Positions 1 through 64,000 of a DNA stretch of 64,000 nt are shown piece by piece (the stretch's first letter is position 1; each line of letters begins with the position of its first letter). This DNA comes from Sphingobacterium pedocola (GTDB lineage Bacteria > Bacteroidota > Bacteroidia > Sphingobacteriales > Sphingobacteriaceae). A program made the position numbers and the translations under genes. Where the stretch lies: assembly GCF_015209965.1 (NCBI RefSeq), contig NZ_MU158693.1, forward strand, positions 347,138-411,137. Direction: 5' to 3'. The notes under the pieces were generated by a model. It saw only the letters and a program-made list of their open reading frames with translations. It was not told the origin of the DNA and ran no database searches.

Positions 1-924
1 AGGACCGATAAAACTCGACGATCCATTCAATTCAACCCCGTTAATGTCCCGTATGTATCGGTTATACAATCGTGCATCATATTTAGATTTGACATACCAC
101 CCGACATATATTGTTTTATTACCCTCTGTAGGATAGGGACTTTCTAATGCTGCAGAAGGCTGATGGAACGTATTCGACGCCCCGGGCATATAAAACACTG
201 GTCTGCCGGCCACCCTTAAATGTGCTTGTGTTTCGAAATAAGAAGCCCCACTTCCACCACGTCCAGTATATACCTCATCCTTATTATCTTTGACAATATC
301 GATCACTTGTCCCTGTACGTGATTCTCCCGAACCATATTGCGTACGCCATTTTCATAGACCACATCTACCTCATCCAACAATACGGGAGCGGCCTGTAAT
401 TTTGGACCAAACGTAAATCCGCCACTTCCATCACTGGTCACTGTCATTTCCGCATCTTGATGAAGATTTTCAAAGGAAAATGCAAAGGAAGATGTCCCAC
501 CTTCTGTTCGATTTACCGATTTTTCCACTAAAATTGAAAATTCTTGGGTACTCACTTGATCATGAGCATCTGTCGCCTGCAATTTCACAGCGATCGTTTT
601 CTTTTCCCATGGAATATCTACGATCATCTGGCCTGCATAACCTTCCGCCCCAACAGCATTGTCGATCTTCTGCTGGATACCATCGACGGACTGAACCAAC
701 TGCTTAATCGTCGATGATGTTGTCACCGAATAATCGATCGCTATGGTTGTTTCCTTAGAAACTGGAAAATGTATGATCCCCTCTGATAGCGTATGTCCTG
801 GTACCGCAACAGCGATAGCGGGCATTTCGCCCTTTTTATCGTCAATAGACTCCTTTTTTTTACAGCTGACTACAACGAACAGTAAGCAGGTGGCTATGGT
901 AAATAATGTTTTGAAATTTTTCAT
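1..924 (-). CDS. Lipoprotein with N-terminal Ig-like module (3' end outside window)
   Basis: The start codon is the CAT at 922-924 and the reading frame stays open to the window edge, so about 308 residues are visible and the C-terminus is missing. It begins MKNFKTLFTIATCLLFVVVS followed by a Cys, a type II signal peptide, so an envelope lipoprotein is expected. The segment after the Cys (ending in DYSVTTSSTIKQLVQSVDG) closely matches the same region of the next gene upstream, 958-2340, so the two are paralogues. The remainder is not recognised. As the distal gene of the SusCD-led minus-strand cluster, it may be a surface glycan-binding or substrate-specificity protein; that role is inferred from position only. 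Confidence 0.75.
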   Translation of the reverse strand, partial: MKNFKTLFTIATCLLFVVVSCKKKESIDDKKGEMPAIAVAVPGHTLSEGIIHFPVSKETTIAIDYSVTTSSTIKQLVQSVDGIQQKIDNAVGAEGYAGQMIVDIPWEKKTIAVKLQATDAHDQVSTQEFSILVEKSVNRTEGGTSSFAFSFENLHQDAEMTVTSDGSGGFTFGPKLQAAPVLLDEVDVVYENGVRNMVRENHVQGQVIDIVKDNKDEVYTGRGGSGASYFETQAHLRVAGRPVFYMPGASNTFHQPSAALESPYPTEGNKTIYVGWYVKSKYDARLYNRYIRDINGVELNGSSSFIGP

Positions 925-957
925 TTCACAGTTTGTTATTGGATATATTTCGATTTA

Positions 958-2340
958 TTACTGCATCTGTATCCCTACGCCGATCTGATTCCCGTCTACA
1001 CCCTGAATACATACATATTTTCCCTGAATGGAGGTGAAGGTACCTTGTCGAAGATAAACCTGTATCTCATTGTCCACCCATACGGTGGCAGGCAGATATT
1101 CTTTTTCGGTGGCCAATGACAGGTCTGCATTGTTGGTCAACATAACACGTTGTTCCGAATCATCCACGGCCAGCATGTCGTAATAAACCGCAAAACCTGC
1201 AGGAACTTCGGACAGGTTAACCACCTGATCAATTGCTAAAGACTCCCATCGTCCCGGTTTTGCAGTCGTATGAGAAGTGGAGTTAACAAGCGCGCTAACA
1301 AAAGCGCCGTTCCTGCGCAAGTGAATGCTCGCATCTTCGACATCGATTGCACTTGAAGCGACGTACCTCACCTCGTCAAGTACCCAGGTCCTGACAAAAG
1401 GGGTATGAAAGGTTGCACCATTCCAATATTTCGCAAAATTCGTCGGTGCTTGCTCCATCAATAGGCGATCGTATTGGTAATATGGATTGATCCCATTGTT
1501 AGGGCTCAGCCGACATAGTTTGTGATTAAATCTATTGAGCCGATCATGTCCTTCTGTATTTCCATCATGTGTCCAATACCTTCGTACGAATATGCTGACG
1601 CCTGGTGCAAAATCCGTATCCTTAATTTTGACCACACTGGAACCATACGTTAAGTCCTTAAGGGGAGCTTTCCACGATTGGGCTTTACCGGGAGGGATCT
1701 GTTCCGTTGACGTGGCCCCCACCGTTTGTATGATCGTACCGACCCCATTTTTCCGACTATAAACAGCATGGGGTGCAGCCGATCCCGCTGAAAAATCAAA
1801 GAAATACATGGGCAACGGATTCAACTTGATTCCGAACCTCGATTCGGCATCGGATAAGGTTAAAATGCTCCCGTCAGAAAGTTCATCCGCCTCCCAACTT
1901 ATCCCCCCGCTTTCACCGCTAAATGAGGATCCCTCCTGTACGTTAACCTCGATAGATAATGCATGGAATACTTCTTGACCATGTTTATCCTTTGCATAAA
2001 ATTTTAATGCGATAACCTTGTTTTCGTAGGGAACATCTATTGTTAGTGCTCCGGCAAATTTCTCTTTACCACTCGCTTCAGAAACTAATTTTTCAATGCC
2101 ATTCACCGTTTGAACGAATTGCAGGATCGCTGACGAGGTGGTCACAGTATAATCGATCGTGATCGTTGTTGCTTGTGTGACGGGAACTTGAATAGCGCCG
2201 TCTGCTATCGTAAGCCCTTGTGATGTAACCGCAAAAGAAGGTATCTCTCCTTTTCTATCGAGTACATCCTTTTCTTTACAGCTCACAAAAGTTGCCAGTA
2301 ACAAACCGATGATGGCAACTAGGTACGTGAAATTTTTCAT
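958..2340 (-). CDS. Lipoprotein of the PUL, paralogue of the gene at 1-924
   Basis: 460 residues. The N-terminus MKNFTYLVAIIGLLLATFVS followed by CKEKD is a clear lipoprotein signal. Residues about 35-135 form the module shared with the genes at 1-924 and 2573-3460 (GLTIADGAIQVPV, ITIDYTVTTSS, LQFVQTVNGIEKLV), probably an Ig-like beta-sandwich. The C-terminal two thirds (about 140-460) is Trp/Tyr-rich and not recognised; it could be a carbohydrate-binding or adhesin-type beta fold. The gene lies 33 bp upstream of its paralogue in the same direction. Surface glycan binding is an inference from PUL membership, not from a motif. Confidence 0.8.
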   Translation of the reverse strand: MKNFTYLVAIIGLLLATFVSCKEKDVLDRKGEIPSFAVTSQGLTIADGAIQVPVTQATTITIDYTVTTSSAILQFVQTVNGIEKLVSEASGKEKFAGALTIDVPYENKVIALKFYAKDKHGQEVFHALSIEVNVQEGSSFSGESGGISWEADELSDGSILTLSDAESRFGIKLNPLPMYFFDFSAGSAAPHAVYSRKNGVGTIIQTVGATSTEQIPPGKAQSWKAPLKDLTYGSSVVKIKDTDFAPGVSIFVRRYWTHDGNTEGHDRLNRFNHKLCRLSPNNGINPYYQYDRLLMEQAPTNFAKYWNGATFHTPFVRTWVLDEVRYVASSAIDVEDASIHLRRNGAFVSALVNSTSHTTAKPGRWESLAIDQVVNLSEVPAGFAVYYDMLAVDDSEQRVMLTNNADLSLATEKEYLPATVWVDNEIQVYLRQGTFTSIQGKYVCIQGVDGNQIGVGIQMQ

Positions 2341-2572
2341 AAAATTATAAATTTATTTATTGGTCAGAAGAGTATCTTTGGCAGGATCAGCGGAATGATG
2401 AAGGTCTATCGGCTCCTCTTTTGAATTAGGATTATTAGAATTTAACGCTCGTAGTAGAAAATGGGCCCTACGCATGATATTGAGGGCCCATTTTCGTGAT
2501 GGACTCAAACCGTTCTTATTTCGTTTGAATCGTTGCGTTTAGAACTACTCGATTTACCCCAAGTGCAGATCT

Positions 2573-3460
2573 CTACTGTTGGATCTTCAAAAGAAAAGTA
2601 GCATCATCCACACCTGAAGCAAGACTCTCAAAATACAACACCCCAATCTTCCCCTCATTTGTTTTGAAAGCGATGACTTGACCTACCTCTAATTCTTCCA
2701 CTTTAGTTTGATTGATCACCAATTTTTGCAAAGGCAAGTCATTCCTCATCGCATCAAACTCTGCTTTCGTAAAGTTAGTCACCAAGAATCTTGCGCCCGT
2801 GTTTGCGAACCGATCTTGCTCCGTATCTGTATTATTAAGTGAATTGTTCGTATAGAAACTATCCATAAAAGGTGCTTTGCCGCAGTTAACACCTATATTT
2901 CCTGCACTATTTGGTGTACACCGCATCGATAAACCACCATACCCCTCTGGTATATCCAAATCCCAGCGGCTATTCTTACTACCACTTATCCCACCCATTT
3001 CAACCGTCGTCACGGTCGTTAATGGAACAGACGGAGGAATAATGGCACGAACGCGAATCGTTACCGTTGAAGCTGTCGACTTACCGTTCTCATCGGTCAC
3101 TTCCACTTTTAGCACATAACTCTTATCCTCAAGAGGAATGTCAAGAGCGATATCCTTTGAAAAGGAGGTCTTGGCGTTCGCGTCGGCAACCGTTTCTAAA
3201 ACACCGTCAAGGGTTTGGTCCAATTTTTTGATTTTACCAGCTGCCTCAACAGAATACTTCAAGGCAATTGTCGAATCTTGGTAAATAGCCACACTGATAA
3301 TCCCATCCGTTACGGCTAGACCTGTGGCTTCCACTGTAATTTTAGGAGCTTCTGGAATGATGACGTCGTCACCACCATCTTTACTACAGCTAGCAAAACC
3401 AAGTGCTAACCCACCAATGGCCATAGCCATACATTTTGTAATCAACTTTCTAGTAGACAT
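2573..3460 (-). CDS. Lipoprotein sharing the N-terminal module, shorter C-terminal domain
   Basis: 295 residues starting MSTRKLITKCMAMAIGGLAL, with a lipobox ending at the Cys of FASCSKDGG. Residues about 40-140 repeat the module seen in the two downstream genes (GLAVTDGIISVAIYQDSTI, LKYSVEAAGKIKKLDQTLDG), ending in TVTIRVRA like a short Ig-like strand. The C-terminal 150 residues differ from the paralogues, so this looks like one anchor module carrying different effector domains. About 230 bp separate it from the next gene; that gap contains an inverted repeat around ATGGGCCC/GGGCCCAT near 2461-2491, possibly a processing or termination structure. Function unknown; probably outer-membrane and surface-exposed. 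Confidence 0.8.
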   Translation of the reverse strand: MSTRKLITKCMAMAIGGLALGFASCSKDGGDDVIIPEAPKITVEATGLAVTDGIISVAIYQDSTIALKYSVEAAGKIKKLDQTLDGVLETVADANAKTSFSKDIALDIPLEDKSYVLKVEVTDENGKSTASTVTIRVRAIIPPSVPLTTVTTVEMGGISGSKNSRWDLDIPEGYGGLSMRCTPNSAGNIGVNCGKAPFMDSFYTNNSLNNTDTEQDRFANTGARFLVTNFTKAEFDAMRNDLPLQKLVINQTKVEELEVGQVIAFKTNEGKIGVLYFESLASGVDDATFLLKIQQ

Positions 3461-3506
3461 AATTTAAAATTTAATAAATAAAAAAATAACAAAAACGTTC
3501 ATAAAC

Positions 3507-4322
3507 CTATCCTGTTACACGGTTTCCTTCTCTTCTACGGGATATCCCCCATGGCAACATCAATAAAAACGGGATGACCCAAATTGCTACATAAGAAATG
3601 GGCTCAAACTTATTATTCACGGAATACGTATGCTTAGGCCTCCCAAAAATATCGACGAGAAAATCTGTCGTATACGGATCTACCGCATCTTCGTAATACA
3701 GATCAGCCATATCCTGATAAGATGCCCTCACGAGCTCTGGATTGGTCGTGATCGCAGCGGTATCATGGGGTGTATATACACCGTAATCCGGATCCAAAAC
3801 ATAAGCGGAACGATCGGCATATTCCGCCCGAACAACCACGTGCCGTCCTCCTACATCCAACAACTCTGCTTTGATACCATGGTCATTTAGCACCCCTTTT
3901 ACCACGGTAGAGTGACTAGAGCAAAGACCGACCCCTCGTTCTAAATTTTTCTTATAATCTGAAAACTCATACCGTTCGTATTTCTTAGGATTGACGAAGG
4001 AAGCCATATACAGCAAATAATTTTCCCACGCCGGCACCCGCATATGGAAGCGATCGATCCCTTCCTTTTTCCAATAGTGCGAAAAACCATCGTGAACCAA
4101 ACTGTTCACCCTAATGGAGAAATCTTGCTCCGATTCGCCTTCCTGACGGACCAGTTGCTTTTTGATATCCGGGTACCGAATGACCACATCATTCTTCCGA
4201 TTTCTGATTTCGTGCTCTAATGTGTAGAGTTCTTCGTTCCGCATGGACTTGGACAACCCAACGGTATTGAGCAATAGCAGAAATATGCCTATTCCGAATA
4301 AAACACCTCTTAGTACCTTCAT
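3507..4322 (-). CDS. Membrane protein with transglutaminase-like domain
   Basis: 271 residues. An N-terminal hydrophobic segment (FGIGIFLLLLNTVGL) and a C-terminal one (VAIWVIPFLLMLPW) flank a soluble domain, so the catalytic part should sit outside the cytoplasm. The domain shows the transglutaminase/papain-like order Cys (GLCSSHS), His (GGRHVVVRAEY) and Asp (VLDPDYGVY), the expected triad. Proteins of this superfamily act as proteases, amidases or peptide crosslinkers; the substrate cannot be read from sequence. It sits in the same-direction PUL cluster between lipoproteins and a large secreted protein, so processing of a surface protein or of glycan-linked peptide is possible. Confidence 0.75.
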   Translation of the reverse strand: MKVLRGVLFGIGIFLLLLNTVGLSKSMRNEELYTLEHEIRNRKNDVVIRYPDIKKQLVRQEGESEQDFSIRVNSLVHDGFSHYWKKEGIDRFHMRVPAWENYLLYMASFVNPKKYERYEFSDYKKNLERGVGLCSSHSTVVKGVLNDHGIKAELLDVGGRHVVVRAEYADRSAYVLDPDYGVYTPHDTAAITTNPELVRASYQDMADLYYEDAVDPYTTDFLVDIFGRPKHTYSVNNKFEPISYVAIWVIPFLLMLPWGISRRREGNRVTG

Positions 4323-4358
4323 AGTGACTATTTTATTGTTTATAATGATCTGTAGTAA

Positions 4359-6257
4359 TTACTTTAAGGGAGATGCCAGATAATTTTCTATATCCTGCCA
4401 ATGTTTCCACATGATTTTTCGCTTGGTCTTTAACTGCTCGGTGAAATCAGGGCCTAATAAAAAAGAATCCTCATAGCCTTGATGACGCGCCTTGATCACC
4501 AATTGTTCTCCCCCTTTTTCCATCAGCTGGATCAATCCCAACGCATTATCATATTCGTTACGCATGATTTCATTGAAGCGGATATAATCCGGATGCCCTT
4601 CCCATGTCGCTACTTTACCAATGACGACCTCGGAACCGTTCAAGACGTCTGCTGCCCGATCGCGGATCTCCTGTGCGTAGATAAAATTCGCACAGCTTTC
4701 CAAGATCTTAGCATAAATACGTAAGCCTAATGCCATGTTGTTCAGATACGTCTTCTGAGCGGCCTGACTACCCACTCCTTCAAAAGTATGGGCGACACGA
4801 TCCGCCCGTTCTGCAAACCCAAATGCACCCGCGGGCGGTACAAATACACGAGCACCGTGCAGGTCCACATAATCGTGACGAGCGTCCTCTTTTGATATGC
4901 TAAATACGTACGGTAAAAAATACGATTCCTCCGCTGCGGTAATCAATGCAGGATCGAACAATAACGGCCGGTTGACCAAGCGCATGGTCACGCCCCAATA
5001 CAACGAACTGATCCGTGGTATCGTGGTGGATTTGTAAGCAAACGCTTCGTTCATGGCCGTAAAGGCACGCTTTAGAGACAATGCGTCCTGAGTACCGCCC
5101 CAATTCAAGGCTACTTCATCCAGCACGCTGTCTAGCGTCGCTTGCTCGTCTTGATTGGCCTTCGCCTTCAGCGCTGCCTCCATGATGCCGATGGTCAATG
5201 CGATCGTCTCAGGAGTATCGCAGCCACGATCATACGCTGCTCTAAAGTTAAGGTATACGGTAGCGGCTTGTTGTTGCTTGATTTCCAACACTTGCTTGAC
5301 TACAGCAACGGGATCAATCAATCCTTGAACAGGATAAGTCGTATTCAGCAAAGACCCCACGGTATAAATCTTACGTTTGTCCCCTCCCGAGAAAAAACAA
5401 TGCGGAGGCATATGCTGTTCGATATCCCGCTTCTCTGCTTCGGAATAATTTGAATTTTTATCATCTACATAAATAGACAATGGCTTGCCAGCTGCACTGG
5501 CTCCTGATTGATAGGACTCCAACAGCATTTTCATCCGTTGACCTGCACTGTATCCGCGACATCCAGCCGGGCCATTAGCACCGGAGTAGAGCCAGTCTGA
5601 CCAGTCAATTCCAGCACCTGCATCGTTTGTTTTGAACCCAAACATGGTAATTTCCGGCACGTGAGTCAACATATCTGACATCATGCGCGAGTACATATTA
5701 CGCGTCTCGGCTGCACAAACGGACGGTGCAAATGCTTTCTGGGTACTTCTCCTGGGGTGATCAACACGAGGTCCCAACATCGCAGGATGAGCTTCAAAAA
5801 ATTCTTCTGGCAAAAAATTCGGCTCGTACCCCAAAAATGCCCCCTCTACTTGGTGTTTACGTAGAATAGCTGCCTTTGCAAGCAATAATTCCCGATTTTT
5901 CTTTACAAAGTCTACCGGTATGAAGGGAGCCACTAGCTTATCGGGAAAAAATTTGGACGGCGTAGGGTTGCTGGAGGCATACTCATGCCACGAGCTACCT
6001 TCTTCCGGTATCTCATGAAAACTTTTATCCGCCAGTGTACTGATATTGACCCGAACCGTTCCAAACGACTTCAAGGGTGTTGCCGACTCCACGATCCGTT
6101 CAAAATTTGATAAATCATTGACCGGTGCATTCACCACGAATACCAAGCCCTTTTCCCCATCTTGGGTGTGTTGTGCATACCCTTGATTAAAAAAACCTAA
6201 ACTACCTTTAGCGATCAGCACTACCGATAGAAGCCACTTCATCTTACTTTTCGACAT
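4359..6257 (-). CDS. Large secreted protein, possible TIM-barrel glycan-active enzyme
   Basis: 632 residues with an N-terminal signal peptide (KWLLSVVLIAKGSLGFFNQ, ending GYAQ). The family is not securely recognised. Residues about 30-330 alternate beta-like and helical segments with acidic and aromatic clusters (GAFLGYEPNFLPEEFF, FGFKTNDAGAGIDWSDWLYS, YVDDKNSNYSEAEKRD), reminiscent of a glycoside-hydrolase-type (beta/alpha)8 barrel with candidate acids in GYEPN and NDAG. The C-terminal 250 residues are mainly helical and Ala-rich (AALKAKANQDEQATLDSVLD, ESCANFIYAQEIRDRAADVL), like helical domains appended to GH20/GH84/GH67-type barrels. Its place among PUL lyase-like genes makes a glycosidase plausible; the assignment is inference. 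Confidence 0.65.
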   Translation of the reverse strand: MSKSKMKWLLSVVLIAKGSLGFFNQGYAQHTQDGEKGLVFVVNAPVNDLSNFERIVESATPLKSFGTVRVNISTLADKSFHEIPEEGSSWHEYASSNPTPSKFFPDKLVAPFIPVDFVKKNRELLLAKAAILRKHQVEGAFLGYEPNFLPEEFFEAHPAMLGPRVDHPRRSTQKAFAPSVCAAETRNMYSRMMSDMLTHVPEITMFGFKTNDAGAGIDWSDWLYSGANGPAGCRGYSAGQRMKMLLESYQSGASAAGKPLSIYVDDKNSNYSEAEKRDIEQHMPPHCFFSGGDKRKIYTVGSLLNTTYPVQGLIDPVAVVKQVLEIKQQQAATVYLNFRAAYDRGCDTPETIALTIGIMEAALKAKANQDEQATLDSVLDEVALNWGGTQDALSLKRAFTAMNEAFAYKSTTIPRISSLYWGVTMRLVNRPLLFDPALITAAEESYFLPYVFSISKEDARHDYVDLHGARVFVPPAGAFGFAERADRVAHTFEGVGSQAAQKTYLNNMALGLRIYAKILESCANFIYAQEIRDRAADVLNGSEVVIGKVATWEGHPDYIRFNEIMRNEYDNALGLIQLMEKGGEQLVIKARHQGYEDSFLLGPDFTEQLKTKRKIMWKHWQDIENYLASPLK

Positions 6258-6409
6258 TTTTTCAACTCTAACTCTTTATATATTCTCTTTTTCTATTTTA
6301 AACAGGTATTATATCCCGTCCCATAATCACCGATGGATAGCTAAATCTCGAAGACAGCCTTCCAATTCATCAAGGGCCGCTATTTGATAATAACAAAGTA
6401 ATTTCCTCT

Positions 6410-7384
6410 CTACTCACCCACCACCTTATTCATTCCGATACGTTTTTTAGCCACCACGATATGGTCATATAAAACACCCACGTCACTATGTTCTCCGTGA
6501 TGATATAATCTGGCATTAAACAAGCTTACTTTCAGACCAGGTGCTGTCCTCAACCATAGATTTTCAAACGGCCCGTATTCGACGCCATCAATCCAAAAAT
6601 TAATAACGCCATCTGCGTCTTCCTCCGTGGCCGTCGGAGTTCCCATATCGAGCATCAGTTCAATACAATACCACTTACCTGCCTCCAATTCTGGCGTACG
6701 TTTTTCAGGTTTTTCACGATACTCCGGTTTGGTGCAATAGCTATTGCTTAAGAAACAAGGAAGATGATCTCCCCAACACTCGCCATTAGGATTGCGACAA
6801 TCCATGTACATCCCTCTATAATATGTGTATAAAAAGGGTTTAGCATTCCTATGATCATATTCGAACCCCATCGACACACGGTCTGTTCCATCCGGTCTCA
6901 TTCCCGATGATCCCATAAGGCTTCTCTCCCCAGCGAATAATCCACCTCCATGATTCTTTGCTGTGAAATCAAATCCTTCTTCCCATTTAGCATACCAGCG
7001 TGCATAGACTTTATCATGTTTACTCGGTAAGACCTTCACCACATCTGCCCCACCTCTTCCCGGCTTCGCCCAAAGACGCATCACATGGTTATCTGGCTTA
7101 TTAAAGGGCCCCGGATCTTTTAACAACGTATTTTCAGGTTCTGGATTTCTGTCGTAATCGTCCCAGACCCTCAGATGTCCATCCTCAAAGCTATTCATGA
7201 AAATAATATCCGAGGTCGTTAGGAGCTCCAACTCCTCCGGCTCTTCAGGCGACGGAGGTGGTTCTTCCACAATGGAATCTTCTACAGTTGGTTTTGAGGT
7301 TTTATCGCAAGCAGAAAGCGAAACAGCGATCAAACAAGCAGCGATCAGTACACTGTAAACTTTGACAACTAGTGATTTTTTCAT
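6410..7384 (-). CDS. Polysaccharide-lyase-like lipoprotein (PL14/PL20-type jelly roll), copy 1
   Basis: The start is placed at 7384 (MKKSLVVKVYSVLIAACLI, lipobox at SACDKTSKP); the longer frame to 7435 would add 17 charged residues and run into the upstream gene. After a Pro/Glu-rich linker, a single domain of about 255 residues follows. Landmarks are DIIFMNSFEDG, KVYARWYAKWEEGFDF, NHGGGL, WYCIELMLDMGTP, FWIDGVEYGPFENLWLR and YHHGEHSDVG. This pattern resembles beta-jelly-roll polysaccharide lyases acting on polyuronates (alginate/glucuronan type, PL14/PL20). Two close paralogues lie at 8583 and 9674. Probable role: surface cleavage of an acidic polysaccharide; alternatively non-catalytic binding. 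Confidence 0.75.
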   Translation of the reverse strand: MKKSLVVKVYSVLIAACLIAVSLSACDKTSKPTVEDSIVEEPPPSPEEPEELELLTTSDIIFMNSFEDGHLRVWDDYDRNPEPENTLLKDPGPFNKPDNHVMRLWAKPGRGGADVVKVLPSKHDKVYARWYAKWEEGFDFTAKNHGGGLFAGERSLMGSSGMRPDGTDRVSMGFEYDHRNAKPFLYTYYRGMYMDCRNPNGECWGDHLPCFLSNSYCTKPEYREKPEKRTPELEAGKWYCIELMLDMGTPTATEEDADGVINFWIDGVEYGPFENLWLRTAPGLKVSLFNARLYHHGEHSDVGVLYDHIVVAKKRIGMNKVVGE

Positions 7385-7397
7385 AATAGTTATATGA

Positions 7398-8552
7398 TTA
7401 AAATGATGCCGCTCGGACCAAGAACCCTTCTTCATTCATTTCATTATCCGCATTCACCACATAGAGGTACACCGCGTCATTGGCAGGCAAACATCCGATC
7501 ATGGATTTGAAGGTAATGCCCGTTGCCGTACGGCTTATCGTTGGACAGGTCACATGCTGGAAATCAATCGAAGCCGTCGCTGTCGGAGAAGTGCTCAGAT
7601 AAACACGTTCCAACGAATTATGGATATATACATGGTTGATGTCGAGGATCGTACTCTGTTGAGCTCGTTGGTAAAAGGGAAAATAAAAACGTTTGAACGT
7701 TGCATTTACCACCCCAGCTCCGCGCGTCATAGAAAGCGGTTCTGCCCATTCATCTGGAGTAGCAAAAAAATTACTCCCGCTATACGTCCATTGGTTACCC
7801 CAAGATGTGCGGAGAAATCGCATTCCATCAGCATTCCCCGGTGTGGAGTGTTTCCAATAATAGGTATCTCGATGCCAAGTACCATCATTCGTCATACGGA
7901 AAGGACTATAGCGCATAGGCCAAGTGTTCGTATCATACTGAAAAGTCATGGTAGGAGCAGGTTGACCACCTTGAATAGTGATACCGAAAAATGGTGCGTC
8001 GGTATGACCAGTTCCACTGGTGAGGCGAGTATGTTTGATTTGAGGAGCATCTGTGGCCGTATAATCGATAATGTTATATCTGTAAAAAAACTCCACATAG
8101 CATTCCTCTAGATCTGGCAAAATAGCGTACATATCTCCAAAACTGGTCTGATCGGGTGCTGCACGTGCAGCTTTCGTCCCTGTCAGCGGAGATTCGTTGG
8201 CGTATAAGTAATTTTTAGAAACGGTGTGCATATCTCCTGCGAATCCAGATTCACCGCTCACCACGCTAGCTCCAAGGCTACCGTTTTCAAAATCCGTAAA
8301 AAGAAATGTTGCATTGGTTTCGGTGGTAAATCCATTTCCCGTAATGACCACGGTCTCACCTTGATCAGTAGATCCAGAAATAGAAGCAATGACAAAACCC
8401 TCTAATACGGGTTCAGGTGTGGGGGGTGGTCCCTGCTCTACCTCTGTTTCTACTATCGGCTTATCGGTCTTGGTGCAAGCAGCAAGAGACACGAATAGCA
8501 CACTTAGCGCTGTGAGCAAGGTACCGACGGTAATAACTATTGACTTTTTCAT
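7398..8552 (-). CDS. Lipoprotein with IPT/TIG-like domain and LamG-like C-terminal part
   Basis: 384 residues. MKKSIVITVGTLLTALSVLF precedes a lipobox (SLAACTKTDKP) and a Pro/Glu linker like that of the lyase-like neighbours. Residues about 50-85 (IASISGSTDQGETVVITGNG) look like one IPT/TIG Ig-like repeat. The C-terminal 290 residues are Trp/Tyr-rich (YVEFFYRYNIIDYTATDAPQ, GTWHRDTYYWKH, RTSWGNQWTYSGSNFFATPD) and suggest a concanavalin-like beta-sandwich. It is inserted between two tandem paralogues of the lyase-like family, 13 bp from one and 30 bp from the other. Likely a surface glycan-binding protein of the locus; no enzyme motif is recognised. Confidence 0.75.
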   Translation of the reverse strand: MKKSIVITVGTLLTALSVLFVSLAACTKTDKPIVETEVEQGPPPTPEPVLEGFVIASISGSTDQGETVVITGNGFTTETNATFLFTDFENGSLGASVVSGESGFAGDMHTVSKNYLYANESPLTGTKAARAAPDQTSFGDMYAILPDLEECYVEFFYRYNIIDYTATDAPQIKHTRLTSGTGHTDAPFFGITIQGGQPAPTMTFQYDTNTWPMRYSPFRMTNDGTWHRDTYYWKHSTPGNADGMRFLRTSWGNQWTYSGSNFFATPDEWAEPLSMTRGAGVVNATFKRFYFPFYQRAQQSTILDINHVYIHNSLERVYLSTSPTATASIDFQHVTCPTISRTATGITFKSMIGCLPANDAVYLYVVNADNEMNEEGFLVRAASF

Positions 8553-8582
8553 AATGGTTATAATAACAAAGTGATTTCCTTT

Positions 8583-9551
8583 CTACTCACCCACCACCTT
8601 ATTCATTCCAATGCGCTTTTTGGCAATCACGATATTGTCGTACACAACACCCGCATCACCGTGCTCTCCATGATGGAATAGCGACGCGTCAAAGTTTCTT
8701 ATTTTCAAACTCGGGACCGTCCTCAACCATAAGTTTTCAAAGGGCCCATATTCCACGCCATCGATCCAAAAGCTAACCACGCCATCTGCGCCTTCTTGTG
8801 TAGGCGTAGGAGTCCCCATATCCATCAATAGTTCGATACAGTACCATTTACCTGCTTCAAGTTTTGGTGTGGGTTTCCCTGGCTTCTCGCGAAGCGCCGG
8901 ATCTTTACAATAGTTGGCACTCAAAAAACAGGGAAGATGATCGCCCCAACAGGAGCCATTTGGATCGGCGCAATCCATATCCATCCCTCTATAGTAGGCG
9001 TATAAAAAAGCCTTAGCATTCCTGGCATCATACTCAAAACCAATGCGCGCCATATCTGCTCCGTCCGGTCTCCTACCTGCTACCCCCATGAGATTTCTAT
9101 CTCCCGCATGCAATCCTCCACCGTGATTTTTTGCCGTGAAATCAAAACCTTCTTCCCACTTCGCATACCAGCGTGCATATACTTTATCATGCGGACTCGG
9201 TAAGACCTTCACCACATCTGCTCCCCCTCTTCCTGGCTTCACCCAAAGGCGCATCACATGGTTATTTGGCGTATTAAACGGTCCGGGATCTTGAAGCAAT
9301 GTATTTTCAGGTGCTGGGTTCTTATCCCAATCGTCCCATACATTCAGGTTTCCATCCTCAAAGCTATTCATGAAAATAATATCCGATGCGGTTAGCGGCT
9401 CCGGCTCTTCAGGTTCTGGAGGCTCTTCAGGCGTTGGAGGCGTTTCCACTATCGGGTCTTCTACCGCTGGCTTTCCCGTCTTATCACAGCAAAGCCATAC
9501 AAAACACAGTAAAATCAATACTGGGCTTAATAAAATATTTCTTTTAATCAT
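8583..9551 (-). CDS. Polysaccharide-lyase-like lipoprotein, copy 2
   Basis: Start taken at 9551 (MIKRNILLSPVLILLCFVW, then CCDKTGKP), which gives a normal lipoprotein signal; the frame is open to 9578. The protein aligns through its whole length with the copies at 6410 and 9674: same EEPPEPEEPEP linker, FMNSFEDGNLNVWDDWD, KVYARWYAKWEEGFDF, HGGGL and the C-terminus RIGMNKVVGE. Even the bases downstream of the stop resemble those after copy 1, indicating recent tandem duplication. Expected on the outer surface, attacking or binding an acidic polysaccharide (PL14/PL20-like fold). Confidence 0.75.
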   Translation of the reverse strand: MIKRNILLSPVLILLCFVWLCCDKTGKPAVEDPIVETPPTPEEPPEPEEPEPLTASDIIFMNSFEDGNLNVWDDWDKNPAPENTLLQDPGPFNTPNNHVMRLWVKPGRGGADVVKVLPSPHDKVYARWYAKWEEGFDFTAKNHGGGLHAGDRNLMGVAGRRPDGADMARIGFEYDARNAKAFLYAYYRGMDMDCADPNGSCWGDHLPCFLSANYCKDPALREKPGKPTPKLEAGKWYCIELLMDMGTPTPTQEGADGVVSFWIDGVEYGPFENLWLRTVPSLKIRNFDASLFHHGEHGDAGVVYDNIVIAKKRIGMNKVVGE

Positions 9552-9673
9552 CTGCGTACTATTTTTTATATAAATCAATTAAAAATTACCGTTAAATTTC
9601 ACCATACCTCCATCAAGGGACGTGTATGCTCGAACACCTACAGTTCGCCAAGATATGTTATAGATACCCACCA

Positions 9674-10654
9674 TTACTCCCCTACAACCTTCCCAAGTCC
9701 GATACGCTTTTTAGCCACCACGACATGGTCGTATAATACGCCCACATCACTATGTTCTCCATGATGAAATAATGCCGCGTTGAACAAACTCACTTTCAAA
9801 TTTGGTGTAGTTCTGAGCCATAGATTTTCGAACGGACCATATTCTATCCCATCAATCCAAAAACTGATGATACCATCTGCTCCTTCCATCGTTGGCGTAG
9901 CTGTCCCCATATCCAATAACAACTCCACACAGTACCACTTACCTGCCTCTAACCTCGGTGTCGGGTTGTCCACCTTCTCCTTATGTGCTGGATTAGTACA
10001 GTATCTCGATGCTAAAAAACAGGGAAAATGATCTGCCCAACAGGTACCATTCGGGTCAACACAATCCATATACATCCCTCTGTAGTACGTATACAAAAAT
10101 GCTTTACCATTGGTACTTGGGCTATATTCAAAACCAACACCTACCCTATCTGTTCCATCCGGTCTATTACCTGCTACCCCCAAAAGGTCCCTTCGTCCAG
10201 CAGACAGCCCTCCGCCATGGTTTCCCGCTCTAAAATCAAACCCTTCTTCCCACTTGACATACCAACGTGCATATAATTTATCATGTTGGCTTGGCAATAC
10301 TTTGACTACATCCGCATTTCCTCGTCCCGGTGGCACTAAAAGACGCAATACATGATTATCGGGTGTATTGAAAGGTCCAGGATCTTTTAACAACGTAGTT
10401 TTTGGGGGTAAGTTTCCGTCCCAGTCGTCCCACACATTCAAGTGACCATCCTCAAAGCTATTCATGAAAATAATATCTGATGCCGTTAGAGGCGCTAATT
10501 CTTCAGGCTCTGCAGGCGCGTTCGGTTCTTCAGGCTTTGACGGTATTTCTTCCGCAATGTGATCTTCTACCGTTGGCTTTGAGGTTTTATCACAGCTAAT
10601 GCATAAAAAGCATAGTAAAACCCACGTCGAGGTAAATAAATAACGTCTTTTCAT
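9674..10654 (-). CDS. Polysaccharide-lyase-like lipoprotein, copy 3
   Basis: Start at 10654 (MKRRYLFTSTWVLLCFLCIS, lipobox Cys in SCDKTSKP); nine further residues are open upstream but would spoil the signal peptide. It has the same domain order as copies 1 and 2, with FMNSFEDGHLNVWDDWDGN, KLYARWYVKWEEGFDF, NHGGGL, FEYSPSTNGKAFLYTYYRGM and the C-terminal RIGLGKVVGE. It diverges most from the other two in the HGGGL-RPDG region (SAGRRDLLGVAGNRPDG), which may reflect a different substrate preference. It is the copy nearest SusD. Confidence 0.75.
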   Translation of the reverse strand: MKRRYLFTSTWVLLCFLCISCDKTSKPTVEDHIAEEIPSKPEEPNAPAEPEELAPLTASDIIFMNSFEDGHLNVWDDWDGNLPPKTTLLKDPGPFNTPDNHVLRLLVPPGRGNADVVKVLPSQHDKLYARWYVKWEEGFDFRAGNHGGGLSAGRRDLLGVAGNRPDGTDRVGVGFEYSPSTNGKAFLYTYYRGMYMDCVDPNGTCWADHFPCFLASRYCTNPAHKEKVDNPTPRLEAGKWYCVELLLDMGTATPTMEGADGIISFWIDGIEYGPFENLWLRTTPNLKVSLFNAALFHHGEHSDVGVLYDHVVVAKKRIGLGKVVGE

Positions 10655-10866
10655 TCTAATCTTTATTATAATCACAAACATGGCAAGCCCACCCTTCCCA
10701 ATTATCTATCGGTTTAACCATCCAGATGTTCAGAAAGAATAAATAGTTATCGGTAAGATTACGGCGCATCAATTACGCCGCAATCTATATTCGATTTACA
10801 AGTTGTCAGAGTTCAAAACGTATTAGAGCTATGATTATATCATGTTAATGTTATGGGCATATCTGA

Positions 10867-12372
10867 TTAAATACCCTCAGTTGGAAGCATCCCCTGCCTA
10901 GGATGATGAAACGGTAGTCCCGCCTTTTTATCCCACCAGATTCGGCTAGTCAGCAGATTACCACCCTGCATTCTGTTTGATGCTTCGATCACATTTGCTT
11001 CGTTACGCTGATACTCTTCGTCCGGATAGGTCAAGCGCCTTGGTATCTCACCATTGGTGACCCCAAGTGACTCACCTGTCCAAATTCGTGGATAACCCGT
11101 TCTTCTAAACTCTGCATAACTTTCATAATGGTTGTAATAATTACCGATCCACTTCTGATTGATGATCTGCTCTAGTTTCTCTTCCTCTGTTCCTGTCAAT
11201 GTACCGGCAGGAGATGCCAGATAATCGTTGATATCACTAACGGGAACACCGTACTGGGCCATGGACAAGCGGATACCATTCGCAAAATAGGTCTGTGCAT
11301 TTTCATTAGTGACCCCTGCATTCGCGGCTTCGGCACGTAGAAAACTAACTTCAGCTGCATTTAACATTACAATGTCAAACACGGGCTGCAAAAACATATC
11401 CGACATCAGCGATATATTACCTCCCGAGTAACTTCCTGACTCATCCAGTAGCTGTAGGGGTAAGCCCAAATAGTCACCGGTTAATTCTGCTGGCTTAGCA
11501 AAGATAGGCAACCTAGGATCATTCAACTTCCCGAGTAGATCCGTAGTCGTAAAAGAAACACGCATATTTCCGGGAAGTGTGACACTCTTTGTATACAAAG
11601 AGTTTTGATTTTCCTCCACTCCGTCATTCAATGTCTTCACAAACATATTATCAGAATTCGTCAAAATGAGTGGCTCGTACGTCGCCTCATTGATATGCTC
11701 TGCAGCTACCTGCGGCGACGCATAACGAATGCGCATCGCCATGCGCAATCTCAACGAATTTCCTAATTTTTTCCACTTATCGATATTTCCTTGAAAGTAG
11801 AGATCATTGTTGCCCAGTGATTGTTGATCAGGCACCGTCCCCAGCGCTGCAGTAGCCTCTTTCACCTCTTTCAATAAATCATAATAGATGTCTTCCTGCT
11901 TATCATAAAAAGGCTGTAAGATGGTCGTGTTCACACCTAGAGCCGCTTGAAAATAGGGTAAATCACCATAGAGATCCGTTAAGTGTTGGAAAATCATCGC
12001 TTTCAGAATTCGAGCAATCGCGTTTTGATCATTTTTAGCGGGATTGTCCCGTGTCATACGCACTAACTCACTTGCGTTAATGTAGTATTGACGGTAGAAG
12101 TTATTGTGCGGATTTGCCCAGTTATTATTAGAGAATAGATTTCCTCCCGCTGGATTCGTATAATATCCGCTGTAGGATGAAATACGATATTGATGACTAT
12201 GGATTTCAAACGAAAATCGCTTGGCCACATAGGTAAAAATATCTTCTGTCTTCACAAAACTTTGCTGCAACAGAAGGGGGTTCGTGTTGATCTCATCAAA
12301 ACCCTTTGTACAACTAGTCGCCAAAAGGATCATGGCAAGAGCTGACTTCGTTATATATTTATACATTTTCAT
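10867..12372 (-). CDS. SusD/RagB-family outer-membrane lipoprotein
   Basis: 501 residues, signal MKMYKYITKSALAMILLAT followed by the lipid-anchor Cys (SCTKGFDEINTNP). FDEINTNP, ITKSALAM and the TPR-rich N-terminal half (FQHLTDLYGDLPYFQAALG, YDKQEDIYYDLLKEVKEATA) are typical of SusD-like_2 proteins. FLRAEAANAG and KWIGNYYNHYESYAEFRRTG near the C-terminus are the usual conserved blocks. SusD proteins cap the SusC barrel from outside and bind the oligosaccharide during TonB-dependent import. It lies 20 bp downstream of susC and should be co-transcribed. Confidence 0.93.
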   Translation of the reverse strand: MKMYKYITKSALAMILLATSCTKGFDEINTNPLLLQQSFVKTEDIFTYVAKRFSFEIHSHQYRISSYSGYYTNPAGGNLFSNNNWANPHNNFYRQYYINASELVRMTRDNPAKNDQNAIARILKAMIFQHLTDLYGDLPYFQAALGVNTTILQPFYDKQEDIYYDLLKEVKEATAALGTVPDQQSLGNNDLYFQGNIDKWKKLGNSLRLRMAMRIRYASPQVAAEHINEATYEPLILTNSDNMFVKTLNDGVEENQNSLYTKSVTLPGNMRVSFTTTDLLGKLNDPRLPIFAKPAELTGDYLGLPLQLLDESGSYSGGNISLMSDMFLQPVFDIVMLNAAEVSFLRAEAANAGVTNENAQTYFANGIRLSMAQYGVPVSDINDYLASPAGTLTGTEEEKLEQIINQKWIGNYYNHYESYAEFRRTGYPRIWTGESLGVTNGEIPRRLTYPDEEYQRNEANVIEASNRMQGGNLLTSRIWWDKKAGLPFHHPRQGMLPTEGI

Positions 12373-12392
12373 GATCTGTGTATTAGGAATTA

Positions 12393-15300
12393 TTAAAGTG
12401 AAAATGACAGGTTAAAACCAAACGTTCTAGTGACAGGAATACCCGTCATTTCATAGCCTTGTGCTGTAGTGAATGGACCATACGCTCCTTCCGGATTGAT
12501 ACCCATTTCTTTCATTTCAGAATTCTGTTTGATGTAAAACAGATTCCTAGCAACTGCGGATAACTTGAGCGAATTCAGGGTAGAAGTTTTAGGAAAATGC
12601 CGACCGATGTTATATCCAACACGCAACTCTCTAAAAGCAATATAAGAACCATCCAAAACAAAAGCCTCCGCGATTTTATTTGTATTCAAATCACCGTAAT
12701 ACGCCCTTCTACCAATCACAATATCATTTTGAACATACGTCCCATCGCCTTGCTCAATAACGCCCTCGGCAATCAGATTCTCCCCCTTCTCGGTCTGTAC
12801 AGCCGTACCGTATTGATATTGCTGAAATTTAGACATGGAAAACACCTCGCCACCCAAACTCATATCAATTAACGCACCGATACTGAAGCCCTTATAGTAG
12901 AAGTCATTCGATAGACCACCCAAGAAATCCGGCTGAACATTTCCCAATATCGAAGGCTCTGTTTCCGCTAACCAAGTACCATTCTCAGAGACCACTACTT
13001 GTCCAGCTTCATTACGCTTGAATTTGTAGCCCACGATATTACCAAAAGGCTCTCCTGGACGTGCCTCTATGGCGGTTTCACCAGTACTAAACAAATTGAG
13101 GGAATTAATATCAGGATACAAAGACAGCACTTTTGATCTGTTTCGCGAGAAATTCAACGAGACATTCCATCCGTAATCTTTCTGTTGAATCACTTTCCCA
13201 GTGAGCATGACTTCAAAGCCGTGGTTTTTAATCGATCCGGCATTGATTAGCTTATTAGAAAAACCGGTTGATGACGGGATACTGACATTCATGATCTGAT
13301 TTCGTGCAACCGCATTGTAGTAGGTAAAATCTATCCCCAAACGATTATTAAAAAACTGAAGATCCGTACCCGCTTCAATAGAGGTCGTCAATTCATTTTT
13401 CAGATCTACAGCTGGAATATTGTTGCCAATAAAAGCCTGTCTGATAGAGCCATACCCCACACCTGCTTGCGTGTAACCGATCATGGTACGATAAGGAGCA
13501 GTATCTTTACCCGCCTGTGCGACAGAAAAACGCACTTTACCAAAATTTAAGATATCTCTAGGAAGATTAAACGCCTCTGTAAATACAAAACTCGTACTGA
13601 CAGAAGGGTAGAAAAACGATCGGTGACCTGCCGCTAAAGTCGATGACCAGTCATTCCTACCGGTGATATCCATAAAAAGATAGTCGTCGTAAGCCAATTG
13701 TCCTGTAAAGAACACCGAGTTCATTCGGCGTTTATTGGGAGCATTAGTAGCTACGACGATGCCCGCATTAACAATATTATACCAGTGATCAACATTCAGT
13801 CGATTACCTTTCAATGTTGTCGTCGTTAGTTCGCGGTCACGGCGGCTAGCTCCTAGAGATGCAGAGCCCGACAACTTGCCGAACAAGTTCCCGTCAGCAG
13901 TCAACATCGCATCAAAGTTTTGTTCATTCATGCGCAAGCGGTCATTATTTACCTGTCCTCTCCTCAAGTTCCCTTCTCCTCCGGTAGGTGTATTGACGCC
14001 TATCCTGGAATCTCTATTTTCTACATAGAAATCAGTACCTCCTCTGGCTTGTAAACTCAACCAGTCGGTAAATTTGTACCGCAATGTTAGGTATCCGTTC
14101 ACACGGTCACGTGAATCGGTCGCGATAAACTCATTGGCCACCCAATAAGGGTTAAACGGACGACCATCCGCCCAGTTTTCAGCCATACCTAGATCATTTT
14201 TATACATCTGTAGCATCTCATCGCTCAAGAAAGCCGGATACCGCTGTAGTGACATTCCCACCGTATTTATGTTTGAACCGAACCCAGGGCGATTATAGCC
14301 ACCCGACTTCGTGTACGTCACACGAGACTCCACAGTCAACTTGGACGTCGCTTTGTATTCTCCCGCAGTAGAAATGGTCTGCCGATCGAATTCGGAATTC
14401 GGAAAGATCCCCTTATTCCGCAAGTCACTTACCGAGGCACGAAAACGGAGTTTCTCTGTTCCGCCCGATATCGCTAACGAATTGGTGTACGTAGAACCAG
14501 TTTTGTAGAACTTCGCCACTTCATCTCTTCCTTGCGGATTCATCGGGAAGACACCCAACATAGGCCATAACTGCACAGAAATTAACTGTCCTTCCATCTT
14601 AGGACCCCACATCGAGTCAAACGAAGTACCCATCTCATAATATTCGGTACCGTCATCTTGTGTTTTAAGTGTCCAACCCGCTACGTCCAATGACTCTGTC
14701 CAACCCGGTCCATACACATTCTGACGTCTAGGTGTGACCAACGCATCTTCGTACGTCGCATTTGAATTAAACTCTATTTTTGGTTTAGCACCCGCGCTTC
14801 CCTTTTTCGTGGTAATCAATATAACACCATTGGCACCACGCGCACCATAAAGCGATGCACCATTAGGTCCCTTGAGCACGGTCATGCTCTCAATATCATC
14901 AGGACTGATACCGCCGATCCCATCGCCATAATCCCGCCCCTGCCCTACCGGGTTGTCGAGTGCCGGAGCGCCCACATTATCATTATCCATAGGAACCCCA
15001 TCAATAACATACAGAGGTTGATTGTTTCCCTGAAAGGACGAAGCCCCCCTTATATTGACATAAGAAGATCCACCAGGGCCTGTCGCTGGTGTACTTACAA
15101 AAACCCCTGCGACCTTCCCTTTCAACGAATTGGCTACGTTGATCTCTCTAGCTTCGGTCAACTCACTTCCTTGAATAGTTTGGGTCGAATAACCTAATGC
15201 TTTTTTGTCGCGTTCCACACCGAATGCGGTAACAACAACTTCTTGCAATGCCGAATTTTCATCGTACAACTGGACATTAATGACCGATCGTCCATTGACC

Positions 15301-15569
15301 GGTTCAGAAACAGAGCGCATTCCTACATACGTAAAAACAAGTGACCCCACACCCTCGGGAACACTTATCCGGTATGCACCCTGATCATCTGTAACAGTCG
15401 AACTAGTGGAACCCCTCAACTGCACAGAAACACCTTTTATCGGCTTTCCATCTAAAACAGCCGACACAGTACCGGAAACAAGCTGTTGTGCCTGCACACA
15501 GACTCCGGAATACAGAACCATCACGCAGAGCGCAATAAATAATTTTTTGGTAAATTCTCTCTTCATCAT
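12393..15569 (-). CDS. SusC/RagA-family TonB-linked outer-membrane transporter
   Basis: 1058 residues. A signal peptide (KKLFIALCVMVLYSGVCVQA) is followed by a carboxypeptidase-regulatory-like domain (about 30-110, VSGTVSAVLDGKPIKGVSVQ), a TonB-box-like segment (ALQEVVVTAFGVERDKKALG), the plug (NVANSLKGKVAGV, NQPLYVIDGVPMDN, DDIESMTVLKGPNGASLYGA) and a long beta-barrel ending in the aromatic-terminal FGFNLSFSL. This is the full length of the family. It imports large oligosaccharides together with SusD using TonB energy. About 165 bp of AT-rich DNA precede it. No anti-sigma-type (FecA-like STN) domain is seen, so regulation probably comes from elsewhere. Confidence 0.95.
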   Translation of the reverse strand: MMKREFTKKLFIALCVMVLYSGVCVQAQQLVSGTVSAVLDGKPIKGVSVQLRGSTSSTVTDDQGAYRISVPEGVGSLVFTYVGMRSVSEPVNGRSVINVQLYDENSALQEVVVTAFGVERDKKALGYSTQTIQGSELTEAREINVANSLKGKVAGVFVSTPATGPGGSSYVNIRGASSFQGNNQPLYVIDGVPMDNDNVGAPALDNPVGQGRDYGDGIGGISPDDIESMTVLKGPNGASLYGARGANGVILITTKKGSAGAKPKIEFNSNATYEDALVTPRRQNVYGPGWTESLDVAGWTLKTQDDGTEYYEMGTSFDSMWGPKMEGQLISVQLWPMLGVFPMNPQGRDEVAKFYKTGSTYTNSLAISGGTEKLRFRASVSDLRNKGIFPNSEFDRQTISTAGEYKATSKLTVESRVTYTKSGGYNRPGFGSNINTVGMSLQRYPAFLSDEMLQMYKNDLGMAENWADGRPFNPYWVANEFIATDSRDRVNGYLTLRYKFTDWLSLQARGGTDFYVENRDSRIGVNTPTGGEGNLRRGQVNNDRLRMNEQNFDAMLTADGNLFGKLSGSASLGASRRDRELTTTTLKGNRLNVDHWYNIVNAGIVVATNAPNKRRMNSVFFTGQLAYDDYLFMDITGRNDWSSTLAAGHRSFFYPSVSTSFVFTEAFNLPRDILNFGKVRFSVAQAGKDTAPYRTMIGYTQAGVGYGSIRQAFIGNNIPAVDLKNELTTSIEAGTDLQFFNNRLGIDFTYYNAVARNQIMNVSIPSSTGFSNKLINAGSIKNHGFEVMLTGKVIQQKDYGWNVSLNFSRNRSKVLSLYPDINSLNLFSTGETAIEARPGEPFGNIVGYKFKRNEAGQVVVSENGTWLAETEPSILGNVQPDFLGGLSNDFYYKGFSIGALIDMSLGGEVFSMSKFQQYQYGTAVQTEKGENLIAEGVIEQGDGTYVQNDIVIGRRAYYGDLNTNKIAEAFVLDGSYIAFRELRVGYNIGRHFPKTSTLNSLKLSAVARNLFYIKQNSEMKEMGINPEGAYGPFTTAQGYEMTGIPVTRTFGFNLSFSL

Positions 15570-15736
15570 TTTTTAGTAAATTGGGTTAAAAAGGAAAAAA
15601 AAACAACAATCAACATATCCCTTTCAATATAATTGCTTTATCAGGACGCAAAATACAAAAAGAAAGGTAAAGAACAAAATAAAATTAAAAAATTTTTATA
15701 AAACCTAATTAAAAATGAAAAATAAGATATTAACAA

Positions 15737-16660
15737 TCAAAAAGAATAGCTTTCAAAAATAAAAGGAATCAATGAACGATCAAAACCTTCTCCATACACC
15801 AAGAATCGATACGAAAGAACAAGACCGGAATTAGGAATCAAAAAAGGTTTCCTCCCGGGAAAAACAGGATTTTGCATACTTTTAAAGCTTCTCAAGATCC
15901 ATTCCCCCTTATGATCCGGTCCTTTAGGATCCACCATTACCGCAACACCCCCCTCGTCACTTCCATTAATAAGCTTTCGAAAATCCATCCAGTCGCCAGT
16001 GACTACAGGCGTTTCCTTAGGCTCAACGTAGCCCTTCTCGGAAAAAAAGCGAAGCTGGTCAGCGTCTTTTAAACGAAGAGAAAGTCCACCATACCCTTTT
16101 TCATTATCCGCCCCCCCGACACCAACCCCCTCCATCGTAGGCTTAATTTGCAGTCGTAAATCGACCATCCGATAACCTTTTTCCTGAGGATAAACCGTAA
16201 TCTCCGTGTATTCCTTTACGATTCTTGTCTTCCCTCTTTTTCCTTTAAGCAACACAAGCCAATCAACTTGCGAAGACAAGGATAGCGTATCCTTTATTTT
16301 TCGCACCTTAACCTTTCGTACGTCCCACGAAATATCCTCACATATCCAGCCATTTGCCACCTGTACCCCCTCCAACAATATTTGGTGCCATGCCCAATAA
16401 ACGCCATGTTGATAAGGGTGATCTGAAGGTGAAGACTCCGTCAAAGCTTTTCCATCATACCCAAATAAAGGATGGATGTATCCCGCTCTTTTATACGCAC
16501 CAGTATCAGGAGCTGTCCGATAAAAAAGTACCGGACGATCCTGCTCGGTAATCAAAAATCCTTCAGGCTGCTTTACAACAGAAAGCCCTTGTCCATACGC
16601 GACCAAGGTCGATCCGCACAAAAGCAGCGGCAGAAACCAGCTTTTAAGAATATCGACCAT
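15737..16660 (-). CDS. Secreted PmoA/DUF6807-family protein
   Basis: Start set at 16660 (MVDILKSWFLPLLLCGSTLV, a signal peptide ending AYGQ), where the ATG overlaps the upstream stop as TAATG; an in-frame ATG at 16672 is the alternative. About 307 residues. YIHPLFGYDGKALTESSPSD, HPYQHGVYWAWHQI and FEKGYV-like blocks belong to the family annotated as methane-oxygenase PmoA-like (DUF6807). The name is historical; in Bacteroidota it occurs in sugar loci next to Gfo/Idh/MocA proteins, as here. Translational coupling to the oxidoreductase suggests they act together on a sugar derivative in the periplasm. The reaction is unknown. Confidence 0.8.
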   Translation of the reverse strand: MVDILKSWFLPLLLCGSTLVAYGQGLSVVKQPEGFLITEQDRPVLFYRTAPDTGAYKRAGYIHPLFGYDGKALTESSPSDHPYQHGVYWAWHQILLEGVQVANGWICEDISWDVRKVKVRKIKDTLSLSSQVDWLVLLKGKRGKTRIVKEYTEITVYPQEKGYRMVDLRLQIKPTMEGVGVGGADNEKGYGGLSLRLKDADQLRFFSEKGYVEPKETPVVTGDWMDFRKLINGSDEGGVAVMVDPKGPDHKGEWILRSFKSMQNPVFPGRKPFLIPNSGLVLSYRFLVYGEGFDRSLIPFIFESYSF

Positions 16661-17853
16661 TATAACCCCCAAGTTTGCCCGGTACGCGATACTATGGACT
16701 GGTTCGCCTTATGCACAGCGATAGCTGAATTTTTACCTGTTACTACGTCCGAAAATGGCTTTTTCCCATCCCAAATACAGGCCAAAAAATCCAACAGTGC
16801 AAACACGGTTGGATCCGCATTCACATCATGAAGATCTTCAAAATTCACCGGAACAGGTTCACCTTGTCCCCAAGACTGCACAGTAGCCCCTGTCACACCA
16901 TCAACCACACCAAGCTCTCTTTCTTTTTCTTCAGGATACAAATACGCTTTATTTTGCTGTATCTCCACCGTTGCATTGGATCCCAGCACCCGCAAAGAAT
17001 ACCCTTTATAAGCATTACTTAAAATAGAACTCACGCTAGCTTTTATACCGCCCGGAAATTCAAATAACGCCCTGACATTATCCCAAGTTTCTCTACCATC
17101 CTTCCAATAATCAATCCCCCCAACCCCGCTCACGAACACCGGATTAGCACCCCCGAACCATTGAAGCACATCTATCTGATGTGAACAAAGCTCGGCCATT
17201 AGACCTCCAGAATACTCCTTGTACATCCTCCAGTTTACCTGCCGCTCCAACGAAGGGTCAGCCACTGGGTTTCGCCAATCTGAATTGCGATGGTACTGAC
17301 ACTCATACTGAAGAACATCTCCTAGCCATCCCGCATCAATCAGCTCTTTCACTCGACGATACAAACCATAATACCGGTATTGGTAACCAACTTGAAACAC
17401 AAGCTCTGGATGCTCCAGCACTTTTTTTTCTAACGCAATGGCCTGCGGAATATCATACGTCATCGTCTTTTCGACATAAACATGCTTTCCTGCCTCAATG
17501 GCATCCACGGCCATGCGATAATGCTCGTGCAAAGGGGTAGCAATAATAACAGCTTCCACACGCTTATCCTCTAATAGCTGTCTGTAATCTGAATAAGCGG
17601 CAGCCTTACTGCCAGCATGCGCCAACCCTTTTTCCAAATTTTTCGGGAGCACATCGTTGCATGCCACGACCTCCAAACCTTCCAAACGGCGTATGATATT
17701 CGCCATCCCGGCCCCTCGATTGCCCGTACCGATGATACCAACACCTAGCTTTTTCTCCCCACGAGGATAAGCTGGCAGTATTTGAGGAATCCCCATCATT
17801 GAGGCTCCAGCCAAAGTCACTGCCCCGTTTAACAAAAATGTTCTTCTATTCAT
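16660..17853 (-). CDS. Gfo/Idh/MocA-family oxidoreductase with Tat-type signal
   Basis: 397 residues. MNRRTFLLNGAVTLAGASMM carries a twin-arginine motif, so it is probably exported folded with its NAD(P) cofactor. The Rossmann motif is GVGIIGTGNRGAGMANIIRR; EAVIIATPLHEHYRMAVDAI and GKHVYVEKTMTYDIPQA (the EKP-like motif with Lys, here EKT) follow, then the Gfo/Idh C-terminal domain with MAELCSHQIDVLQWFGG. The family oxidises or reduces sugar carbons and includes NAD-dependent glycosidases. It overlaps the next gene and follows two beta-helix proteins, which suggests that products of extracellular glycan cleavage are modified here. The exact substrate is not readable. Confidence 0.88.
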   Translation of the reverse strand: MNRRTFLLNGAVTLAGASMMGIPQILPAYPRGEKKLGVGIIGTGNRGAGMANIIRRLEGLEVVACNDVLPKNLEKGLAHAGSKAAAYSDYRQLLEDKRVEAVIIATPLHEHYRMAVDAIEAGKHVYVEKTMTYDIPQAIALEKKVLEHPELVFQVGYQYRYYGLYRRVKELIDAGWLGDVLQYECQYHRNSDWRNPVADPSLERQVNWRMYKEYSGGLMAELCSHQIDVLQWFGGANPVFVSGVGGIDYWKDGRETWDNVRALFEFPGGIKASVSSILSNAYKGYSLRVLGSNATVEIQQNKAYLYPEEKERELGVVDGVTGATVQSWGQGEPVPVNFEDLHDVNADPTVFALLDFLACIWDGKKPFSDVVTGKNSAIAVHKANQSIVSRTGQTWGL

Positions 17854-17961
17854 ATTCGCATCAGATTTTATATCTATATAATTATTTCATCAGGTTGTAT
17901 CGCTCGATCAATCGTTTTGTACGTCATACCAAGACCACTTGACATAGCTTCTTTCACGTAA

Positions 17962-20160
17962 TCAATCCAGACTAAAAACAACCTTCGTATCCTTATCCAA
18001 TTCCACAAGCCTTTCTTTCTTTCCAACACGAACTCTAAAAGGCGAAAAAACCTCTTTAATCTCATTATTAACCGCACAAGCTAACAACTCGGTCAGCACT
18101 TTTCCATCCTTCGCCACCCCACTGAAGACGCGCTGTCCCTTACGATCAAACATCTCTACCAAACGGGTTTTAATCTTCTTACGTTTAGATGAAACCAACT
18201 CCAACTCCAAGGTCCAAAGAACACGGTAACTTGTCTCGGCACTACCTTCTCGCGCAATACGGAACGGCATACCGTCCACTTGCGTGGATCGAAACGAAAT
18301 GGAAGTAGCCGGGCGGCTCCCGTACTGATACCCTAATCGCACTGACGCGAAGTCGGGTACCGAGTCAGTAATTCTCGAAATCCGGTTTCGCGACAAGTCG
18401 ATGTTGGACGCCCCGTCATAGACGGTGGCCACCCAGATTGGGGTGGCATTAGCCCTAATTCGATTATCGTACAACAGCCCTTCGTTCGCGTTGCCAATGT
18501 AAAATGCATAGGCTTGGGTATTCGAGGTAGAATCCTCCAGCACCACGGAGATGTCATTGTCAAAAACCTCATTACCCCCGGCGCTCGCGCTGTAGAAGAT
18601 GGCGGTGGCCAGAGGCACGTAATTCGGATATTCCGGGAAGGCCTTGCCGATGATCTCAAACGTATTGCCATAGATTTTATTTCCGATCGCTCCCTTGGGG
18701 TCGCCCGTCTTTGCGCCGTAGTCTGAAATCCGTATCCCGTTCGTACTGTAATCTAGGTTGTATTCACACGATGGTGGGGCAGCCGTGATGCGGAAGAAGT
18801 TGTTGTACACTTCTACGCCCTTGCGCCGATAAATACCAATGCCCGATCCGATTTCGGGCTCAAACCGATTGTTAAAAACCCTTGTGCTGTCGCCCGACGG
18901 CGACAGGCTGTAATGATTGGTTACGGTTTGTCTGTTTACAAACAAATTGTCGTGGATCACCGACTTGATCCCCTTTACCGTCAGACACCCCTGCCCACCA
19001 TAAAAGGTGCTATACGACACCTCAGACGGACGTTCGCCTCGCAAGTTGACCGCCATAAATTGATTTCCGTGGCGGTTGATCACAAATGGACTCTGGATAT
19101 CAAACTTACAATGCCGGATGGAGCCGTACAACCCTTCAACAGCGACTGTGCTTATCCCTGCCGATTCAAACTCTACCTGCTCCAACACAAGCCTAACATC
19201 GTCCGCTGTAGACTGCACACCGGCAGACAGGACGCCTACCGCCGCATTCTTTATACGTCCGTTTCGAATCGTCACTGTGCCTTCTCCGGTCACTTGCTTC
19301 ATTCCCGACGTCGAGGCGTCGGCGGAGAAGACCTTTGCGTGGTCAAAAAAAGCGCCAAATCTACCTTCGAATAAATGACCATAGTGCCCATACCTTTCTA
19401 CTCGACCTACAATCCCCACGCCCACGTCAAACGCTGGCCGAATATCGATCTCATCCACCAAACAATCGGTTTCCGCCCTTACGCGTACCCGATATTTGCC
19501 AGCAGGCAATCCCTGCAGATGCGCCATAACAAAACCACCACCCAACCGGGGTGATTGGTTTATAGTTGGGCAGCTCAATGCAGCAGAGTCTGCATATTCC
19601 GTTAAACAACGAATCGATTTACCCTGTTCATCTTCCACGAATACGCTAACCCGCATTTCGTTGTTCATATCGCCCTTCATATCTTCATAATAGTAACCCG
19701 TCACACCACACATGGCGTAGTAAGACCGGTCAGCCACCGGAAGCTCCATGTACGAAGACACTATTTCGTCACCCGCTTTCAGGCTCATTAGTTTTTCGCC
19801 AACAAAGACATGCACATCCTTAGTATTTACTACCTTCGCGCCTGGGGCGCTAGATAGCCCCCAACCGGTTATCCCCTGTTCGAAACCACCGTTAAGCAGG
19901 TTGTTGTAACCTCCATCGGCATAGTACACGGTAAATCCATTGAGGTCCAGTGTCACGTCCTTACCCAGAAAAAGGCCGCTGTGGTCACTGTGGATATCTT
20001 TTGTCAATCGGTAAGTGACTCCGGGCTCGACATAAAACCCTGGACCAGATACCAGTACCACACGCTCATTACCAACACCTTCCTGAGCAGCAACCCCACA
20101 CCAACCTCCAAAAAATAAGACTAAAAGCCCTACATTAATTGCACAAACACTGATTCTCAT
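17962..20160 (-). CDS. Secreted right-handed parallel beta-helix protein, copy A
   Basis: 732 residues with a signal peptide (VCAINVGLLVLFFGGWCGVA, AQ). GLFLGKDVTLDLNGFTVYYA near residue 70 and later VYNNFFRITAAPPSC, IRISDYG, GNKIYGNTFEI and SNIDLSRNRISRI are coils of a pectate-lyase-like beta-helix (beta-helix/NosD/PL6-type). An inserted domain (about 90-250, including CLVDEIDIRPAFDVGVGIVG) resembles a carbohydrate-binding sandwich. It is a full-length paralogue of the gene at 20157, overlaps it by 4 bp (ATGA) and must be translationally coupled. Probable polysaccharide lyase or hydrolase; catalytic residues cannot be assigned with confidence. Confidence 0.8.
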   Translation of the reverse strand: MRISVCAINVGLLVLFFGGWCGVAAQEGVGNERVVLVSGPGFYVEPGVTYRLTKDIHSDHSGLFLGKDVTLDLNGFTVYYADGGYNNLLNGGFEQGITGWGLSSAPGAKVVNTKDVHVFVGEKLMSLKAGDEIVSSYMELPVADRSYYAMCGVTGYYYEDMKGDMNNEMRVSVFVEDEQGKSIRCLTEYADSAALSCPTINQSPRLGGGFVMAHLQGLPAGKYRVRVRAETDCLVDEIDIRPAFDVGVGIVGRVERYGHYGHLFEGRFGAFFDHAKVFSADASTSGMKQVTGEGTVTIRNGRIKNAAVGVLSAGVQSTADDVRLVLEQVEFESAGISTVAVEGLYGSIRHCKFDIQSPFVINRHGNQFMAVNLRGERPSEVSYSTFYGGQGCLTVKGIKSVIHDNLFVNRQTVTNHYSLSPSGDSTRVFNNRFEPEIGSGIGIYRRKGVEVYNNFFRITAAPPSCEYNLDYSTNGIRISDYGAKTGDPKGAIGNKIYGNTFEIIGKAFPEYPNYVPLATAIFYSASAGGNEVFDNDISVVLEDSTSNTQAYAFYIGNANEGLLYDNRIRANATPIWVATVYDGASNIDLSRNRISRITDSVPDFASVRLGYQYGSRPATSISFRSTQVDGMPFRIAREGSAETSYRVLWTLELELVSSKRKKIKTRLVEMFDRKGQRVFSGVAKDGKVLTELLACAVNNEIKEVFSPFRVRVGKKERLVELDKDTKVVFSLD

Positions 20161-22358
20161 TGTTTAACTTCGATTTTTAATTTCACATTTTCCGTTAAGT
20201 GAATCAATTGCTCACCTCCCGGATAGACTAGTTTATACGGCTCATTTGATACCACCACACCACCAGACACTTCAGTTTGCGTGAGTTCAACTTTTAGCCC
20301 CCCCCCTACCGAAGAGGCACCTCGATAAACCTCCGATCCCTGACGATCTAAAACAGACACCGGAACACCGGAGACACCCGTTCCGGTAGTCCCGACAAAT
20401 TTCGCATCTAGGGTCCAACGGATCAGATAGTCCTTTTCAGCTTCACCGACTTGTTCCACCGTAAAAGGCATTCCTATCAACGTATTGGATCGAAACGCAA
20501 TGTTCAGGGCTGGATTACGAGCCCCCTTATATCCCAACCGTATTGCCGGAAAATCGAGATCAGCATCCTTATGCTTAACCAAGGTATTCATCGTCAGATC
20601 AATATCCGCCGCACTCCCATAAGGACAAGCCACCCAAATTGGCGTTACATTCGAAACAACGGTATTCCTCTCAAACATCCCCCCATCCGCGTTCCCTATA
20701 TAAAAGGCATGTGCGATTGTTTTGGCTTCCGGATCCTCATGCCATACCGACACTTGATTACCATAGACCTCATTATCTCCGGCACTGGCACTAAAAAAGA
20801 TCGCATTCGCCATACCCACATAGTCCGGATACTCGTCAAACCTATGTGCCGCTATTTCAAATGTATTATTGTATATTTTATTGAACCTAGCTCCCTTCTC
20901 CGATCCCCTTACCGCGCCATAATCGGCCAGTCTCACCCCATTTGTACTGTAATCCAAATGATACTCACAAGACGGTGGGGCCACGGACACCTTGAAATAA
21001 TTATCAAAAATCTCCACACCTTGTCGACGGAAAACATTAATACCAGAACCGATTTCAGGCTCAAAACGATTCTCATAAATCCGTAAACTATCGCCCGATG
21101 CCGCAATACTATAATGATTGGTTACCGTCTGCCTATTGGCAAAAATATTACGATAAACGGACGACCCCTTACCTTTCAGCACGAGGCATCCCTGTCCTCC
21201 GAAAAATGACGAATAAGACACTTCTGATGGCTTTTCGCCTCTCAAATCCACCGCATGAAACTGGGAACCGTGCCTATTGATGATATAAGGATTATTGGTA
21301 CGAAACACACATTTAGAAATCGTGGCCTGTGGCACATCTACCGCAATAGAGTTAATTCCCTCGGATTCTATTTCTAGATTTTCCAATACCAATTTAATAT
21401 CTTCAGCAGTAGACTGGACACCCCAGGACATTACTCCGGGAGTACCATTTTTAATCTTACCATTTTTGATCACAATCGTACCTCCTCCCTTGACCTGAGG
21501 CGTCCCTTTCCTCGGACGAGTACGCCTTACATCGTCAGCATAATCGAAAAAAGCAGTATATTTCCCTTCAAAAAGATGATCATTATGTCCATTCGGAACA
21601 GCTTCCCCTACAATACCAATCCCCACATCAAAGGCCGGCCGAATATCCACCTCGTCAATCAAACAATCCGTATCCGCCTTTATTCGCACCCTATACTTAC
21701 CAGCCGGCAAACCATTCAGATGGGCAACAACGAATCCCCCACCTAGTCTAGGCGTTTTACGTTCAACAGGAACACTCGTCACTACCGTATCCATATAGGA
21801 AGTCTGACAATACACCAACTCCCCTGCTTCATCTTCCACATAAACACTAATGATCATATTATCTTCCAACGTCTTACGATCTTTATCATACCGTCCTGTT
21901 ATCCCACACATGGCATAATAAGAGCGATTTGGATAAGCGAGATTGACATACGAAGACACCACTTCGTCATCGGGCAACATACTCAACAAGCTATCGCCGA
22001 CAAATGCATGCACCTCTTTTGTGCTCACTACCTTCGCCCCCGGAGCCTTAGTCATATCCCAACCAATCACTCCTTGCTCGAACCCCCCATTTCGGATCTG
22101 TTCATAATCTCCCTTAGCGTATGTGATCGTATAGCCATTGAGATCTAACGTCACATTATTACCCAAAAAAACAGCACTATGTGTACTTGTAATATCATTC
22201 ATTAACCGGTAAATGGCACCTCGCTCCGCAAAAATACCGGCTTCGGTAACTGGAATAACTCGCTTCAGAGAATCCGTGTCTGCCACTGCATTTCCTACTG
22301 AACCAAGTCCAAACAAGAGTCCTACGAGAGGCCAAAAAATCATTACTTTACGGCACAT
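20157..22358 (-). CDS. Secreted right-handed parallel beta-helix protein, copy B
   Basis: The start is put at 22358 (MCRKVMIFWPLVGLLFGLGS), which gives a normal signal peptide and has AGGG just upstream; ATGs at 22382 and 22442 are also in frame. About 733 residues. It matches copy A along its length: AVFLGNNVTLDLNGYTITYA, DTDCLIDEVDIRPAFDVGIG, KGGGTIVIKNGKIKNG, IFDNYFKVSVAPPSCEYHLD, ARFNKIYNNTFEI. It is the first gene of the minus-strand run and is divergent from the DeoR gene at 22601, so it may be controlled by that regulator. Likely an extracellular glycan-degrading beta-helix enzyme. Confidence 0.8.
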   Translation of the reverse strand: MCRKVMIFWPLVGLLFGLGSVGNAVADTDSLKRVIPVTEAGIFAERGAIYRLMNDITSTHSAVFLGNNVTLDLNGYTITYAKGDYEQIRNGGFEQGVIGWDMTKAPGAKVVSTKEVHAFVGDSLLSMLPDDEVVSSYVNLAYPNRSYYAMCGITGRYDKDRKTLEDNMIISVYVEDEAGELVYCQTSYMDTVVTSVPVERKTPRLGGGFVVAHLNGLPAGKYRVRIKADTDCLIDEVDIRPAFDVGIGIVGEAVPNGHNDHLFEGKYTAFFDYADDVRRTRPRKGTPQVKGGGTIVIKNGKIKNGTPGVMSWGVQSTAEDIKLVLENLEIESEGINSIAVDVPQATISKCVFRTNNPYIINRHGSQFHAVDLRGEKPSEVSYSSFFGGQGCLVLKGKGSSVYRNIFANRQTVTNHYSIAASGDSLRIYENRFEPEIGSGINVFRRQGVEIFDNYFKVSVAPPSCEYHLDYSTNGVRLADYGAVRGSEKGARFNKIYNNTFEIAAHRFDEYPDYVGMANAIFFSASAGDNEVYGNQVSVWHEDPEAKTIAHAFYIGNADGGMFERNTVVSNVTPIWVACPYGSAADIDLTMNTLVKHKDADLDFPAIRLGYKGARNPALNIAFRSNTLIGMPFTVEQVGEAEKDYLIRWTLDAKFVGTTGTGVSGVPVSVLDRQGSEVYRGASSVGGGLKVELTQTEVSGGVVVSNEPYKLVYPGGEQLIHLTENVKLKIEVKQ

Positions 22359-22529
22359 TACTGCCCTGAGAGAGTTTATCATATAGTAGATCATTTCGGT
22401 TATAAGAAAAATAAAAAATAAGGTTTCAAAACTATTAATCACAATTATACGGCAAAAAAATAAAAAATAGAAATGAAAAGAAAGAAATAACTTGAAATAT
22501 AAGATTATTATTTCTTCTTTTGTATGATC

Positions 22530-22576
22530 GAAGATCGGATGTCTCTACCCTAAAATCACCCAGACAGACGATCTTC
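22530..22576. promoter_or_regulatory. Inverted repeat, possible DeoR operator
   Basis: GAAGATCG at 22530-22537 is mirrored by CGATCTTC at 22569-22576, in the divergent intergenic region between the beta-helix operon and the deoR-type gene. Spaced inverted repeats in this position are common operators for DeoR autoregulators. No second copy was seen upstream of the paralogous regulator at 28886, so the assignment is tentative. Confidence 0.3.
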
Positions 22577-22600
22577 AGAATAGATAACTAATGAGAACGT

Positions 22601-23380
22601 ATGGACATAATTAACAAAAATTCGATAGATCGTCGGCGCGCCATAATAATGGAGGAACTAAACAACAATGGCCAAGTCGACGTCAATTCACTCACTGAGC
22701 AATTAGGTGTAAGTCCGGTCACCATACGCAACGACCTCACACACCTTGAACGCAACCACCTCTTAATAAAGGCACGAGGTGGCGCCTTCAAAACAGAGCA
22801 GGCTGGCACTGACTTCACATTGCTTGAAAAGGAAAAACACCACCTGAGTGAAAAAAAACGTATAGGAAGAGCTGCTGCAGCGCTTATTGAATACATGGAC
22901 ACGATCATTCTAGATTCTGGAACCACTACGATGGAGATCGTGAAAAACATGAAGCACCTGTCCGATGTGAACGTGATCACCAATGCGCTAAACATTGCAG
23001 ATGAACTGTCCAGCTACAAAAACATCAATGTAATCATTCCCGGAGGACTCCTGCGCAGAAACTCCCATTCCTTGGTGGGTGCGGCCGCTGAAGAAACATT
23101 TAAAAGCTACTTTTGTGACAAACTTTTCCTTGCAGTAGATGGACTTAGCATTGAACATGGACTCTCTACTCCTAGTGCGGAAGAAGCTCACTTGAACCGA
23201 GTCATGATCAGTATTTCCAAAGAAGTAATTGTCGTAACAGATTCCAGCAAGTTCAACAAAAGAAGCCTAGCTTACATCACTGAAATATCAACTGTTGATA
23301 AAATCATAACAGATAGCGGCATATCTCCTGAACTCGTCCGAAAGCTAGAAGATTTGAACATAGAAATTATCATTATTTAA
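22601..23380 (+). CDS. DeoR-family transcriptional regulator, copy 1
   Basis: 259 residues. The N-terminal winged HTH (about 10-65) has RRRAIIMEELNNNGQVDVNS and VSPVTIRNDLTHLERNHLLI, the DeoR signature helix. The C-terminal sugar-phosphate sensor domain (about 80-255) shows DTIILDSGTTT, VITNALNIADEL, IPGGLLRRNSHSLVG and the DSSKFNKRS block. DeoR proteins repress sugar operons until a phosphorylated intermediate binds. It is divergent from the PUL and 18 bp upstream of the permease gene, with which it forms an operon. It is paralogous over its full length to the regulator at 28886. Confidence 0.92.
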   Translation: MDIINKNSIDRRRAIIMEELNNNGQVDVNSLTEQLGVSPVTIRNDLTHLERNHLLIKARGGAFKTEQAGTDFTLLEKEKHHLSEKKRIGRAAAALIEYMDTIILDSGTTTMEIVKNMKHLSDVNVITNALNIADELSSYKNINVIIPGGLLRRNSHSLVGAAAEETFKSYFCDKLFLAVDGLSIEHGLSTPSAEEAHLNRVMISISKEVIVVTDSSKFNKRSLAYITEISTVDKIITDSGISPELVRKLEDLNIEIIII

Positions 23381-23398
23381 CCAACCACTTTCACAAAC

Positions 23399-24259
23399 AT
23401 GAAACAACACTGGAAATTATACGCACTTACGACCATTATTTTTTGGGGCATTTGGGGCGCTTTCATAGAAATCCCAGAAAAAGCAGGCTTTCCCGCCACA
23501 TTGGGATATAGCGTATGGGCACTTACCATGATCCCTTGTGCGATTGTAGCCATTGCGTTATCCGGATGGAAACTTGACTTTCGAAAAAAATCAATCATTC
23601 AGGGCTGTATCATCGGATTGACAGGAGCAGGAGGACAACTATTACTTTTTGAAGCATTGAAAGACGGTCCAGCCTACCTCATCTTCCCAATCATCTCATT
23701 GAATCCGGTCATTACCGTTGTCATGTCGACAACGCTGCTAAAAGAGACAACCACCAGAAAACGGTGGACAGGAATCATATTAGCATTTGTAGCTATCCTG
23801 TTTTTATCCTATCAAGAATCCGAGACCAACACAGAAAGAGGGTACGTCTGGTTAGCGTTAGCACTGGCGGTATCCCTAATGTGGGGCATCCAGGCGTTTG
23901 TCATGAAATCAGCCAACAACCGTATGAGTAGTGAAAACATCTTCTTCTACATGACCCTAACGGGCTTAATGCTCATTCCTATAGCCGTCGGCATGACCGA
24001 CTTCAAACAACCGATCAACTGGGGACTCTCTGGACCGTATCTAGCCGCTGGAATACAGATACTGAATGCTATTGGCGCATTGACACTCGTATATGCGCTC
24101 CGCTACGGAAAAGCAATTATAGTCGTACCTGCTGTGGCGCTAGCTCCTGTAATAACGATAGTAATTTCATTAATTTGGTATGCAACGCTTCCGCATTGGA
24201 TTATCTTATGCGGATTAGTACTCGCGGTGATTGTCATCTACATATTAGCAGAAGAATAA
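23399..24259 (+). CDS. EamA/DMT-family permease
   Basis: 286 residues, about ten hydrophobic helices in two EamA repeats. The first repeat includes IIFWGIWGAFIEIPEKAGFP and the second WLALALAVSLMWGIQAFVMK; the C-terminus is very hydrophobic (IILCGLVLAVIVIYILAEE). DMT permeases move small metabolites across the inner membrane. Co-transcription with a DeoR regulator in an amino-sugar region suggests import of a sugar or export of a by-product; substrate unknown. An alternative description is glucose/ribose-uptake-like (GRP) family, given the FWGIWG motif. Confidence 0.85.
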   Translation: MKQHWKLYALTTIIFWGIWGAFIEIPEKAGFPATLGYSVWALTMIPCAIVAIALSGWKLDFRKKSIIQGCIIGLTGAGGQLLLFEALKDGPAYLIFPIISLNPVITVVMSTTLLKETTTRKRWTGIILAFVAILFLSYQESETNTERGYVWLALALAVSLMWGIQAFVMKSANNRMSSENIFFYMTLTGLMLIPIAVGMTDFKQPINWGLSGPYLAAGIQILNAIGALTLVYALRYGKAIIVVPAVALAPVITIVISLIWYATLPHWIILCGLVLAVIVIYILAEE

Positions 24260-24445
24260 CCCGAGAATACTGATACATATGGTGACCAGCCATTCATTAT
24301 GATTTATTTACCCCCATAGACTTCACGTTATTTCGTTCGAAATGACGTAGAAGTTTAGCTTTTTAAACAACCTCTTTTATTGACAGACGCTTTACAGCGA
24401 GAAAAATTAGACTATATTCTTCAGGAAGCCTACTTCCCATCCCTC

Positions 24446-25543
24446 CTATCTTTTCCTTGCCACTACTTCCCACTTATCTTTTACAACCCCATCAATAACC
24501 ACTTTCAAATGATCGTACAAAGCTACCGTTGGGCAAATATGCATCGGCAATGCATAAAGCACGTCACCAACCTTCCATGAGTGACCTGCGGACGCTTCCA
24601 GCACCATGTGTTCTTCACTATGTCCCACCGGCCGTAGTTCTGGAGCATCCAAGAAAAACACCCTGTTATCCAACGGATTTTCAGAGGCAATTGCTTTGTA
24701 GCCCAAGTCAACACAAAGCCTGTTCGTAGCAGGCATGGAAACGACACGTGTCAGTATTACCACTGCCGGCAGAAACCCCTGTTCTGGAAGCATATTATCG
24801 TACCCCTTGTCCCACAGGATAAAAGTTCCGGGGCTACACTCCACCTCTGGGCACTGCGCATAAATCGGAAAAGACGGAGAGCCTCCAATAACGATACGTG
24901 GCCTAGCAAAACCCTCATTTTCCAACAAATCGCACATCTCCTCAATCGGCGCAAAATTCTCATCACAGATCACCGTACGTTTGGCTAAATCTACTTCCCG
25001 CACATGTCCATCGTAAGCATGGAAACCCTGAACAGATACCCCACCCATTTCCGCACACTTCTTATAAAGCGCCATAGTAGATTCTCCCGGTAACATCCCC
25101 GTGCGTCCCATACCGATATTCAAATCAATAAAAACCGGCACCGTAAAACCAGCCAACATAGAGACTTCTGACAATGCTTGTGCTGCCGTCAGACTGTCTA
25201 CAATAGTAGAAAAGCGGGTATTTGGAAACGATTGCACTAAATCCAGAAAGCGGTCAATCTTTGGCCCCACCAATGGATAAGCTAACAACACATCTGGCAC
25301 ACCGCATATACCCAGCATGTTAGCTTCGGCAATCGTGGCGCACTTAAACTTTCGTATACCCGCTTCCATTTGCAACAAGGTCAGCTCCGCTGTTTTATGC
25401 GTCTTAACATGTGGACGCAAACGATCAACATCAATAATCATGGTTTTTAACAGCTCGATATTGTACTTCGCCCTGTCGGGGAAAACCAGCAATACTGGAG
25501 AATCTACCTCTCCTACGTTTTTAACCTTATACCACGTTTCCAT
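24446..25543 (-). CDS. D-threonine-aldolase-like PLP enzyme (alanine-racemase fold)
   Basis: About 365 residues from METWYKVKNVGEVDSPVLLV; the frame is open to 25564 but family members start with this block. The PLP lysine is expected in LRPHVKTHKTAEL. GRTGM (phosphate binding), FHAYDGHV and the C-terminal ASAGHSWKVGDVLYALPMHI followed by CPTVALYD, with metal-binding His and Cys, mark the D-threonine aldolase/D-serine dehydratase type. The family cleaves beta-hydroxy-D-amino acids to glycine and an aldehyde. It is separated by about 135 bp from the sugar aldolase gene and in the same direction. Which D-amino acid it uses is not evident. Confidence 0.85.
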   Translation of the reverse strand: METWYKVKNVGEVDSPVLLVFPDRAKYNIELLKTMIIDVDRLRPHVKTHKTAELTLLQMEAGIRKFKCATIAEANMLGICGVPDVLLAYPLVGPKIDRFLDLVQSFPNTRFSTIVDSLTAAQALSEVSMLAGFTVPVFIDLNIGMGRTGMLPGESTMALYKKCAEMGGVSVQGFHAYDGHVREVDLAKRTVICDENFAPIEEMCDLLENEGFARPRIVIGGSPSFPIYAQCPEVECSPGTFILWDKGYDNMLPEQGFLPAVVILTRVVSMPATNRLCVDLGYKAIASENPLDNRVFFLDAPELRPVGHSEEHMVLEASAGHSWKVGDVLYALPMHICPTVALYDHLKVVIDGVVKDKWEVVARKR

Positions 25544-25678
25544 ATCTAACTTAAAAAACATCATTTCAAAAAAAGCTAAAGGCCATGTGCAACAAAGTTC
25601 ATACTACCCTTATCTTGTATAAAGGCTCTTGCAACACCACACCTACAAACTTTGTTAAAACTAAGTTATAAAACAAGA

Positions 25679-26503
25679 CTACGAGCCTGTATTCACCACA
25701 TTCAGCTTAGCCGACACGAGGTCCTTAATTGAACTAACCGCATACGGAAATGTTTTCCTGAGATCAATTTCCTCATTTTCAACCAACACCTCTTGCAATT
25801 TTCTCATAAATGCATCCTTGATCTCCGTTGCCAGATTAATCTTGCAGATCCCCAATTTAATGGATTCCATCAAGGTAGCAGCCGGAATACCAGATCCTCC
25901 ATGCAGTACAAGAGGAATTTGCGTCATGCGCTTAATCTCTCGCAAGAGATCCAGGTCCAGTTTTGGCTCTGCCTTATAAAAACCATGTGCCGAACCAATG
26001 GCTACAGCCAGCGCATGAACCCCCGTTTCGTTTACAAATTGCTGCGCCTCCTGCGGATCGGTAAACCCTAGCTTTTCCTTCGACTGCCCCAGCTTCGCTA
26101 CATACCCCAATTCAGCCTCCACATTCGCACCGTACTTTTCAGCCAACTCCACCACCCGTCTTGTTACGGTCGCATTCTCCTGAAAAGTTCGCTCGCTATA
26201 ATCAATCATGACAGAATCAAACCCTACATCCAGACAACTTACAACCAGTTCGTACGAACCAGCGTGATCGAGATGTATCCACGCTTCGACACCATACTCC
26301 TGCATAGCCGATCGAGCCATGCTTACCGCCGTATGAAGCCCCATATACTCTATGGACCCTTGTGTCAACTGCAGGATCACCGAACTGTCACGCTCCGCAG
26401 CTGCAGACAAGACCCCCGATAGTGTTTCAAAATTATAAAAATTAGTCGCCAACAAACAGCCATTTGAAGTGCTGAGCTGACTTAGCTTATCTTTCAACGT
26501 CAT
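25679..26503 (-). CDS. Class II ketose-bisphosphate aldolase (fructose/tagatose type)
   Basis: About 274 residues starting MTLKDKLSQLSTSNG at 26503; an adjacent ATG (26506) and a leucine-rich extension to 26533 are less likely. The Zn and catalytic blocks are AWIHLDHAGSYE, NVEAELGYVAKLG, GSAHGFYKAEPKL, LVLHGGSGIP and KINLATEIKDAF, all typical of KbaY/GatY/Fba class II aldolases. It splits a ketohexose bisphosphate into DHAP and glyceraldehyde-3-phosphate. The start lies inside the end of the kinase gene (17-bp overlap), so kinase and aldolase are coupled, supporting a tagatose-6-phosphate to tagatose-bisphosphate to triose route. Confidence 0.9.
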   Translation of the reverse strand: MTLKDKLSQLSTSNGCLLATNFYNFETLSGVLSAAAERDSSVILQLTQGSIEYMGLHTAVSMARSAMQEYGVEAWIHLDHAGSYELVVSCLDVGFDSVMIDYSERTFQENATVTRRVVELAEKYGANVEAELGYVAKLGQSKEKLGFTDPQEAQQFVNETGVHALAVAIGSAHGFYKAEPKLDLDLLREIKRMTQIPLVLHGGSGIPAATLMESIKLGICKINLATEIKDAFMRKLQEVLVENEEIDLRKTFPYAVSSIKDLVSAKLNVVNTGS

Positions 26504-27446
26504 CATAAGAAAAATTAAATTTAGTTCTAGCAATTTCCATCACATCCTCTCGACTCGTAAAAGCTCCGGTACCACCCGCCGAAGTTGTCGATATAGCCCC
26601 GATCAAGTTTCCGTACATCTGGGATCTTTCAACCGAATGTCCTTGTAAAAAGTAATGGATAAACCCTGCATTAAAGCTATCACCTGCACCTATTGCATCC
26701 ACCACATTCTCGTTCATAAAAGAGGGGACATCCGTAAAAACCCCGTTTTCCATGGCCAAGCATCCCTTTTGCCCAAGCTTGACCACTACGACATTCGCAA
26801 AACGACTAAGCTTATTCATCGCCCTCTCAACGGCCCCACAACCCGTTAAGGCGAGTAACTCCACCTCGTTAGGCAAAAACAAATCAACCAAAGGAAGCAC
26901 CTCTCTAATCGGCAAATCCCATCGCTCGTTAGGGTCCCATTGCACATCCAGGGATGTGGTCATCCCTAACGACTTCGCTTTGTGCAATAGGCTTACCAAA
27001 TCCCGTTTTAGTCTTGGCTGCAAGAAAATAGACGAAACATGAAGATGTCTCGCTTCCGCCAGCAAATCCCAATTGATATCGTTCATACCAAACGTATCCA
27101 TGACCCCGGGATAAGTCACCATTGCCCGCTCATTCCCAAAACTAATCGCCACGGTAGCGCCCGTCTGTCGATCCCGATCACGGACTACAGCCTGCGTGTC
27201 CACCCCACTTCTGCGCAAGCGACTCATCACCAGATCGCCAAATAGATCCTCACCGACCTTCCCAACGAATGCCACATCAGAACCCAAGACACTTAAATTG
27301 TTTGCAAAAATCGCAGAAGAACTCCCTAATGTTAAACTCATAGCATTCGCCAAGATTTCCTTACCCTTCACAGGCAAGTGACTCAGACCATCCAAAATCA
27401 GATCAACATTCAATTCACCTACAACAACAATTTTTCCCATATTCAT
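26487..27446 (-). CDS. PfkB-family carbohydrate kinase
   Basis: 319 residues. The N-terminal block is KIVVVGELNVDLILDGLSHL, with GSSSAIFANNLSVLG (substrate lid) and VGKVGEDLFGDLVMSRLR. The C-terminal signature is NVVDAIGAGDSFNAGFIHYF, with the catalytic Asp in GAGDSF. PfkB kinases phosphorylate ketohexoses or their phosphates. Its position between an AgaS-type isomerase and a class II aldolase points to tagatose-6-phosphate (or fructose-phosphate) kinase activity; the exact sugar is inferred. It overlaps the aldolase start. Confidence 0.9.
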   Translation of the reverse strand: MNMGKIVVVGELNVDLILDGLSHLPVKGKEILANAMSLTLGSSSAIFANNLSVLGSDVAFVGKVGEDLFGDLVMSRLRRSGVDTQAVVRDRDRQTGATVAISFGNERAMVTYPGVMDTFGMNDINWDLLAEARHLHVSSIFLQPRLKRDLVSLLHKAKSLGMTTSLDVQWDPNERWDLPIREVLPLVDLFLPNEVELLALTGCGAVERAMNKLSRFANVVVVKLGQKGCLAMENGVFTDVPSFMNENVVDAIGAGDSFNAGFIHYFLQGHSVERSQMYGNLIGAISTTSAGGTGAFTSREDVMEIARTKFNFSYDDVER

Positions 27447-27495
27447 AATTCATTTACTGTAAAGAGAGTTCAATTATCAAAATCGACAAGATACC

Positions 27496-28680
27496 TCAAA
27501 TTTCAAAGGGATATATATTAACACCTTTAACCACTCGTGATATTACCCCATCAACGGAAGGCGAATCTGGAAGTAAGCCTAGTTCAATAGCTTTATAGAA
27601 ACCCATCACTTGTGCTGGCAATACGCTAACAATCGCTAGAAAGTCATCTTCTAAAACCACCTCACCATCTGACGACAAAGAAACATATAAATCCAAATCC
27701 AAATCGGATGATGAATCCTCTCCAATTCCGACCAAATACAACCCTGATCCCGAGGCGTTCACCGACTTGACCAGATCAACCTCATAATTACGAGCATGCC
27801 TATCATTCGAAAATATAAACACTACGAGCGTTTTATTATCGATCACAACCTTAGGACCATGCCTTACCCCAAGATAAGAATCAAATTTACAAATTACTTG
27901 TCCGCCAGTCAGTTCCTGTAACTTCAATTGAGACTCACAGGCGGCGCCACGAAGCGGGCCCGAACCCAAAAAAACCGCTCGGTCAAATCCCATAGCCGAC
28001 ACCGTCTTAAGACCCTCAACTTCATTCAACAGAAAAATATCAGCACACTTTATAAGCCTATCTACCTGTCTTTTACAGTCCTCTAAACGATCAATGCGAG
28101 AAACTAATATCCCCGTCAACAACATCGATGTAAAACTACTCGTCATAGCCAATGCTTTATCATTCGTTTCTTCAGGAAGAAAAACCACATAAGATTTCTT
28201 TTCCTGCGCAACTCGAACCAGTTCACCTCCCTCATTGCAGGTAACTACCAAATGATACACCCGACGACACAACGATTCAGCCAATTCGACCACCGCTACG
28301 CTCTCCGGACTATTTCCAGATCGGGCAAAGGAAACCAACAAAAGCGTATCCTCTGCACCAAAATACTGCTGGGGATGAGTTACCAGATCAGTTGTTGCAA
28401 AAGCCCAGGTATTTTTACCCACAATTTGCTGAAAAGATTGACTGAGAATATCACCAATATAAGCCGAAGTACCTGCTCCCGTAAGGATAATCTTAAGATC
28501 ATCAAAAGCATAAGCGTCCTTTAAAAACTCAGAAATTAGTACCTTCTCCTCTAAAATCTTTTGATAGGTAAGCCGCCAAACATCAGGCTGCTGACAAATC
28601 TCACGTGCAGTATTCACAGCCCCCAAATCCGACTGCAGTTCATAACTAAGTCCTAATTTATTTTCAATACTATCAATCAT
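27496..28680 (-). CDS. agaS: SIS-domain sugar isomerase/deaminase, AgaS-like
   Basis: 394 residues with two SIS folds. The first carries ILTGAGTSAYIGDILSQSFQ, DTLLLVSFARSGNSPESVAV and HLVVTCNEGGELVRVA; the second carries FDRAVFLGSGPLRGAACESQ, VRHGPKVVIDNKTLVVFIFS. The GSGPLRG and VRHGP motifs are typical of AgaS (galactosamine-6-phosphate deaminase/isomerase giving tagatose-6-phosphate), rather than GlmS. It heads the minus-strand set agaS-pfkB-aldolase, the core of GalN/GalNAc catabolism. No NagA-like deacetylase occurs in the window. Divergent from the second DeoR regulator, which probably controls it. Confidence 0.88.
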   Translation of the reverse strand: MIDSIENKLGLSYELQSDLGAVNTAREICQQPDVWRLTYQKILEEKVLISEFLKDAYAFDDLKIILTGAGTSAYIGDILSQSFQQIVGKNTWAFATTDLVTHPQQYFGAEDTLLLVSFARSGNSPESVAVVELAESLCRRVYHLVVTCNEGGELVRVAQEKKSYVVFLPEETNDKALAMTSSFTSMLLTGILVSRIDRLEDCKRQVDRLIKCADIFLLNEVEGLKTVSAMGFDRAVFLGSGPLRGAACESQLKLQELTGGQVICKFDSYLGVRHGPKVVIDNKTLVVFIFSNDRHARNYEVDLVKSVNASGSGLYLVGIGEDSSSDLDLDLYVSLSSDGEVVLEDDFLAIVSVLPAQVMGFYKAIELGLLPDSPSVDGVISRVVKGVNIYPFEI

Positions 28681-28824
28681 AATCTAAACACTATACATAA
28701 TAACGAATCACAAATATATAAACTTTTATTTCCTTTTATTATTATAATATAATATTTTTTTCCTTTCTAAAAGATCACACAAAGCAATAAAAACGCGCAC
28801 CACAACTAAACGAAACAAATAGAT

Positions 28825-28856
28825 ATTGTCTAATTTGAATTTTATCCCTATCTTCG
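28825..28856 (+). promoter_or_regulatory. Candidate promoter of the second deoR-type gene
   Basis: ATTGTC near 28825 and TATCTTCG at 28849-28856 fit the Bacteroidota -33/-7 pattern (TTTG, about 20 bp, TAnnTTTG) with one mismatch each. Transcription would begin just before the ATG at 28886, which supports that start over the in-frame ATG at 28826. Confidence 0.35.
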
Positions 28857-28885
28857 AGAGAATTAACACGCTCATTGCAAACAAC

Positions 28886-29671
28886 ATGACAACTACAAAT
28901 AAATCAACCACAGTTCAAAGACGAGTACATATCCTAGAACAACTAAACAAAGATGGCCAAGTAAATGTGTCTGCCCTCAGTAAAGAGCTGAATGTAACTG
29001 AAGTCACTATCCGTAATGATCTTACGCGTTTGGAACAAAAGAAAATGCTCATCAGAGCGAGAGGGGGTGCGATTAAAATTGAACGCGTTGGGACCGACTT
29101 CCACCTTTCCGACAAGAACAAACACAGATACGAACAAAAGAGTTGCATCGGAAAAGCGGCCGCCGCACTCATCGAAGACGGCGACACCGTAATATTTGAT
29201 TCAGGAACAACAACCTCCGAACTCACTAAACAACTTGACAACAAGACGATAACCGTCATTACAAATGCACTAAACGTCATCACGCAGTTGGCAGAATCGG
29301 AAAATGTAACGGTCATCGTACCTGGAGGTTTTCTAAGAAAAAAATCCCTTTCATTGGTCGGGGGAGCAGCGGAGGACAGCCTGAAAAACTATTTTTGTGA
29401 CAAATTATTCTTAGCTGTAGATGGCATCAGCGCAGATTTTGGCTTATCCACCCCAAATGTTGAAGAAGCACACCTAAACAGGGTCATGATTTCGATTTCA
29501 CAGAAAGTAATTGTGGTAACCGACTCCAGCAAGTTTAATAAGAGAAGCCTTGCCTTTATCGCCAACATCAACGAGATCGACACCATCATCACCGATTCGG
29601 GCATACCTGACGAAGAACGTATCAAACTTGAAAATGCAGGAATTGAAGTTATCATTACCGACCCTAGTTAA
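28886..29671 (+). CDS. DeoR-family transcriptional regulator, copy 2
   Basis: 261 residues from MTTTNKSTTVQRRVHILEQL; the frame is open from 28826 but that would place the start inside the promoter. HTH: VTEVTIRNDLTRLEQKKMLI. Sensor domain: DTVIFDSGTTTSEL, TVITNALNVITQLAE, VPGGFLRKKSLSLVGGAAED, and a stretch CDKLFLAVDGIS...EEAHLNRVMISIS nearly identical to copy 1. It is divergent from agaS (about 205 bp apart), so probable control of the galactosamine/tagatose operon by a sugar-phosphate effector. Confidence 0.92.
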   Translation: MTTTNKSTTVQRRVHILEQLNKDGQVNVSALSKELNVTEVTIRNDLTRLEQKKMLIRARGGAIKIERVGTDFHLSDKNKHRYEQKSCIGKAAAALIEDGDTVIFDSGTTTSELTKQLDNKTITVITNALNVITQLAESENVTVIVPGGFLRKKSLSLVGGAAEDSLKNYFCDKLFLAVDGISADFGLSTPNVEEAHLNRVMISISQKVIVVTDSSKFNKRSLAFIANINEIDTIITDSGIPDEERIKLENAGIEVIITDPS

Positions 29672-29764
29672 CCCAAACAATTCTTTCTTACGTTTTTATT
29701 CTATTCAAAAACCTTTTAAAATAAAAAAACATCAAAAACAACTTAAAAAAGCACATGAAACATG

Positions 29765-29796
29765 TTTCGTAAATTTGTTTTATTTCATTACCTTTG
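29765..29796 (+). promoter_or_regulatory. Candidate promoter of the M14 peptidase gene
   Basis: TACCTTTG at 29789-29796 matches the TAnnTTTG -7 box exactly, with a TTTC -33-like box about 20 bp upstream. It lies about 84 bp before the chosen ATG. A second TAAATTTG box sits at 29770-29777. Confidence 0.45.
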
Positions 29797-29879
29797 TTTT
29801 TATTAAAACCTAACAAGTAAAAACGCGAGTAAATTTGAATTATTCACTATGCGAATTTCATCAACTAAAAAAACGAATC

Positions 29880-31124
29880 ATGAACAGTAACCGTATTTTG
29901 CAAATTGCTTATTTGCTCTTCTTTTCTCTAACAACGGGAACTTTATTTACCACCATCATCCCGTCGTGCTCGCAACCACCTTCCTCACAAATAACACAAA
30001 CCTACAACATCCCAGAAGAGTACTTGATAGAAGCCGACAATATTCCTTCATTTTGGATCAATACCATACCCGAGATCGAGGATTACATTAAAAATCATGT
30101 CAAAAAGGGCCAGATAAATCATGCCGGCACCTCGGCAGGAGGTCGAATAATTCAGTCTATTACGTACGGAAAAAAGCGAAAGGAGGGTGGCACGACTACT
30201 TTTTCAGGTTCCCTCGGCGTCAGTGATATACGACACTACCGCGGAGCAGACAGCGAAAATCTGGTATACATGGCTATATCAGCAGTTCACGGATACGAAG
30301 TAGAAGGCATTGTGGGCATGATCAATTTATTGTCGGTACTGGAAACCGGCAAAGACCTAAAGGGTACTGCTTGGCCAGAACTGACCCGGATGGCCGACAG
30401 CGTAGATCGGATTGTGCTCATCCCCTTAGTGAATCCAGATGGCAGAGCTAGGGTCCCTTTAAAGATGGAACCCAATCGAGGAGGAGCGCCTGACGCGTTT
30501 AACATACACGAGTACCTCAATACGGGCGGAAACCGAGACGGTACCATCATCGGATGGCCAGCAGTAAAGGAATTTATCCCTATGGATTTCAGTAAAGTCG
30601 GATTTCCAGGAGGGTACCCGAATGATGCAGGCGTAAACATCATGCACGACGATTTCTTTGGAACAGTCCAGCCCGAGACACGCATGCTTTTCGATATAGC
30701 AGCATCCGAGAAACCGGATCTCATCATAAATATGCATACCGGAGTACCCCGAAACAACTATTTTATGACAATCCACCGACCGTTTTGCGAACCACAGCTA
30801 CAACCTGCTTTCGACAGACTATACCAGACAATCAACACGCGCTTAACGACCCAAAACCTACGAGGTTCAACTGATATAGCCCTAGAAACAGACCCGGCTG
30901 GCGCCGATATGAAAGGCTACAACTTGAGCACAGCACTTAATCTACATTGCGGAGCTCTTAGCGTCGTGATCGAATCGGCTTGCCATGGTTTTTCGGGAAC
31001 CAATCTTAGTGGAGCACCAAGTTTACACAGCCCTCAAATGCTCGTAGACGCACAGCTAATCGCCCACCAAGAGTCTTTGCGGTTTTTATTACAATCTGGA
31101 GGCAGAGCCCAATGGCTAAAATAA
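29880..31124 (+). CDS. M14-family zinc metallocarboxypeptidase (lipoprotein or secreted)
   Basis: About 414 residues from MNSNRILQIAYLLFFSLTTG, chosen because it opens a signal peptide whose lipobox-like Cys lies in IPSCSQPP. The M14 metal ligands are seen as H-x-x-E in SAVHGYEVEG, the substrate-binding Arg region in LVNPDGRARV, and the third ligand in LIINMHTGVP; VVIESACHGFSG may hold the C-terminal catalytic Glu. The family trims C-terminal residues or amidates from peptides, including peptidoglycan and peptide-linked glycans. It follows the DeoR gene in the same direction but has its own promoter. Its link to the sugar locus is unclear. Confidence 0.85.
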   Translation: MNSNRILQIAYLLFFSLTTGTLFTTIIPSCSQPPSSQITQTYNIPEEYLIEADNIPSFWINTIPEIEDYIKNHVKKGQINHAGTSAGGRIIQSITYGKKRKEGGTTTFSGSLGVSDIRHYRGADSENLVYMAISAVHGYEVEGIVGMINLLSVLETGKDLKGTAWPELTRMADSVDRIVLIPLVNPDGRARVPLKMEPNRGGAPDAFNIHEYLNTGGNRDGTIIGWPAVKEFIPMDFSKVGFPGGYPNDAGVNIMHDDFFGTVQPETRMLFDIAASEKPDLIINMHTGVPRNNYFMTIHRPFCEPQLQPAFDRLYQTINTRLTTQNLRGSTDIALETDPAGADMKGYNLSTALNLHCGALSVVIESACHGFSGTNLSGAPSLHSPQMLVDAQLIAHQESLRFLLQSGGRAQWLK

Positions 31125-31320
31125 CCTGGTCTGATCAAAAAAAAAAAGATCACAACAAGTTTGACGAATCAAATGTATTGTAGTAAAGGGTCGGCAACAT
31201 ACCTGTGGACTTAACATATCTAACTTCTCCCATGTATAAAACTAATAATCTGTTTAAAAACCAGCTAATCGCTTTGCTGCATTTTTATTGCTGACATGTT
31301 CAGCTTGCCCTAAAACCAAC

Positions 31321-31366
31321 ATATAAAAAAGGAGCTAACCAATATCGGGAAGCTCCTTTTTTATAT
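31321..31366. terminator. Bidirectional rho-independent terminator
   Basis: A 16-bp perfect inverted repeat (ATATAAAAAAGGAGCT at 31321-31336 and its complement at 31351-31366) with a 14-nt loop has GC-rich centre and A/T tracts on both sides. It lies between the convergent M14 peptidase and pirin genes and can stop transcription in both directions. Apart from this hairpin the gap 31125-31414 shows nothing else. Confidence 0.85.
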
Positions 31367-31414
31367 GTTTAGTCGATGCGTAAAGGTCTTTACACAACCT
31401 TTTTACAGATTCAT

Positions 31415-32125
31415 TTAAAGCATGGGAACTTCCATTACCAGAATAGAAGATTTGGTAGTGGCTTTAAAATCCACCTGCTGAACTTCCCAAATACCGAGCC
31501 CATCCCTTCTTCCCAGATCTTCATCGCTAGCAGAGAGCTCTCCCTCTAATACAAATACATATACTCCATTTTCCGGGTTCTTTAACGTATAACTAATTTC
31601 GAACCCTTCTGTTAAATCAGCTAAATGAAACCAGGCATCTTGATGGATCCATACACCATCATCCTCCTTATTGGGGGACAATATTTGTTGAAATCTATTA
31701 TAACGTCCTTCAATCGGGATTGTTTGCTGGTCATATCGCGGTTTCACATTCCGCTCATTGGGGAATAACCATATCTGCAAAAACTTAACTGCTTCATCAG
31801 CATCCGCATTGTATTCGCTGTGTTGAATACCCGTTCCTGCGCTCATCACCTGAATTTCACCCGTACGGATTACCCCCTTATTTCCAATACTGTCCTGATG
31901 TTGGAGTACACCGCCCAATGGTATCGAGATAATTTCCATATTATCGTGCGGATGTGCTCCGAATCCGTTTCCACCAGACACGCTATCATCATTTAAAACT
32001 CGTAAAGCTCCAAAATGTACACGATCTTGATCGTAATAACCACCGAAACTAAAACTATGGAAACTCTTCAACCACCCGTGATCTGCATATCCCCTCGTGC
32101 CTGCTCTATGAATTACTGTCTTCAT
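31415..32125 (-). CDS. Pirin-family protein (YhhW-like, quercetin 2,3-dioxygenase type)
   Basis: 236 residues. The bicupin signature is VIHRAGTRGYADHGWLKSFH, then SFGGYYD, HFGALRVLNDDSV and GFGAHPHDNMEIISIPLGG; iron ligands are the His residues of HPHDN, the His of HQDSIG-like GVLQHQDS and Glu/His in TGIQHSEYN. Pirins are small cytosolic metal cupins; some oxidise flavonols and others act in redox control. It is transcribed away from a Crp-type regulator gene just upstream, same strand, 79 bp apart. Confidence 0.92.
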   Translation of the reverse strand: MKTVIHRAGTRGYADHGWLKSFHSFSFGGYYDQDRVHFGALRVLNDDSVSGGNGFGAHPHDNMEIISIPLGGVLQHQDSIGNKGVIRTGEIQVMSAGTGIQHSEYNADADEAVKFLQIWLFPNERNVKPRYDQQTIPIEGRYNRFQQILSPNKEDDGVWIHQDAWFHLADLTEGFEISYTLKNPENGVYVFVLEGELSASDEDLGRRDGLGIWEVQQVDFKATTKSSILVMEVPML

Positions 32126-32204
32126 ACTATTCCTTTCAATTGTTTATACACAAAAGTAGGGGAATTTAGCCCGTTAGTTCTTAACCTATATTAAGAAAAT
32201 CGAC

Positions 32205-32777
32205 CTAATTCCTTTCACCTCGCAGCTTACTCAGAAATTCGGGTGTAATACCAATAAAAGAGGCTATTTGCTTCTGAGGCAATGTATTAATTAATGTCGG
32301 GTATAGATCACAGAATTTTTGGTAACGCACCTTTGCAGGAAGGCTCAGGTAGTCCAATGTCCTGTGATTACTACTGGCTAATGCGTTTTCAGTTAATATT
32401 CGAAAATAACGTTCCAATTTTGGAATCCGATCGAAAATACGCAATTGACAATCCCGACTTAAAATCAATACTTTGGAATCCAATAAGGCATCGATGTTCA
32501 ATTCGCTTGATGTTTGTTTCACAAAACTGTACATATCTGAAATCCACCAATTCTCAGGAGCAAATTGTAGAACATGCTCAAATCCATTTTGGTCAATAAT
32601 ATAAGATCGCAGGCAGCCTTCTAACACAAAAGCAGAATACTGTGCTATTTCTCCTGCCCGATGTACGAAATGCTTCCGTGGAACATCTTTCTCGCGAACC
32701 AGTTCTTTTACGATTTCAATCTCATCCCCAGTCAAAAGGCATATCCCATTAATATGAGAAATTAATTTATCCACCAT
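32205..32777 (-). CDS. Crp/Fnr-family transcriptional regulator
   Basis: 190 residues. The N-terminal cyclic-nucleotide-binding-like beta roll includes FVHRAGEIAQYSAFVLEGCL; the C-terminal HTH is LPQKQIASFIGITPEFLSKL. It is shorter than Crp (about 210), as is usual for the Bacteroidota Crp/Fnr group that lacks the cAMP phosphate-binding Arg block. It is 5 bp downstream of the prolyl oligopeptidase gene and upstream of pirin, so it may control pirin. Effector unknown. Confidence 0.85.
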   Translation of the reverse strand: MVDKLISHINGICLLTGDEIEIVKELVREKDVPRKHFVHRAGEIAQYSAFVLEGCLRSYIIDQNGFEHVLQFAPENWWISDMYSFVKQTSSELNIDALLDSKVLILSRDCQLRIFDRIPKLERYFRILTENALASSNHRTLDYLSLPAKVRYQKFCDLYPTLINTLPQKQIASFIGITPEFLSKLRGERN

Positions 32778-32782
32778 ATCTG

Positions 32783-34939
32783 TTATTTGACCTCTTTATA
32801 TCCTATTCCCATATTTTGGAACATGAAAGTCCATTTATCTACTTGTTCCGCAATAACCATAGCAGTGGACTTACCTGCACCATGCCCAGCCTTGGTGTCA
32901 ATACGAATCAGAACGGGATTTGATCCTGTGTGATATTCTTGAAGACGTGCCGCAAATTTAAACGAATGAGCGGGCACAACACGGTCGTCGTGGTCAGCTG
33001 TTGTTACCATGGTAGCTGGATAGGCTGTATTCGGCTTCAACGCATGGTAGGGCGAATACTTATACAGATATTCAAACATCTCCTTACTATCATCCGCTGT
33101 CCCATAGTCAAATGCCCATCCTGCTCCGGCAGTAAATTTATGATAACGAAGCATATCTAACACGCCTACAGCAGGAAATACCACTTTAAACAACTCCGGT
33201 CTTTGCGTCATACATGCCCCCACTAATAATCCACCATTTGATCCACCCGCAATAGCCAACCGCTGCGAAGAGGTATATTTCTGGTCGATCAGGTATTCGG
33301 CTGCAGCGATAAAATCGTCAAATACATTTTGCTTATTCATCTGCACACCGGCAAGATGCCAGCGCTCGCCATACTCTCCTCCTCCCCGAAGGTTTGCCAC
33401 GGCATGTATGCCACCTTGTTCCAACAGAATGATATTACCGGTAGAAAAGGACGGTGTCAAGCTTATGTTAAATCCGCCATAGCCATACAACACAGTAGGA
33501 TTGGTGCCGTCTAATTTAATATCTTTTTTATAGGTAATAATCATCGGTATTTTCGTTCCATCCTTAGAGGTGTAAAATACTTGCTTGGACTCATAGCGGG
33601 AAGGGTCGAAATTGATTGCTGATTTTTTATAAACTTCCGATTTTCCGGATGCCATATCATATTTATAGATCGTAACCGGGTTAACGTAATTCGTAAAAGA
33701 ATAATATAAATCTTCATCTTTTACTTTCGCACTGAATCCACCTGCAGAACCTATGCCGGGTAGCTCGATTTCCCGTTCTAGCGTTCCGTTTCGGTCGTAT
33801 TGTTTTACCTGCGAGGTTGCGTCTTTCAGGTAATTCGCAAATATCTTACCTCCACCGGTTGTAGGCGATAGCGACTGTTCCGTTTCAGCGATTAATGTTT
33901 GCCAATTTTTAGGTTGTGGATCGGCAACATCGGCAGTTACGACACGTCCATTGGGTGCATCCAGTTCCGTATAAATAAACAATTTAGTACCATCGTTATC
34001 GATGATATCATGGTTTTTATCCATATCACCCACCACCGTTACAAAAACGGCATTAGGGGAGGCAAGATCTTTAATATATAATTCATTGCCGGAAGTGGTA
34101 TTCGCTGCCGACACAATCAGATAACGTTCATCTTCCGTCAGGGTAGCGCTGATGTAGCGACGCGGCATATCCGTTCCTCCAAATACCAGTTCGTCATCTG
34201 TCTGCCGTGTATTTAATTTATGGAAATATAGCTTATGCTGATCTGTCATGGCCGACAACACCGACCCCTCTTTGGGTTTGTCATAACTGCTATAATAAAT
34301 CCCATCATTGCCTTTCCAAGCTAACCCCGAGAATTTCACATCTATCAGCGTTTCTCCGACAACAGATTTATCTTCGGTTTTCAGAACGACAACCTTTGTC
34401 CAATCAGACCCACCTTCCGAAATCTGATAGGCTACCAACGAACCATCTTTAGAGAAGGATATATCGGCCAATGAGCTTGTACCATCTTCCGAAAATTTGT
34501 TAGGATCCAGAAAAACCTCTTCTTTTCCCTCATCACCTTTTTTACGCCACAGTACATATTGGTTCTGAAGCCCATCGTTTTTGTAAAAATAGATATAGTC
34601 GCCCTCCTTAATCGGAGCCCCTACCTTCTCGTAATTCCACAAGCTCTCCAAACGGCTATAAATAGCATCACGGAATGGAATCTGCTCTAAATAATCCTGC
34701 GTTACTTCGTTTTGGGCAGTTACCCATTGTTTGGTTTCATCAGATAAGTCGTTTTCTAACCAACGATACGGATCGTCCACAATGGTTCCGAAGTAGTCAT
34801 CCTTCACATTCACGTTGTCTGTCTTTGGGTATGGTTTTAGTTTAATCGCCTTGTTCGCTTCGATGCTTTTTTGCGCTTGCTGTCCGCATCCGGCGATCGT
34901 CAATACTGACAACAGCATAATACTACATGATTTATTCAT
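32783..34939 (-). CDS. Prolyl oligopeptidase (S9A), lipoprotein signal
   Basis: 718 residues. The signal MNKSCSIMLLSVLTIAGCGQ has a lipobox, so the enzyme should be periplasmic or outer-membrane anchored. Residues about 30-90 hold the N-terminal PYPKTDNVNVKDDYFGTIVD/DPYRWLEN block; a seven-bladed propeller follows; the alpha/beta-hydrolase domain has the serine in AIAGGSNGGLLVGAC, the Asp in TTADHDDRVVPAHS and the His in KAGHGAGKS. It cleaves short peptides after proline. Full length for the family. Confidence 0.95.
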   Translation of the reverse strand: MNKSCSIMLLSVLTIAGCGQQAQKSIEANKAIKLKPYPKTDNVNVKDDYFGTIVDDPYRWLENDLSDETKQWVTAQNEVTQDYLEQIPFRDAIYSRLESLWNYEKVGAPIKEGDYIYFYKNDGLQNQYVLWRKKGDEGKEEVFLDPNKFSEDGTSSLADISFSKDGSLVAYQISEGGSDWTKVVVLKTEDKSVVGETLIDVKFSGLAWKGNDGIYYSSYDKPKEGSVLSAMTDQHKLYFHKLNTRQTDDELVFGGTDMPRRYISATLTEDERYLIVSAANTTSGNELYIKDLASPNAVFVTVVGDMDKNHDIIDNDGTKLFIYTELDAPNGRVVTADVADPQPKNWQTLIAETEQSLSPTTGGGKIFANYLKDATSQVKQYDRNGTLEREIELPGIGSAGGFSAKVKDEDLYYSFTNYVNPVTIYKYDMASGKSEVYKKSAINFDPSRYESKQVFYTSKDGTKIPMIITYKKDIKLDGTNPTVLYGYGGFNISLTPSFSTGNIILLEQGGIHAVANLRGGGEYGERWHLAGVQMNKQNVFDDFIAAAEYLIDQKYTSSQRLAIAGGSNGGLLVGACMTQRPELFKVVFPAVGVLDMLRYHKFTAGAGWAFDYGTADDSKEMFEYLYKYSPYHALKPNTAYPATMVTTADHDDRVVPAHSFKFAARLQEYHTGSNPVLIRIDTKAGHGAGKSTAMVIAEQVDKWTFMFQNMGIGYKEVK

Positions 34940-35017
34940 ATTCTAACACTTGATACGACAAGATAGGAGTTTTTTTTAAGAAAGTTCTTGATGGCCTTTG
35001 AGAATAGACACTTTCAG

Positions 35018-35054
35018 AAAAAAAAGGATATCCATTATGTGGATATCCTTTTTT
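35018..35054. terminator. Terminator of the tRNA-Asp cluster
   Basis: GGATATCC at 35026-35033 and 35041-35048 form a hairpin with a 7-nt loop, flanked by A8 and T6 tracts, giving a symmetric rho-independent terminator. It lies 5 bp past the last tRNA-Asp 3' end on the minus strand, so it should end the tRNA transcript. Confidence 0.8.
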
Positions 35055-35058
35055 AAAG

Positions 35059-35132
35059 CGGTCTGGACGGGACTCGAACCCGCGACCCCATGCGTGACAG
35101 GCATGTATTCTAACCAGCTGAACTACCAGACC
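35059..35132 (-). tRNA. tRNA-Asp(GTC), copy 3 of the cluster
   Basis: 74 nt. The acceptor stem GGTCTGG/CCAGACC with discriminator G, the D-loop AGTTCAGCTGGTTAGAA, the anticodon loop CTGTCAC (anticodon GTC) and the T-arm GGGTTCGAGTCCC are all complete. No CCA is encoded; CCA must be added. It is identical to copy 2. Confidence 0.96.
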
Positions 35133-35159
35133 TAAGATTTAATTGTTAAAAGAGATTAG

Positions 35160-35233
35160 CGGTCTGGACGGGACTCGAACCCGCGACCCCATGCGTGACA
35201 GGCATGTATTCTAACCAGCTGAACTACCAGACC
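35160..35233 (-). tRNA. tRNA-Asp(GTC), copy 2 of the cluster
   Basis: 74 nt, identical in sequence to the copy at 35059, with a 27-bp spacer between them. Anticodon GTC is read from CTGTCAC; 3' CCA is not encoded. Confidence 0.96.
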
Positions 35234-35291
35234 TAAAATCTTTTAATCTTTTTTAAGAACGTTAGAAAGTTAAATCTTTCTCTTTTTGAAG

Positions 35292-35365
35292 CGGTCTGGA
35301 CGGGACTCGAACCCGCGACCCCATGCGTGACAGGCATGTATTCTAACCAGCTGAACTACCAAACC
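35292..35365 (-). tRNA. tRNA-Asp(GTC), copy 1 (promoter-proximal), acceptor-stem variant
   Basis: 74 nt. It matches the other two copies except at acceptor position 4, where T replaces C (GGTTTGG). This turns the 4-69 C-G pair into a U-G wobble, so the stem still folds. Anticodon GTC. As the first gene of the transcript, it could be the ancestral or a drifting copy. Confidence 0.95.
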
Positions 35366-35390
35366 TCAACCCTTCTTGTTAGAAGGTGTG

Positions 35391-35422
35391 CAAATATAGC
35401 GCTATTTTCGAATAAACCTAAA
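35391..35422 (-). promoter_or_regulatory. Candidate promoter of the tRNA-Asp operon
   Basis: On the minus strand TATATTTG (35391-35398) matches the TAnnTTTG -7 box, with TTTAG about 20 bp upstream as a -33 box. It sits about 25 bp before the first tRNA. Confidence 0.5.
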
Positions 35423-35438
35423 TTTTTTTAAAAAAATC

Positions 35439-36512
35439 TTAGTCTACGGTACCGTCTTTCATCTTTTCTGCATTCTCGGCAAACTGTAATGCATCGATAA
35501 TATCCTGAATATCACCATCCAAAATAGCCGGCAAATTGTATGTTGTCAATCCAATTCTATGTTCGGTAAATCTTCCTTGAGGGAAATTATAGGTACGGAT
35601 TTTCGCAGAACGATCACCCGTCGAAACCAATGTCTTTCTCCGAGCTGCAATATCGCCGTTCTTTTTATTCAGCTCGATTTCATAAAGTTTGGTACGAAGC
35701 ATTTCCATGGCCAGTTCTCGATTCGCTAATTGAGACCGCTCTACCTGACAAACGACAACAATTCCAGATGGTTTGTGTGTCAATTGTACTTTAGTTTCTA
35801 CTTTGTTGACGTTCTGTCCGCCGGCTCCACCGGAACGGGAAGTCTGCAACTCAACATCGGCTGGATTGATTTCCACGTCTACTTCCTCAGCTTCAGGCAA
35901 AACAGCAACAGATGCAGCAGAGGTATGCACACGTCCTTGTGTTTCGGTATCCGGAACACGTTGTACACGGTGTACTCCTGATTCATATTTTAGCTGGCCG
36001 TAAACATCTTCACCGATTACCTTCAAAATTACCTCTTTGTAACCACCAGAGGTCCCTTCTGTTACATCCATTACTTCATTTCGCCATCCTTTTGTCTCGA
36101 AGAACCGAGTATACATACGGTATAGGTCACCGGCAAACAAAGCAGCTTCATCGCCTCCTGTACCGCCACGGATTTCAATTATCGCATTTTTAGCGTCTTC
36201 TGGATCTTTAGGAATGAGCATCAATCGTATCTCATCTTCCTTTTCTTCTTTTTGAACGAAAAGGAGATCCTGTTCTTCTTTTGCCATCTCCCGAAGTTCC
36301 TGATCTTTTTCGTTAGAGAGGATATCTTTATTCGTGTCGATGTTGCTAACTATATTTTTATAGATATGATATTGATCTACAATTTTGCCAAGGTCTTTAT
36401 ATTCCTTATTCAATCTAGCAAAACGTTTCATATCGTTGATGGTTTCGGGGTTGCTTAGCTCAGCCTCCACTTCTTCCCATCGTTCTTTAATGGCTTGTAA
36501 TTTTTCTAACAT
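35439..36512 (-). CDS. prfA: Peptide chain release factor 1
   Basis: 357 residues, the standard RF1 length. The GGQ peptidyl-tRNA hydrolysis motif is in [20 protein letters not shown]; the codon-recognition region reads [20 protein letters not shown], the PxT form (PDT) of RF1 rather than the SPF of RF2, so it should read UAA and UAG. The N-terminal coiled domain ([20 protein letters not shown]) is complete. Monocistronic; upstream of the tRNA cluster in the same direction. Confidence 0.97.
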
Positions 36513-36592
36513 AATACTTTAACTAGGGGGCATATAAGCCCATTAGGGAGTACAAAAGTACTTAAAATTTATGTTATAGAAAGAAGTAATTT

Positions 36593-36922
36593 CTAATGAC
36601 TTGAAACAACTTTAAGTCCCACGATCGAGGCTATTAACGTGAAAATAAAAAATATTCTCCAAAAGTCCGCAGGCTCTTTAAAGAAGATTATCCCCATCAG
36701 TACCGTTCCTACGGCACCAATCCCCGTCCATATGGCATAGGCTGTTCCGAGTGGTAATGTTTGCGTTGCTTTGATCAATAAGGCCATGCTGACAAATAGG
36801 GAGATAATAAACCCTCCGTACCAAAGGTACATTATGGAACCTGAACTTTCTTTCGCTTTACCAAGACATGTCGTAAAACCAACTTCAAATAACCCAGCAA
36901 CAATCAATATAATCCAATTCAT
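36593..36922 (-). CDS. Small multidrug resistance (SMR) family exporter
   Basis: 109 residues from MNWIILIVAGLFEVGFTTCL; seven further residues are open upstream but the family begins at this Met. There are four hydrophobic helices, with the essential membrane Glu in AGLFEVGF and the LGTAYAIWTGIGAVGTVLMG helix 3 signature. EVxxTxxLGKA suggests the SugE/Gdx side (guanidinium exporters) more than EmrE, but subtype is uncertain. It functions as a dual-topology dimer in the inner membrane driven by protons. Its upstream neighbour is a Crp-type regulator in the same direction. Confidence 0.88.
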   Translation of the reverse strand: MNWIILIVAGLFEVGFTTCLGKAKESSGSIMYLWYGGFIISLFVSMALLIKATQTLPLGTAYAIWTGIGAVGTVLMGIIFFKEPADFWRIFFIFTLIASIVGLKVVSSH

Positions 36923-36988
36923 AATAAAAATAATTTTAAACAAAGGTCAGAAGATTTGAGGAAATAACTTTTTACAAATGTTAAAAAA

Positions 36989-37552
36989 TCATCGTATATG
37001 CGCACGAATTCGACTTAGTGTAACTTGCGTAACACCCAGATACGATGCTATGAATCCCAGTTTCACACGATTGGTGATATTAGCTTCTTTCCGAAGTAAA
37101 TCTTGATATCGCTCAGAAGCTGTTTTAAAGAGCTTCTGCATCAGTCGCTCTTCAATTTTAAGGATTTCAAATTCAGCCAGTTTTCTGCCCCAATTTGCAA
37201 TCGCCGTAGAATTCTCGTAAAGACTTTGAAGGCTGGCGATTTCTATTCGGATCATTATAGATGTTTCGAGCGTTTCGATATTTTCATACCCTCGTTTACC
37301 ATGAATGTAACTGTTTAACGAAATCATCGCTTCACCAGGAAATGAGAAAGCAAGGATGACCGCTATATCAGCTTTGTGATAATATATACGACAGATGCCC
37401 TCTTGTAGAAAGTAGATGTATTTCGATAGCTTGTCTGTGTCAATAAAGACAGTATTTTTGGAAACTTGAATCGTTTCGGAGATGGAAAGAAGTTTTTGCA
37501 GATCTTCTTTTTTTAATGGATGGATACGCTGAACGATATCTACGAATTCCAT
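36989..37552 (-). CDS. Crp/Fnr-family transcriptional regulator
   Basis: 187 residues. The sensor roll contains ISETIQVSKNTVFIDTDKLS and IYFLQEGICRIYYHKADIAV; the HTH is KLGFIASYLGVTQVTLSRIR. It resembles the regulator at 32205 in size and layout but not closely in sequence. It overlaps the end of the lpxH-like gene by 13 bp and lies 66 bp from the SMR gene, so it may control the exporter. Confidence 0.85.
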   Translation of the reverse strand: MEFVDIVQRIHPLKKEDLQKLLSISETIQVSKNTVFIDTDKLSKYIYFLQEGICRIYYHKADIAVILAFSFPGEAMISLNSYIHGKRGYENIETLETSIMIRIEIASLQSLYENSTAIANWGRKLAEFEILKIEERLMQKLFKTASERYQDLLRKEANITNRVKLGFIASYLGVTQVTLSRIRAHIR

Positions 37553-38289
37553 TTTTCTAATTGCAATTTTTCACCGTCCCATACGGCATAGGTTGAATAG
37601 TTAATCCACTCGCCTAAATTAATTACTTGAGTAGAATCGCTTAATTTAATGTCGTACGGAAAATGGCGATGTCCAAAGATCAGATAATCGTAATGCTTTT
37701 TTGTGAGCAGTTCCTTTCCATACTGAATAAGCCATTCGTTTTCCTCTCCAAGAAATTTTTCCTCTGCGTTGCTAGCAGCTCTGCTGTGCTTAGACCAGCG
37801 CTGTGCTATTCCGATTCCCAAATTAGGGTGAAGTCGCGCAAAAAGCCATTGACAGGCTGTACTTCGAAAGATTTTTTTTAGGAATTTATATTTGCGGTCG
37901 CCAGGCCCCAGTCCGTCACCGTGATGAATATAGAAACTATTTCCGTTGAGGCTTAATTCCAATTCATCCGAAATAATGGTCGCTCCTAATTCCTGCTCTA
38001 AATAACCAAACATCCACATGTCATGATTGCCTTTAAAGAGCGTAATTTTAACACCTAGGTCAGCTAATTCAGCCAGCTTACCTAAGAAACGAATATAGCC
38101 TTTTGGAACGACCGTGGCGTATTCAAACCAAAAATCAAAAATATCACCCACTAAATATAATTCCGCTGCATTAGATTTAATGAAATCCAGCCACGAGATA
38201 ATGTTTCGCTCTCTTAATACGGACGATTCTTTGGGAAAAGACCCCAAATGGAAATCTGATGCAAAATATATGTGGTTGCGTATAGTCAT
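37540..38289 (-). CDS. lpxH: UDP-2,3-diacylglucosamine diphosphatase-like metallophosphatase
   Basis: About 249 residues from MTIRNHIYFASDFHLGS; the frame is open to 38364 but the metallophosphatase core starts here. Metal-binding motifs are DFHLGS, LVGDIFDFWFE, LFKGNHDMW, YIHHGDGLGPGD and FGHRHFP, the order of LpxH enzymes. The reaction is UDP-diacylglucosamine to lipid X plus UMP in lipid A synthesis, at the inner face of the inner membrane. Overlaps the Crp-type gene. Another calcineurin-like phosphatase cannot be fully excluded. Confidence 0.88.
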   Translation of the reverse strand: MTIRNHIYFASDFHLGSFPKESSVLRERNIISWLDFIKSNAAELYLVGDIFDFWFEYATVVPKGYIRFLGKLAELADLGVKITLFKGNHDMWMFGYLEQELGATIISDELELSLNGNSFYIHHGDGLGPGDRKYKFLKKIFRSTACQWLFARLHPNLGIGIAQRWSKHSRAASNAEEKFLGEENEWLIQYGKELLTKKHYDYLIFGHRHFPYDIKLSDSTQVINLGEWINYSTYAVWDGEKLQLEKWNS

Positions 38290-38405
38290 CTTTGCGAAGC
38301 TAGACAATTGCTGCGAATTTTCAAACTGTAGAACGAGCCAGGAAATAACAAAGAAGAGCCTCAAGTTATATTCTTGAGGCTCTTCTTTGTCGATTATTAC
38401 ACCAC

Positions 38406-41400
38406 TTATTCGGCCATAACGGCAAATTCGGCTCCCGATGCAAAGTCCTGTCCGCTTTGCGAGCTTAACGCCGTAAATCGAATAAAACGTCCTTTAATGG
38501 GTTTCCTCAGCGTAACCGATTTGGGTTTGAAATTATTTTCAAATTTACCTTCGATAATTGAATCACTCCAATTTTTCCCATCGGTACTCACCTGTAATTT
38601 ATATTCTTTGATGTTGCCGTTGGGACCGTCTTGTCTCGGTGTATACGTAAATCCTTTGATTGTTTTCACATCACCTGCATCAAAATCCACCCAATGCGGG
38701 TATTGTGCCACTGTTACCGAGTACATCGTATGCCATATCGTAGACAGATCGCCGTCCACCAGATGCGAAGCATTCCCCTCTCCCCTTTCTTCACTCGACG
38801 AGAAAACAACTGTCATCGCAATACTTTCGATCTTCTCAAAATCAAATGAAATGGCTAACTTTTCGTTCTCTTTGAGCCAAGCAGAAACTTTCCCTCCACT
38901 ACGTAGATTGAAAGGAGAAGTGTATAAGCGTGGCTTGTCGTTACCTATAGCATAATAGATCGCCGCATTATTTTTCTCTGTAGATATACTGATATCTCCA
39001 TTACGACTGCGCGACATCGTCAAGGGTCTATCGCCTGCAGGAGAGACACCTGCTTTAACTGTACAATCATTTCCCTTAACAGGTCGGATGATAAAGCCAA
39101 AAGTGTGTGCGTCCGCTTTTACACGATCTTTTTCCAAAGGTGGGCCTTGACCGCAGCTATTCCCTCCCAGTCCGGTTACGGCAGCATTTAGGCTTAAATG
39201 AGTACCTGTACTTGTAGGCAGTTGATACGTATGAGGAGCTAATGTCATTTCCAATTCACTCCATGGCAATGCTGAAGTCGCCATCTGCTTGTTGGCAATA
39301 AAAATGGCACCATTACCGGAATCGTCTGTCAACGAACTCCAACGTACTTCCTCCCTATTCCCTGTACTTTGTGGATTAGGCCAAGCTACATATTGCTCCT
39401 TCACCGTACTCTTGTACAATTCGATGGATTGTGCTGTTTTACGATCCACGTAGTTGTTTACCGGTCCACGTCCGTAATACTGAAAATTGCCATATTTCTC
39501 CGGAACTTGCAATGTATAACCAATATGAGGCAATACCAAAGCGGCATTATTAGAAGTAATACTGGATTGCAGCTCAATAGATCCATCGCGATAAACCGTC
39601 CAGATCTGAGTTGCAGTAAATTTAAAATCTCCGCCACTAAACGGTCTGTCCATGTGTTCAGTAATGGTATAGGTTCCGGAACTCCCTCCACGTATAGTCG
39701 CACCATGTGGTGCCTGAGACTCCACGCTAAACGATAAAACCACTGAACCATCCGGTTTGGTATATGTGTTAGTCGAAAGGGTTTTATGCTTCAGGTTGTG
39801 AAGACCTTTTTTGAACCACTGCTGATAAGCCCAGTTATCGTTGTCTAACGGCGCTCTTAACGCATCCAATTTAGGACCTTCCCCGTCACGGATAATTTGT
39901 TCGTTGCCATACGTCAAACTGTAAATCGTACCGGTCCGGGTATCAAATCTTACTGTAAATCCGTCACTCTTAATTGTTTTGAAATCACCTTCCGAGCTGA
40001 TTTGGATTGTTCCTCCTTTTGCTATTGCAGAAATCAAAGGCCTATTCTCCGCTTCTTTCACGAGCAACTGTTCTTCCATTTGCACAAAGCCTATTTCAGC
40101 CCAAAACTCATCCTTAGATAATAAGAATTGAATTTTCACAAAGTATTCAGACTGTGGATCCAATGCCGAAAAATCAAACGGTATGGTATACTGCTTGCGT
40201 TGACGGGCTCCTGTGATCTTATTATCCTCTTCAAAAGTAGTGCTTTTTTCTATCTCGATTCCGTCCTTATATAACGACCATTGCATCGTATAATCGCTTA
40301 ATGGAACGAAATAATTCTTGTTGAATACCTCTATCTTCCCCTGTTTTATATCCACAGCACGCACACCAACATTTTGATACACCTTCTTCACCTCGTAGTA
40401 CTGCGGCTTCGGGGTCATATCTGCGAATATGAGTCCGTTCATCACAAACGTACCGTCATTCGGTTTGTCGCCAAAATCTCCCCCATATGCCAGGTACTTT
40501 TCGCCCGTCGCCTTATCATAATAATACATCGACTGATCGATCCAATCCCAGATTGCACCACCCATAAAGTAATTTGTCGATTCAATAGCTTCCCAATAGT
40601 CAACTAGATTTCCGGCTGCATTACCCATCGAATGCGCGTATTCCGAAATATGAAAGGGATATTTGATCTTATAGGTTCCTTTCACCGCTCCACGTACCCA
40701 ATCGATTGAGGGGTACTGATTCGACCCCATATCGACAATACTATTATTACGTTCATACTGCACGGGGCGCGATGTATCAATCTGTTTGATTGCCTCATAG
40801 GCTGCTACAAAATTCTTTCCCGGACCAGCTTCATTACCTAAAGACCATATAACTACCGACGGATTATTGATTGTTGCATGCACCATCTCGACATTTCGCG
40901 CGACATGTGCATTCCGCCACTCTACCGGGTGCGAGAGAGATGCATCTCCGTAGTAATATTGATGACTTTCTATATTTGCCTCATCTTCCAAGTAGATACC
41001 GTACTTGTTACACAAGTAGTACCAATATGGATCATCGGGATAATGCGAATTTCGTACGTGGTTAATGTTAGCCCGCTTCATCAACTTGATTTCGTTCTCC
41101 ATTTGTTCACGAGAGATGACCTTGCCCGTTTCAGGATTTGTTTCATGACGATTTACGCCTTTCAGCTTCACGGCTTTACCATTGATATAAAAATAACGGC
41201 CCGCTAGTCCAAATTCATCGTCTTCTGCCTTCGTATCTTTAATCTCTACTTTCCGGAACCCAACAACAACCGAAACGGTCTCGACAGTACGGTTTTTATT
41301 ATCTTTCAGTTCGCCGACCAATGTATAGCGGTACGGGCGCTCTGCTGACCACTTGTTAGGATCGCTAACCGGAAATGTTATTGCTGTAGAAGCAAAACCT

Positions 41401-42461
41401 CCTGCTTTTATCTCTTTCGCAGTAGCCACTACAGCAGTTGATCCTACTGCGGTATTACTATCACCATACAATTCATTTGCATAAAGACTGTAGACCATTT
41501 TATAGTCTTTTGCATCCTTCTTATCGAGGTTTCGGATATCCGCTTTGACCTGCAATGATCCATTTTCATAATTCGCATCCAGATCAGGAATAGCGATCAG
41601 ATCCCGAACGTGAATTTTAGGTTTTGAGGTAAGGGAAACTGTACGGAATATGCCCGGAAGTCGGAACATGTCCTGTGCTTCCAGAAAGGAGGCGTCAGAA
41701 TTCCGATACACCTCTACTGCAATCGTATTCTCTCCGCTTTTATTCAGATAGGATGTGATATCAAAAGAAGCTGCATTTCGGGAGTTTTTAGAAAATCCCA
41801 CATATTTTCCGTTTATCCATAGATAGAAAAAAGAATCTACACCATCAAAGTTGACAAATATTTCCCGTCCATCCCAGGAAGAAGGAACGGAAAAAGTACG
41901 TCGGTATGATCCTACCTCATTACGGTAGATATAAGCTGTCCAATGCTCGGGAGGTGTTCGCATTACACCGCCACGCCAATCGTCCACTTTTACACTATGC
42001 TGAAATATTACTGGCTGATTGACATAAATAGGCACACCGTATTTCAATGACGCATCTTTTTGGATACCGAGAATATTCCAATTCATTGGCACTGGCACTT
42101 CATCCCAAGAAGAGACATCCAATTTTGGATCAAAGAAATTTCTCGGGCGTTGCTCAGGAGTTTTTACCCAATTAAATTTCCATGTTCCGTCGAGCGACAT
42201 CCAATATTTACTATTTTCAGGCAATACTTTGCGCGCATGTGCTACATCATCAAATGAAAAAAAATAAGCTCGAGGTTGTTCTTTATTCAAGGATAAATCG
42301 TCAGGAGATTCCCATTCCTTGCCAGAAGGAGCTACCTCTCTCCCGTACCGAAAACCTGCTAGTGATGAAGCTGCCTGTTGTGCATGTGCTGAAAACGATA
42401 TCGGCAATAATGTTGCGATTAGAAGCGTTATTCGGGCAGGTATGGATCGTATCATATTCAA
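38406..42461 (-). CDS. GH2 beta-galactosidase, large multidomain, secreted
   Basis: 1351 residues with a signal peptide (SIPARITLLIATLLPISFSA, HAQ). LacZ-type order: sugar-binding jelly roll (about 60-280), Ig-like domain, TIM barrel with the acid/base Glu544 in SLGNEAGPG and the nucleophile Glu607 in HISEYAHSMGN, a second Ig-like domain, and the beta-galactosidase small chain with YYGRGPVNNYVDRK. Unlike the about 1030-residue LacZ it continues with a chitobiase-type C-terminal domain (about 1140-1215) and an F5/8 type C (CBM32-like) galactose-binding domain (1215-1351, SHLVDGDLSTIWHT, RFIRFTALS). It acts in the periplasm on beta-galactosides. Confidence 0.95.
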   Translation of the reverse strand: MNMIRSIPARITLLIATLLPISFSAHAQQAASSLAGFRYGREVAPSGKEWESPDDLSLNKEQPRAYFFSFDDVAHARKVLPENSKYWMSLDGTWKFNWVKTPEQRPRNFFDPKLDVSSWDEVPVPMNWNILGIQKDASLKYGVPIYVNQPVIFQHSVKVDDWRGGVMRTPPEHWTAYIYRNEVGSYRRTFSVPSSWDGREIFVNFDGVDSFFYLWINGKYVGFSKNSRNAASFDITSYLNKSGENTIAVEVYRNSDASFLEAQDMFRLPGIFRTVSLTSKPKIHVRDLIAIPDLDANYENGSLQVKADIRNLDKKDAKDYKMVYSLYANELYGDSNTAVGSTAVVATAKEIKAGGFASTAITFPVSDPNKWSAERPYRYTLVGELKDNKNRTVETVSVVVGFRKVEIKDTKAEDDEFGLAGRYFYINGKAVKLKGVNRHETNPETGKVISREQMENEIKLMKRANINHVRNSHYPDDPYWYYLCNKYGIYLEDEANIESHQYYYGDASLSHPVEWRNAHVARNVEMVHATINNPSVVIWSLGNEAGPGKNFVAAYEAIKQIDTSRPVQYERNNSIVDMGSNQYPSIDWVRGAVKGTYKIKYPFHISEYAHSMGNAAGNLVDYWEAIESTNYFMGGAIWDWIDQSMYYYDKATGEKYLAYGGDFGDKPNDGTFVMNGLIFADMTPKPQYYEVKKVYQNVGVRAVDIKQGKIEVFNKNYFVPLSDYTMQWSLYKDGIEIEKSTTFEEDNKITGARQRKQYTIPFDFSALDPQSEYFVKIQFLLSKDEFWAEIGFVQMEEQLLVKEAENRPLISAIAKGGTIQISSEGDFKTIKSDGFTVRFDTRTGTIYSLTYGNEQIIRDGEGPKLDALRAPLDNDNWAYQQWFKKGLHNLKHKTLSTNTYTKPDGSVVLSFSVESQAPHGATIRGGSSGTYTITEHMDRPFSGGDFKFTATQIWTVYRDGSIELQSSITSNNAALVLPHIGYTLQVPEKYGNFQYYGRGPVNNYVDRKTAQSIELYKSTVKEQYVAWPNPQSTGNREEVRWSSLTDDSGNGAIFIANKQMATSALPWSELEMTLAPHTYQLPTSTGTHLSLNAAVTGLGGNSCGQGPPLEKDRVKADAHTFGFIIRPVKGNDCTVKAGVSPAGDRPLTMSRSRNGDISISTEKNNAAIYYAIGNDKPRLYTSPFNLRSGGKVSAWLKENEKLAISFDFEKIESIAMTVVFSSSEERGEGNASHLVDGDLSTIWHTMYSVTVAQYPHWVDFDAGDVKTIKGFTYTPRQDGPNGNIKEYKLQVSTDGKNWSDSIIEGKFENNFKPKSVTLRKPIKGRFIRFTALSSQSGQDFASGAEFAVMAE

Positions 42462-42710
42462 TAATTAAAATGCGTGGTAGATTGCAAAAATAATAGCAAT
42501 AAGCATAACTACAACACCCTTGCTTCAATCATTCGATTGCGTAAAATACTTATATTAAAAAAGATACAAAGGGCAACAGCAATCAGTTATTGAAAATTTT
42601 CGAATTTATATCTTATATATCCAAAATAACTCCTACGTTTGATTCAGGAATTTTCTTAAATTAAAATTTAACAAATCAGGGTTACTATTTGAATTTTAAG
42701 GTATTAATAA

Positions 42711-43295
42711 GTGAGTAAGATAAGACAGATATTACCAAAAGAGATATCGGACCTTGAGATCATCGAGGGAGTCGCAAAAGGTGAAAGTAAAGCTATAAAT
42801 ACGATTTATGCGCATTTCTTTCCTTCTGTTGCTCGTATGATAATCAATAATAACGGGTCGAACGAGGAAGCGAAAGACATCTTTCAAGAGGCGGTAATGG
42901 TATTGTATGACCGTGTTACTCAACAAGATTTTGAGTTAAAAAGTAAACTAAAGACATTTTTATATGCCGTTAGTAGGAGGTTATGGTTAAAGCAGCTTAA
43001 TCGAAAAGGAGCTTCTACCAATACCTCAGACATTTCTGATTATGAAGACATTCTTCATGTTGAAGAAGATATCGAAAGGCATGTAGACATTGAGACTAAG
43101 TTTACACAAATGGAAAGCTCGTTAGAGCAGCTGGGTGAGCCCTGTAAAACCATTTTGAACGACTTTTATATTGCGAACCTGTCAATGCAGGCCATCTGTG
43201 AAAAGTTTGGCTATACCAATACGGATAATGCCAAGACACAGAAATATAAATGTCTACAAAGACTTAAAAAGTTGTTTTTTAATAATACAGATTAA
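42711..43295 (+). CDS. ECF-type sigma-70 family RNA polymerase sigma factor
   Basis: 194 residues, starting at a GTG. Region 2 includes EEAKDIFQEAVMVLYDRVTQ and a long RRLWLKQLNRKG helix; region 4 is CKTILNDFYIANLSMQAICE followed by FGYTNTDNAKTQKYKCLQRL, the HTH. It is 14 bp upstream of a gene for a membrane protein with an anti-sigma-like N-terminus and a trypsin-like protease domain, so the pair looks like a sigma/anti-sigma unit. Likely controls an envelope stress regulon. Different family branch from the sigma factor at 45577. Confidence 0.9.
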   Translation: MSKIRQILPKEISDLEIIEGVAKGESKAINTIYAHFFPSVARMIINNNGSNEEAKDIFQEAVMVLYDRVTQQDFELKSKLKTFLYAVSRRLWLKQLNRKGASTNTSDISDYEDILHVEEDIERHVDIETKFTQMESSLEQLGEPCKTILNDFYIANLSMQAICEKFGYTNTDNAKTQKYKCLQRLKKLFFNNTD

Positions 43296-43309
43296 ATATA
43301 ATAGCGATC

Positions 43310-44401
43310 ATGAGTAGTATGCGAAGAAATGAGTTTATTGATTGGGCAGATCAATATTTGAGAGGAGAGTTATCCGCGGGCGATCGTTTTGCTTTTGAAA
43401 AATTTTGCCAAGATCACCCCGAATTCCAGCAAATTCTTGAAGAACACCGAGGGTTCATCTCTTCTTGGAAAGAAACTGAACAAAGGCGTATGTTCAAAAT
43501 GTCTTTACAGCAAGAATTATTACATCACCAAGCTCCTGCGAAAGCCAATACTGGGATCATCAAGATTTGGAAGAAACTACAGATGAATGCAGGTGTGGCC
43601 GCAGCAGTAGCATTGATCTCTGTCTTCTCCACATTATGGCTCACAGGTTATTTTACCAGTATCAAAAAGGCTTCCACAGACTACAGCGCCTTGCGTCGTG
43701 AAATGAATACGGTAAAGAAGAATGTAAATGAGCAAAACAGGAAGATCCAAAATATCAATAGCGGAAAAGAGAAGAGTCCGACGCCGATACACTTCGGTGC
43801 TACAGGGTTTATGCTGACCAGAGATGGCTACGTTGTAACAAACTATCATGTGGTAAATGGCGCTGATTCTGTGCATCTTCAGAACACAAAAGGCCAGGCA
43901 TTTAAAGCCCAGATCGTTTATTCAGACATAGAGAAAGACTTGGCCATTTTGCATATCAGCGATAGTACATTCAAACCCTTAAAAACCGTTCCATATACAT
44001 TCAAAAGACAAATCTCTGATATTGGGGAAGATATTTATACGATCGGTTTCCCTCGGGATGAGGCAGTATACGGTCAGGGATATTTAAGTTCGAATACGGG
44101 GTATGCAGGAGATACGATCGCTTACCAAATTTCGATCCCTATCAATCCGGGTAATAGTGGTGGACCGGTTCTAGACAACAGAGGAAATATTATCGGTATC
44201 ATTTCTGGTAAACAAAAAGGTATTGATGGCGCCGGGTTTGCGATTAAAACCAAAGAACTTATCGAAACATTAAATCGGATACCTGCGGATTCATTAAGAG
44301 GAAATGTAGTTTTGAGTACTAAAAATACATTGTCGAATTTACCGCGGACCGAGCAGATTAAAAAAATTCAGGATTATATCTATATCGTTAAAGTATACTA
44401 G
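43310..44401 (+). CDS. Membrane-anchored trypsin-like serine protease with anti-sigma-like N-terminus
   Basis: 363 residues. The cytoplasmic N-terminus (about 1-90, RNEFIDWADQYLRGELSAGD, FEKFCQDHPEFQQILEEHR) resembles the zinc-free anti-sigma domain of Bacteroidota. One TM helix (about 92-115, GVAAAVALISVFSTLWLTGY) and a coiled linker follow. The S1/HtrA-like protease has His180 in TNYHVVNG, Asp210 in KDLAILHIS and Ser283 in NPGNSGGPVL, so it should be active outside the membrane. No PDZ domain is present. Coupled to the sigma gene 14 bp upstream. Confidence 0.85.
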   Translation: MSSMRRNEFIDWADQYLRGELSAGDRFAFEKFCQDHPEFQQILEEHRGFISSWKETEQRRMFKMSLQQELLHHQAPAKANTGIIKIWKKLQMNAGVAAAVALISVFSTLWLTGYFTSIKKASTDYSALRREMNTVKKNVNEQNRKIQNINSGKEKSPTPIHFGATGFMLTRDGYVVTNYHVVNGADSVHLQNTKGQAFKAQIVYSDIEKDLAILHISDSTFKPLKTVPYTFKRQISDIGEDIYTIGFPRDEAVYGQGYLSSNTGYAGDTIAYQISIPINPGNSGGPVLDNRGNIIGIISGKQKGIDGAGFAIKTKELIETLNRIPADSLRGNVVLSTKNTLSNLPRTEQIKKIQDYIYIVKVY

Positions 44402-44424
44402 TAGCTTTCAATAGTACTATATTT

Positions 44425-44463
44425 AAAAGCACCTTGGATTTCTTGTCCAAGGTGCTTTTTTTG
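44425..44463. terminator. Bidirectional terminator between convergent genes
   Basis: AAAAGCACCTTGGA (44425-44438) pairs with TCCAAGGTGCTTTT (44446-44459), a 14-bp stem with a 7-nt loop followed by a T tract. It ends both the protease gene (plus) and the Cas12f-like gene (minus), 7 bp past the latter's stop. The tight placement shows the Cas12f-like gene ends here naturally. Confidence 0.88.
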
Positions 44464-44469
44464 TAGATC

Positions 44470-45564
44470 TTATTCAACAATCAGGTTAATTCCCGCCATG
44501 CTGGCTTTATACTTTATTTTTTCGATCAAACCGTAATAGCTCCAGTTGCGCAACAGGAATTCATCGTCTTTGGCCGCTTCTTCTTTATTCGTTTGGTTCA
44601 CGAGTAAAAGTGTACCCGCCTGCGATTTCACGCAGATATCGATCAACCGACGGCTATACAAGTGCAAACGGCTATCTACATAGTTCTTTTCCTTTTCACT
44701 AAAATGCTCGAGACTTTTGAGTTTTTTCGTTCTTCCCTTCCCGCCTCTATTAAAGGCGGACGCTTTCTGAATGCGATGTCTTGCCGCCTGTATAGCCATC
44801 CGTCTATACAAGAATTCCTCTTTATTGCCGATCTGAAAATTATCCTTGTCGATATTGACTGTAATCGGATGCTCTACAGAAAGAGAAGCCTCTGCTATGA
44901 CATGATCCTTTAGGACATGTTGTTTTTTGGGAAGCTCCAATGCGATAAGCAGGAATATCTTCCCTTTTACAATCTTAATAGAGCTACCGCATATCTTTAT
45001 CTGTCCCACCAAAGCCCGTTGCAGCAACACGCGTTTATCCGAGCGATCCTTGCCCAAATACGTACGGAAGGGAATCTTAAATAAGTTGAATTTGAAATCC
45101 CTACCTTTTTCATCATTACTGAATTTAATCTGAATGCCTGAGAACGGAATAGGCATGTCCTTTTTATAATTACGAAGCGACTTCTCCCCTTTCCAATATG
45201 CGAGTCGATCGGCGTTGAAGTTCTTAATCAACGTCATATTCATATTCGAGATGATGTCCGCAGGCAGTTTGCCTTTAAAGGAAGCGGACAGCACCCTATA
45301 AGTCGTGTTCATCCGCGAGGTGTTTAGAATGCCTTCCGGATCTTTATTGTTGTCTGCTAATTTCACCTTCACATCATCCCGTAAGTAGATCAGGTCTTTT
45401 ATATTTTCCTGAAGATATTGATGCGTCAGGACCATATTCGAGCCACGGTAGACAATATCCTGCCATTCGAATAGTTTCTTAAAATATTCCGCACGTTTTT
45501 CCTTTTCGTCGCAGTCGATGTAAATCTGTACTTTGCGGGTTAAAATAATTGTATCATTTGCCAT
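44470..45564 (-). CDS. Cas12f/TnpB-like protein, predicted nuclease-dead and C-terminally truncated
   Basis: 364 residues, against about 400-530 for TnpB or Cas12f1. From about residue 110 it follows the Cas12f1 plan: MPIPFSGIQIKF and FKFNLFKIPFRTYLG (wedge), IKIVKGKIFLLIALELPKK, VEHPITVNIDKDN (RuvC-I, Asp239 possibly kept), EFLYRRMAIQAARHRIQK, GGKGRTKKLKSLEHFSEKEK and YVDSRLHLYSRRLIDICVKS (bridge helix region), then GTLLLVNQTN where Val322 replaces the RuvC-II Glu, and NWSYYGLIEKIKYKASMAG. It stops at INLIVE, just before the position of the TSxxC zinc ribbon and the RuvC-III Asp, neither of which exists. It should bind guide RNA and DNA but not cut. Cotranscribed 12 bp after a sigma-factor gene; CRISPR-like arrays lie upstream. 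The family assignment is by reading, not by search. Confidence 0.82.
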   Translation of the reverse strand: MANDTIILTRKVQIYIDCDEKEKRAEYFKKLFEWQDIVYRGSNMVLTHQYLQENIKDLIYLRDDVKVKLADNNKDPEGILNTSRMNTTYRVLSASFKGKLPADIISNMNMTLIKNFNADRLAYWKGEKSLRNYKKDMPIPFSGIQIKFSNDEKGRDFKFNLFKIPFRTYLGKDRSDKRVLLQRALVGQIKICGSSIKIVKGKIFLLIALELPKKQHVLKDHVIAEASLSVEHPITVNIDKDNFQIGNKEEFLYRRMAIQAARHRIQKASAFNRGGKGRTKKLKSLEHFSEKEKNYVDSRLHLYSRRLIDICVKSQAGTLLLVNQTNKEEAAKDDEFLLRNWSYYGLIEKIKYKASMAGINLIVE

Positions 45565-45576
45565 AGTTCCTCCTTT

Positions 45577-46392
45577 TTATGCTGTTTGTTTGGATTGCTT
45601 TATTTTTGCGTGCGCTTCAACGAATAGCTTCTTCACCATCGCGGAACTTAGCTGCAAGGCTTCTGAAATCTGTTCAAAGGAGAGCTGCAACTCGTAGCGC
45701 ATATGGAAGATCTCTGCCTGCTGATCATTGAACTCACCCTGCAGTACAATTTTAGCAGGTTTATTTAACAGATCCATTTTCTCCGAGCTGTTGAATATGC
45801 TGCGCAACGTATCAATTGTTTTCTCTACCTGCATACTGACCTCATAATCGGATATGCCGCCGAGATAGTAAGCAATGCGTTCATAATTAAAACTATATTT
45901 CAAGCACAGTTTGATAAAGAGTTGTTGTTCGTCTTTCAGACTGGGCAGGATACTATTTAATCGATTCATCTGTTCCTGCTTTTCGGTTTCCAATCTTTCG
46001 AGGTAGACCAGATCTTCCTCCTCCTCTTCTTCCAGTTCATAGCCCAATAAAAACTCCTGATAATCCTCAATACCGTCCAAGCGTAATAGACTACGATTAA
46101 ACCGATTTCTTGATTTGCTATAATAAGCCTTTATCGCAGCGTTAACCTGTGTTTTAAGAAAAGTAAAAACCGCATCCATGGAGTCTACATTCTCTCGAAA
46201 TAACCAGAGCCGTAGAAAAGCTTCCTGTACAATACTTTCTGCGTCACATTCGTCCTTGGTGTACTTTTCAGCACGGAAATGAAAATAACCGTAAAACTTT
46301 TTGTAGAAGAAGTCCAGGCCCTTTTCCCTACCGTCGTTCAGCAATAAAATATGCCGTTCAATATCTTTTTTTTGTTGTAATAGTTTACTCAT
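45577..46392 (-). CDS. Sigma-70-family factor paired with the Cas12f-like protein
   Basis: 271 residues, long for an ECF factor (usual about 190). Region 2: about 25-95, with DAESIVQEAFLRLWLFREN and FLKTQVNAAIKAYYSKSRNR. An acidic linker (GYELEEEEEEDLVYLERLET) follows. Then two HTH-like segments: about 150-210 (LPSLKDEQQLFIKLCLKYSF, RIAYYLGGISDYEV) and about 225-271 (GEFNDQQAEIFHMRYELQLS, ISEALQLSSAMVKKLF). One may be the usual region 4; the second could bind the Cas12f-like partner or DNA. No anti-sigma gene is adjacent. It is 12 bp upstream of the Cas12f-like gene. Confidence 0.85.
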   Translation of the reverse strand: MSKLLQQKKDIERHILLLNDGREKGLDFFYKKFYGYFHFRAEKYTKDECDAESIVQEAFLRLWLFRENVDSMDAVFTFLKTQVNAAIKAYYSKSRNRFNRSLLRLDGIEDYQEFLLGYELEEEEEEDLVYLERLETEKQEQMNRLNSILPSLKDEQQLFIKLCLKYSFNYERIAYYLGGISDYEVSMQVEKTIDTLRSIFNSSEKMDLLNKPAKIVLQGEFNDQQAEIFHMRYELQLSFEQISEALQLSSAMVKKLFVEAHAKIKQSKQTA

Positions 46393-46422
46393 AATTGTTG
46401 TTTAGTTTGTTATCGATTAGAT

Positions 46423-46482
46423 AGCTTACTGCAGCCCCGGGGGATATATCTGGCGGTTTTTGTGGCCGGGCCCGCGTAAGCT
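46423..46482 (-). ncRNA. Structured inverted-repeat element upstream of sigma gene; possible guide-RNA scaffold
   Basis: AGCTTAC at 46423-46429 pairs with GTAAGCT at 46476-46482, and inside these GCAGCCCCGG faces CCGGGCCCGC with two mismatches, a stem of about 17 bp. The 26-nt loop contains the palindrome GATATATC. This is the most GC-rich block in an AT-rich region and lies between the trailer of array A and the sigma start (31 bp before it). Position suits a tracrRNA-like scaffold or an RNA leader controlling the operon. No clear anti-repeat was found, so the role is open. Confidence 0.4.
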
Positions 46483-46530
46483 GTATATGAATAGAATGTG
46501 TTGGTATTGAAGATATAGCTGCAAGACTCT

Positions 46531-46947
46531 GTTGTGTATACTTTAACGTGTGTGATAAGCAGATTTGCGGATTCGCCTATGCGCGGATTTGCGATAAACG
46601 TACCTTTTAAATTGTAGTGAGTAATACCTCCGAATTCGATTCAGCGGTCATTCAGGTGTTGTGTATACCCTTCAAATAGGTAGTAAGCAAATTCGCAAAT
46701 TTGCCTATTCACGAATCAGCTATAAAGTACCTTTCAAATTGTGGTGAGTAACACTTTAGAATGCGCATTACGAGGTGTCATCCAGTTGTGCATACCTTTC
46801 AAATTGCAAGAGTTAACACCGGAGGAAGATAGAACTATAGCAGGGCTCCGTTGTGCATACCTTTAAAATTGGGGTGAGTAACAACTTAAAAACTATGAAT
46901 GAGGAATATTAGTTGTGCGTACCTTATAAATCAAGTAAGCGAATTTG
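46531..46947 (-). CRISPR. CRISPR-like array segment A (7 degenerate repeats)
   Basis: Repeat units of about 36 bp start at 46531, 46593, 46658, 46720, 46785, 46850 and 46912; on the plus strand they begin GTTGTGTATACCTTTCAAA and end GAGTAACACC. Spacers are 26, 29, 26, 29, 29 and 26 bp, and differ in sequence. The first and third intervals carry the same palindromic element instead of a unique spacer. Read on the minus strand the repeat ends in CACAAC next to the spacer, like Cas12f-type crRNA. The segment is nearest the sigma/Cas12f-like operon and the most degenerate. The interval 46393-46530 otherwise holds only the structured element. Confidence 0.8.
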
Positions 46948-46988
46948 CAATTTTGCCTATTCGCGAATAAGCACACCCGCAAGAAAAT

Positions 46989-47046
46989 AAAAAAGTATTT
47001 AGCGAGTGGCATATCGCCCTCACCCTACGGCGTCACAAGAAGCCTC
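46989..47046 (-). repeat. 58-bp conserved element, copy 1 (array head)
   Basis: It reads AAAAAAGTATTTAGCGAGTG on the plus strand and ends CACAAGAAGCCTC. Two other copies occur at 48029 and 49750. On the minus strand it sits directly upstream of array A, starts GAGGCTTCTTGTGACGCC, forms a short GCGA/TCGC hairpin and ends in T6. It could be a leader, a small RNA with its own terminator or a tracr-like element. It differs from the other copies by one base (GGCATATC against GGCCTATC). Confidence 0.7.
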
Positions 47047-47113
47047 TAATTAAGATTGCATATTTTTATAACACGTATTGTTTTCGTATTTTTACACGTG
47101 AAAGGAAAATGTT

Positions 47114-47356
47114 ATGAATACAAAACTTACATTGAATTTAGAAAAGAATATCATCGAAAGTGCGAAAGATTATGCTAAGCATAATAAGACCAGCCTTTCA
47201 AAACTGATTGAGAATTACCTAAAATCGTTGACCGAAAAAGAAGAAAACACGACGGTAAGTCCGCTTGTTGAAAGTCTTACAGGAATCATCCCTCAAGAGC
47301 CGGAGAAAAAATACAAAAAGGAATACGCCGAATATTTAAACAAAATTAGAAAATAA
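47114..47356 (+). CDS. DUF6364-type antitoxin
   Basis: 80 residues, MNTKLTLNLEKNIIESAKDY then AKHNKTSLSKLIENYLKSL, a ribbon-helix-helix-like N-terminus followed by a charged tail (EPEKKYKKEYAEYLNKIRK). Such proteins normally precede a PIN-domain toxin gene. Here only the toxin's last 28 codons remain downstream, so the module is an orphan antitoxin. A GGAAAA ribosome site lies 8 bp before the ATG. It sits between array segments A and B. Confidence 0.8.
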   Translation: MNTKLTLNLEKNIIESAKDYAKHNKTSLSKLIENYLKSLTEKEENTTVSPLVESLTGIIPQEPEKKYKKEYAEYLNKIRK

Positions 47357-47357
47357 C

Positions 47358-47444
47358 TTAGCCATCATTATTACCCGCAATAAAAAAGATTTCAAAAACA
47401 ATATTCTTCCGGTAATGACCGCCAAAGAATACCTAAGTAGATAA
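47358..47444 (+). pseudogene. Remnant of a PIN-domain (VapC-like) toxin, C-terminal end only
   Basis: The frame TTA...TAA reads LAIIITRNKKDFKNNILPVM then TAKEYLSR and a stop, the typical C-terminal block of PIN toxins (TRNxKDF...PVxTxxEYL). The N-terminal 100 or so residues with the catalytic acids are missing; the deletion joins it 1 bp after the antitoxin stop. It ends exactly where array segment B begins, so the deletion and the array boundary may be related. Confidence 0.75.
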
Positions 47445-48026
47445 TATTACCTTTCAAAAGTAGGAGGGGCACACCTTTCAAATTAGGATGAGTAACACCC
47501 TTGCTAACACACTACTTACTCTCGTGTCCGTTGTGTATACCTTTCAAATTGTGTTCTTCGGCACCAAGCATCTTCATTGTCATCGTTGAGCGTATCGAAA
47601 CATCTCACAATATACAGACACCATAGCGTTCAGATACTTATTCATCAGTGCTTGTCTCTAAGGTACTCATGAGCTCGCTATGCTCGGTTCGGCAGGCCTC
47701 AGTATGACAAGAAAAACAGTATATGCAGGTTACTAAACTTAACTAGCTCCTTTCAAATTGTAGTGAGTAGCAACTTCTCTCTGTTTCTCGTCTGGTAAAT
47801 GGGAGTTGTATACCTTTCAAATTGTAGTGAGTAACATCATTGGAAGGTAGCCTTTTCTCTTCATCAGGGTTGTGCGTACCTTTCAAGTTGCAGGGAGGAA
47901 CACCTTAAAAGAAGTTTACGGGAAAACCGTGGGATTGTGCACACCTTTCAAATTGCAGGAAGTAAGAACATTTCCAAATCTTCAAATCTGATACACATAC
48001 CTTTCAAAACCTCCCCCCTTAACACC
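47443..48026 (-). CRISPR. CRISPR-like array segment B (8 repeats)
   Basis: A repeat fragment at 47443 runs straight into a full repeat at 47464; others start at 47530, 47739, 47803, 47869, 47934 and 47990. Unique spacers of 30, 28-30, 30 and 29 bp separate the ordinary ones, and a 20-bp interval precedes the last. Between 47530 and 47739 a dispersed palindromic repeat (about 175 bp, with CTTCATTGTCATC and AGTATGACAAGAAAAACAG) has been inserted and has replaced the end of one repeat and a spacer. The final unit keeps only the start and the ACACC end. Confidence 0.85.
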
Positions 48027-48028
48027 TA

Positions 48029-48086
48029 AAAAAAGTATTTAGCGAGTGGCCTATCGCCCTCACCCTACGGCGTCACAAGAAGCCTC
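48029..48086 (-). repeat. 58-bp conserved element, copy 2 (array head)
   Basis: Same sequence as the copy at 49750. It abuts the last degenerate repeat of segment B and is followed on the plus side by AT-rich DNA leading to the RelE/ParE-type toxin-antitoxin genes. The flanks of the three copies differ beyond this core, so the 58 bp are specifically conserved. Confidence 0.75.
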
Positions 48087-48169
48087 TTAATAATAAAACA
48101 TAATTATTTTCAGTACAATAGCAACCCCTTTTTAACAACATATATCCCAAAATGTCAAAAAGTATTTTG

Positions 48170-48177
48170 TAAATTTG
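48170..48177 (+). promoter_or_regulatory. -7 box of the toxin-antitoxin operon
   Basis: TAAATTTG fits TAnnTTTG exactly and lies 21 bp before the ATG at 48199. This argues for the ATG rather than the in-frame TTG at 48175. No clear -33 TTTG is visible. Confidence 0.4.
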
Positions 48178-48198
48178 AATAACAAAATAGATGTTGTT

Positions 48199-48438
48199 AT
48201 GGATATTCAAACGAGGAAAATCGAATTTGTACAAAAATTTTTAAAGCTTCAAAATGAAGAATTACTGACTCGCTTGGAAAAGCTATTGCGTTCCGATCAA
48301 TCAAAAAATGACAAAAATATTGAAGCGATGACAGCGACTGAATTTAATCAAAGGATTGATAAATCGTTAGAAGATTCAAAAAATGAGCGACTCACAAATT
48401 CAGATGATTTAATTGCGGAAATAAAAAAATGGGGTTAA
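48199..48438 (+). CDS. Antitoxin of RelE/ParE-type module
   Basis: 79 residues, MDIQTRKIEFVQKFLKLQNE then ELLTRLEKLLRSD, with MTATEFNQRIDKSLEDSKNE and a C-terminal SDDLIAEIKKWG. The pattern of a helical N-terminus and a disordered toxin-neutralising tail is that of Bacteroidota antitoxins next to RelE/ParE toxins. It overlaps the toxin start by 10 bp. Confidence 0.8.
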   Translation: MDIQTRKIEFVQKFLKLQNEELLTRLEKLLRSDQSKNDKNIEAMTATEFNQRIDKSLEDSKNERLTNSDDLIAEIKKWG

Positions 48439-48767
48439 AGGTATACTGGACCGATTCTGCCAAAAACGAGTTGAAAAACATTTTTAACTATCACAAGGAA
48501 AAAGTTAGTCTAAAAATCGCTCGACAGATAACTACTCAAATTGCCGAAAGTGCTAAGAACTTAAGTAATTTCCCAGAAATTGGAGTCCACGAAGAACTTC
48601 TACAAGAAAGACCGCAGAACTTCAGATATATCGTTAGTACAAATTACAAAATCATTTATTGGATAAACGACAAAAAAACAGCGTTGAAATTGTCGATGTA
48701 TTTGATGCCCGACAAAATCCAATTAAAATTAAGCGAACTAAATAAAAAAACTTTCAAATTGGGATGA
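48429..48767 (+). CDS. RelE/ParE-family toxin
   Basis: 112 residues. VYWTDSAKNELKNIFNYHKE, ARQITTQIAESAKNLSNFPE and FRYIVSTNYKIIYWINDKKT are the strands and helices of the RelE/ParE fold. The last residues (KKTFKLG and the stop) are encoded by a CRISPR-like repeat of segment C, that is, the coding sequence runs into the array and takes its stop codon there. Either the original C-terminus was lost or the array joined at the gene end. It probably acts as an mRNA interferase or gyrase poison. Confidence 0.85.
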   Translation: MGLKVYWTDSAKNELKNIFNYHKEKVSLKIARQITTQIAESAKNLSNFPEIGVHEELLQERPQNFRYIVSTNYKIIYWINDKKTALKLSMYLMPDKIQLKLSELNKKTFKLG

Positions 48768-49449
48768 GTAGCACCTATCACATTCTAAATAGGTAAACGT
48801 CATGAGGTTGCACATACCTTTCAAATTGTAGTGAGTAGCACCGTCGTAGCGATAATACTCCTATCAAATCCTGTTGTGTATGCCTTTCAAAGTGCAGTAA
48901 GCAAATTCGAAAATTTGCCTCTTCGCAGATCTGCAATAGACTACCTTTCAAATTGTAGTGAGTAACATCAAAGATTAGCTCGGGAGATGATCTAAAGTCG
49001 TTGTATATACTTTTCAAATTATGTTCTTCGACGCCAAGTATCTTCGTTGTCATGCTGAATGCAATGAAGCATCTCAAAGTATGCTGGCAGCATAGCGTTC
49101 AGATCTTTCACTACGTTCAAGATGACAAGAAAAACAGTTTGTAAAATTATTAAACCTGACTAGCGCCTTTCAAATTTGCAGGGTGTAACACCAAATTACT
49201 CGGGGGCTGAAATAAGTTGTGTATACCTTTAAAATTGGGATGAGTAGCATCAACGCTGTGTTTTAATTTATCGCTATCAACGTTGTGTATACCTTTCCAA
49301 TTAGGGTGAGTAACACCGAACGCGTTTGAAGCTGTTTCATATCAGGTGTTGTGTATACCTTTCAAATTAGGATGAGCAACACCGCTATTTAATTAACTAT
49401 TCAAAGATAACAAGTTGTGTATACCTTTCAAATTGTATTCTTCAACTCA
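48740..49449 (-). CRISPR. CRISPR-like array segment C (10 repeats)
   Basis: Repeats start at 48740, 48807, 48873, 48934, 49000, 49157, 49216, 49282, 49348 and 49414. Unique spacers are 31, 30, 30, 23, 30, 30 and 30 bp; the intervals after 48873 and 49000 carry dispersed palindromic elements. The units at 49216-49414 are the best conserved (GTTGTGTATACCTTTCAAAT), so this end is the youngest or the leader-proximal end, consistent with minus-strand transcription. The first repeat overlaps the toxin gene end. No cas1, cas2 or active effector is nearby. Confidence 0.88.
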
Positions 49450-49749
49450 AAGTATCTTCATTGTCATATTGAGCGTATCGTCTTACTAAGCAATCATCAT
49501 ACAATAAACCAACAAGAATGAATAATTTAGACTGCCGCGTCGTGCCTCCTCGCAGTGACGTGCAGTAACCGTCCATTGTGATAGTAACATCGACGTCATC
49601 GCGAACCTGAGGCACGAAGGTGTGGAGATCTTATGCTCTTAAAGGAAAGACTGCCGCATCGTACCTCCTCACAGTGACGACCCCTTGTACTACCAAAACC
49701 CTATCTCCTAACACCTAACCTCTATCCCCTCCCCCTTAACACCTAAAAT
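49450..49749. repeat. Dispersed palindromic repeats between array C and its head element
   Basis: TATCTTCATTGTCATATTGAG follows the last repeat. Then come two copies of a GACTGCCGCGTCGTGCCTCC-type sequence (49530-49560 and 49648-49680), which reappears in the opposite orientation at about 62285-62320. A CACCTAA-rich stretch (49700-49745) ends the block. No gene is seen. These are the kind of mobile or REP-like intergenic repeats common in this family. Confidence 0.6.
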
Positions 49750-49807
49750 AAAAAAGTATTTAGCGAGTGGCCTATCGCCCTCACCCTACGGCGTCACAAG
49801 AAGCCTC
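49750..49807 (-). repeat. 58-bp conserved element, copy 3 (array head)
   Basis: AAAAAAGTATTTAGCGAGTG on the plus strand, ending AAGAAGCCTC, identical to copy 2 in all 58 bp. It lies about 300 bp from the last repeat of segment C, the gap being filled with dispersed repeats. Beyond it (49808-50198) no convincing gene is seen; two tiny frames (40 aa from 49859, 21 hydrophobic aa from 50054) are not supported. Confidence 0.75.
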
Positions 49808-50198
49808 AATTAAATATTTCACTTTTTTATCAATACCAATACGTCAAAGAACATAGCGATGCATATAGAAGACTTTTCACAAAAGGCAAGTCTCTTCCAT
49901 GTCGTCTTTCGACAACACCGCATCTTGATTAAAATTTATGGTAAAGATCCTACGCGTTTTCGGTTTTCTTCAAGTTAATAATATCGTATTATTATGCTGT
50001 AGGATTCTGAGAATGTATTCAATACTGGCCAGTCTTAAACTGGGGATTTGATAATGTTTTTATATATGCTTTTTCTCATATGGGCACTAATTTGGTTGTC
50101 TTATTATAATCAAAGATAATAGAAAGTTTTTACAAACACAAATAATTATCAAAATTCACTTGTATTTTTATTGCGCAAATTTTCACTCAATTTGTTAT

Positions 50199-50681
50199 GT
50201 GTCTAATATTAATAAACATATCCTAAATCAAATCGGTATACAACTACGTGCCAGAAGGGAAGAACTTCATTATTCCCAAAAGGATGTAGCCAACATGACC
50301 GGTCTCACAGTGAACACCATATCAGCCATTGAAAAAGGCGGAGGTTCAACACTGTACAATTTCCTTTTACTATGTCGTTCGCTACATATACAACCTAAAG
50401 AGTTTTTTCAAGAAGACATTGATTTAACACCACTGTATAATATACCCCCCGATTCAAAAAGACGGATAGAAATCACCCAGAAACTTGATAATCTGGTTTA
50501 TCACTCCGATTTTTTTACCAGTCCAAAGCGCGTCGCCGATGTGATCAAAGAATTAGACACCGAAAAAAGCGACAGCAACAAATTCTCCGTTTATCTGACC
50601 GGCTATTGTAAAGAAGGCGAACTGGAATATATCAAAGAGGGCAACATCAAAAAGTATATTAAAAAGAAAAATGGGGGCTAG
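50199..50681 (+). CDS. XRE-family transcriptional regulator
   Basis: 160 residues from the GTG at 50199 (SNINKHILNQIGIQLRARRE); a TTG at 50160 would add 13 residues. The Cro/C1 HTH is in YSQKDVANMTGLTVNTISAI followed by EKGGGSTLYNFLLLC. The C-terminal 90 residues (KRRIEITQKLDNLVYHSDFF, NKFSVYLTGYCKEGELEYIK) are not recognised. It overlaps the convergent transglutaminase gene by 23 bp. It could regulate that gene or a toxin system of the kind common with such HTH proteins. Confidence 0.8.
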   Translation: MSNINKHILNQIGIQLRARREELHYSQKDVANMTGLTVNTISAIEKGGGSTLYNFLLLCRSLHIQPKEFFQEDIDLTPLYNIPPDSKRRIEITQKLDNLVYHSDFFTSPKRVADVIKELDTEKSDSNKFSVYLTGYCKEGELEYIKEGNIKKYIKKKNGG

Positions 50682-51462
50682 AGCTTACCTCCTCTACACT
50701 GATCTGCATATTATTAAGCGTCACTGCACCGAAGTGTGTGGCAAAGGCAACATCCGCTGCATCCCGCCCGTAGGCCACTAGAATGCGGCCGCCTTTCGGT
50801 TCGTGTTGTGTAGCATCGAAGCAATACCAGCGCCCACCGATATAGGCCTCAAACCAAGCATGAAGGTCCATTGGATCCAACTCATACAGGTAGCCCGTAG
50901 CCATCCGTGCCGGAATATCCAATGCCCGGCACAGGGAAATACCGATATGCGCGAAATCACGGCATACACCTTTCTTGGTTTCTAATACATCGCATGCAGA
51001 TGAACTGCTGTTGGTAGTGCCATATTCGTATTGGATGTGTGTATGTATCCATTGACGGATCGCTTCCACTTGTTCATAGCCAGTGTTGCAGCCTCTGGTT
51101 ATTTCCGCGCTTACTTCGCCCAGTTTGTCAGACTCGCAGTACCGGCTCGGCAAGAGAAAGTGCAACATACCGTCCGGCAGGTCTGTGATTGGTGTCCATG
51201 CAGCTCCGTAATCCACATCGATCACGTCGGCACAGTCGGCAACCACCGTGCTTCGTAGTTGGAATTGTCCGGCGGGCAGCACCAACCGTTGACACAAATT
51301 ACCGTAAGTGTCGGCAAACTCAGTCATGGTCACATAGGGCGACACCTGCAACTCGTCGCGCATCACGAACTGCCCGATCCCACTCTTCGGCCGCAGCATG
51401 AATATCGTTGGCACGGGAAACTCGCAGGTAAAATTCAGAAAACAAGACGCTTGTATTAGCAT
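50659..51462 (-). CDS. Transglutaminase-like domain protein
   Basis: About 267 residues from MLIQASCFLNFTCEFPVPTI. The N-terminal half is a beta domain (LRPKSGIGQFVMRDELQVSP) and the C-terminal half the transglutaminase core: Cys in KKGVCRDFAHIGISL, His in MDLHAWFEAYIGGRW and Asp in CFDATQHEPKGG. No signal peptide, so probably cytosolic. Family members are peptidases or ligation enzymes, often next to circularly permuted ATP-grasp genes, which are absent here. Its Ala/Gly-rich, higher-GC sequence differs a little from neighbours. Confidence 0.88.
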   Translation of the reverse strand: MLIQASCFLNFTCEFPVPTIFMLRPKSGIGQFVMRDELQVSPYVTMTEFADTYGNLCQRLVLPAGQFQLRSTVVADCADVIDVDYGAAWTPITDLPDGMLHFLLPSRYCESDKLGEVSAEITRGCNTGYEQVEAIRQWIHTHIQYEYGTTNSSSSACDVLETKKGVCRDFAHIGISLCRALDIPARMATGYLYELDPMDLHAWFEAYIGGRWYCFDATQHEPKGGRILVAYGRDAADVAFATHFGAVTLNNMQISVEEVSSSPHFSF

Positions 51463-51596
51463 AGCGTAAATATACATAAAGCGCAGAGGACAAGGAGAAG
51501 AAATAACCTGAATATTTAAACCAACTCCTTACGAATCTTCACATTAAAATTGGCAGTTAATATTTTAATTGCTAACTTTAAATTAAAGAACTACCC

Positions 51597-51803
51597 ATGC
51601 GAACCTTTTGGATATACTTTTCTATTTTCTTTATTATGTGCATAATGACGCAGTTATTCCTTTACTTTTCTGCACCGGAGAGGTATAATTTCGACTTCGT
51701 TCATGGCGCCAGTTACCTCGGCATCATATTCATATCTGCTTTACTAACGTCATATATTTTACGAAAACGTAAATATTCCTTAAAAGAAAAAGCCAACTTA
51801 TAG
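51597..51803 (+). CDS. Small two-helix membrane protein, unknown function
   Basis: 68 residues. Two hydrophobic helices (FWIYFSIFFIMCIMTQLFLY and ASYLGIIFISALLTSYILRK) joined by a short loop, and a basic C-terminus. The frame is plausible because the Met follows an AGAACT site and a T-rich hairpin-like block follows the stop. It is not recognised. It could be spurious. Confidence 0.5.
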   Translation: MRTFWIYFSIFFIMCIMTQLFLYFSAPERYNFDFVHGASYLGIIFISALLTSYILRKRKYSLKEKANL

Positions 51804-51840
51804 TCGGCTTCTTCTTTATAATTACTATCGCTGGATACTC

Positions 51841-52476
51841 TTATTTATTCGGCTGCGGCGTTGTACGCAAGTAAGGTTTTATCTCCGTAAATCCTTTTGG
51901 GAATTTTGCTGGAATATCTTCCGTTTTAATAGCCGGCACCACGATGACATCTTGCCCGTCGGTCCAGTCTGCCGGTGTAGCAACAGAATATTCATCAGTT
52001 AATTGTAATGAATCAATCACACGCAAAATCTCATTAAAGTTACGGCCTGTAGATGCAGGATACGTCAGCGTCAATTTAACTTTGCGATCCGGACCGATTA
52101 CAAATACAGAACGAACGGTAGCTGTTGCCGAAGCGTTGGGATGAATCATATCATACAATTCTGCCACTGTACGATCCTTATCAGCAATGATCGGAAAATC
52201 TACGTTAGTGTTTTGCGTCTCATTAATATCCTTTATCCAACCGAAATGATCCTCTATGGCATCTACACTTAAAGCTAATACTTTGACATTACGCTTTTCA
52301 AATTCGTCCTTCAGTTGTGCGGTACGCCCCAACTCTGTAGTACATACTGGCGTATAATCCGAAGGATGCGAGTAAAGCACTACCCAACTTCCTTCTGTGT
52401 ACTCATAAAAATCTATATCTCCAATTGTTGTTTGTGCCTGGAAATTTGGCGCTTGGTCTCCTAATCTTAAACTCAT
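51841..52476 (-). CDS. 1-Cys peroxiredoxin (Prx6 type)
   Basis: 211 residues. The peroxidatic Cys is in SHPSDYTPVCTTELG (PxxxT/SxxC). VLALSVDAIEDHFGWIKDIN, the long C-terminal dimerisation region and DGQDVIVVPAIKTEDIPAKF are typical of Prx6/AhpC-TSA 1-Cys enzymes with no resolving Cys in the usual place. It reduces peroxides in the cytosol. Monocistronic, with AT-rich flanks. Confidence 0.95.
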   Translation of the reverse strand: MSLRLGDQAPNFQAQTTIGDIDFYEYTEGSWVVLYSHPSDYTPVCTTELGRTAQLKDEFEKRNVKVLALSVDAIEDHFGWIKDINETQNTNVDFPIIADKDRTVAELYDMIHPNASATATVRSVFVIGPDRKVKLTLTYPASTGRNFNEILRVIDSLQLTDEYSVATPADWTDGQDVIVVPAIKTEDIPAKFPKGFTEIKPYLRTTPQPNK

Positions 52477-53322
52477 TTTATATACGTATTAAAATCAATA
52501 ATCTATTTTACTCTACTAAGGTAGTAGATTTAATTAAACACCCAAAATATATTTCGTCATAACTTTATCATTTCTATAACAACGGGGATTGTGATTAAGT
52601 TTATTTTTTGGTGTTAAAGGCTTTTTGTGTTAAAACTAAAAAGGTGTTAAAATAAAGAAGGTTTTTCTTAATCAATTTTATGCGCCTCTTTCGCCGGCGC
52701 AAGGCGACTTCTTTTTCCTAAAAAGAAGCAAAAATCGTCGCTGTACCGGCTCGACAAGATGGTTCACCATTCCTGCAATTGTCGACCCGCTAAGGCGACA
52801 TTTACCGTGCGTGTAGGGGTAGTGCGTTTGTTATATTACTTATTTACTTCAGCCGAAGTAAATAAGTAATATCCGAGCCAATGTTACGCTACAGACCTAG
52901 GTCGTCCTTTTAAATTCATCTGAAATTATAGATTACGTAAAAAAATACACTTCCAATTGGATGTTGGTCTCCGTCTCATTTACAGCGGCGGAAAATAAAG
53001 AGAATGAAGATGGATTGTGAGGAGGGAGAGGCCTTGGGGTCATTTCCGAAGACCAACAAAAAGGGCTTCGGAATTTATCCCAGCCTGTGCATTCTCTGTG
53101 CAGGAAGGACGGTGCGATAAAGCCGCCTTAAATGGGAGAAACCCTTTGGTCCTTGGGGCTTCCAAGGACTAGGCCTCCGCGGCCAATGAGCGGAAGTAAA
53201 ATGGAATAAAGAAATTTGGATTAAGAAAACCCTTCCTTTAAATCACCCCCTCTAATTTACTCAATCAATAAATAAAAATTATTTTTAAAAAAAAACTATT
53301 ATGCAGGCATAGCATTTTTAAG
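52477..53322. other. Gene-free 850-bp stretch with a perfect hairpin
   Basis: Two parts can be seen. 52680-52740 (CGCCGGCGCAAGGCGACTTC and CTTTTTCCTAAAAAGAAGC) looks like a dispersed intergenic repeat. 52833-52872 is an 18-bp perfect inverted repeat (ATATTACTTATTTACTTC and its complement) with an AGCC loop. The rest (52880-53280) contains no open frame of interest and is mildly GC-skewed. No gene is supported here. Confidence 0.6.
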
Positions 53323-53330
53323 TATATTTG
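53323..53330 (+). promoter_or_regulatory. -7 box upstream of acyl-CoA dehydrogenase
   Basis: TATATTTG fits the TAnnTTTG box and lies 22 bp before the start of the acyl-CoA dehydrogenase gene. The -33 box is weak. Confidence 0.4.
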
Positions 53331-53352
53331 ATTACACCATACTAAACACGTT

Positions 53353-54492
53353 ATGTATTTCGAACTATCTGAAGAGCATAAAATGATTCGCGACGCTGCC
53401 CGTGAATTCGCACAAGAACTAAAAGCCGGCGCTATCCAACGGGATGAAGAGGCTAAATTTCCTTTTGAGTTCGTCAAAAAAATGGGCGAACTTGGTTTCA
53501 TGGGCATTATGATTCCCCAAGGATATGGCGGAGCTGGTCTTGATACGCTAGCCTATGTATTAGCACTGGAAGAAATTGCAAAAATTGACGCTTCTGCTGC
53601 CGTAATCATGTCTGCACACAACTCGCTAGTGCTATGGGGAATAAACGAATACGGAACCGAAGAACAAAAACAGAAATATCTAGTGCCGCTAGCAACGGGT
53701 GAAAAGCTTGGCGCTTTTGCCCTCTCGGAGCCCGAGGCCGGTTCGGATGCGTCTTCGCAACATACTACCGCTGAAGATAAAGGTGATCATTACCTATTGA
53801 ATGGGACGAAGAACTGGATCACAAACGGGGGTAATGCCGATATTTATTTAATCATTGCGCAAACAGATGTGGAGAAAGGGCATAAAGGAATCAATGTACT
53901 TATTGTAGAAAAAGGGTCTACCGGTTTTACGATCGGCCCAAAAGAAAATAAGTTAGGTATCCGCAGTTCTGATACGCATTCACTATTATTTTCAGACGTG
54001 AAAGTACCTAAAGAAAACCGGATTGGAGAAGATGGATTTGGATTTAGATTTGCGATGAAAACATTAGACGGCGGACGGATTGGGATCGCTGCGCAAGCAC
54101 TAGGAATAGCGGCAGGAGCGTATGATTTAGCTTTAGCATATTCCAAAACACGCAAGACTTTCGGAAAACCTATTTCAGATCACCAAGCAATCCAATTTAA
54201 ATTGGCCGATATGGAAGTTGAAATAGAAGCTGCCCGGCTATTGACATACAAAGCTGCCTGGGTTAAAGATCAAGGATTGCCTTACAGCAAAGAAGCGGCT
54301 ATGGCAAAACTACACACCTCGGAAGTAGCCATGAAACATACCATAGAAGCCGTGCAAATCCATGGAGGATATGGCTACGTAAAAGAATATCATGTAGAAC
54401 GCTTCATGCGGGATGCAAAAATAACGCAGATATATGAAGGTACTTCAGAAATACAACGATTAGTGATCGCACGCGAAATACTAAGAGCATAG
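53353..54492 (+). CDS. Acyl-CoA dehydrogenase
   Basis: 379 residues. N-terminal helices ([20 protein letters not shown]), the FAD/substrate beta domain with [20 protein letters not shown] and [19 protein letters not shown], and the C-terminal helices with [19 protein letters not shown], where the Glu of YEGTSE is the catalytic base of short/branched-chain dehydrogenases. It oxidises acyl-CoA to enoyl-CoA, passing electrons to ETF. Single gene; a hairpin of GTCAGGAGCTAGGTA type follows at 54531-54570. Confidence 0.96.
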
Positions 54493-54583
54493 TTTCTAGA
54501 CCTCTACCTGCCGGCAGACAGGCTTCCAAAGTCAGGAGCTAGGTAATACAGTTCATACCTAGCTTCTGACTGCTGTTCTCTAA

Positions 54584-54970
54584 TCACTTAAGATGCTTAT
54601 CAATCGTTGCCAAATGTTCAAAATCTTCAAAAGAAAAATTCCCGGTTTTAGCAGCTTGATACTCCAGTAATAACTTTGCCTTTTGGAGTAACTCCCTTTC
54701 CTTATTAATTAGTCCATCGTACAGGAACAATAAAGCTAGAGGACGAATTTGTTCGGGTTCTAAATTATCTGCAAACTGCTTTAATTCATCATCGCCCAAT
54801 TTTAACAGATCAGCACGCTCCCGTTTAAAAAAATCGCTATATCCTGTTTCAATGTCGACAAGAGCCTGTGACTCGTCAAAGTCTTCCCACTTCCCTACTA
54901 CTAATCTCAAGAACTTGCCCATTTCATTGATCCAATTCAGGATCGTGTCTTTTTCATACCGTATTCCCAT
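54584..54970 (-). CDS. Conserved hypothetical helical protein
   Basis: 128 residues, almost wholly helical and charged (MGIRYEKDTILNWINEMGKF, LKQFADNLEPEQIRPLALLF, INKERELLQKAKLLLEYQA). No signal peptide, membrane helix or catalytic motif. The family is not recognised by me. It lies 95 bp downstream of proA in the same direction and may be cotranscribed with proBA. Confidence 0.7.
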   Translation of the reverse strand: MGIRYEKDTILNWINEMGKFLRLVVGKWEDFDESQALVDIETGYSDFFKRERADLLKLGDDELKQFADNLEPEQIRPLALLFLYDGLINKERELLQKAKLLLEYQAAKTGNFSFEDFEHLATIDKHLK

Positions 54971-55065
54971 TCTTAAAAATCAAAAGTTAAAAATCTAATG
55001 CCTAATATCTCAAATCTAATATCTAACACATAATGTCTAACGCCTAACACCTTAGCATCTCCTCA

Positions 55066-56313
55066 CTACCTCACCTGTCCATTCCCTGTCACAAACCATT
55101 TTTCTGTAACCAATTTTTCCAATGCAAAAGGACCACGGGCATGTAATTTCTGCGTCGAGATCCCTATTTCTGCACCTAGCCCAAATTCGCCTCCATCGGT
55201 GAAACGTGTTGAAGCATTGGAATAAACCGCAGCGGCATCGACTACATTCATAAAGGTGCTGATGCGATCCGGGTTAGTCGAAACTATACATTCAGAATGC
55301 TTGGAGGAATACCGCGCGATGTGGTCTAATGCCTCTTGAAAATTATCAACGACTTTGACAGAACATTTGAAATCCAAAAATTCTCTTCCAAAATCAGATT
55401 CATCTGCCTGTAGAAGATGAGGATAGCTTAGGTTTTTCAATGTGACAAACGCATCTTTATCTGCAAAAATCTCGACATCCGCTTCTTGCAATAAAGGAGC
55501 TACTTTGCGAAGGAAGTTTTCAGAAACTACGCGGTCGACCAGTATCGTATCTAATGCATTACAGACAGAAGGACGCGAAATCTTCGCGTTTGCTACAATC
55601 TTAGCCGCATTTTCCAAATTACCCGTTTCCTCTACATAAGTATGACAGACCCCTGCTCCGGTTTCGATCACCGGAACTTTGGCATTCTGCCGTACAAAAT
55701 CGATTAGTGATTGGGATCCCCGCGGAATAATAATGTCAACATATTTCGTCGCTGTCAGCAATTCGGCAACAAACTTCCGATCGGTAGGAAGTAATTGAAC
55801 AATATGTTTATTCAGATCAAACTCAGCGAGAACGATATGAATAAGATCGACTAATATGCTATTGGTAAACCATGCATCCGAACCGCCACGCAATAAACAT
55901 GCGTTTCCCGATTGAATACAAAGAGCAGCTACATCAATCGTTACATTTGGACGTGACTCATAAATAACCCCCACAACACCCAATGCCACCGATTTCTTTT
56001 CAATCCGCAGCCCATTATCTAATTGTTTCGAGAGCAGTACTTTTCCGGTAGGATCTTCCAATTGGCTTACATCTATTACACTTTGGGCCAAGCCTTCAAT
56101 CCGCTCTTTATTCAATACCAGTCTGTCATATTTCGGATCGGATTTGTCCATACGATCCAAATCTTTTTGATTGGCGGTAATAATCTCTTCCGTATTTTCT
56201 ATCAAAAGAGAAGACAATCGCATTAACACGTTTCTTTTCGTTTCTAAAGACAGTGGTTGAATAACCTGTTTTGCGCGGCTCGCTTCTATTAATTGTTGTT
56301 CTATCGTTTCCAT
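55066..56313 (-). CDS. proA: Gamma-glutamyl phosphate reductase
   Basis: 415 residues. ALGVVGVIYESRPNVTIDVA, GNACLLRGGSDAWFTN and IIPRGSQSLIDFVRQNAKVP belong to the aldehyde-dehydrogenase fold of ProA; the catalytic Cys lies in KISRPSVCNALDTILVD. It reduces glutamyl-5-phosphate to glutamate semialdehyde with NADPH in proline synthesis. It starts 9 bp after the proB stop. Confidence 0.97.
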   Translation of the reverse strand: METIEQQLIEASRAKQVIQPLSLETKRNVLMRLSSLLIENTEEIITANQKDLDRMDKSDPKYDRLVLNKERIEGLAQSVIDVSQLEDPTGKVLLSKQLDNGLRIEKKSVALGVVGVIYESRPNVTIDVAALCIQSGNACLLRGGSDAWFTNSILVDLIHIVLAEFDLNKHIVQLLPTDRKFVAELLTATKYVDIIIPRGSQSLIDFVRQNAKVPVIETGAGVCHTYVEETGNLENAAKIVANAKISRPSVCNALDTILVDRVVSENFLRKVAPLLQEADVEIFADKDAFVTLKNLSYPHLLQADESDFGREFLDFKCSVKVVDNFQEALDHIARYSSKHSECIVSTNPDRISTFMNVVDAAAVYSNASTRFTDGGEFGLGAEIGISTQKLHARGPFALEKLVTEKWFVTGNGQVR

Positions 56314-56322
56314 CTCCTACTA

Positions 56323-57354
56323 TTATAAAAGCACAATATCATCAGCATGTGCAATTTCTAAATTTCTTTTATTTTTTTCGCTTTTAAGAGTCGCCGAATC
56401 CAATTTAGATTTAGCCACGGCATGAATTATTCCCGCTTCATCTGCGATCTGAAATACCTCGCCAATCTCAAAATCCTGCACGACATTCATCACGCCTACC
56501 GCCAACAAACTCTTTCTACTTTGCAAAGCGTGTATAGCCCCTTGGTCCACGGTTACTAGCCCCGAAATCAAACTCCCACTGGCTAACCATTTATTACGGG
56601 AAGAAAGTTTCTTCTTTTGTGCGTGGCACACCGTTCCCGTCTCGCCTTTTACCGCTTTTAGTATCCCATTTTCAATCTGCATGCTAAAGATAACCGCCTT
56701 AATACCCATTTGATTAGCCAAACGCGCAAAATTCAATTTAGAAGTCATCCCCCCTAGCCCAACAGCAGATTTTTCCTTACGTGCCAAAGCCAGTGCATCT
56801 TTGTCGATTACCTTTATTTCCGGAATGACCTGACCGACGGCATCCAAAACACCTGGAACGGATGTGCTAAACAAGATTTGCTCAGCCCCAAATCCAACTG
56901 CTATCAAAGTCGCCAGCTCGTCATTATCCGAAAATTTAAGTTCTTTATTACTGACGACATCATTCTCATTCGCAATAGGAATAATGTTATTTTTCCAAAG
57001 CGTTTCATAGGTACGCTTGAGTTGCAGAAATTGATCCCGGTTAGCAAAATGCTGACGTTCGCACAGACTCTGCGCCAACGCTATTTTAAAGGGTTTAAAA
57101 TAGGTTGCATAAGTCCGCACCAATAATGGATTACCAATAGCCGCTGCTGCTTTCCGTTCAGAAAGCGTACCGCTGTACCTAGGAAAGTATTTCTTGCCGG
57201 CAGCCACGGCGCCCGAGGACACCAATACAATATTGTAAGCGGATTGTAGCTGAGCTGTTTGTCTTGCAATTTCCAAAACGATTTGCTCATCTATTTCGCC
57301 ATTAGTTGTAATAGAGGCCGAACCGAATTTGATAACCAAAATTGGCTTCTTCAT
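56323..57354 (-). CDS. proB: Glutamate 5-kinase
   Basis: 343 residues. The amino-acid-kinase domain has ILVIKFGSASITTNGEIDEQ, NIVLVSSGAVAAGKKYF, NIIPIANENDVVSNKELKFS and AVGLGGMTSKLNFARLANQM. A C-terminal PUA domain (about 265-343, ASGSLISGLVTVDQGAIHAL) is present. It phosphorylates glutamate in the first committed step to proline and pairs with proA downstream. No feedback-loop defect is visible. Confidence 0.95.
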   Translation of the reverse strand: MKKPILVIKFGSASITTNGEIDEQIVLEIARQTAQLQSAYNIVLVSSGAVAAGKKYFPRYSGTLSERKAAAAIGNPLLVRTYATYFKPFKIALAQSLCERQHFANRDQFLQLKRTYETLWKNNIIPIANENDVVSNKELKFSDNDELATLIAVGFGAEQILFSTSVPGVLDAVGQVIPEIKVIDKDALALARKEKSAVGLGGMTSKLNFARLANQMGIKAVIFSMQIENGILKAVKGETGTVCHAQKKKLSSRNKWLASGSLISGLVTVDQGAIHALQSRKSLLAVGVMNVVQDFEIGEVFQIADEAGIIHAVAKSKLDSATLKSEKNKRNLEIAHADDIVLL

Positions 57355-57515
57355 TTAAATATTATTAATAATACGCGTTGATATTTTGGAAAAATATAAA
57401 TATATACAGGATTTTCAAGAAAATAAATAATATTATTATTTTCTAATTCCGTTTAAATCAAAAACGACCCTTATTTGTTTAATCTAAAAAACGTACAGCT
57501 ATACTGGATTACGAA

Positions 57516-57950
57516 ATGAACATACTAATACTACCTTTACTATTCGTTTCCTTAATTGCAATAAGTACTTCTTGTCGCTCTGTTAATACAACGCAGTCTA
57601 ATAAGCAAGATAGCGTAGACTTCGTCGGAAACGATCGAGATTCAAACGAATGCATTGCGTCTGCCGGATATACCTGGTCAAAGGTAAAACATGCTTGTGT
57701 GAGACCTTGGGAACATGGAATAGAATTACATATCTTAAATACGTCTTCCGCTTATCAAACCTCCACTTACATACTAATAGATTCCACAAAAAATGAAGCG
57801 GAAATTTTTGTCCCCAATGAGTCACACAGTATCGTATTGCAGGAAAACTCCACTAATCACTATACAAATGGAAAATTCAATTTAACGCAAGAGAATTTTT
57901 GCTGGACGTTGAGTCTAAACAACACAAAATTATATCGAGAACAGAAATAG
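57516..57950 (+). CDS. Small lipoprotein, unknown function
   Basis: 144 residues. MNILILPLLFVSLIAISTSC is a lipoprotein signal with the Cys at 20. After a Ser/Asn-rich linker comes a Cys-containing segment (NECIASAGYTWSKVKHACVR, then PWEHGIELH) with a possible disulfide pair, then a beta-rich C-terminus. The fold is not recognised. Divergent from proB; convergent with uvrB, 21 bp apart. Confidence 0.7.
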   Translation: MNILILPLLFVSLIAISTSCRSVNTTQSNKQDSVDFVGNDRDSNECIASAGYTWSKVKHACVRPWEHGIELHILNTSSAYQTSTYILIDSTKNEAEIFVPNESHSIVLQENSTNHYTNGKFNLTQENFCWTLSLNNTKLYREQK

Positions 57951-57971
57951 TACAAATCTACGCACTTTCTA

Positions 57972-60002
57972 TTATGCAAAGCGATCTGTATACATTTTCT
58001 CCAAAGCAAACATTTCGTCACGCAATTTAGCCGCTTCCAGAAAATCCATATCTTTCGCAGCTTTTTCCATCCGCTTTCTAACCGTATCTACCGCTTTTTT
58101 CATCTCCTTCTCACTCATATATTCCATCAAGGGATCAGCAGCTAACAGTGAACCTGCGTCGGGTTCCACGTACGCCTTCGCTTCTCCTGGTTTGTAATCA
58201 GCTACGGAAGTTTGTTCTAAAATCTCTTCGCGGCTCTTACCCACCGTACGTGGAGTGATGCCATGCTCTTCGTTGTACATCATCTGCTTATCCCTTCGTC
58301 GGTTGGTTTCCTCAATAGTAATACGCATACTTTGAGTCACCTTGTCCGCATACATAATAACCCGCCCTTTCTCATTACGAGCCGCCCGACCTATCGTTTG
58401 GATAAGTGATCGTTCAGATCGTAAAAACCCTTCCTTGTCGGCATCTAAGATGGCTACCAAGGTAACCTCCGGTAAATCTAGTCCTTCCCTCAAAAGGTTT
58501 ACCCCAACCAACACATCAAATTCGCCCAAGCGCAAACCTCTCAGGATTTCCACCCGTTCTAATGTTTTTACTTCAGAGTGGATATAACGTACCTTTATAT
58601 TAAGCCGACTCATATACTTCGTCAGTTCTTCAGCCATACGCTTCGTTAACGTAGTAGCCAAAATGCGACCGCCATCCTTAATTGCCTTATCGACCTCTTC
58701 CAGAAAATCGTCAACTTGGTTAACTGCAGGTTTTATCTCAATAATCGGATCCAATAAGCCTGTCGGACGGATTACTTGTTCCACGACGACACCTTCCGTC
58801 TGCTGTAATTCATAATCTCCAGGGGTAGCCGACACATATACTGTTTGATTCGTCAGCGATTCAAACTCGGGAAAATTTAACGGTCTATTATCCAAAGCGG
58901 CTGGTAACCGGAACCCATACTCTACCAGCGAAATTTTACGGGAGCGATCTCCTCCATACATCGCACGGAGCTGAGGCAACGTAACATGACTCTCATCTAT
59001 GACCAATAGATAATCTTCGGGAAAATAATCCAACAAACAGAAGGGTCTCATCCCGGGTTCCCTACCATCAAAGAATCTTGAATAGTTCTCAATTCCTGAG
59101 CAGTATCCAAGTTCCCGCATCATTTCCAAATCATAGTTTACGCGTTCTTCGAGACGCTTCGCCTCTAACATCTTTCCTTCTCCTTCCAATTGCTCTTTTC
59201 GCTGCATCAATTCTTCTTGAATACGCCATATAGATTCGGTAAATTTTTCCTTGGGCGTTACAAATAGATTAGCCGGAAATAGGGACAGCGCTTCATGGTG
59301 GGCCAATGTTTTCCCACTGCCGGGGTCGATTTCGCTCAGCTCATCAATTTCGTCGCCGAAAAAGGATATACGATAAGCGTTATCAAGATAGGCAGGATAT
59401 ATATCTACAGTATCCCCTTTAACCCGAAACGTCCCACGTTTAAAATCGCTAGTTGTACGGGAATACAGAATTTCAACCAATTTATGCAAAAATGCATTGC
59501 GTGAAATGGTCGTTCCAACGCCAAATCTAAAAATAGAACGAGAAAAATCTTCTGGATTCCCCATACCATAAATACAGGATACAGAAGAGACAACAATTAC
59601 ATCTCTACGGCCTGACATAAGTGCAGATGTTGTCGCTAAGCGTAACTTTTCAATTTCCTCATTGATTGCTAAATCCTTCTCAATGTATGTATTTGAAGAG
59701 GCGATAAAAGCTTCAGGTTGGTAATAATCGTAATAAGAGACAAAGTATTGAACGGAATTCTCCGGAAAAAACTGTTTGAATTCGCCATAAAGCTGAGCCG
59801 CCAAAGTCTTATTGTGGCTTAATATTAGTGTTGGCTTTTGGGTTTGTTGAATCACGTTGGCAACAGTAAACGTTTTACCAGACCCGGTTACCCCCAACAG
59901 TGTTTGATATTGCTCTCCCTCATTCACCCCAGCCACTAATTCCTTGATAGCCTGCGGTTGATCCCCAGTCGGCTTATATTCCGATGTTAATTGAAATTCC
60001 AT
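57972..60002 (-). CDS. uvrB: Excinuclease ABC subunit B
   Basis: 676 residues. Walker A is TLLGVTGSGKTFTVANVI; the DEAD-type helicase box is VIDESHVTL; the beta-hairpin that inserts in damaged DNA is in YFVSYYDYYQPEAFI. The second RecA domain has EGLDLPEVTLVAILDADKEG and TIGRAARNEKGRVIMYAD, and a UVR domain binding UvrC ends the protein (KAAKDMDFLEAAKLRDEMFA). Complete nucleotide-excision-repair subunit, UvrA and UvrC not in the window. Confidence 0.98.
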   Translation of the reverse strand: MEFQLTSEYKPTGDQPQAIKELVAGVNEGEQYQTLLGVTGSGKTFTVANVIQQTQKPTLILSHNKTLAAQLYGEFKQFFPENSVQYFVSYYDYYQPEAFIASSNTYIEKDLAINEEIEKLRLATTSALMSGRRDVIVVSSVSCIYGMGNPEDFSRSIFRFGVGTTISRNAFLHKLVEILYSRTTSDFKRGTFRVKGDTVDIYPAYLDNAYRISFFGDEIDELSEIDPGSGKTLAHHEALSLFPANLFVTPKEKFTESIWRIQEELMQRKEQLEGEGKMLEAKRLEERVNYDLEMMRELGYCSGIENYSRFFDGREPGMRPFCLLDYFPEDYLLVIDESHVTLPQLRAMYGGDRSRKISLVEYGFRLPAALDNRPLNFPEFESLTNQTVYVSATPGDYELQQTEGVVVEQVIRPTGLLDPIIEIKPAVNQVDDFLEEVDKAIKDGGRILATTLTKRMAEELTKYMSRLNIKVRYIHSEVKTLERVEILRGLRLGEFDVLVGVNLLREGLDLPEVTLVAILDADKEGFLRSERSLIQTIGRAARNEKGRVIMYADKVTQSMRITIEETNRRRDKQMMYNEEHGITPRTVGKSREEILEQTSVADYKPGEAKAYVEPDAGSLLAADPLMEYMSEKEMKKAVDTVRKRMEKAAKDMDFLEAAKLRDEMFALEKMYTDRFA

Positions 60003-60131
60003 ATTACTTCGTGAAATGTAAACTTAATAAAAATGTTCGTCATCTTTATACTCCGTACAATAATGTAGCCTGAAATAAACATTCAATGATTTTTTTTGTT
60101 AAATTGGTAGAAATTAAAAAACCCGAACGCT

Positions 60132-60779
60132 ATGATCAACATTCTCACCCAACACAATAGCATAGCAAATCATTTTTTAGCCGAATTACGCGATGTCCAT
60201 ATACAACAAGATAGATTACGCTTCCGTAAAAACTTAGAGCGTATAGGTGAAATTATGGCATATGAAATCAGCAAAACATTTCAATATAAACTTCATGAAG
60301 TAGAAACGCCGTTGGGAGTCGCCAACACACAGCAACTTGTAGAGCATCCTGTTCTCGCTACTATTATCCGCGCCGGCTTACCTTTCCACCAGGGCTTTCT
60401 GAATGTATTTGATAAGTCGGACAGCGGCTTTATAGCTGCCTACCGTCACACTAAAAAAAGTGGTGAATTCGAAGTGCATAAAAAATACGTGAATACACCC
60501 AATCTTGATGACAAGCTTGTCATTATGGTAGATCCTATGCTCGCCACCGGGAGAAGTATCGTATTATGCTGCAAAGAGCTGTTAGCGGAATATAATATCA
60601 GGGAACTTCATATTGCCGCAGTCATTGCATCGGAAGAAGGCATCCAACATGTGAGGGCATTCGTACCTGAAGCACATATATGGATAGGTGACGTTGACAA
60701 CGAATTGACCAGCAAATCATATATTGTCCCAGGACTCGGAGATGCCGGAGATTTGGCGTATGGTAATAAAGAAGAATAA
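60132..60779 (+). CDS. upp: Uracil phosphoribosyltransferase
   Basis: 215 residues. The PRPP loop is VIMVDPMLATGRSIVLCCKE and the uracil-binding C-terminal end is VPGLGDAGDLAYGNK; TIIRAGLPFHQGFLNVFDKS is also typical. It makes UMP from uracil and PRPP (pyrimidine salvage). Divergent from uvrB. Confidence 0.96.
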   Translation: MINILTQHNSIANHFLAELRDVHIQQDRLRFRKNLERIGEIMAYEISKTFQYKLHEVETPLGVANTQQLVEHPVLATIIRAGLPFHQGFLNVFDKSDSGFIAAYRHTKKSGEFEVHKKYVNTPNLDDKLVIMVDPMLATGRSIVLCCKELLAEYNIRELHIAAVIASEEGIQHVRAFVPEAHIWIGDVDNELTSKSYIVPGLGDAGDLAYGNKEE

Positions 60780-60879
60780 CACCACACGTACTAGCTCATT
60801 TGCGCTAGTCAAAATTTAATATGTAATTAACACAAAATGAACACTATATCCTTAAATTTAATTCATAAAAAACAACATT

Positions 60880-61353
60880 ATGGAATGGCACAAATACAGT
60901 GGCGAAGTTATACGGATTCCTATCAATGAAGCTGTTGAAGAAATCATACGTAAAGAAGCCCATGTAGGTAACAAGCTTAAGGTTTACGTCGGAACCGACT
61001 CTCAGGTAAAACGAGGAATAGTCGAATTCGCAACCGTCATAGTCTTCTTACGAGAGCACAAAGGAGGGTTTATGTTTGTTCAACGGGACAAAAAGCAGCA
61101 TCGAATGAGCATAAAAGAACGTATGCTCATTGAAGTTCAAAAATCGATAGAAATAGCCTATCATCTCTGCCCTCTCCTTGATCAATACCACATTGATCTG
61201 GAAGTCCACGCCGACATCAATACCAATCCAAATTTCCAGTCTAACGTAGCGCTTAAAGAAGCGATGGGTTACATCATGGGAATGGGATTTATTTTCAAGG
61301 CCAAACCGGAATCATTTGCAAGTACAGCCTGTGCTAATAAGGCAGTACAATAG
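60880..61353 (+). CDS. YkuK/DUF458-family RNase H-like protein
   Basis: 157 residues. VYVGTDSQVKRGIVEFATVI supplies the first acidic strand of an RNase H-like fold, with LEVHADINTNPNFQSNVALK, where a second Asp follows, and GYIMGMGFIFKAKPESFAST at the C-terminus with ACANKAV. The family is annotated as YkuK or DUF458, a ribonuclease-H-like protein of unknown substrate. It lies 100 bp after upp and just before the NadR-like kinase gene. Confidence 0.85.
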   Translation: MEWHKYSGEVIRIPINEAVEEIIRKEAHVGNKLKVYVGTDSQVKRGIVEFATVIVFLREHKGGFMFVQRDKKQHRMSIKERMLIEVQKSIEIAYHLCPLLDQYHIDLEVHADINTNPNFQSNVALKEAMGYIMGMGFIFKAKPESFASTACANKAVQ

Positions 61354-61456
61354 CAAGCGGACGGTTTTTCTTGTTTTCAGTGCATCTTTAGTTGTAAAAC
61401 AATTGAAGTATGGAATCGTCGTCCAAAAGAAAAATTTTCGGTATTATTGCCTCAAC

Positions 61457-61996
61457 ATGAACAATAATCAAAACAGACTACTAAAAATAGCTGTCGTCGG
61501 TCCAGAATCTACTGGGAAATCCACAATGGCTCGCTATTTAGCCGAACAATACGATACGGTTTGTGTACCCGAATACGCTCGATACTATTGCAAAAATCTT
61601 CACAATAATTATACGCTGCAAGATGAAGTTAATATGTTTTATGGGCAAATCGCGCTCGAAGAGGCCCTGATCCCGCTTTGCCGTAACAATTTCATGATAG
61701 CAGACGTCACGATCATGACAATAAAGATATGGTGCGACCACCTTTTTGGAGATACACCTCAGGAAGTGAAGGAAGAAATTTCCCGAAGACATTACGACTT
61801 TTATCTTCTGATGGACATTGACTTGCCCTGGCAGGATGACCCGTTACGGGATTTCCCCGATCAACGTGAACATTTTATGGAAGTATGGAAACGGGAGCTG
61901 GATGATTTGGAAGCTAAATATGCGATTGTATCCGGCCTGGGCGATGAACGTCTAAACAATGCTTTGAAAGCTATAAAAGAAAGCGTATTTCAATAA
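61457..61996 (+). CDS. NadR-like AAA ATPase (nicotinamide riboside kinase type)
   Basis: 179 residues from MNNNQNRLLKIAVVGPESTG, with Walker A GPESTGKSTMARYLAEQY; the longer frame from 61316 overlaps the previous gene and lacks the family N-terminus. VPEYARYYCKNL, ADVTIMTIKIWCDHLFGD, LLMDIDLPWQDDPLRDFPDQ and REHFMEVWK agree with the C-terminal kinase domain of NadR (ATP-dependent nicotinamide riboside kinase). No HTH or adenylyltransferase domain is present. Confidence 0.88.
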   Translation: MNNNQNRLLKIAVVGPESTGKSTMARYLAEQYDTVCVPEYARYYCKNLHNNYTLQDEVNMFYGQIALEEALIPLCRNNFMIADVTIMTIKIWCDHLFGDTPQEVKEEISRRHYDFYLLMDIDLPWQDDPLRDFPDQREHFMEVWKRELDDLEAKYAIVSGLGDERLNNALKAIKESVFQ

Positions 61997-62399
61997 AATT
62001 ACTCCCTACACGTCACTGCCTGTGGTAGGCCAATGTTGTCTAGTTAAGAAGGAGCTGTTTAAAAAGGTCTTACAAAGCGTATAAAAACGTCATTTCGACT
62101 AAAGGGAGCACCGAGCCTGCGAGCTCGCCGTAGGCAAATCTAACGACACATATAAAGCATTTAAAATCAAATACACTTCAATTATTCATGCGTTTAGATA
62201 GATTTATCTTCGATGAGCCTTTCGGGGTTCTCCTCGTTCCTCGTCGAAATGACGATATAATTACTTATGATACAGCCCTGTTACTTCTTTATATCTCGTC
62301 ACTGCGAGGAGGTACGACGCGGGAGTCTTCTTTAACGCATCAATTAAGATTGCTTCGTCCTCAGTCTTCCTTCTCGCAATGACGACGAGTTATAATGAC
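61997..62399. repeat. Intergenic dispersed palindromic repeats
   Basis: The gap holds pieces of family repeats rather than a gene. CGTCATTTCGACTAAAGGGA at about 62089 faces CGAGGAACGAGGAGAACC-type and TCGTCGAAATGACGA (62238-62255) in inverse orientation. TCACTGCGAGGAGGTACGAC (62289-62308) is the inverse of the sequence seen at 49530 and 49650. A frame at 62188-62382 falls in these repeats and is not supported. Confidence 0.7.
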
Positions 62400-63716
62400 T
62401 TAGTATCTGTAGGCATCTGATTTAAAAGGTCCATCTACAGACACCCCAATGTAAGCTGCCTGATCTTCCGTTAATGTATCCAACACCACACCAATATGTG
62501 CTAAATGAAGACGGGCAACTTTCTCATCTAAATGCTTCGGCAACGTGTACACTTTATTTTCGTAAGCCGCCGTATTTGTCCAGAGTTCTAATTGAGCCAA
62601 CGTTTGGTTGGTGAACGAATTTGACATAACAAAAGAAGGGTGCCCTGTAGCGCAACCTAAATTAACTAAACGACCTTCAGCTAATAAGATAATATCCTTT
62701 CCGTCGATGGTGTATTTATCCACTTGAGGTTTGATTTCAACTTTAGTATCGCCATAATTAGTATTAAGCCAAGCCACGTCAATTTCATTATCAAAGTGTC
62801 CGATATTACAAACGACAGCTTTATCTTTCATTACTTTAAAATGCTCAGCGCGAACGATATCTTTATTACCTGTCGTAGTTACCACGATATTGGCCTCCTT
62901 CACCGCTTCAGCAAATTTTTTCACTTCAAATCCTTCCATTGCTGCTTGCAAAGCACATATCGGATCAATTTCCGTAACGATTACACGCACACCCGCCGAA
63001 CGTAATGATTCTGCAGATCCCTTTCCCACGTCGCCATAACCCGCTACTACTGCTACTTTACCCGCTAACATTAAGTCTGTTGCGCGGCGGATCGCATCTA
63101 CCAACGATTCACGACATCCATATTTATTATCAAATTTAGACTTCGTCACAGAATCATTGACATTGATTGCCGGCAAGTGTAAGGTGCCGTTTTTCATGCG
63201 CTCATACAAGCGGTGCACGCCTGTTGTGGTTTCTTCTGACAGCCCCTTGATTCCTGCAATCAATTCCGGAAATTTATCAAAGACCATATTTGTCAAATCT
63301 CCCCCGTCGTCCAATATCATATTTAACGGTTGACGTTCCTCACCGAAAAATAATGTTTGCTCAATACACCAGTTAAACTCTTCTTCAGTCAATCCTTTCC
63401 ATGCATACACCGGAATACCCGCGGCAGCGATAGCAGCAGCAGCATGATCTTGCGTAGAAAAGATATTACAAGAAGACCAGCTGACATCTGCACCCAATTC
63501 TACCAAGGTTTCAATCAATACTGCAGTTTGAATCGTCATATGGAGACAACCTGCAATACGAGCACCTTTTAATGGTTTGGCAGCTCCAAATTCTGCACGC
63601 AAACTCATTAATCCGGGCATCTCTGCTTCCGCTAATTCTATTTCTTTGCGACCCCACTCTGCTAACGTAATATCTTTTACTTTGTAAGGAACGTAAGTAG
63701 TTTCTAATGATGACAT
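62400..63716 (-). CDS. ahcY: Adenosylhomocysteinase
   Basis: 438 residues. N-terminal [20 protein letters not shown] and [20 protein letters not shown]; the NAD-binding Rossmann motif is [20 protein letters not shown]; the C-terminus is [11 protein letters not shown], the usual Lys/Tyr-ended tail. It hydrolyses S-adenosylhomocysteine to adenosine and homocysteine, freeing methyltransferases from product inhibition. Standard length, single gene. Confidence 0.98.
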
Positions 63717-63826
63717 AATGTATTCTTTAAATATTTTAGAAGGACAAAATTACTTGAAAATCAGTTCAATTCAAAGCCTTAAATTCTATTGGAATGCAAA
63801 AGTGACATTATATTGAGGATAGAAAC

Positions 63827-63857
63827 TTGACATGCGCGATTTTATAAATTATCTTTG
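63827..63857 (+). promoter_or_regulatory. Candidate promoter of the bacilliredoxin gene
   Basis: TATCTTTG at 63850-63857 fits TAnnTTTG exactly and TTGACA-like TTGACA (63827) lies 19 bp upstream as a -33 box. The next ATG is at 63943. Confidence 0.5.
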
Positions 63858-63942
63858 TATCAGACATTCATCAAGAACATATACTATATTGTTAATGGGA
63901 TGTCTTGATATTTTTTAATTTTGACTTTTTAATTTAATAAAA

Positions 63943-64000
63943 ATGTATCCAGAATATTTAGTAGCTCCTATGCGTCAAGAATTAGTGGACGCAGGCTTCC
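63943..64000 (+). CDS. Bacilliredoxin (BrxA/BrxB family), 5' end only
   Basis: Only 19 codons are in the window, MYPEYLVAPMRQELVDAGF, the invariant N-terminus of the YphP/YqiW bacilliredoxin family (MYPEYLVAPMR...). These thiol-disulfide proteins remove bacillithiol or similar adducts and often carry a CGC active site further on, beyond the end. The rest cannot be judged. Confidence 0.75.
   Translation, partial: MYPEYLVAPMRQELVDAGF

What the first reader, a model, noticed from the sequence alone, without database searches (positions are those of the whole stretch)
44470..45564. Cas12f-like protein lacks RuvC-II Glu, RuvC-III Asp and the zinc ribbon
The alignment by eye with Cas12f1 is good from the wedge domain to the helix KIKYKASMAG. 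There the Glu position reads Val322 (GTLLLVNQTN) and the reading frame ends six residues after AGINLIVE begins, where a functional protein would continue to TSxxC and the last Asp. A terminator lies 7 bp after the stop and the opposite gene follows, so no lost exon or frameshift remnant exists. The loss seems fixed rather than a sequencing error, and the upstream half is intact.
Basis: partly seen in the sequence, partly recalled or inferred. Interest (0 to 1): 0.85.

Follow-up and report, generated by a model that had tools for sequence, protein, structure and literature searches.

The report
RNA-guided sigma factor with guide array
The 'broken' Cas12f-like gene is an intact, conserved, non-cutting CRISPR protein that, with a sigma factor encoded next to it and short guide RNAs encoded beside both, most likely switches on chosen nutrient-uptake genes, and its guides differ strikingly even between close relatives.

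Summary
In detail: the 364-aa protein lacks RuvC-II Glu (Val322), RuvC-III and the zinc ribbon; RuvC-I Asp is lost too (Ser227). It is not decay: 19 of 20 loci read (the window's own included) encode exactly 364 aa without these residues, dN/dS to the nearest relatives is 0.03-0.05, and it aligns end to end with PDB 9n9c 'Nuclease-deactivated Cas12f' (E=1.5e-124). The gene just upstream is an ECF sigma whose only PDB match is 'RpoE' in 9n9q. So this is a dCas12f-sigmaE RNA-guided transcription system, a known kind. Its guides: three copies of a structured scaffold, each followed by a degenerate repeat-spacer array. The scaffold occurs in 38 of 38 dCas12f genomes and 6 of 163 others. Six of 24 spacers match sites upstream of SusC operons, all on the coding strand, against 0 of 24 in controls.

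Unexpected: between species with dCas12f up to 98% identical, most guides are unrelated, and at aligned positions whole guides are replaced between conserved repeats, though the window's genome has no Cas1. Binding and activation were not tested.

The parts
44470..45564 (-). dCas12f: nuclease-dead Cas12f homologue, 364 aa, Ser227 at RuvC-I, Val322 at RuvC-II, no RuvC-III, no zinc ribbon
45577..46392 (-). ECF-type sigma factor, 271 aa, regions 2 and 4, stop codon 12 bp before dCas12f
46989..47046 (-). guide RNA scaffold copy C (tracrRNA-like), followed by repeats R17-R23
   Evidence: covariance model R1, E=3.4e-24
48029..48086 (-). guide RNA scaffold copy B, followed by repeats R10-R16
   Evidence: E=9.8e-24
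49750..49807 (-). guide RNA scaffold copy A, followed by repeats R1-R9
   Evidence: E=9.8e-24
46531..49449 (-). degenerate CRISPR-like array: 23 listed repeats of about 36 nt (4 to 18 mismatches to the consensus; one more diverged copy added), spacers about 30 nt, repeat 3' end GAAAGGTATACACAAC, interrupted by toxin-antitoxin genes and dispersed elements
49384..49413 (-). spacer R1: 30/30 match upstream of a SusC gene (G000 C2:14025)
49318..49347 (-). spacer R2: 26/30 upstream of a SusC gene (G000 C1:434335)
49186..49215 (-). spacer R4: 19 of first 20 upstream of a SusC operon (G000 C3:319470)
48970..48999 (-). spacer R5: 27/30 upstream of a TlpA-SusC operon (G000 C1:1690832)
47904..47933 (-). 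spacer R11: 27/30 upstream of a SusC gene (G000 C1:1374200)
46820..46849 (-). spacer R18: 17 of first 20 upstream of a TlpA-SusC operon
50160..50681 (+). XRE-type HTH gene divergent from the guide array; homologues on the same side in 8 of 20 loci, the window's own included; possible regulator of guide expression (guess)
44425..44459 (.). terminator-like inverted repeat between dCas12f and the convergent protease gene

Best explanation
The locus is a dCas12f-sigmaE RNA-guided transcription system. Scaffold plus repeat-spacer transcripts are processed into guide RNAs, which load onto dCas12f. dCas12f finds the matching DNA upstream of a SusC (or TlpA-SusC-SusD) operon without cutting it and brings the partner sigma factor, hence RNA polymerase, to that place to start transcription toward the operon. 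Shown here by sequence: the dead nuclease, the sigma partner, the conserved scaffold, spacer matches and their orientation. Inferred: transcription and processing of the array, complex formation, activation.
For: End-to-end match to 'Nuclease-deactivated Cas12f' (9n9c and three more entries), E=1.5e-124; the sigma's only PDB match, E=3.6e-32 over residues 17-269 of 271, is 'RpoE' in 9n9q, an entry that also holds that dCas12f. A full-length sigma directly upstream in 17 of 20 loci. Scaffold: 46 copies in 20 of 20 loci, all on the dCas12f strand, helix with changes on both sides at 4 of 12 pairs, found in 38 of 38 genomes with dCas12f and 6 of 163 without (the model was built from 19 of those 38 genomes, so the other 19 are the independent part). 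Six of 24 spacers match at 17 or more of the first 20 nt on the coding strand upstream of 19 SusC paralogues; 0 of 24 on the other strand, 0 of 24 on either strand of 20 other SusC regions; shuffles reach this in 0.8% of 960. Same pattern in S. lumbrici (29/30 and 26/30) and S. alkalisoli (30/30, and a weaker 18 of first 20).
Against: No expression, binding or activation data. 18 of 24 spacers have no clear target in the regions searched; at the laxer cut of 16 of 20 the other strand and the controls also give single hits (8, 1, 0, 1 of 24). Many repeats are degenerate, so only part of the array may work. The base before the target is G in 4 and A in 6 of 10 sites, against the 5'-G that I recall for the characterised system. 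Distance from target to the first operon frame varies from 50 to 800 bp and is 1.4 and 2.8 kb in S. lumbrici with other genes between. Arrays of G172 and G193 gave no clear target. L080 has no intact sigma. The AlphaFold model was poor (pLDDT 44). The 19 focal regions are the top ranks by likeness to the SusC of hit R11, so one search is partly circular; the genome-wide search is not, but it scored 40 of 69 candidates.
Confidence: 0.9

Rival explanations
1. RNA-guided repressor: dCas12f, like TldR, binds target DNA and blocks transcription; the sigma gene next door is incidental.
For: Dead RNA-guided nucleases of the TnpB type act as repressors (PMC13418256, passages seen). L080 keeps dCas12f and a scaffold but no intact sigma.
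Against: Full-length sigma directly upstream in 17 of 20 loci; both proteins match chains of one solved entry, 9n9q; sites lie upstream of the genes and on one strand only.
Confidence: 0.06
2. Decaying remnant of a CRISPR-Cas12f immune locus.
For: Degenerate repeats, insertions in the array, no Cas1 match in the genome.
Against: dN/dS 0.03-0.05; same dead residues and same end in 19 of 20 loci; spacers match own SusC upstream regions; conserved scaffold.
Confidence: 0.02
3. Broken allele or sequencing error of a full-length Cas12f.
For: Abrupt C-terminus compared with active Cas12f.
Against: 19 of 20 loci end at the same codon; the PDB 9n9c chain of 365 aa ends there too.
Confidence: 0.005

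Closest known systems
dCas12f-sigmaE RNA-guided transcription system (PDB 9n9c, 9n9m, 9n9o, 9n9q; I recall it as the Flagellimonas taeanensis system of Hoffmann, Xiao and colleagues, 2025 preprints, not found in the library)
   Same: Both proteins homologous over nearly full length, same truncated end. Guide scaffold beside the genes and SusC-type targets also agree with what I recall of the known system.
   Different: Here three scaffold copies precede long degenerate repeat-spacer arrays, and guides are largely unshared between close species. Whether this has been reported could not be checked.
Active Cas12f (type V-F), e.g. PDB 9nzo, 7l48
   Same: Homologous from about residue 84 to the end; about 36-nt repeats with about 30-nt spacers.
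   Different: All three catalytic positions and the zinc ribbon missing; sigma gene alongside; no Cas1 in the genome.
TldR (TnpB-like nuclease-dead repressors)
   Same: Dead RuvC, RNA-guided regulation of host genes.
   Different: Closer to Cas12f (9nzo, E=1.4e-40) than to the chain named TnpB (9nzp, E=3.4e-22); sigma partner; several guides per locus. No TldR sequence was compared.

Membership tests
dCas12f-sigmaE system | Cas12f homologue without RuvC catalytic residues | tested here: met
dCas12f-sigmaE system | ECF sigma factor encoded beside it, homologous to the one in the solved complex | tested here: met
dCas12f-sigmaE system | guide RNA scaffold linked to the genes | tested here: met
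   by sequence and structure model, no RNA data
dCas12f-sigmaE system | guides match host sites upstream of genes, on the coding strand | tested here: met
   6 of 24 spacers in the window's genome; computational only
dCas12f-sigmaE system | 5'-G next to the target (recalled) | tested here: inconclusive
   4 G and 6 A at 10 sites
dCas12f-sigmaE system | guide-dependent recruitment of RNA polymerase and activation | not testable with these tools
   needs ChIP-seq and RNA-seq
type V-F CRISPR-Cas immunity | active RuvC nuclease with zinc ribbon | tested here: not met
type V-F CRISPR-Cas immunity | Cas1 for spacer acquisition in the genome | tested here: not met
   no PF01867 match in G000; 7 of the 38 dCas12f genomes have one; Cas2 not searched
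TldR | TnpB-derived repressor without sigma partner | tested here: not met
   TldR sequences themselves not compared

The most novel reading that the evidence does not exclude
The guide array is a hypervariable programming tape for a sigma factor: whole 30-nt guides are exchanged in place between conserved, position-specific repeats, without a Cas1 gene in the window's genome, so that sister species with nearly identical dCas12f run different SusC regulons. The exchange is by repeat-mediated recombination or by an unknown process that copies from chromosomal SusC upstream regions.
Probability: 0.5. Interest if true: 0.85.

Novelty: new member of a known kind. Interest (0 to 1): 0.62.

Why it matters
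It gives a natural CRISPR-activation-like system with readable targets in a genus that is cultured, and a set of close relatives in which protein and repeats stay while guides change. That makes an open question testable: how does an RNA-guided transcription factor that left immunity obtain new guides without Cas1, and does this rewire which nutrients each species takes up?

Tried and rejected
Broken allele, sequencing error and pseudogene were rejected. A second guide source elsewhere in the genome was looked for with the scaffold model: three hits, all at this locus, and one weak hit at E=0.15. Rfam: no family reached its gathering score in window 44000-50500. A shared promoter motif downstream of the targets was looked for only by eye; none seen. 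The AlphaFold model was too poor to use, so no fold search was run. G172 array: four hits at E 0.07-0.13, none with a SusC match within 1.5 kb. G193 array: one hit at E=0.14 lies upstream of a SusC on the coding strand but matches the 3' half of the guide, 22/30; not counted. R12's hit at E=1.2 was not followed; R23 at 16 of 20 was not counted. Papers: search listings (15 of 15 listed; none found; 20 of 84; 10 of 62; 10 of 109) showed no paper on dCas12f with sigma factors; of PMC13418256 only the passages were seen. The dCas12f-sigmaE preprints are recalled, and so is the resemblance of the scaffold to Cas12f tracrRNA; neither comes from a call.

Full report
1. The observation. The ORF 44470-45564 (minus) is real and 364 aa long. 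NCBIfam TnpB and Cas12f2 profiles match it below their cut-offs, PADLOC Cas12f matches it to position 340 of 399. Against PDB 9nzo_B the RuvC-I Asp is Ser227 and the RuvC-II Glu is Val322 (positions); the protein stops where RuvC-III and the zinc ribbon would follow.

2. It is not decay. The family search found dCas12f in 38 of 201 genomes, the window's own included (43 match rows). I took 20 of the 43 places with wide flanks (one is the window's own). In 19 of 20 the frame is exactly 364 aa with the same end; position 227 is Ser or Ala and position 322 Val, Leu or Thr in all 19; L066 has in-frame stops. dN/dS is 0.032 to S. alkalisoli, 0.032 to S. olei and 0.049 to S. lumbrici; with nine further loci synonymous sites are saturated. 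The end of the protein is constrained as well: 2 non-synonymous against 15 synonymous changes in codons 316-364 versus L062.

3. The partner. 45577-46392 is a sigma factor with regions 2 and 4. Its only PDB match at E up to 1 is the 'RpoE' chain of 9n9q, E=3.6e-32, residues 17-269. dCas12f matches 9n9c, 9n9m, 9n9o and 9n9q, 'Nuclease-deactivated Cas12f', residues 2-363 on 2-364 of 365. So both proteins have their closest solved relatives in one entry. Sigma is full length (270-280 aa) just upstream in 17 of 20 loci; it is broken in L072 and L075 and not intact in L080.

4. The guides. A scaffold of about 58 nt occurs three times in the window on the dCas12f strand and 46 times in 20 of 20 loci, always on that strand. 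Its alignment of 36 distinct sequences gives 12 pairs; four have changes on both sides, one of them (columns 30-39) in 15 of 36 sequences, and one (31-38) is broken or gapped in 9; no shuffled control was run. With a covariance model 44 of 201 genomes have a match at E of 0.001 or less: all 38 with dCas12f and 6 of the 163 without (G161 strong; five between 7e-5 and 4e-4). The model was built from 19 of the 38 genomes. Two dCas12f genomes (G013, G173) match as weakly as those five, but right beside dCas12f. Behind each scaffold in the window lies a run of about 36-nt repeats with about 30-nt spacers. The scaffold end AAATACTTTT can pair with the repeat's GAAAGGTAT (read from the sequence; not tested).

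5. The targets. A genome-wide search with the array DNA (40 of 69 candidates scored) gave five spacer hits at E below 1: R1 (1e-7), R5 (1e-4), R11 (6e-4), R2 (0.09), R4 (0.6). All five lie upstream of SusC genes or operons. The other rows below E=1 are the array itself, a scaffold copy, dispersed repeats or part of a toxin-antitoxin gene. I then compared the first 20 nt of 24 spacers with 19 SusC upstream regions (top ranks) and 20 lower-ranked SusC regions. At 17 of 20 or better: 6 of 24 on the coding strand of the first set, 0 of 24 on its other strand, 0 of 24 on each strand of the second set; shuffled spacers reach it in 0.8% of 960. At 16 of 20 the counts are 8, 1, 0 and 1. The first set was chosen by likeness to the SusC of hit R11, so this test is partly circular; one search is not. 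In S. alkalisoli one of 19 spacers (30/30) and probably a second (18 of first 20, genome-wide E=0.14) lie on the coding strand upstream of two TlpA-SusC operons. All 10 sites that I count are on the coding strand. G172 and G193 gave no clear hit.

6. Mechanism. The best reading is RNA-guided recruitment of a sigma factor, so activation of SusC operons. The dead nuclease, the sigma partner, the conserved scaffold and the target sites are shown by sequence. Transcription of the array, complex formation and activation are inferred from homology to the solved complex.

7. Guide turnover. dCas12f of the window is 98% identical to those of S. alkalisoli and S. olei and 95% to that of S. lumbrici. 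Of 15 clean repeat-spacer-repeat units in the window, 2 have a spacer counterpart at 85% or more in S. alkalisoli, 0 in S. olei, 0 in S. lumbrici; spacers that contain a dispersed palindromic element also resemble each other and are not counted. The S. olei array may run beyond the DNA held. Where flanking repeats are reciprocal best and at least 93% alike, spacers are either identical or at chance level: window-S. alkalisoli 100, 100, 33%; window-S. olei 33, 33, 33%; S. alkalisoli-S. olei 100, 100, 97% (3 of 14 spacers of S. alkalisoli have a counterpart in S. olei). The two alignments show five positions at which a whole block of about 30 nt is replaced with edges at the repeat borders, beside others that are unchanged. 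One replaced block is the S. alkalisoli spacer with the 30/30 target. In a second clade of nine loci (dCas12f 89-98% identical in DNA; several are MAGs) the repeats near the scaffold align while the spacers mostly do not; among 87 spacers there were 19 between-genome pairs at 80% or more, mean spacer identity 0.34 against 0.78 for repeats. Sharing is real in places: six spacers between L174 and L187. The window's genome and S. lumbrici have no Cas1 match, and only 7 of 38 dCas12f genomes do; S. alkalisoli, S. olei and the second clade were not searched for it. Recombination between repeats could explain the replacement; a dedicated process is not excluded.

8. Novelty. The protein finding belongs to a known kind of system. 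The searches showed no paper on it; the preprints are recalled. Whether multi-guide arrays and guide turnover have been described is not known to me, so I file it as a new member and put the turnover in the novel case.

Noticed in passing
L191:4423-5637 and 6255-6625 (IMGVR_UViG_3300032030_000024): A viral contig with a terminase-like gene (by eye) encodes a truncated Cas12f relative (36-38% identity) that also lacks the RuvC-I and RuvC-II residues, followed by its own array of six 36-nt repeats with a 66-nt period; no sigma gene was recognised by eye in the 10.6 kb held.
   Followed up: partly
L066 and L072 (genome G193): Two copies of the system in one genome: one has a full-length sigma and a dCas12f with in-frame stops, the other an intact dCas12f and a broken sigma.
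   Followed up: partly
47114-47356 and 48175-48767: An antitoxin-like gene (DUF6364) and a ParE-type toxin with its partner sit inside the guide array, just upstream of scaffolds C and B; the ParE pair is also in the S. lumbrici array.
   Followed up: partly
49529-49560 and other places in G000: A dispersed REP-like element lies beside the array and makes up about 25 of the 46 rows.
   Followed up: no
L081, L082, L085, L086, L094: Targeted operons share a frame reading MRKLRK... well before the likely signal peptide; its role is unknown.
   Followed up: no
L168, L174, L176, L178: One guide is conserved in four genomes (two identical pairs) with scattered substitutions between the pairs that might follow synonymous changes in a coding target.
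   Followed up: no
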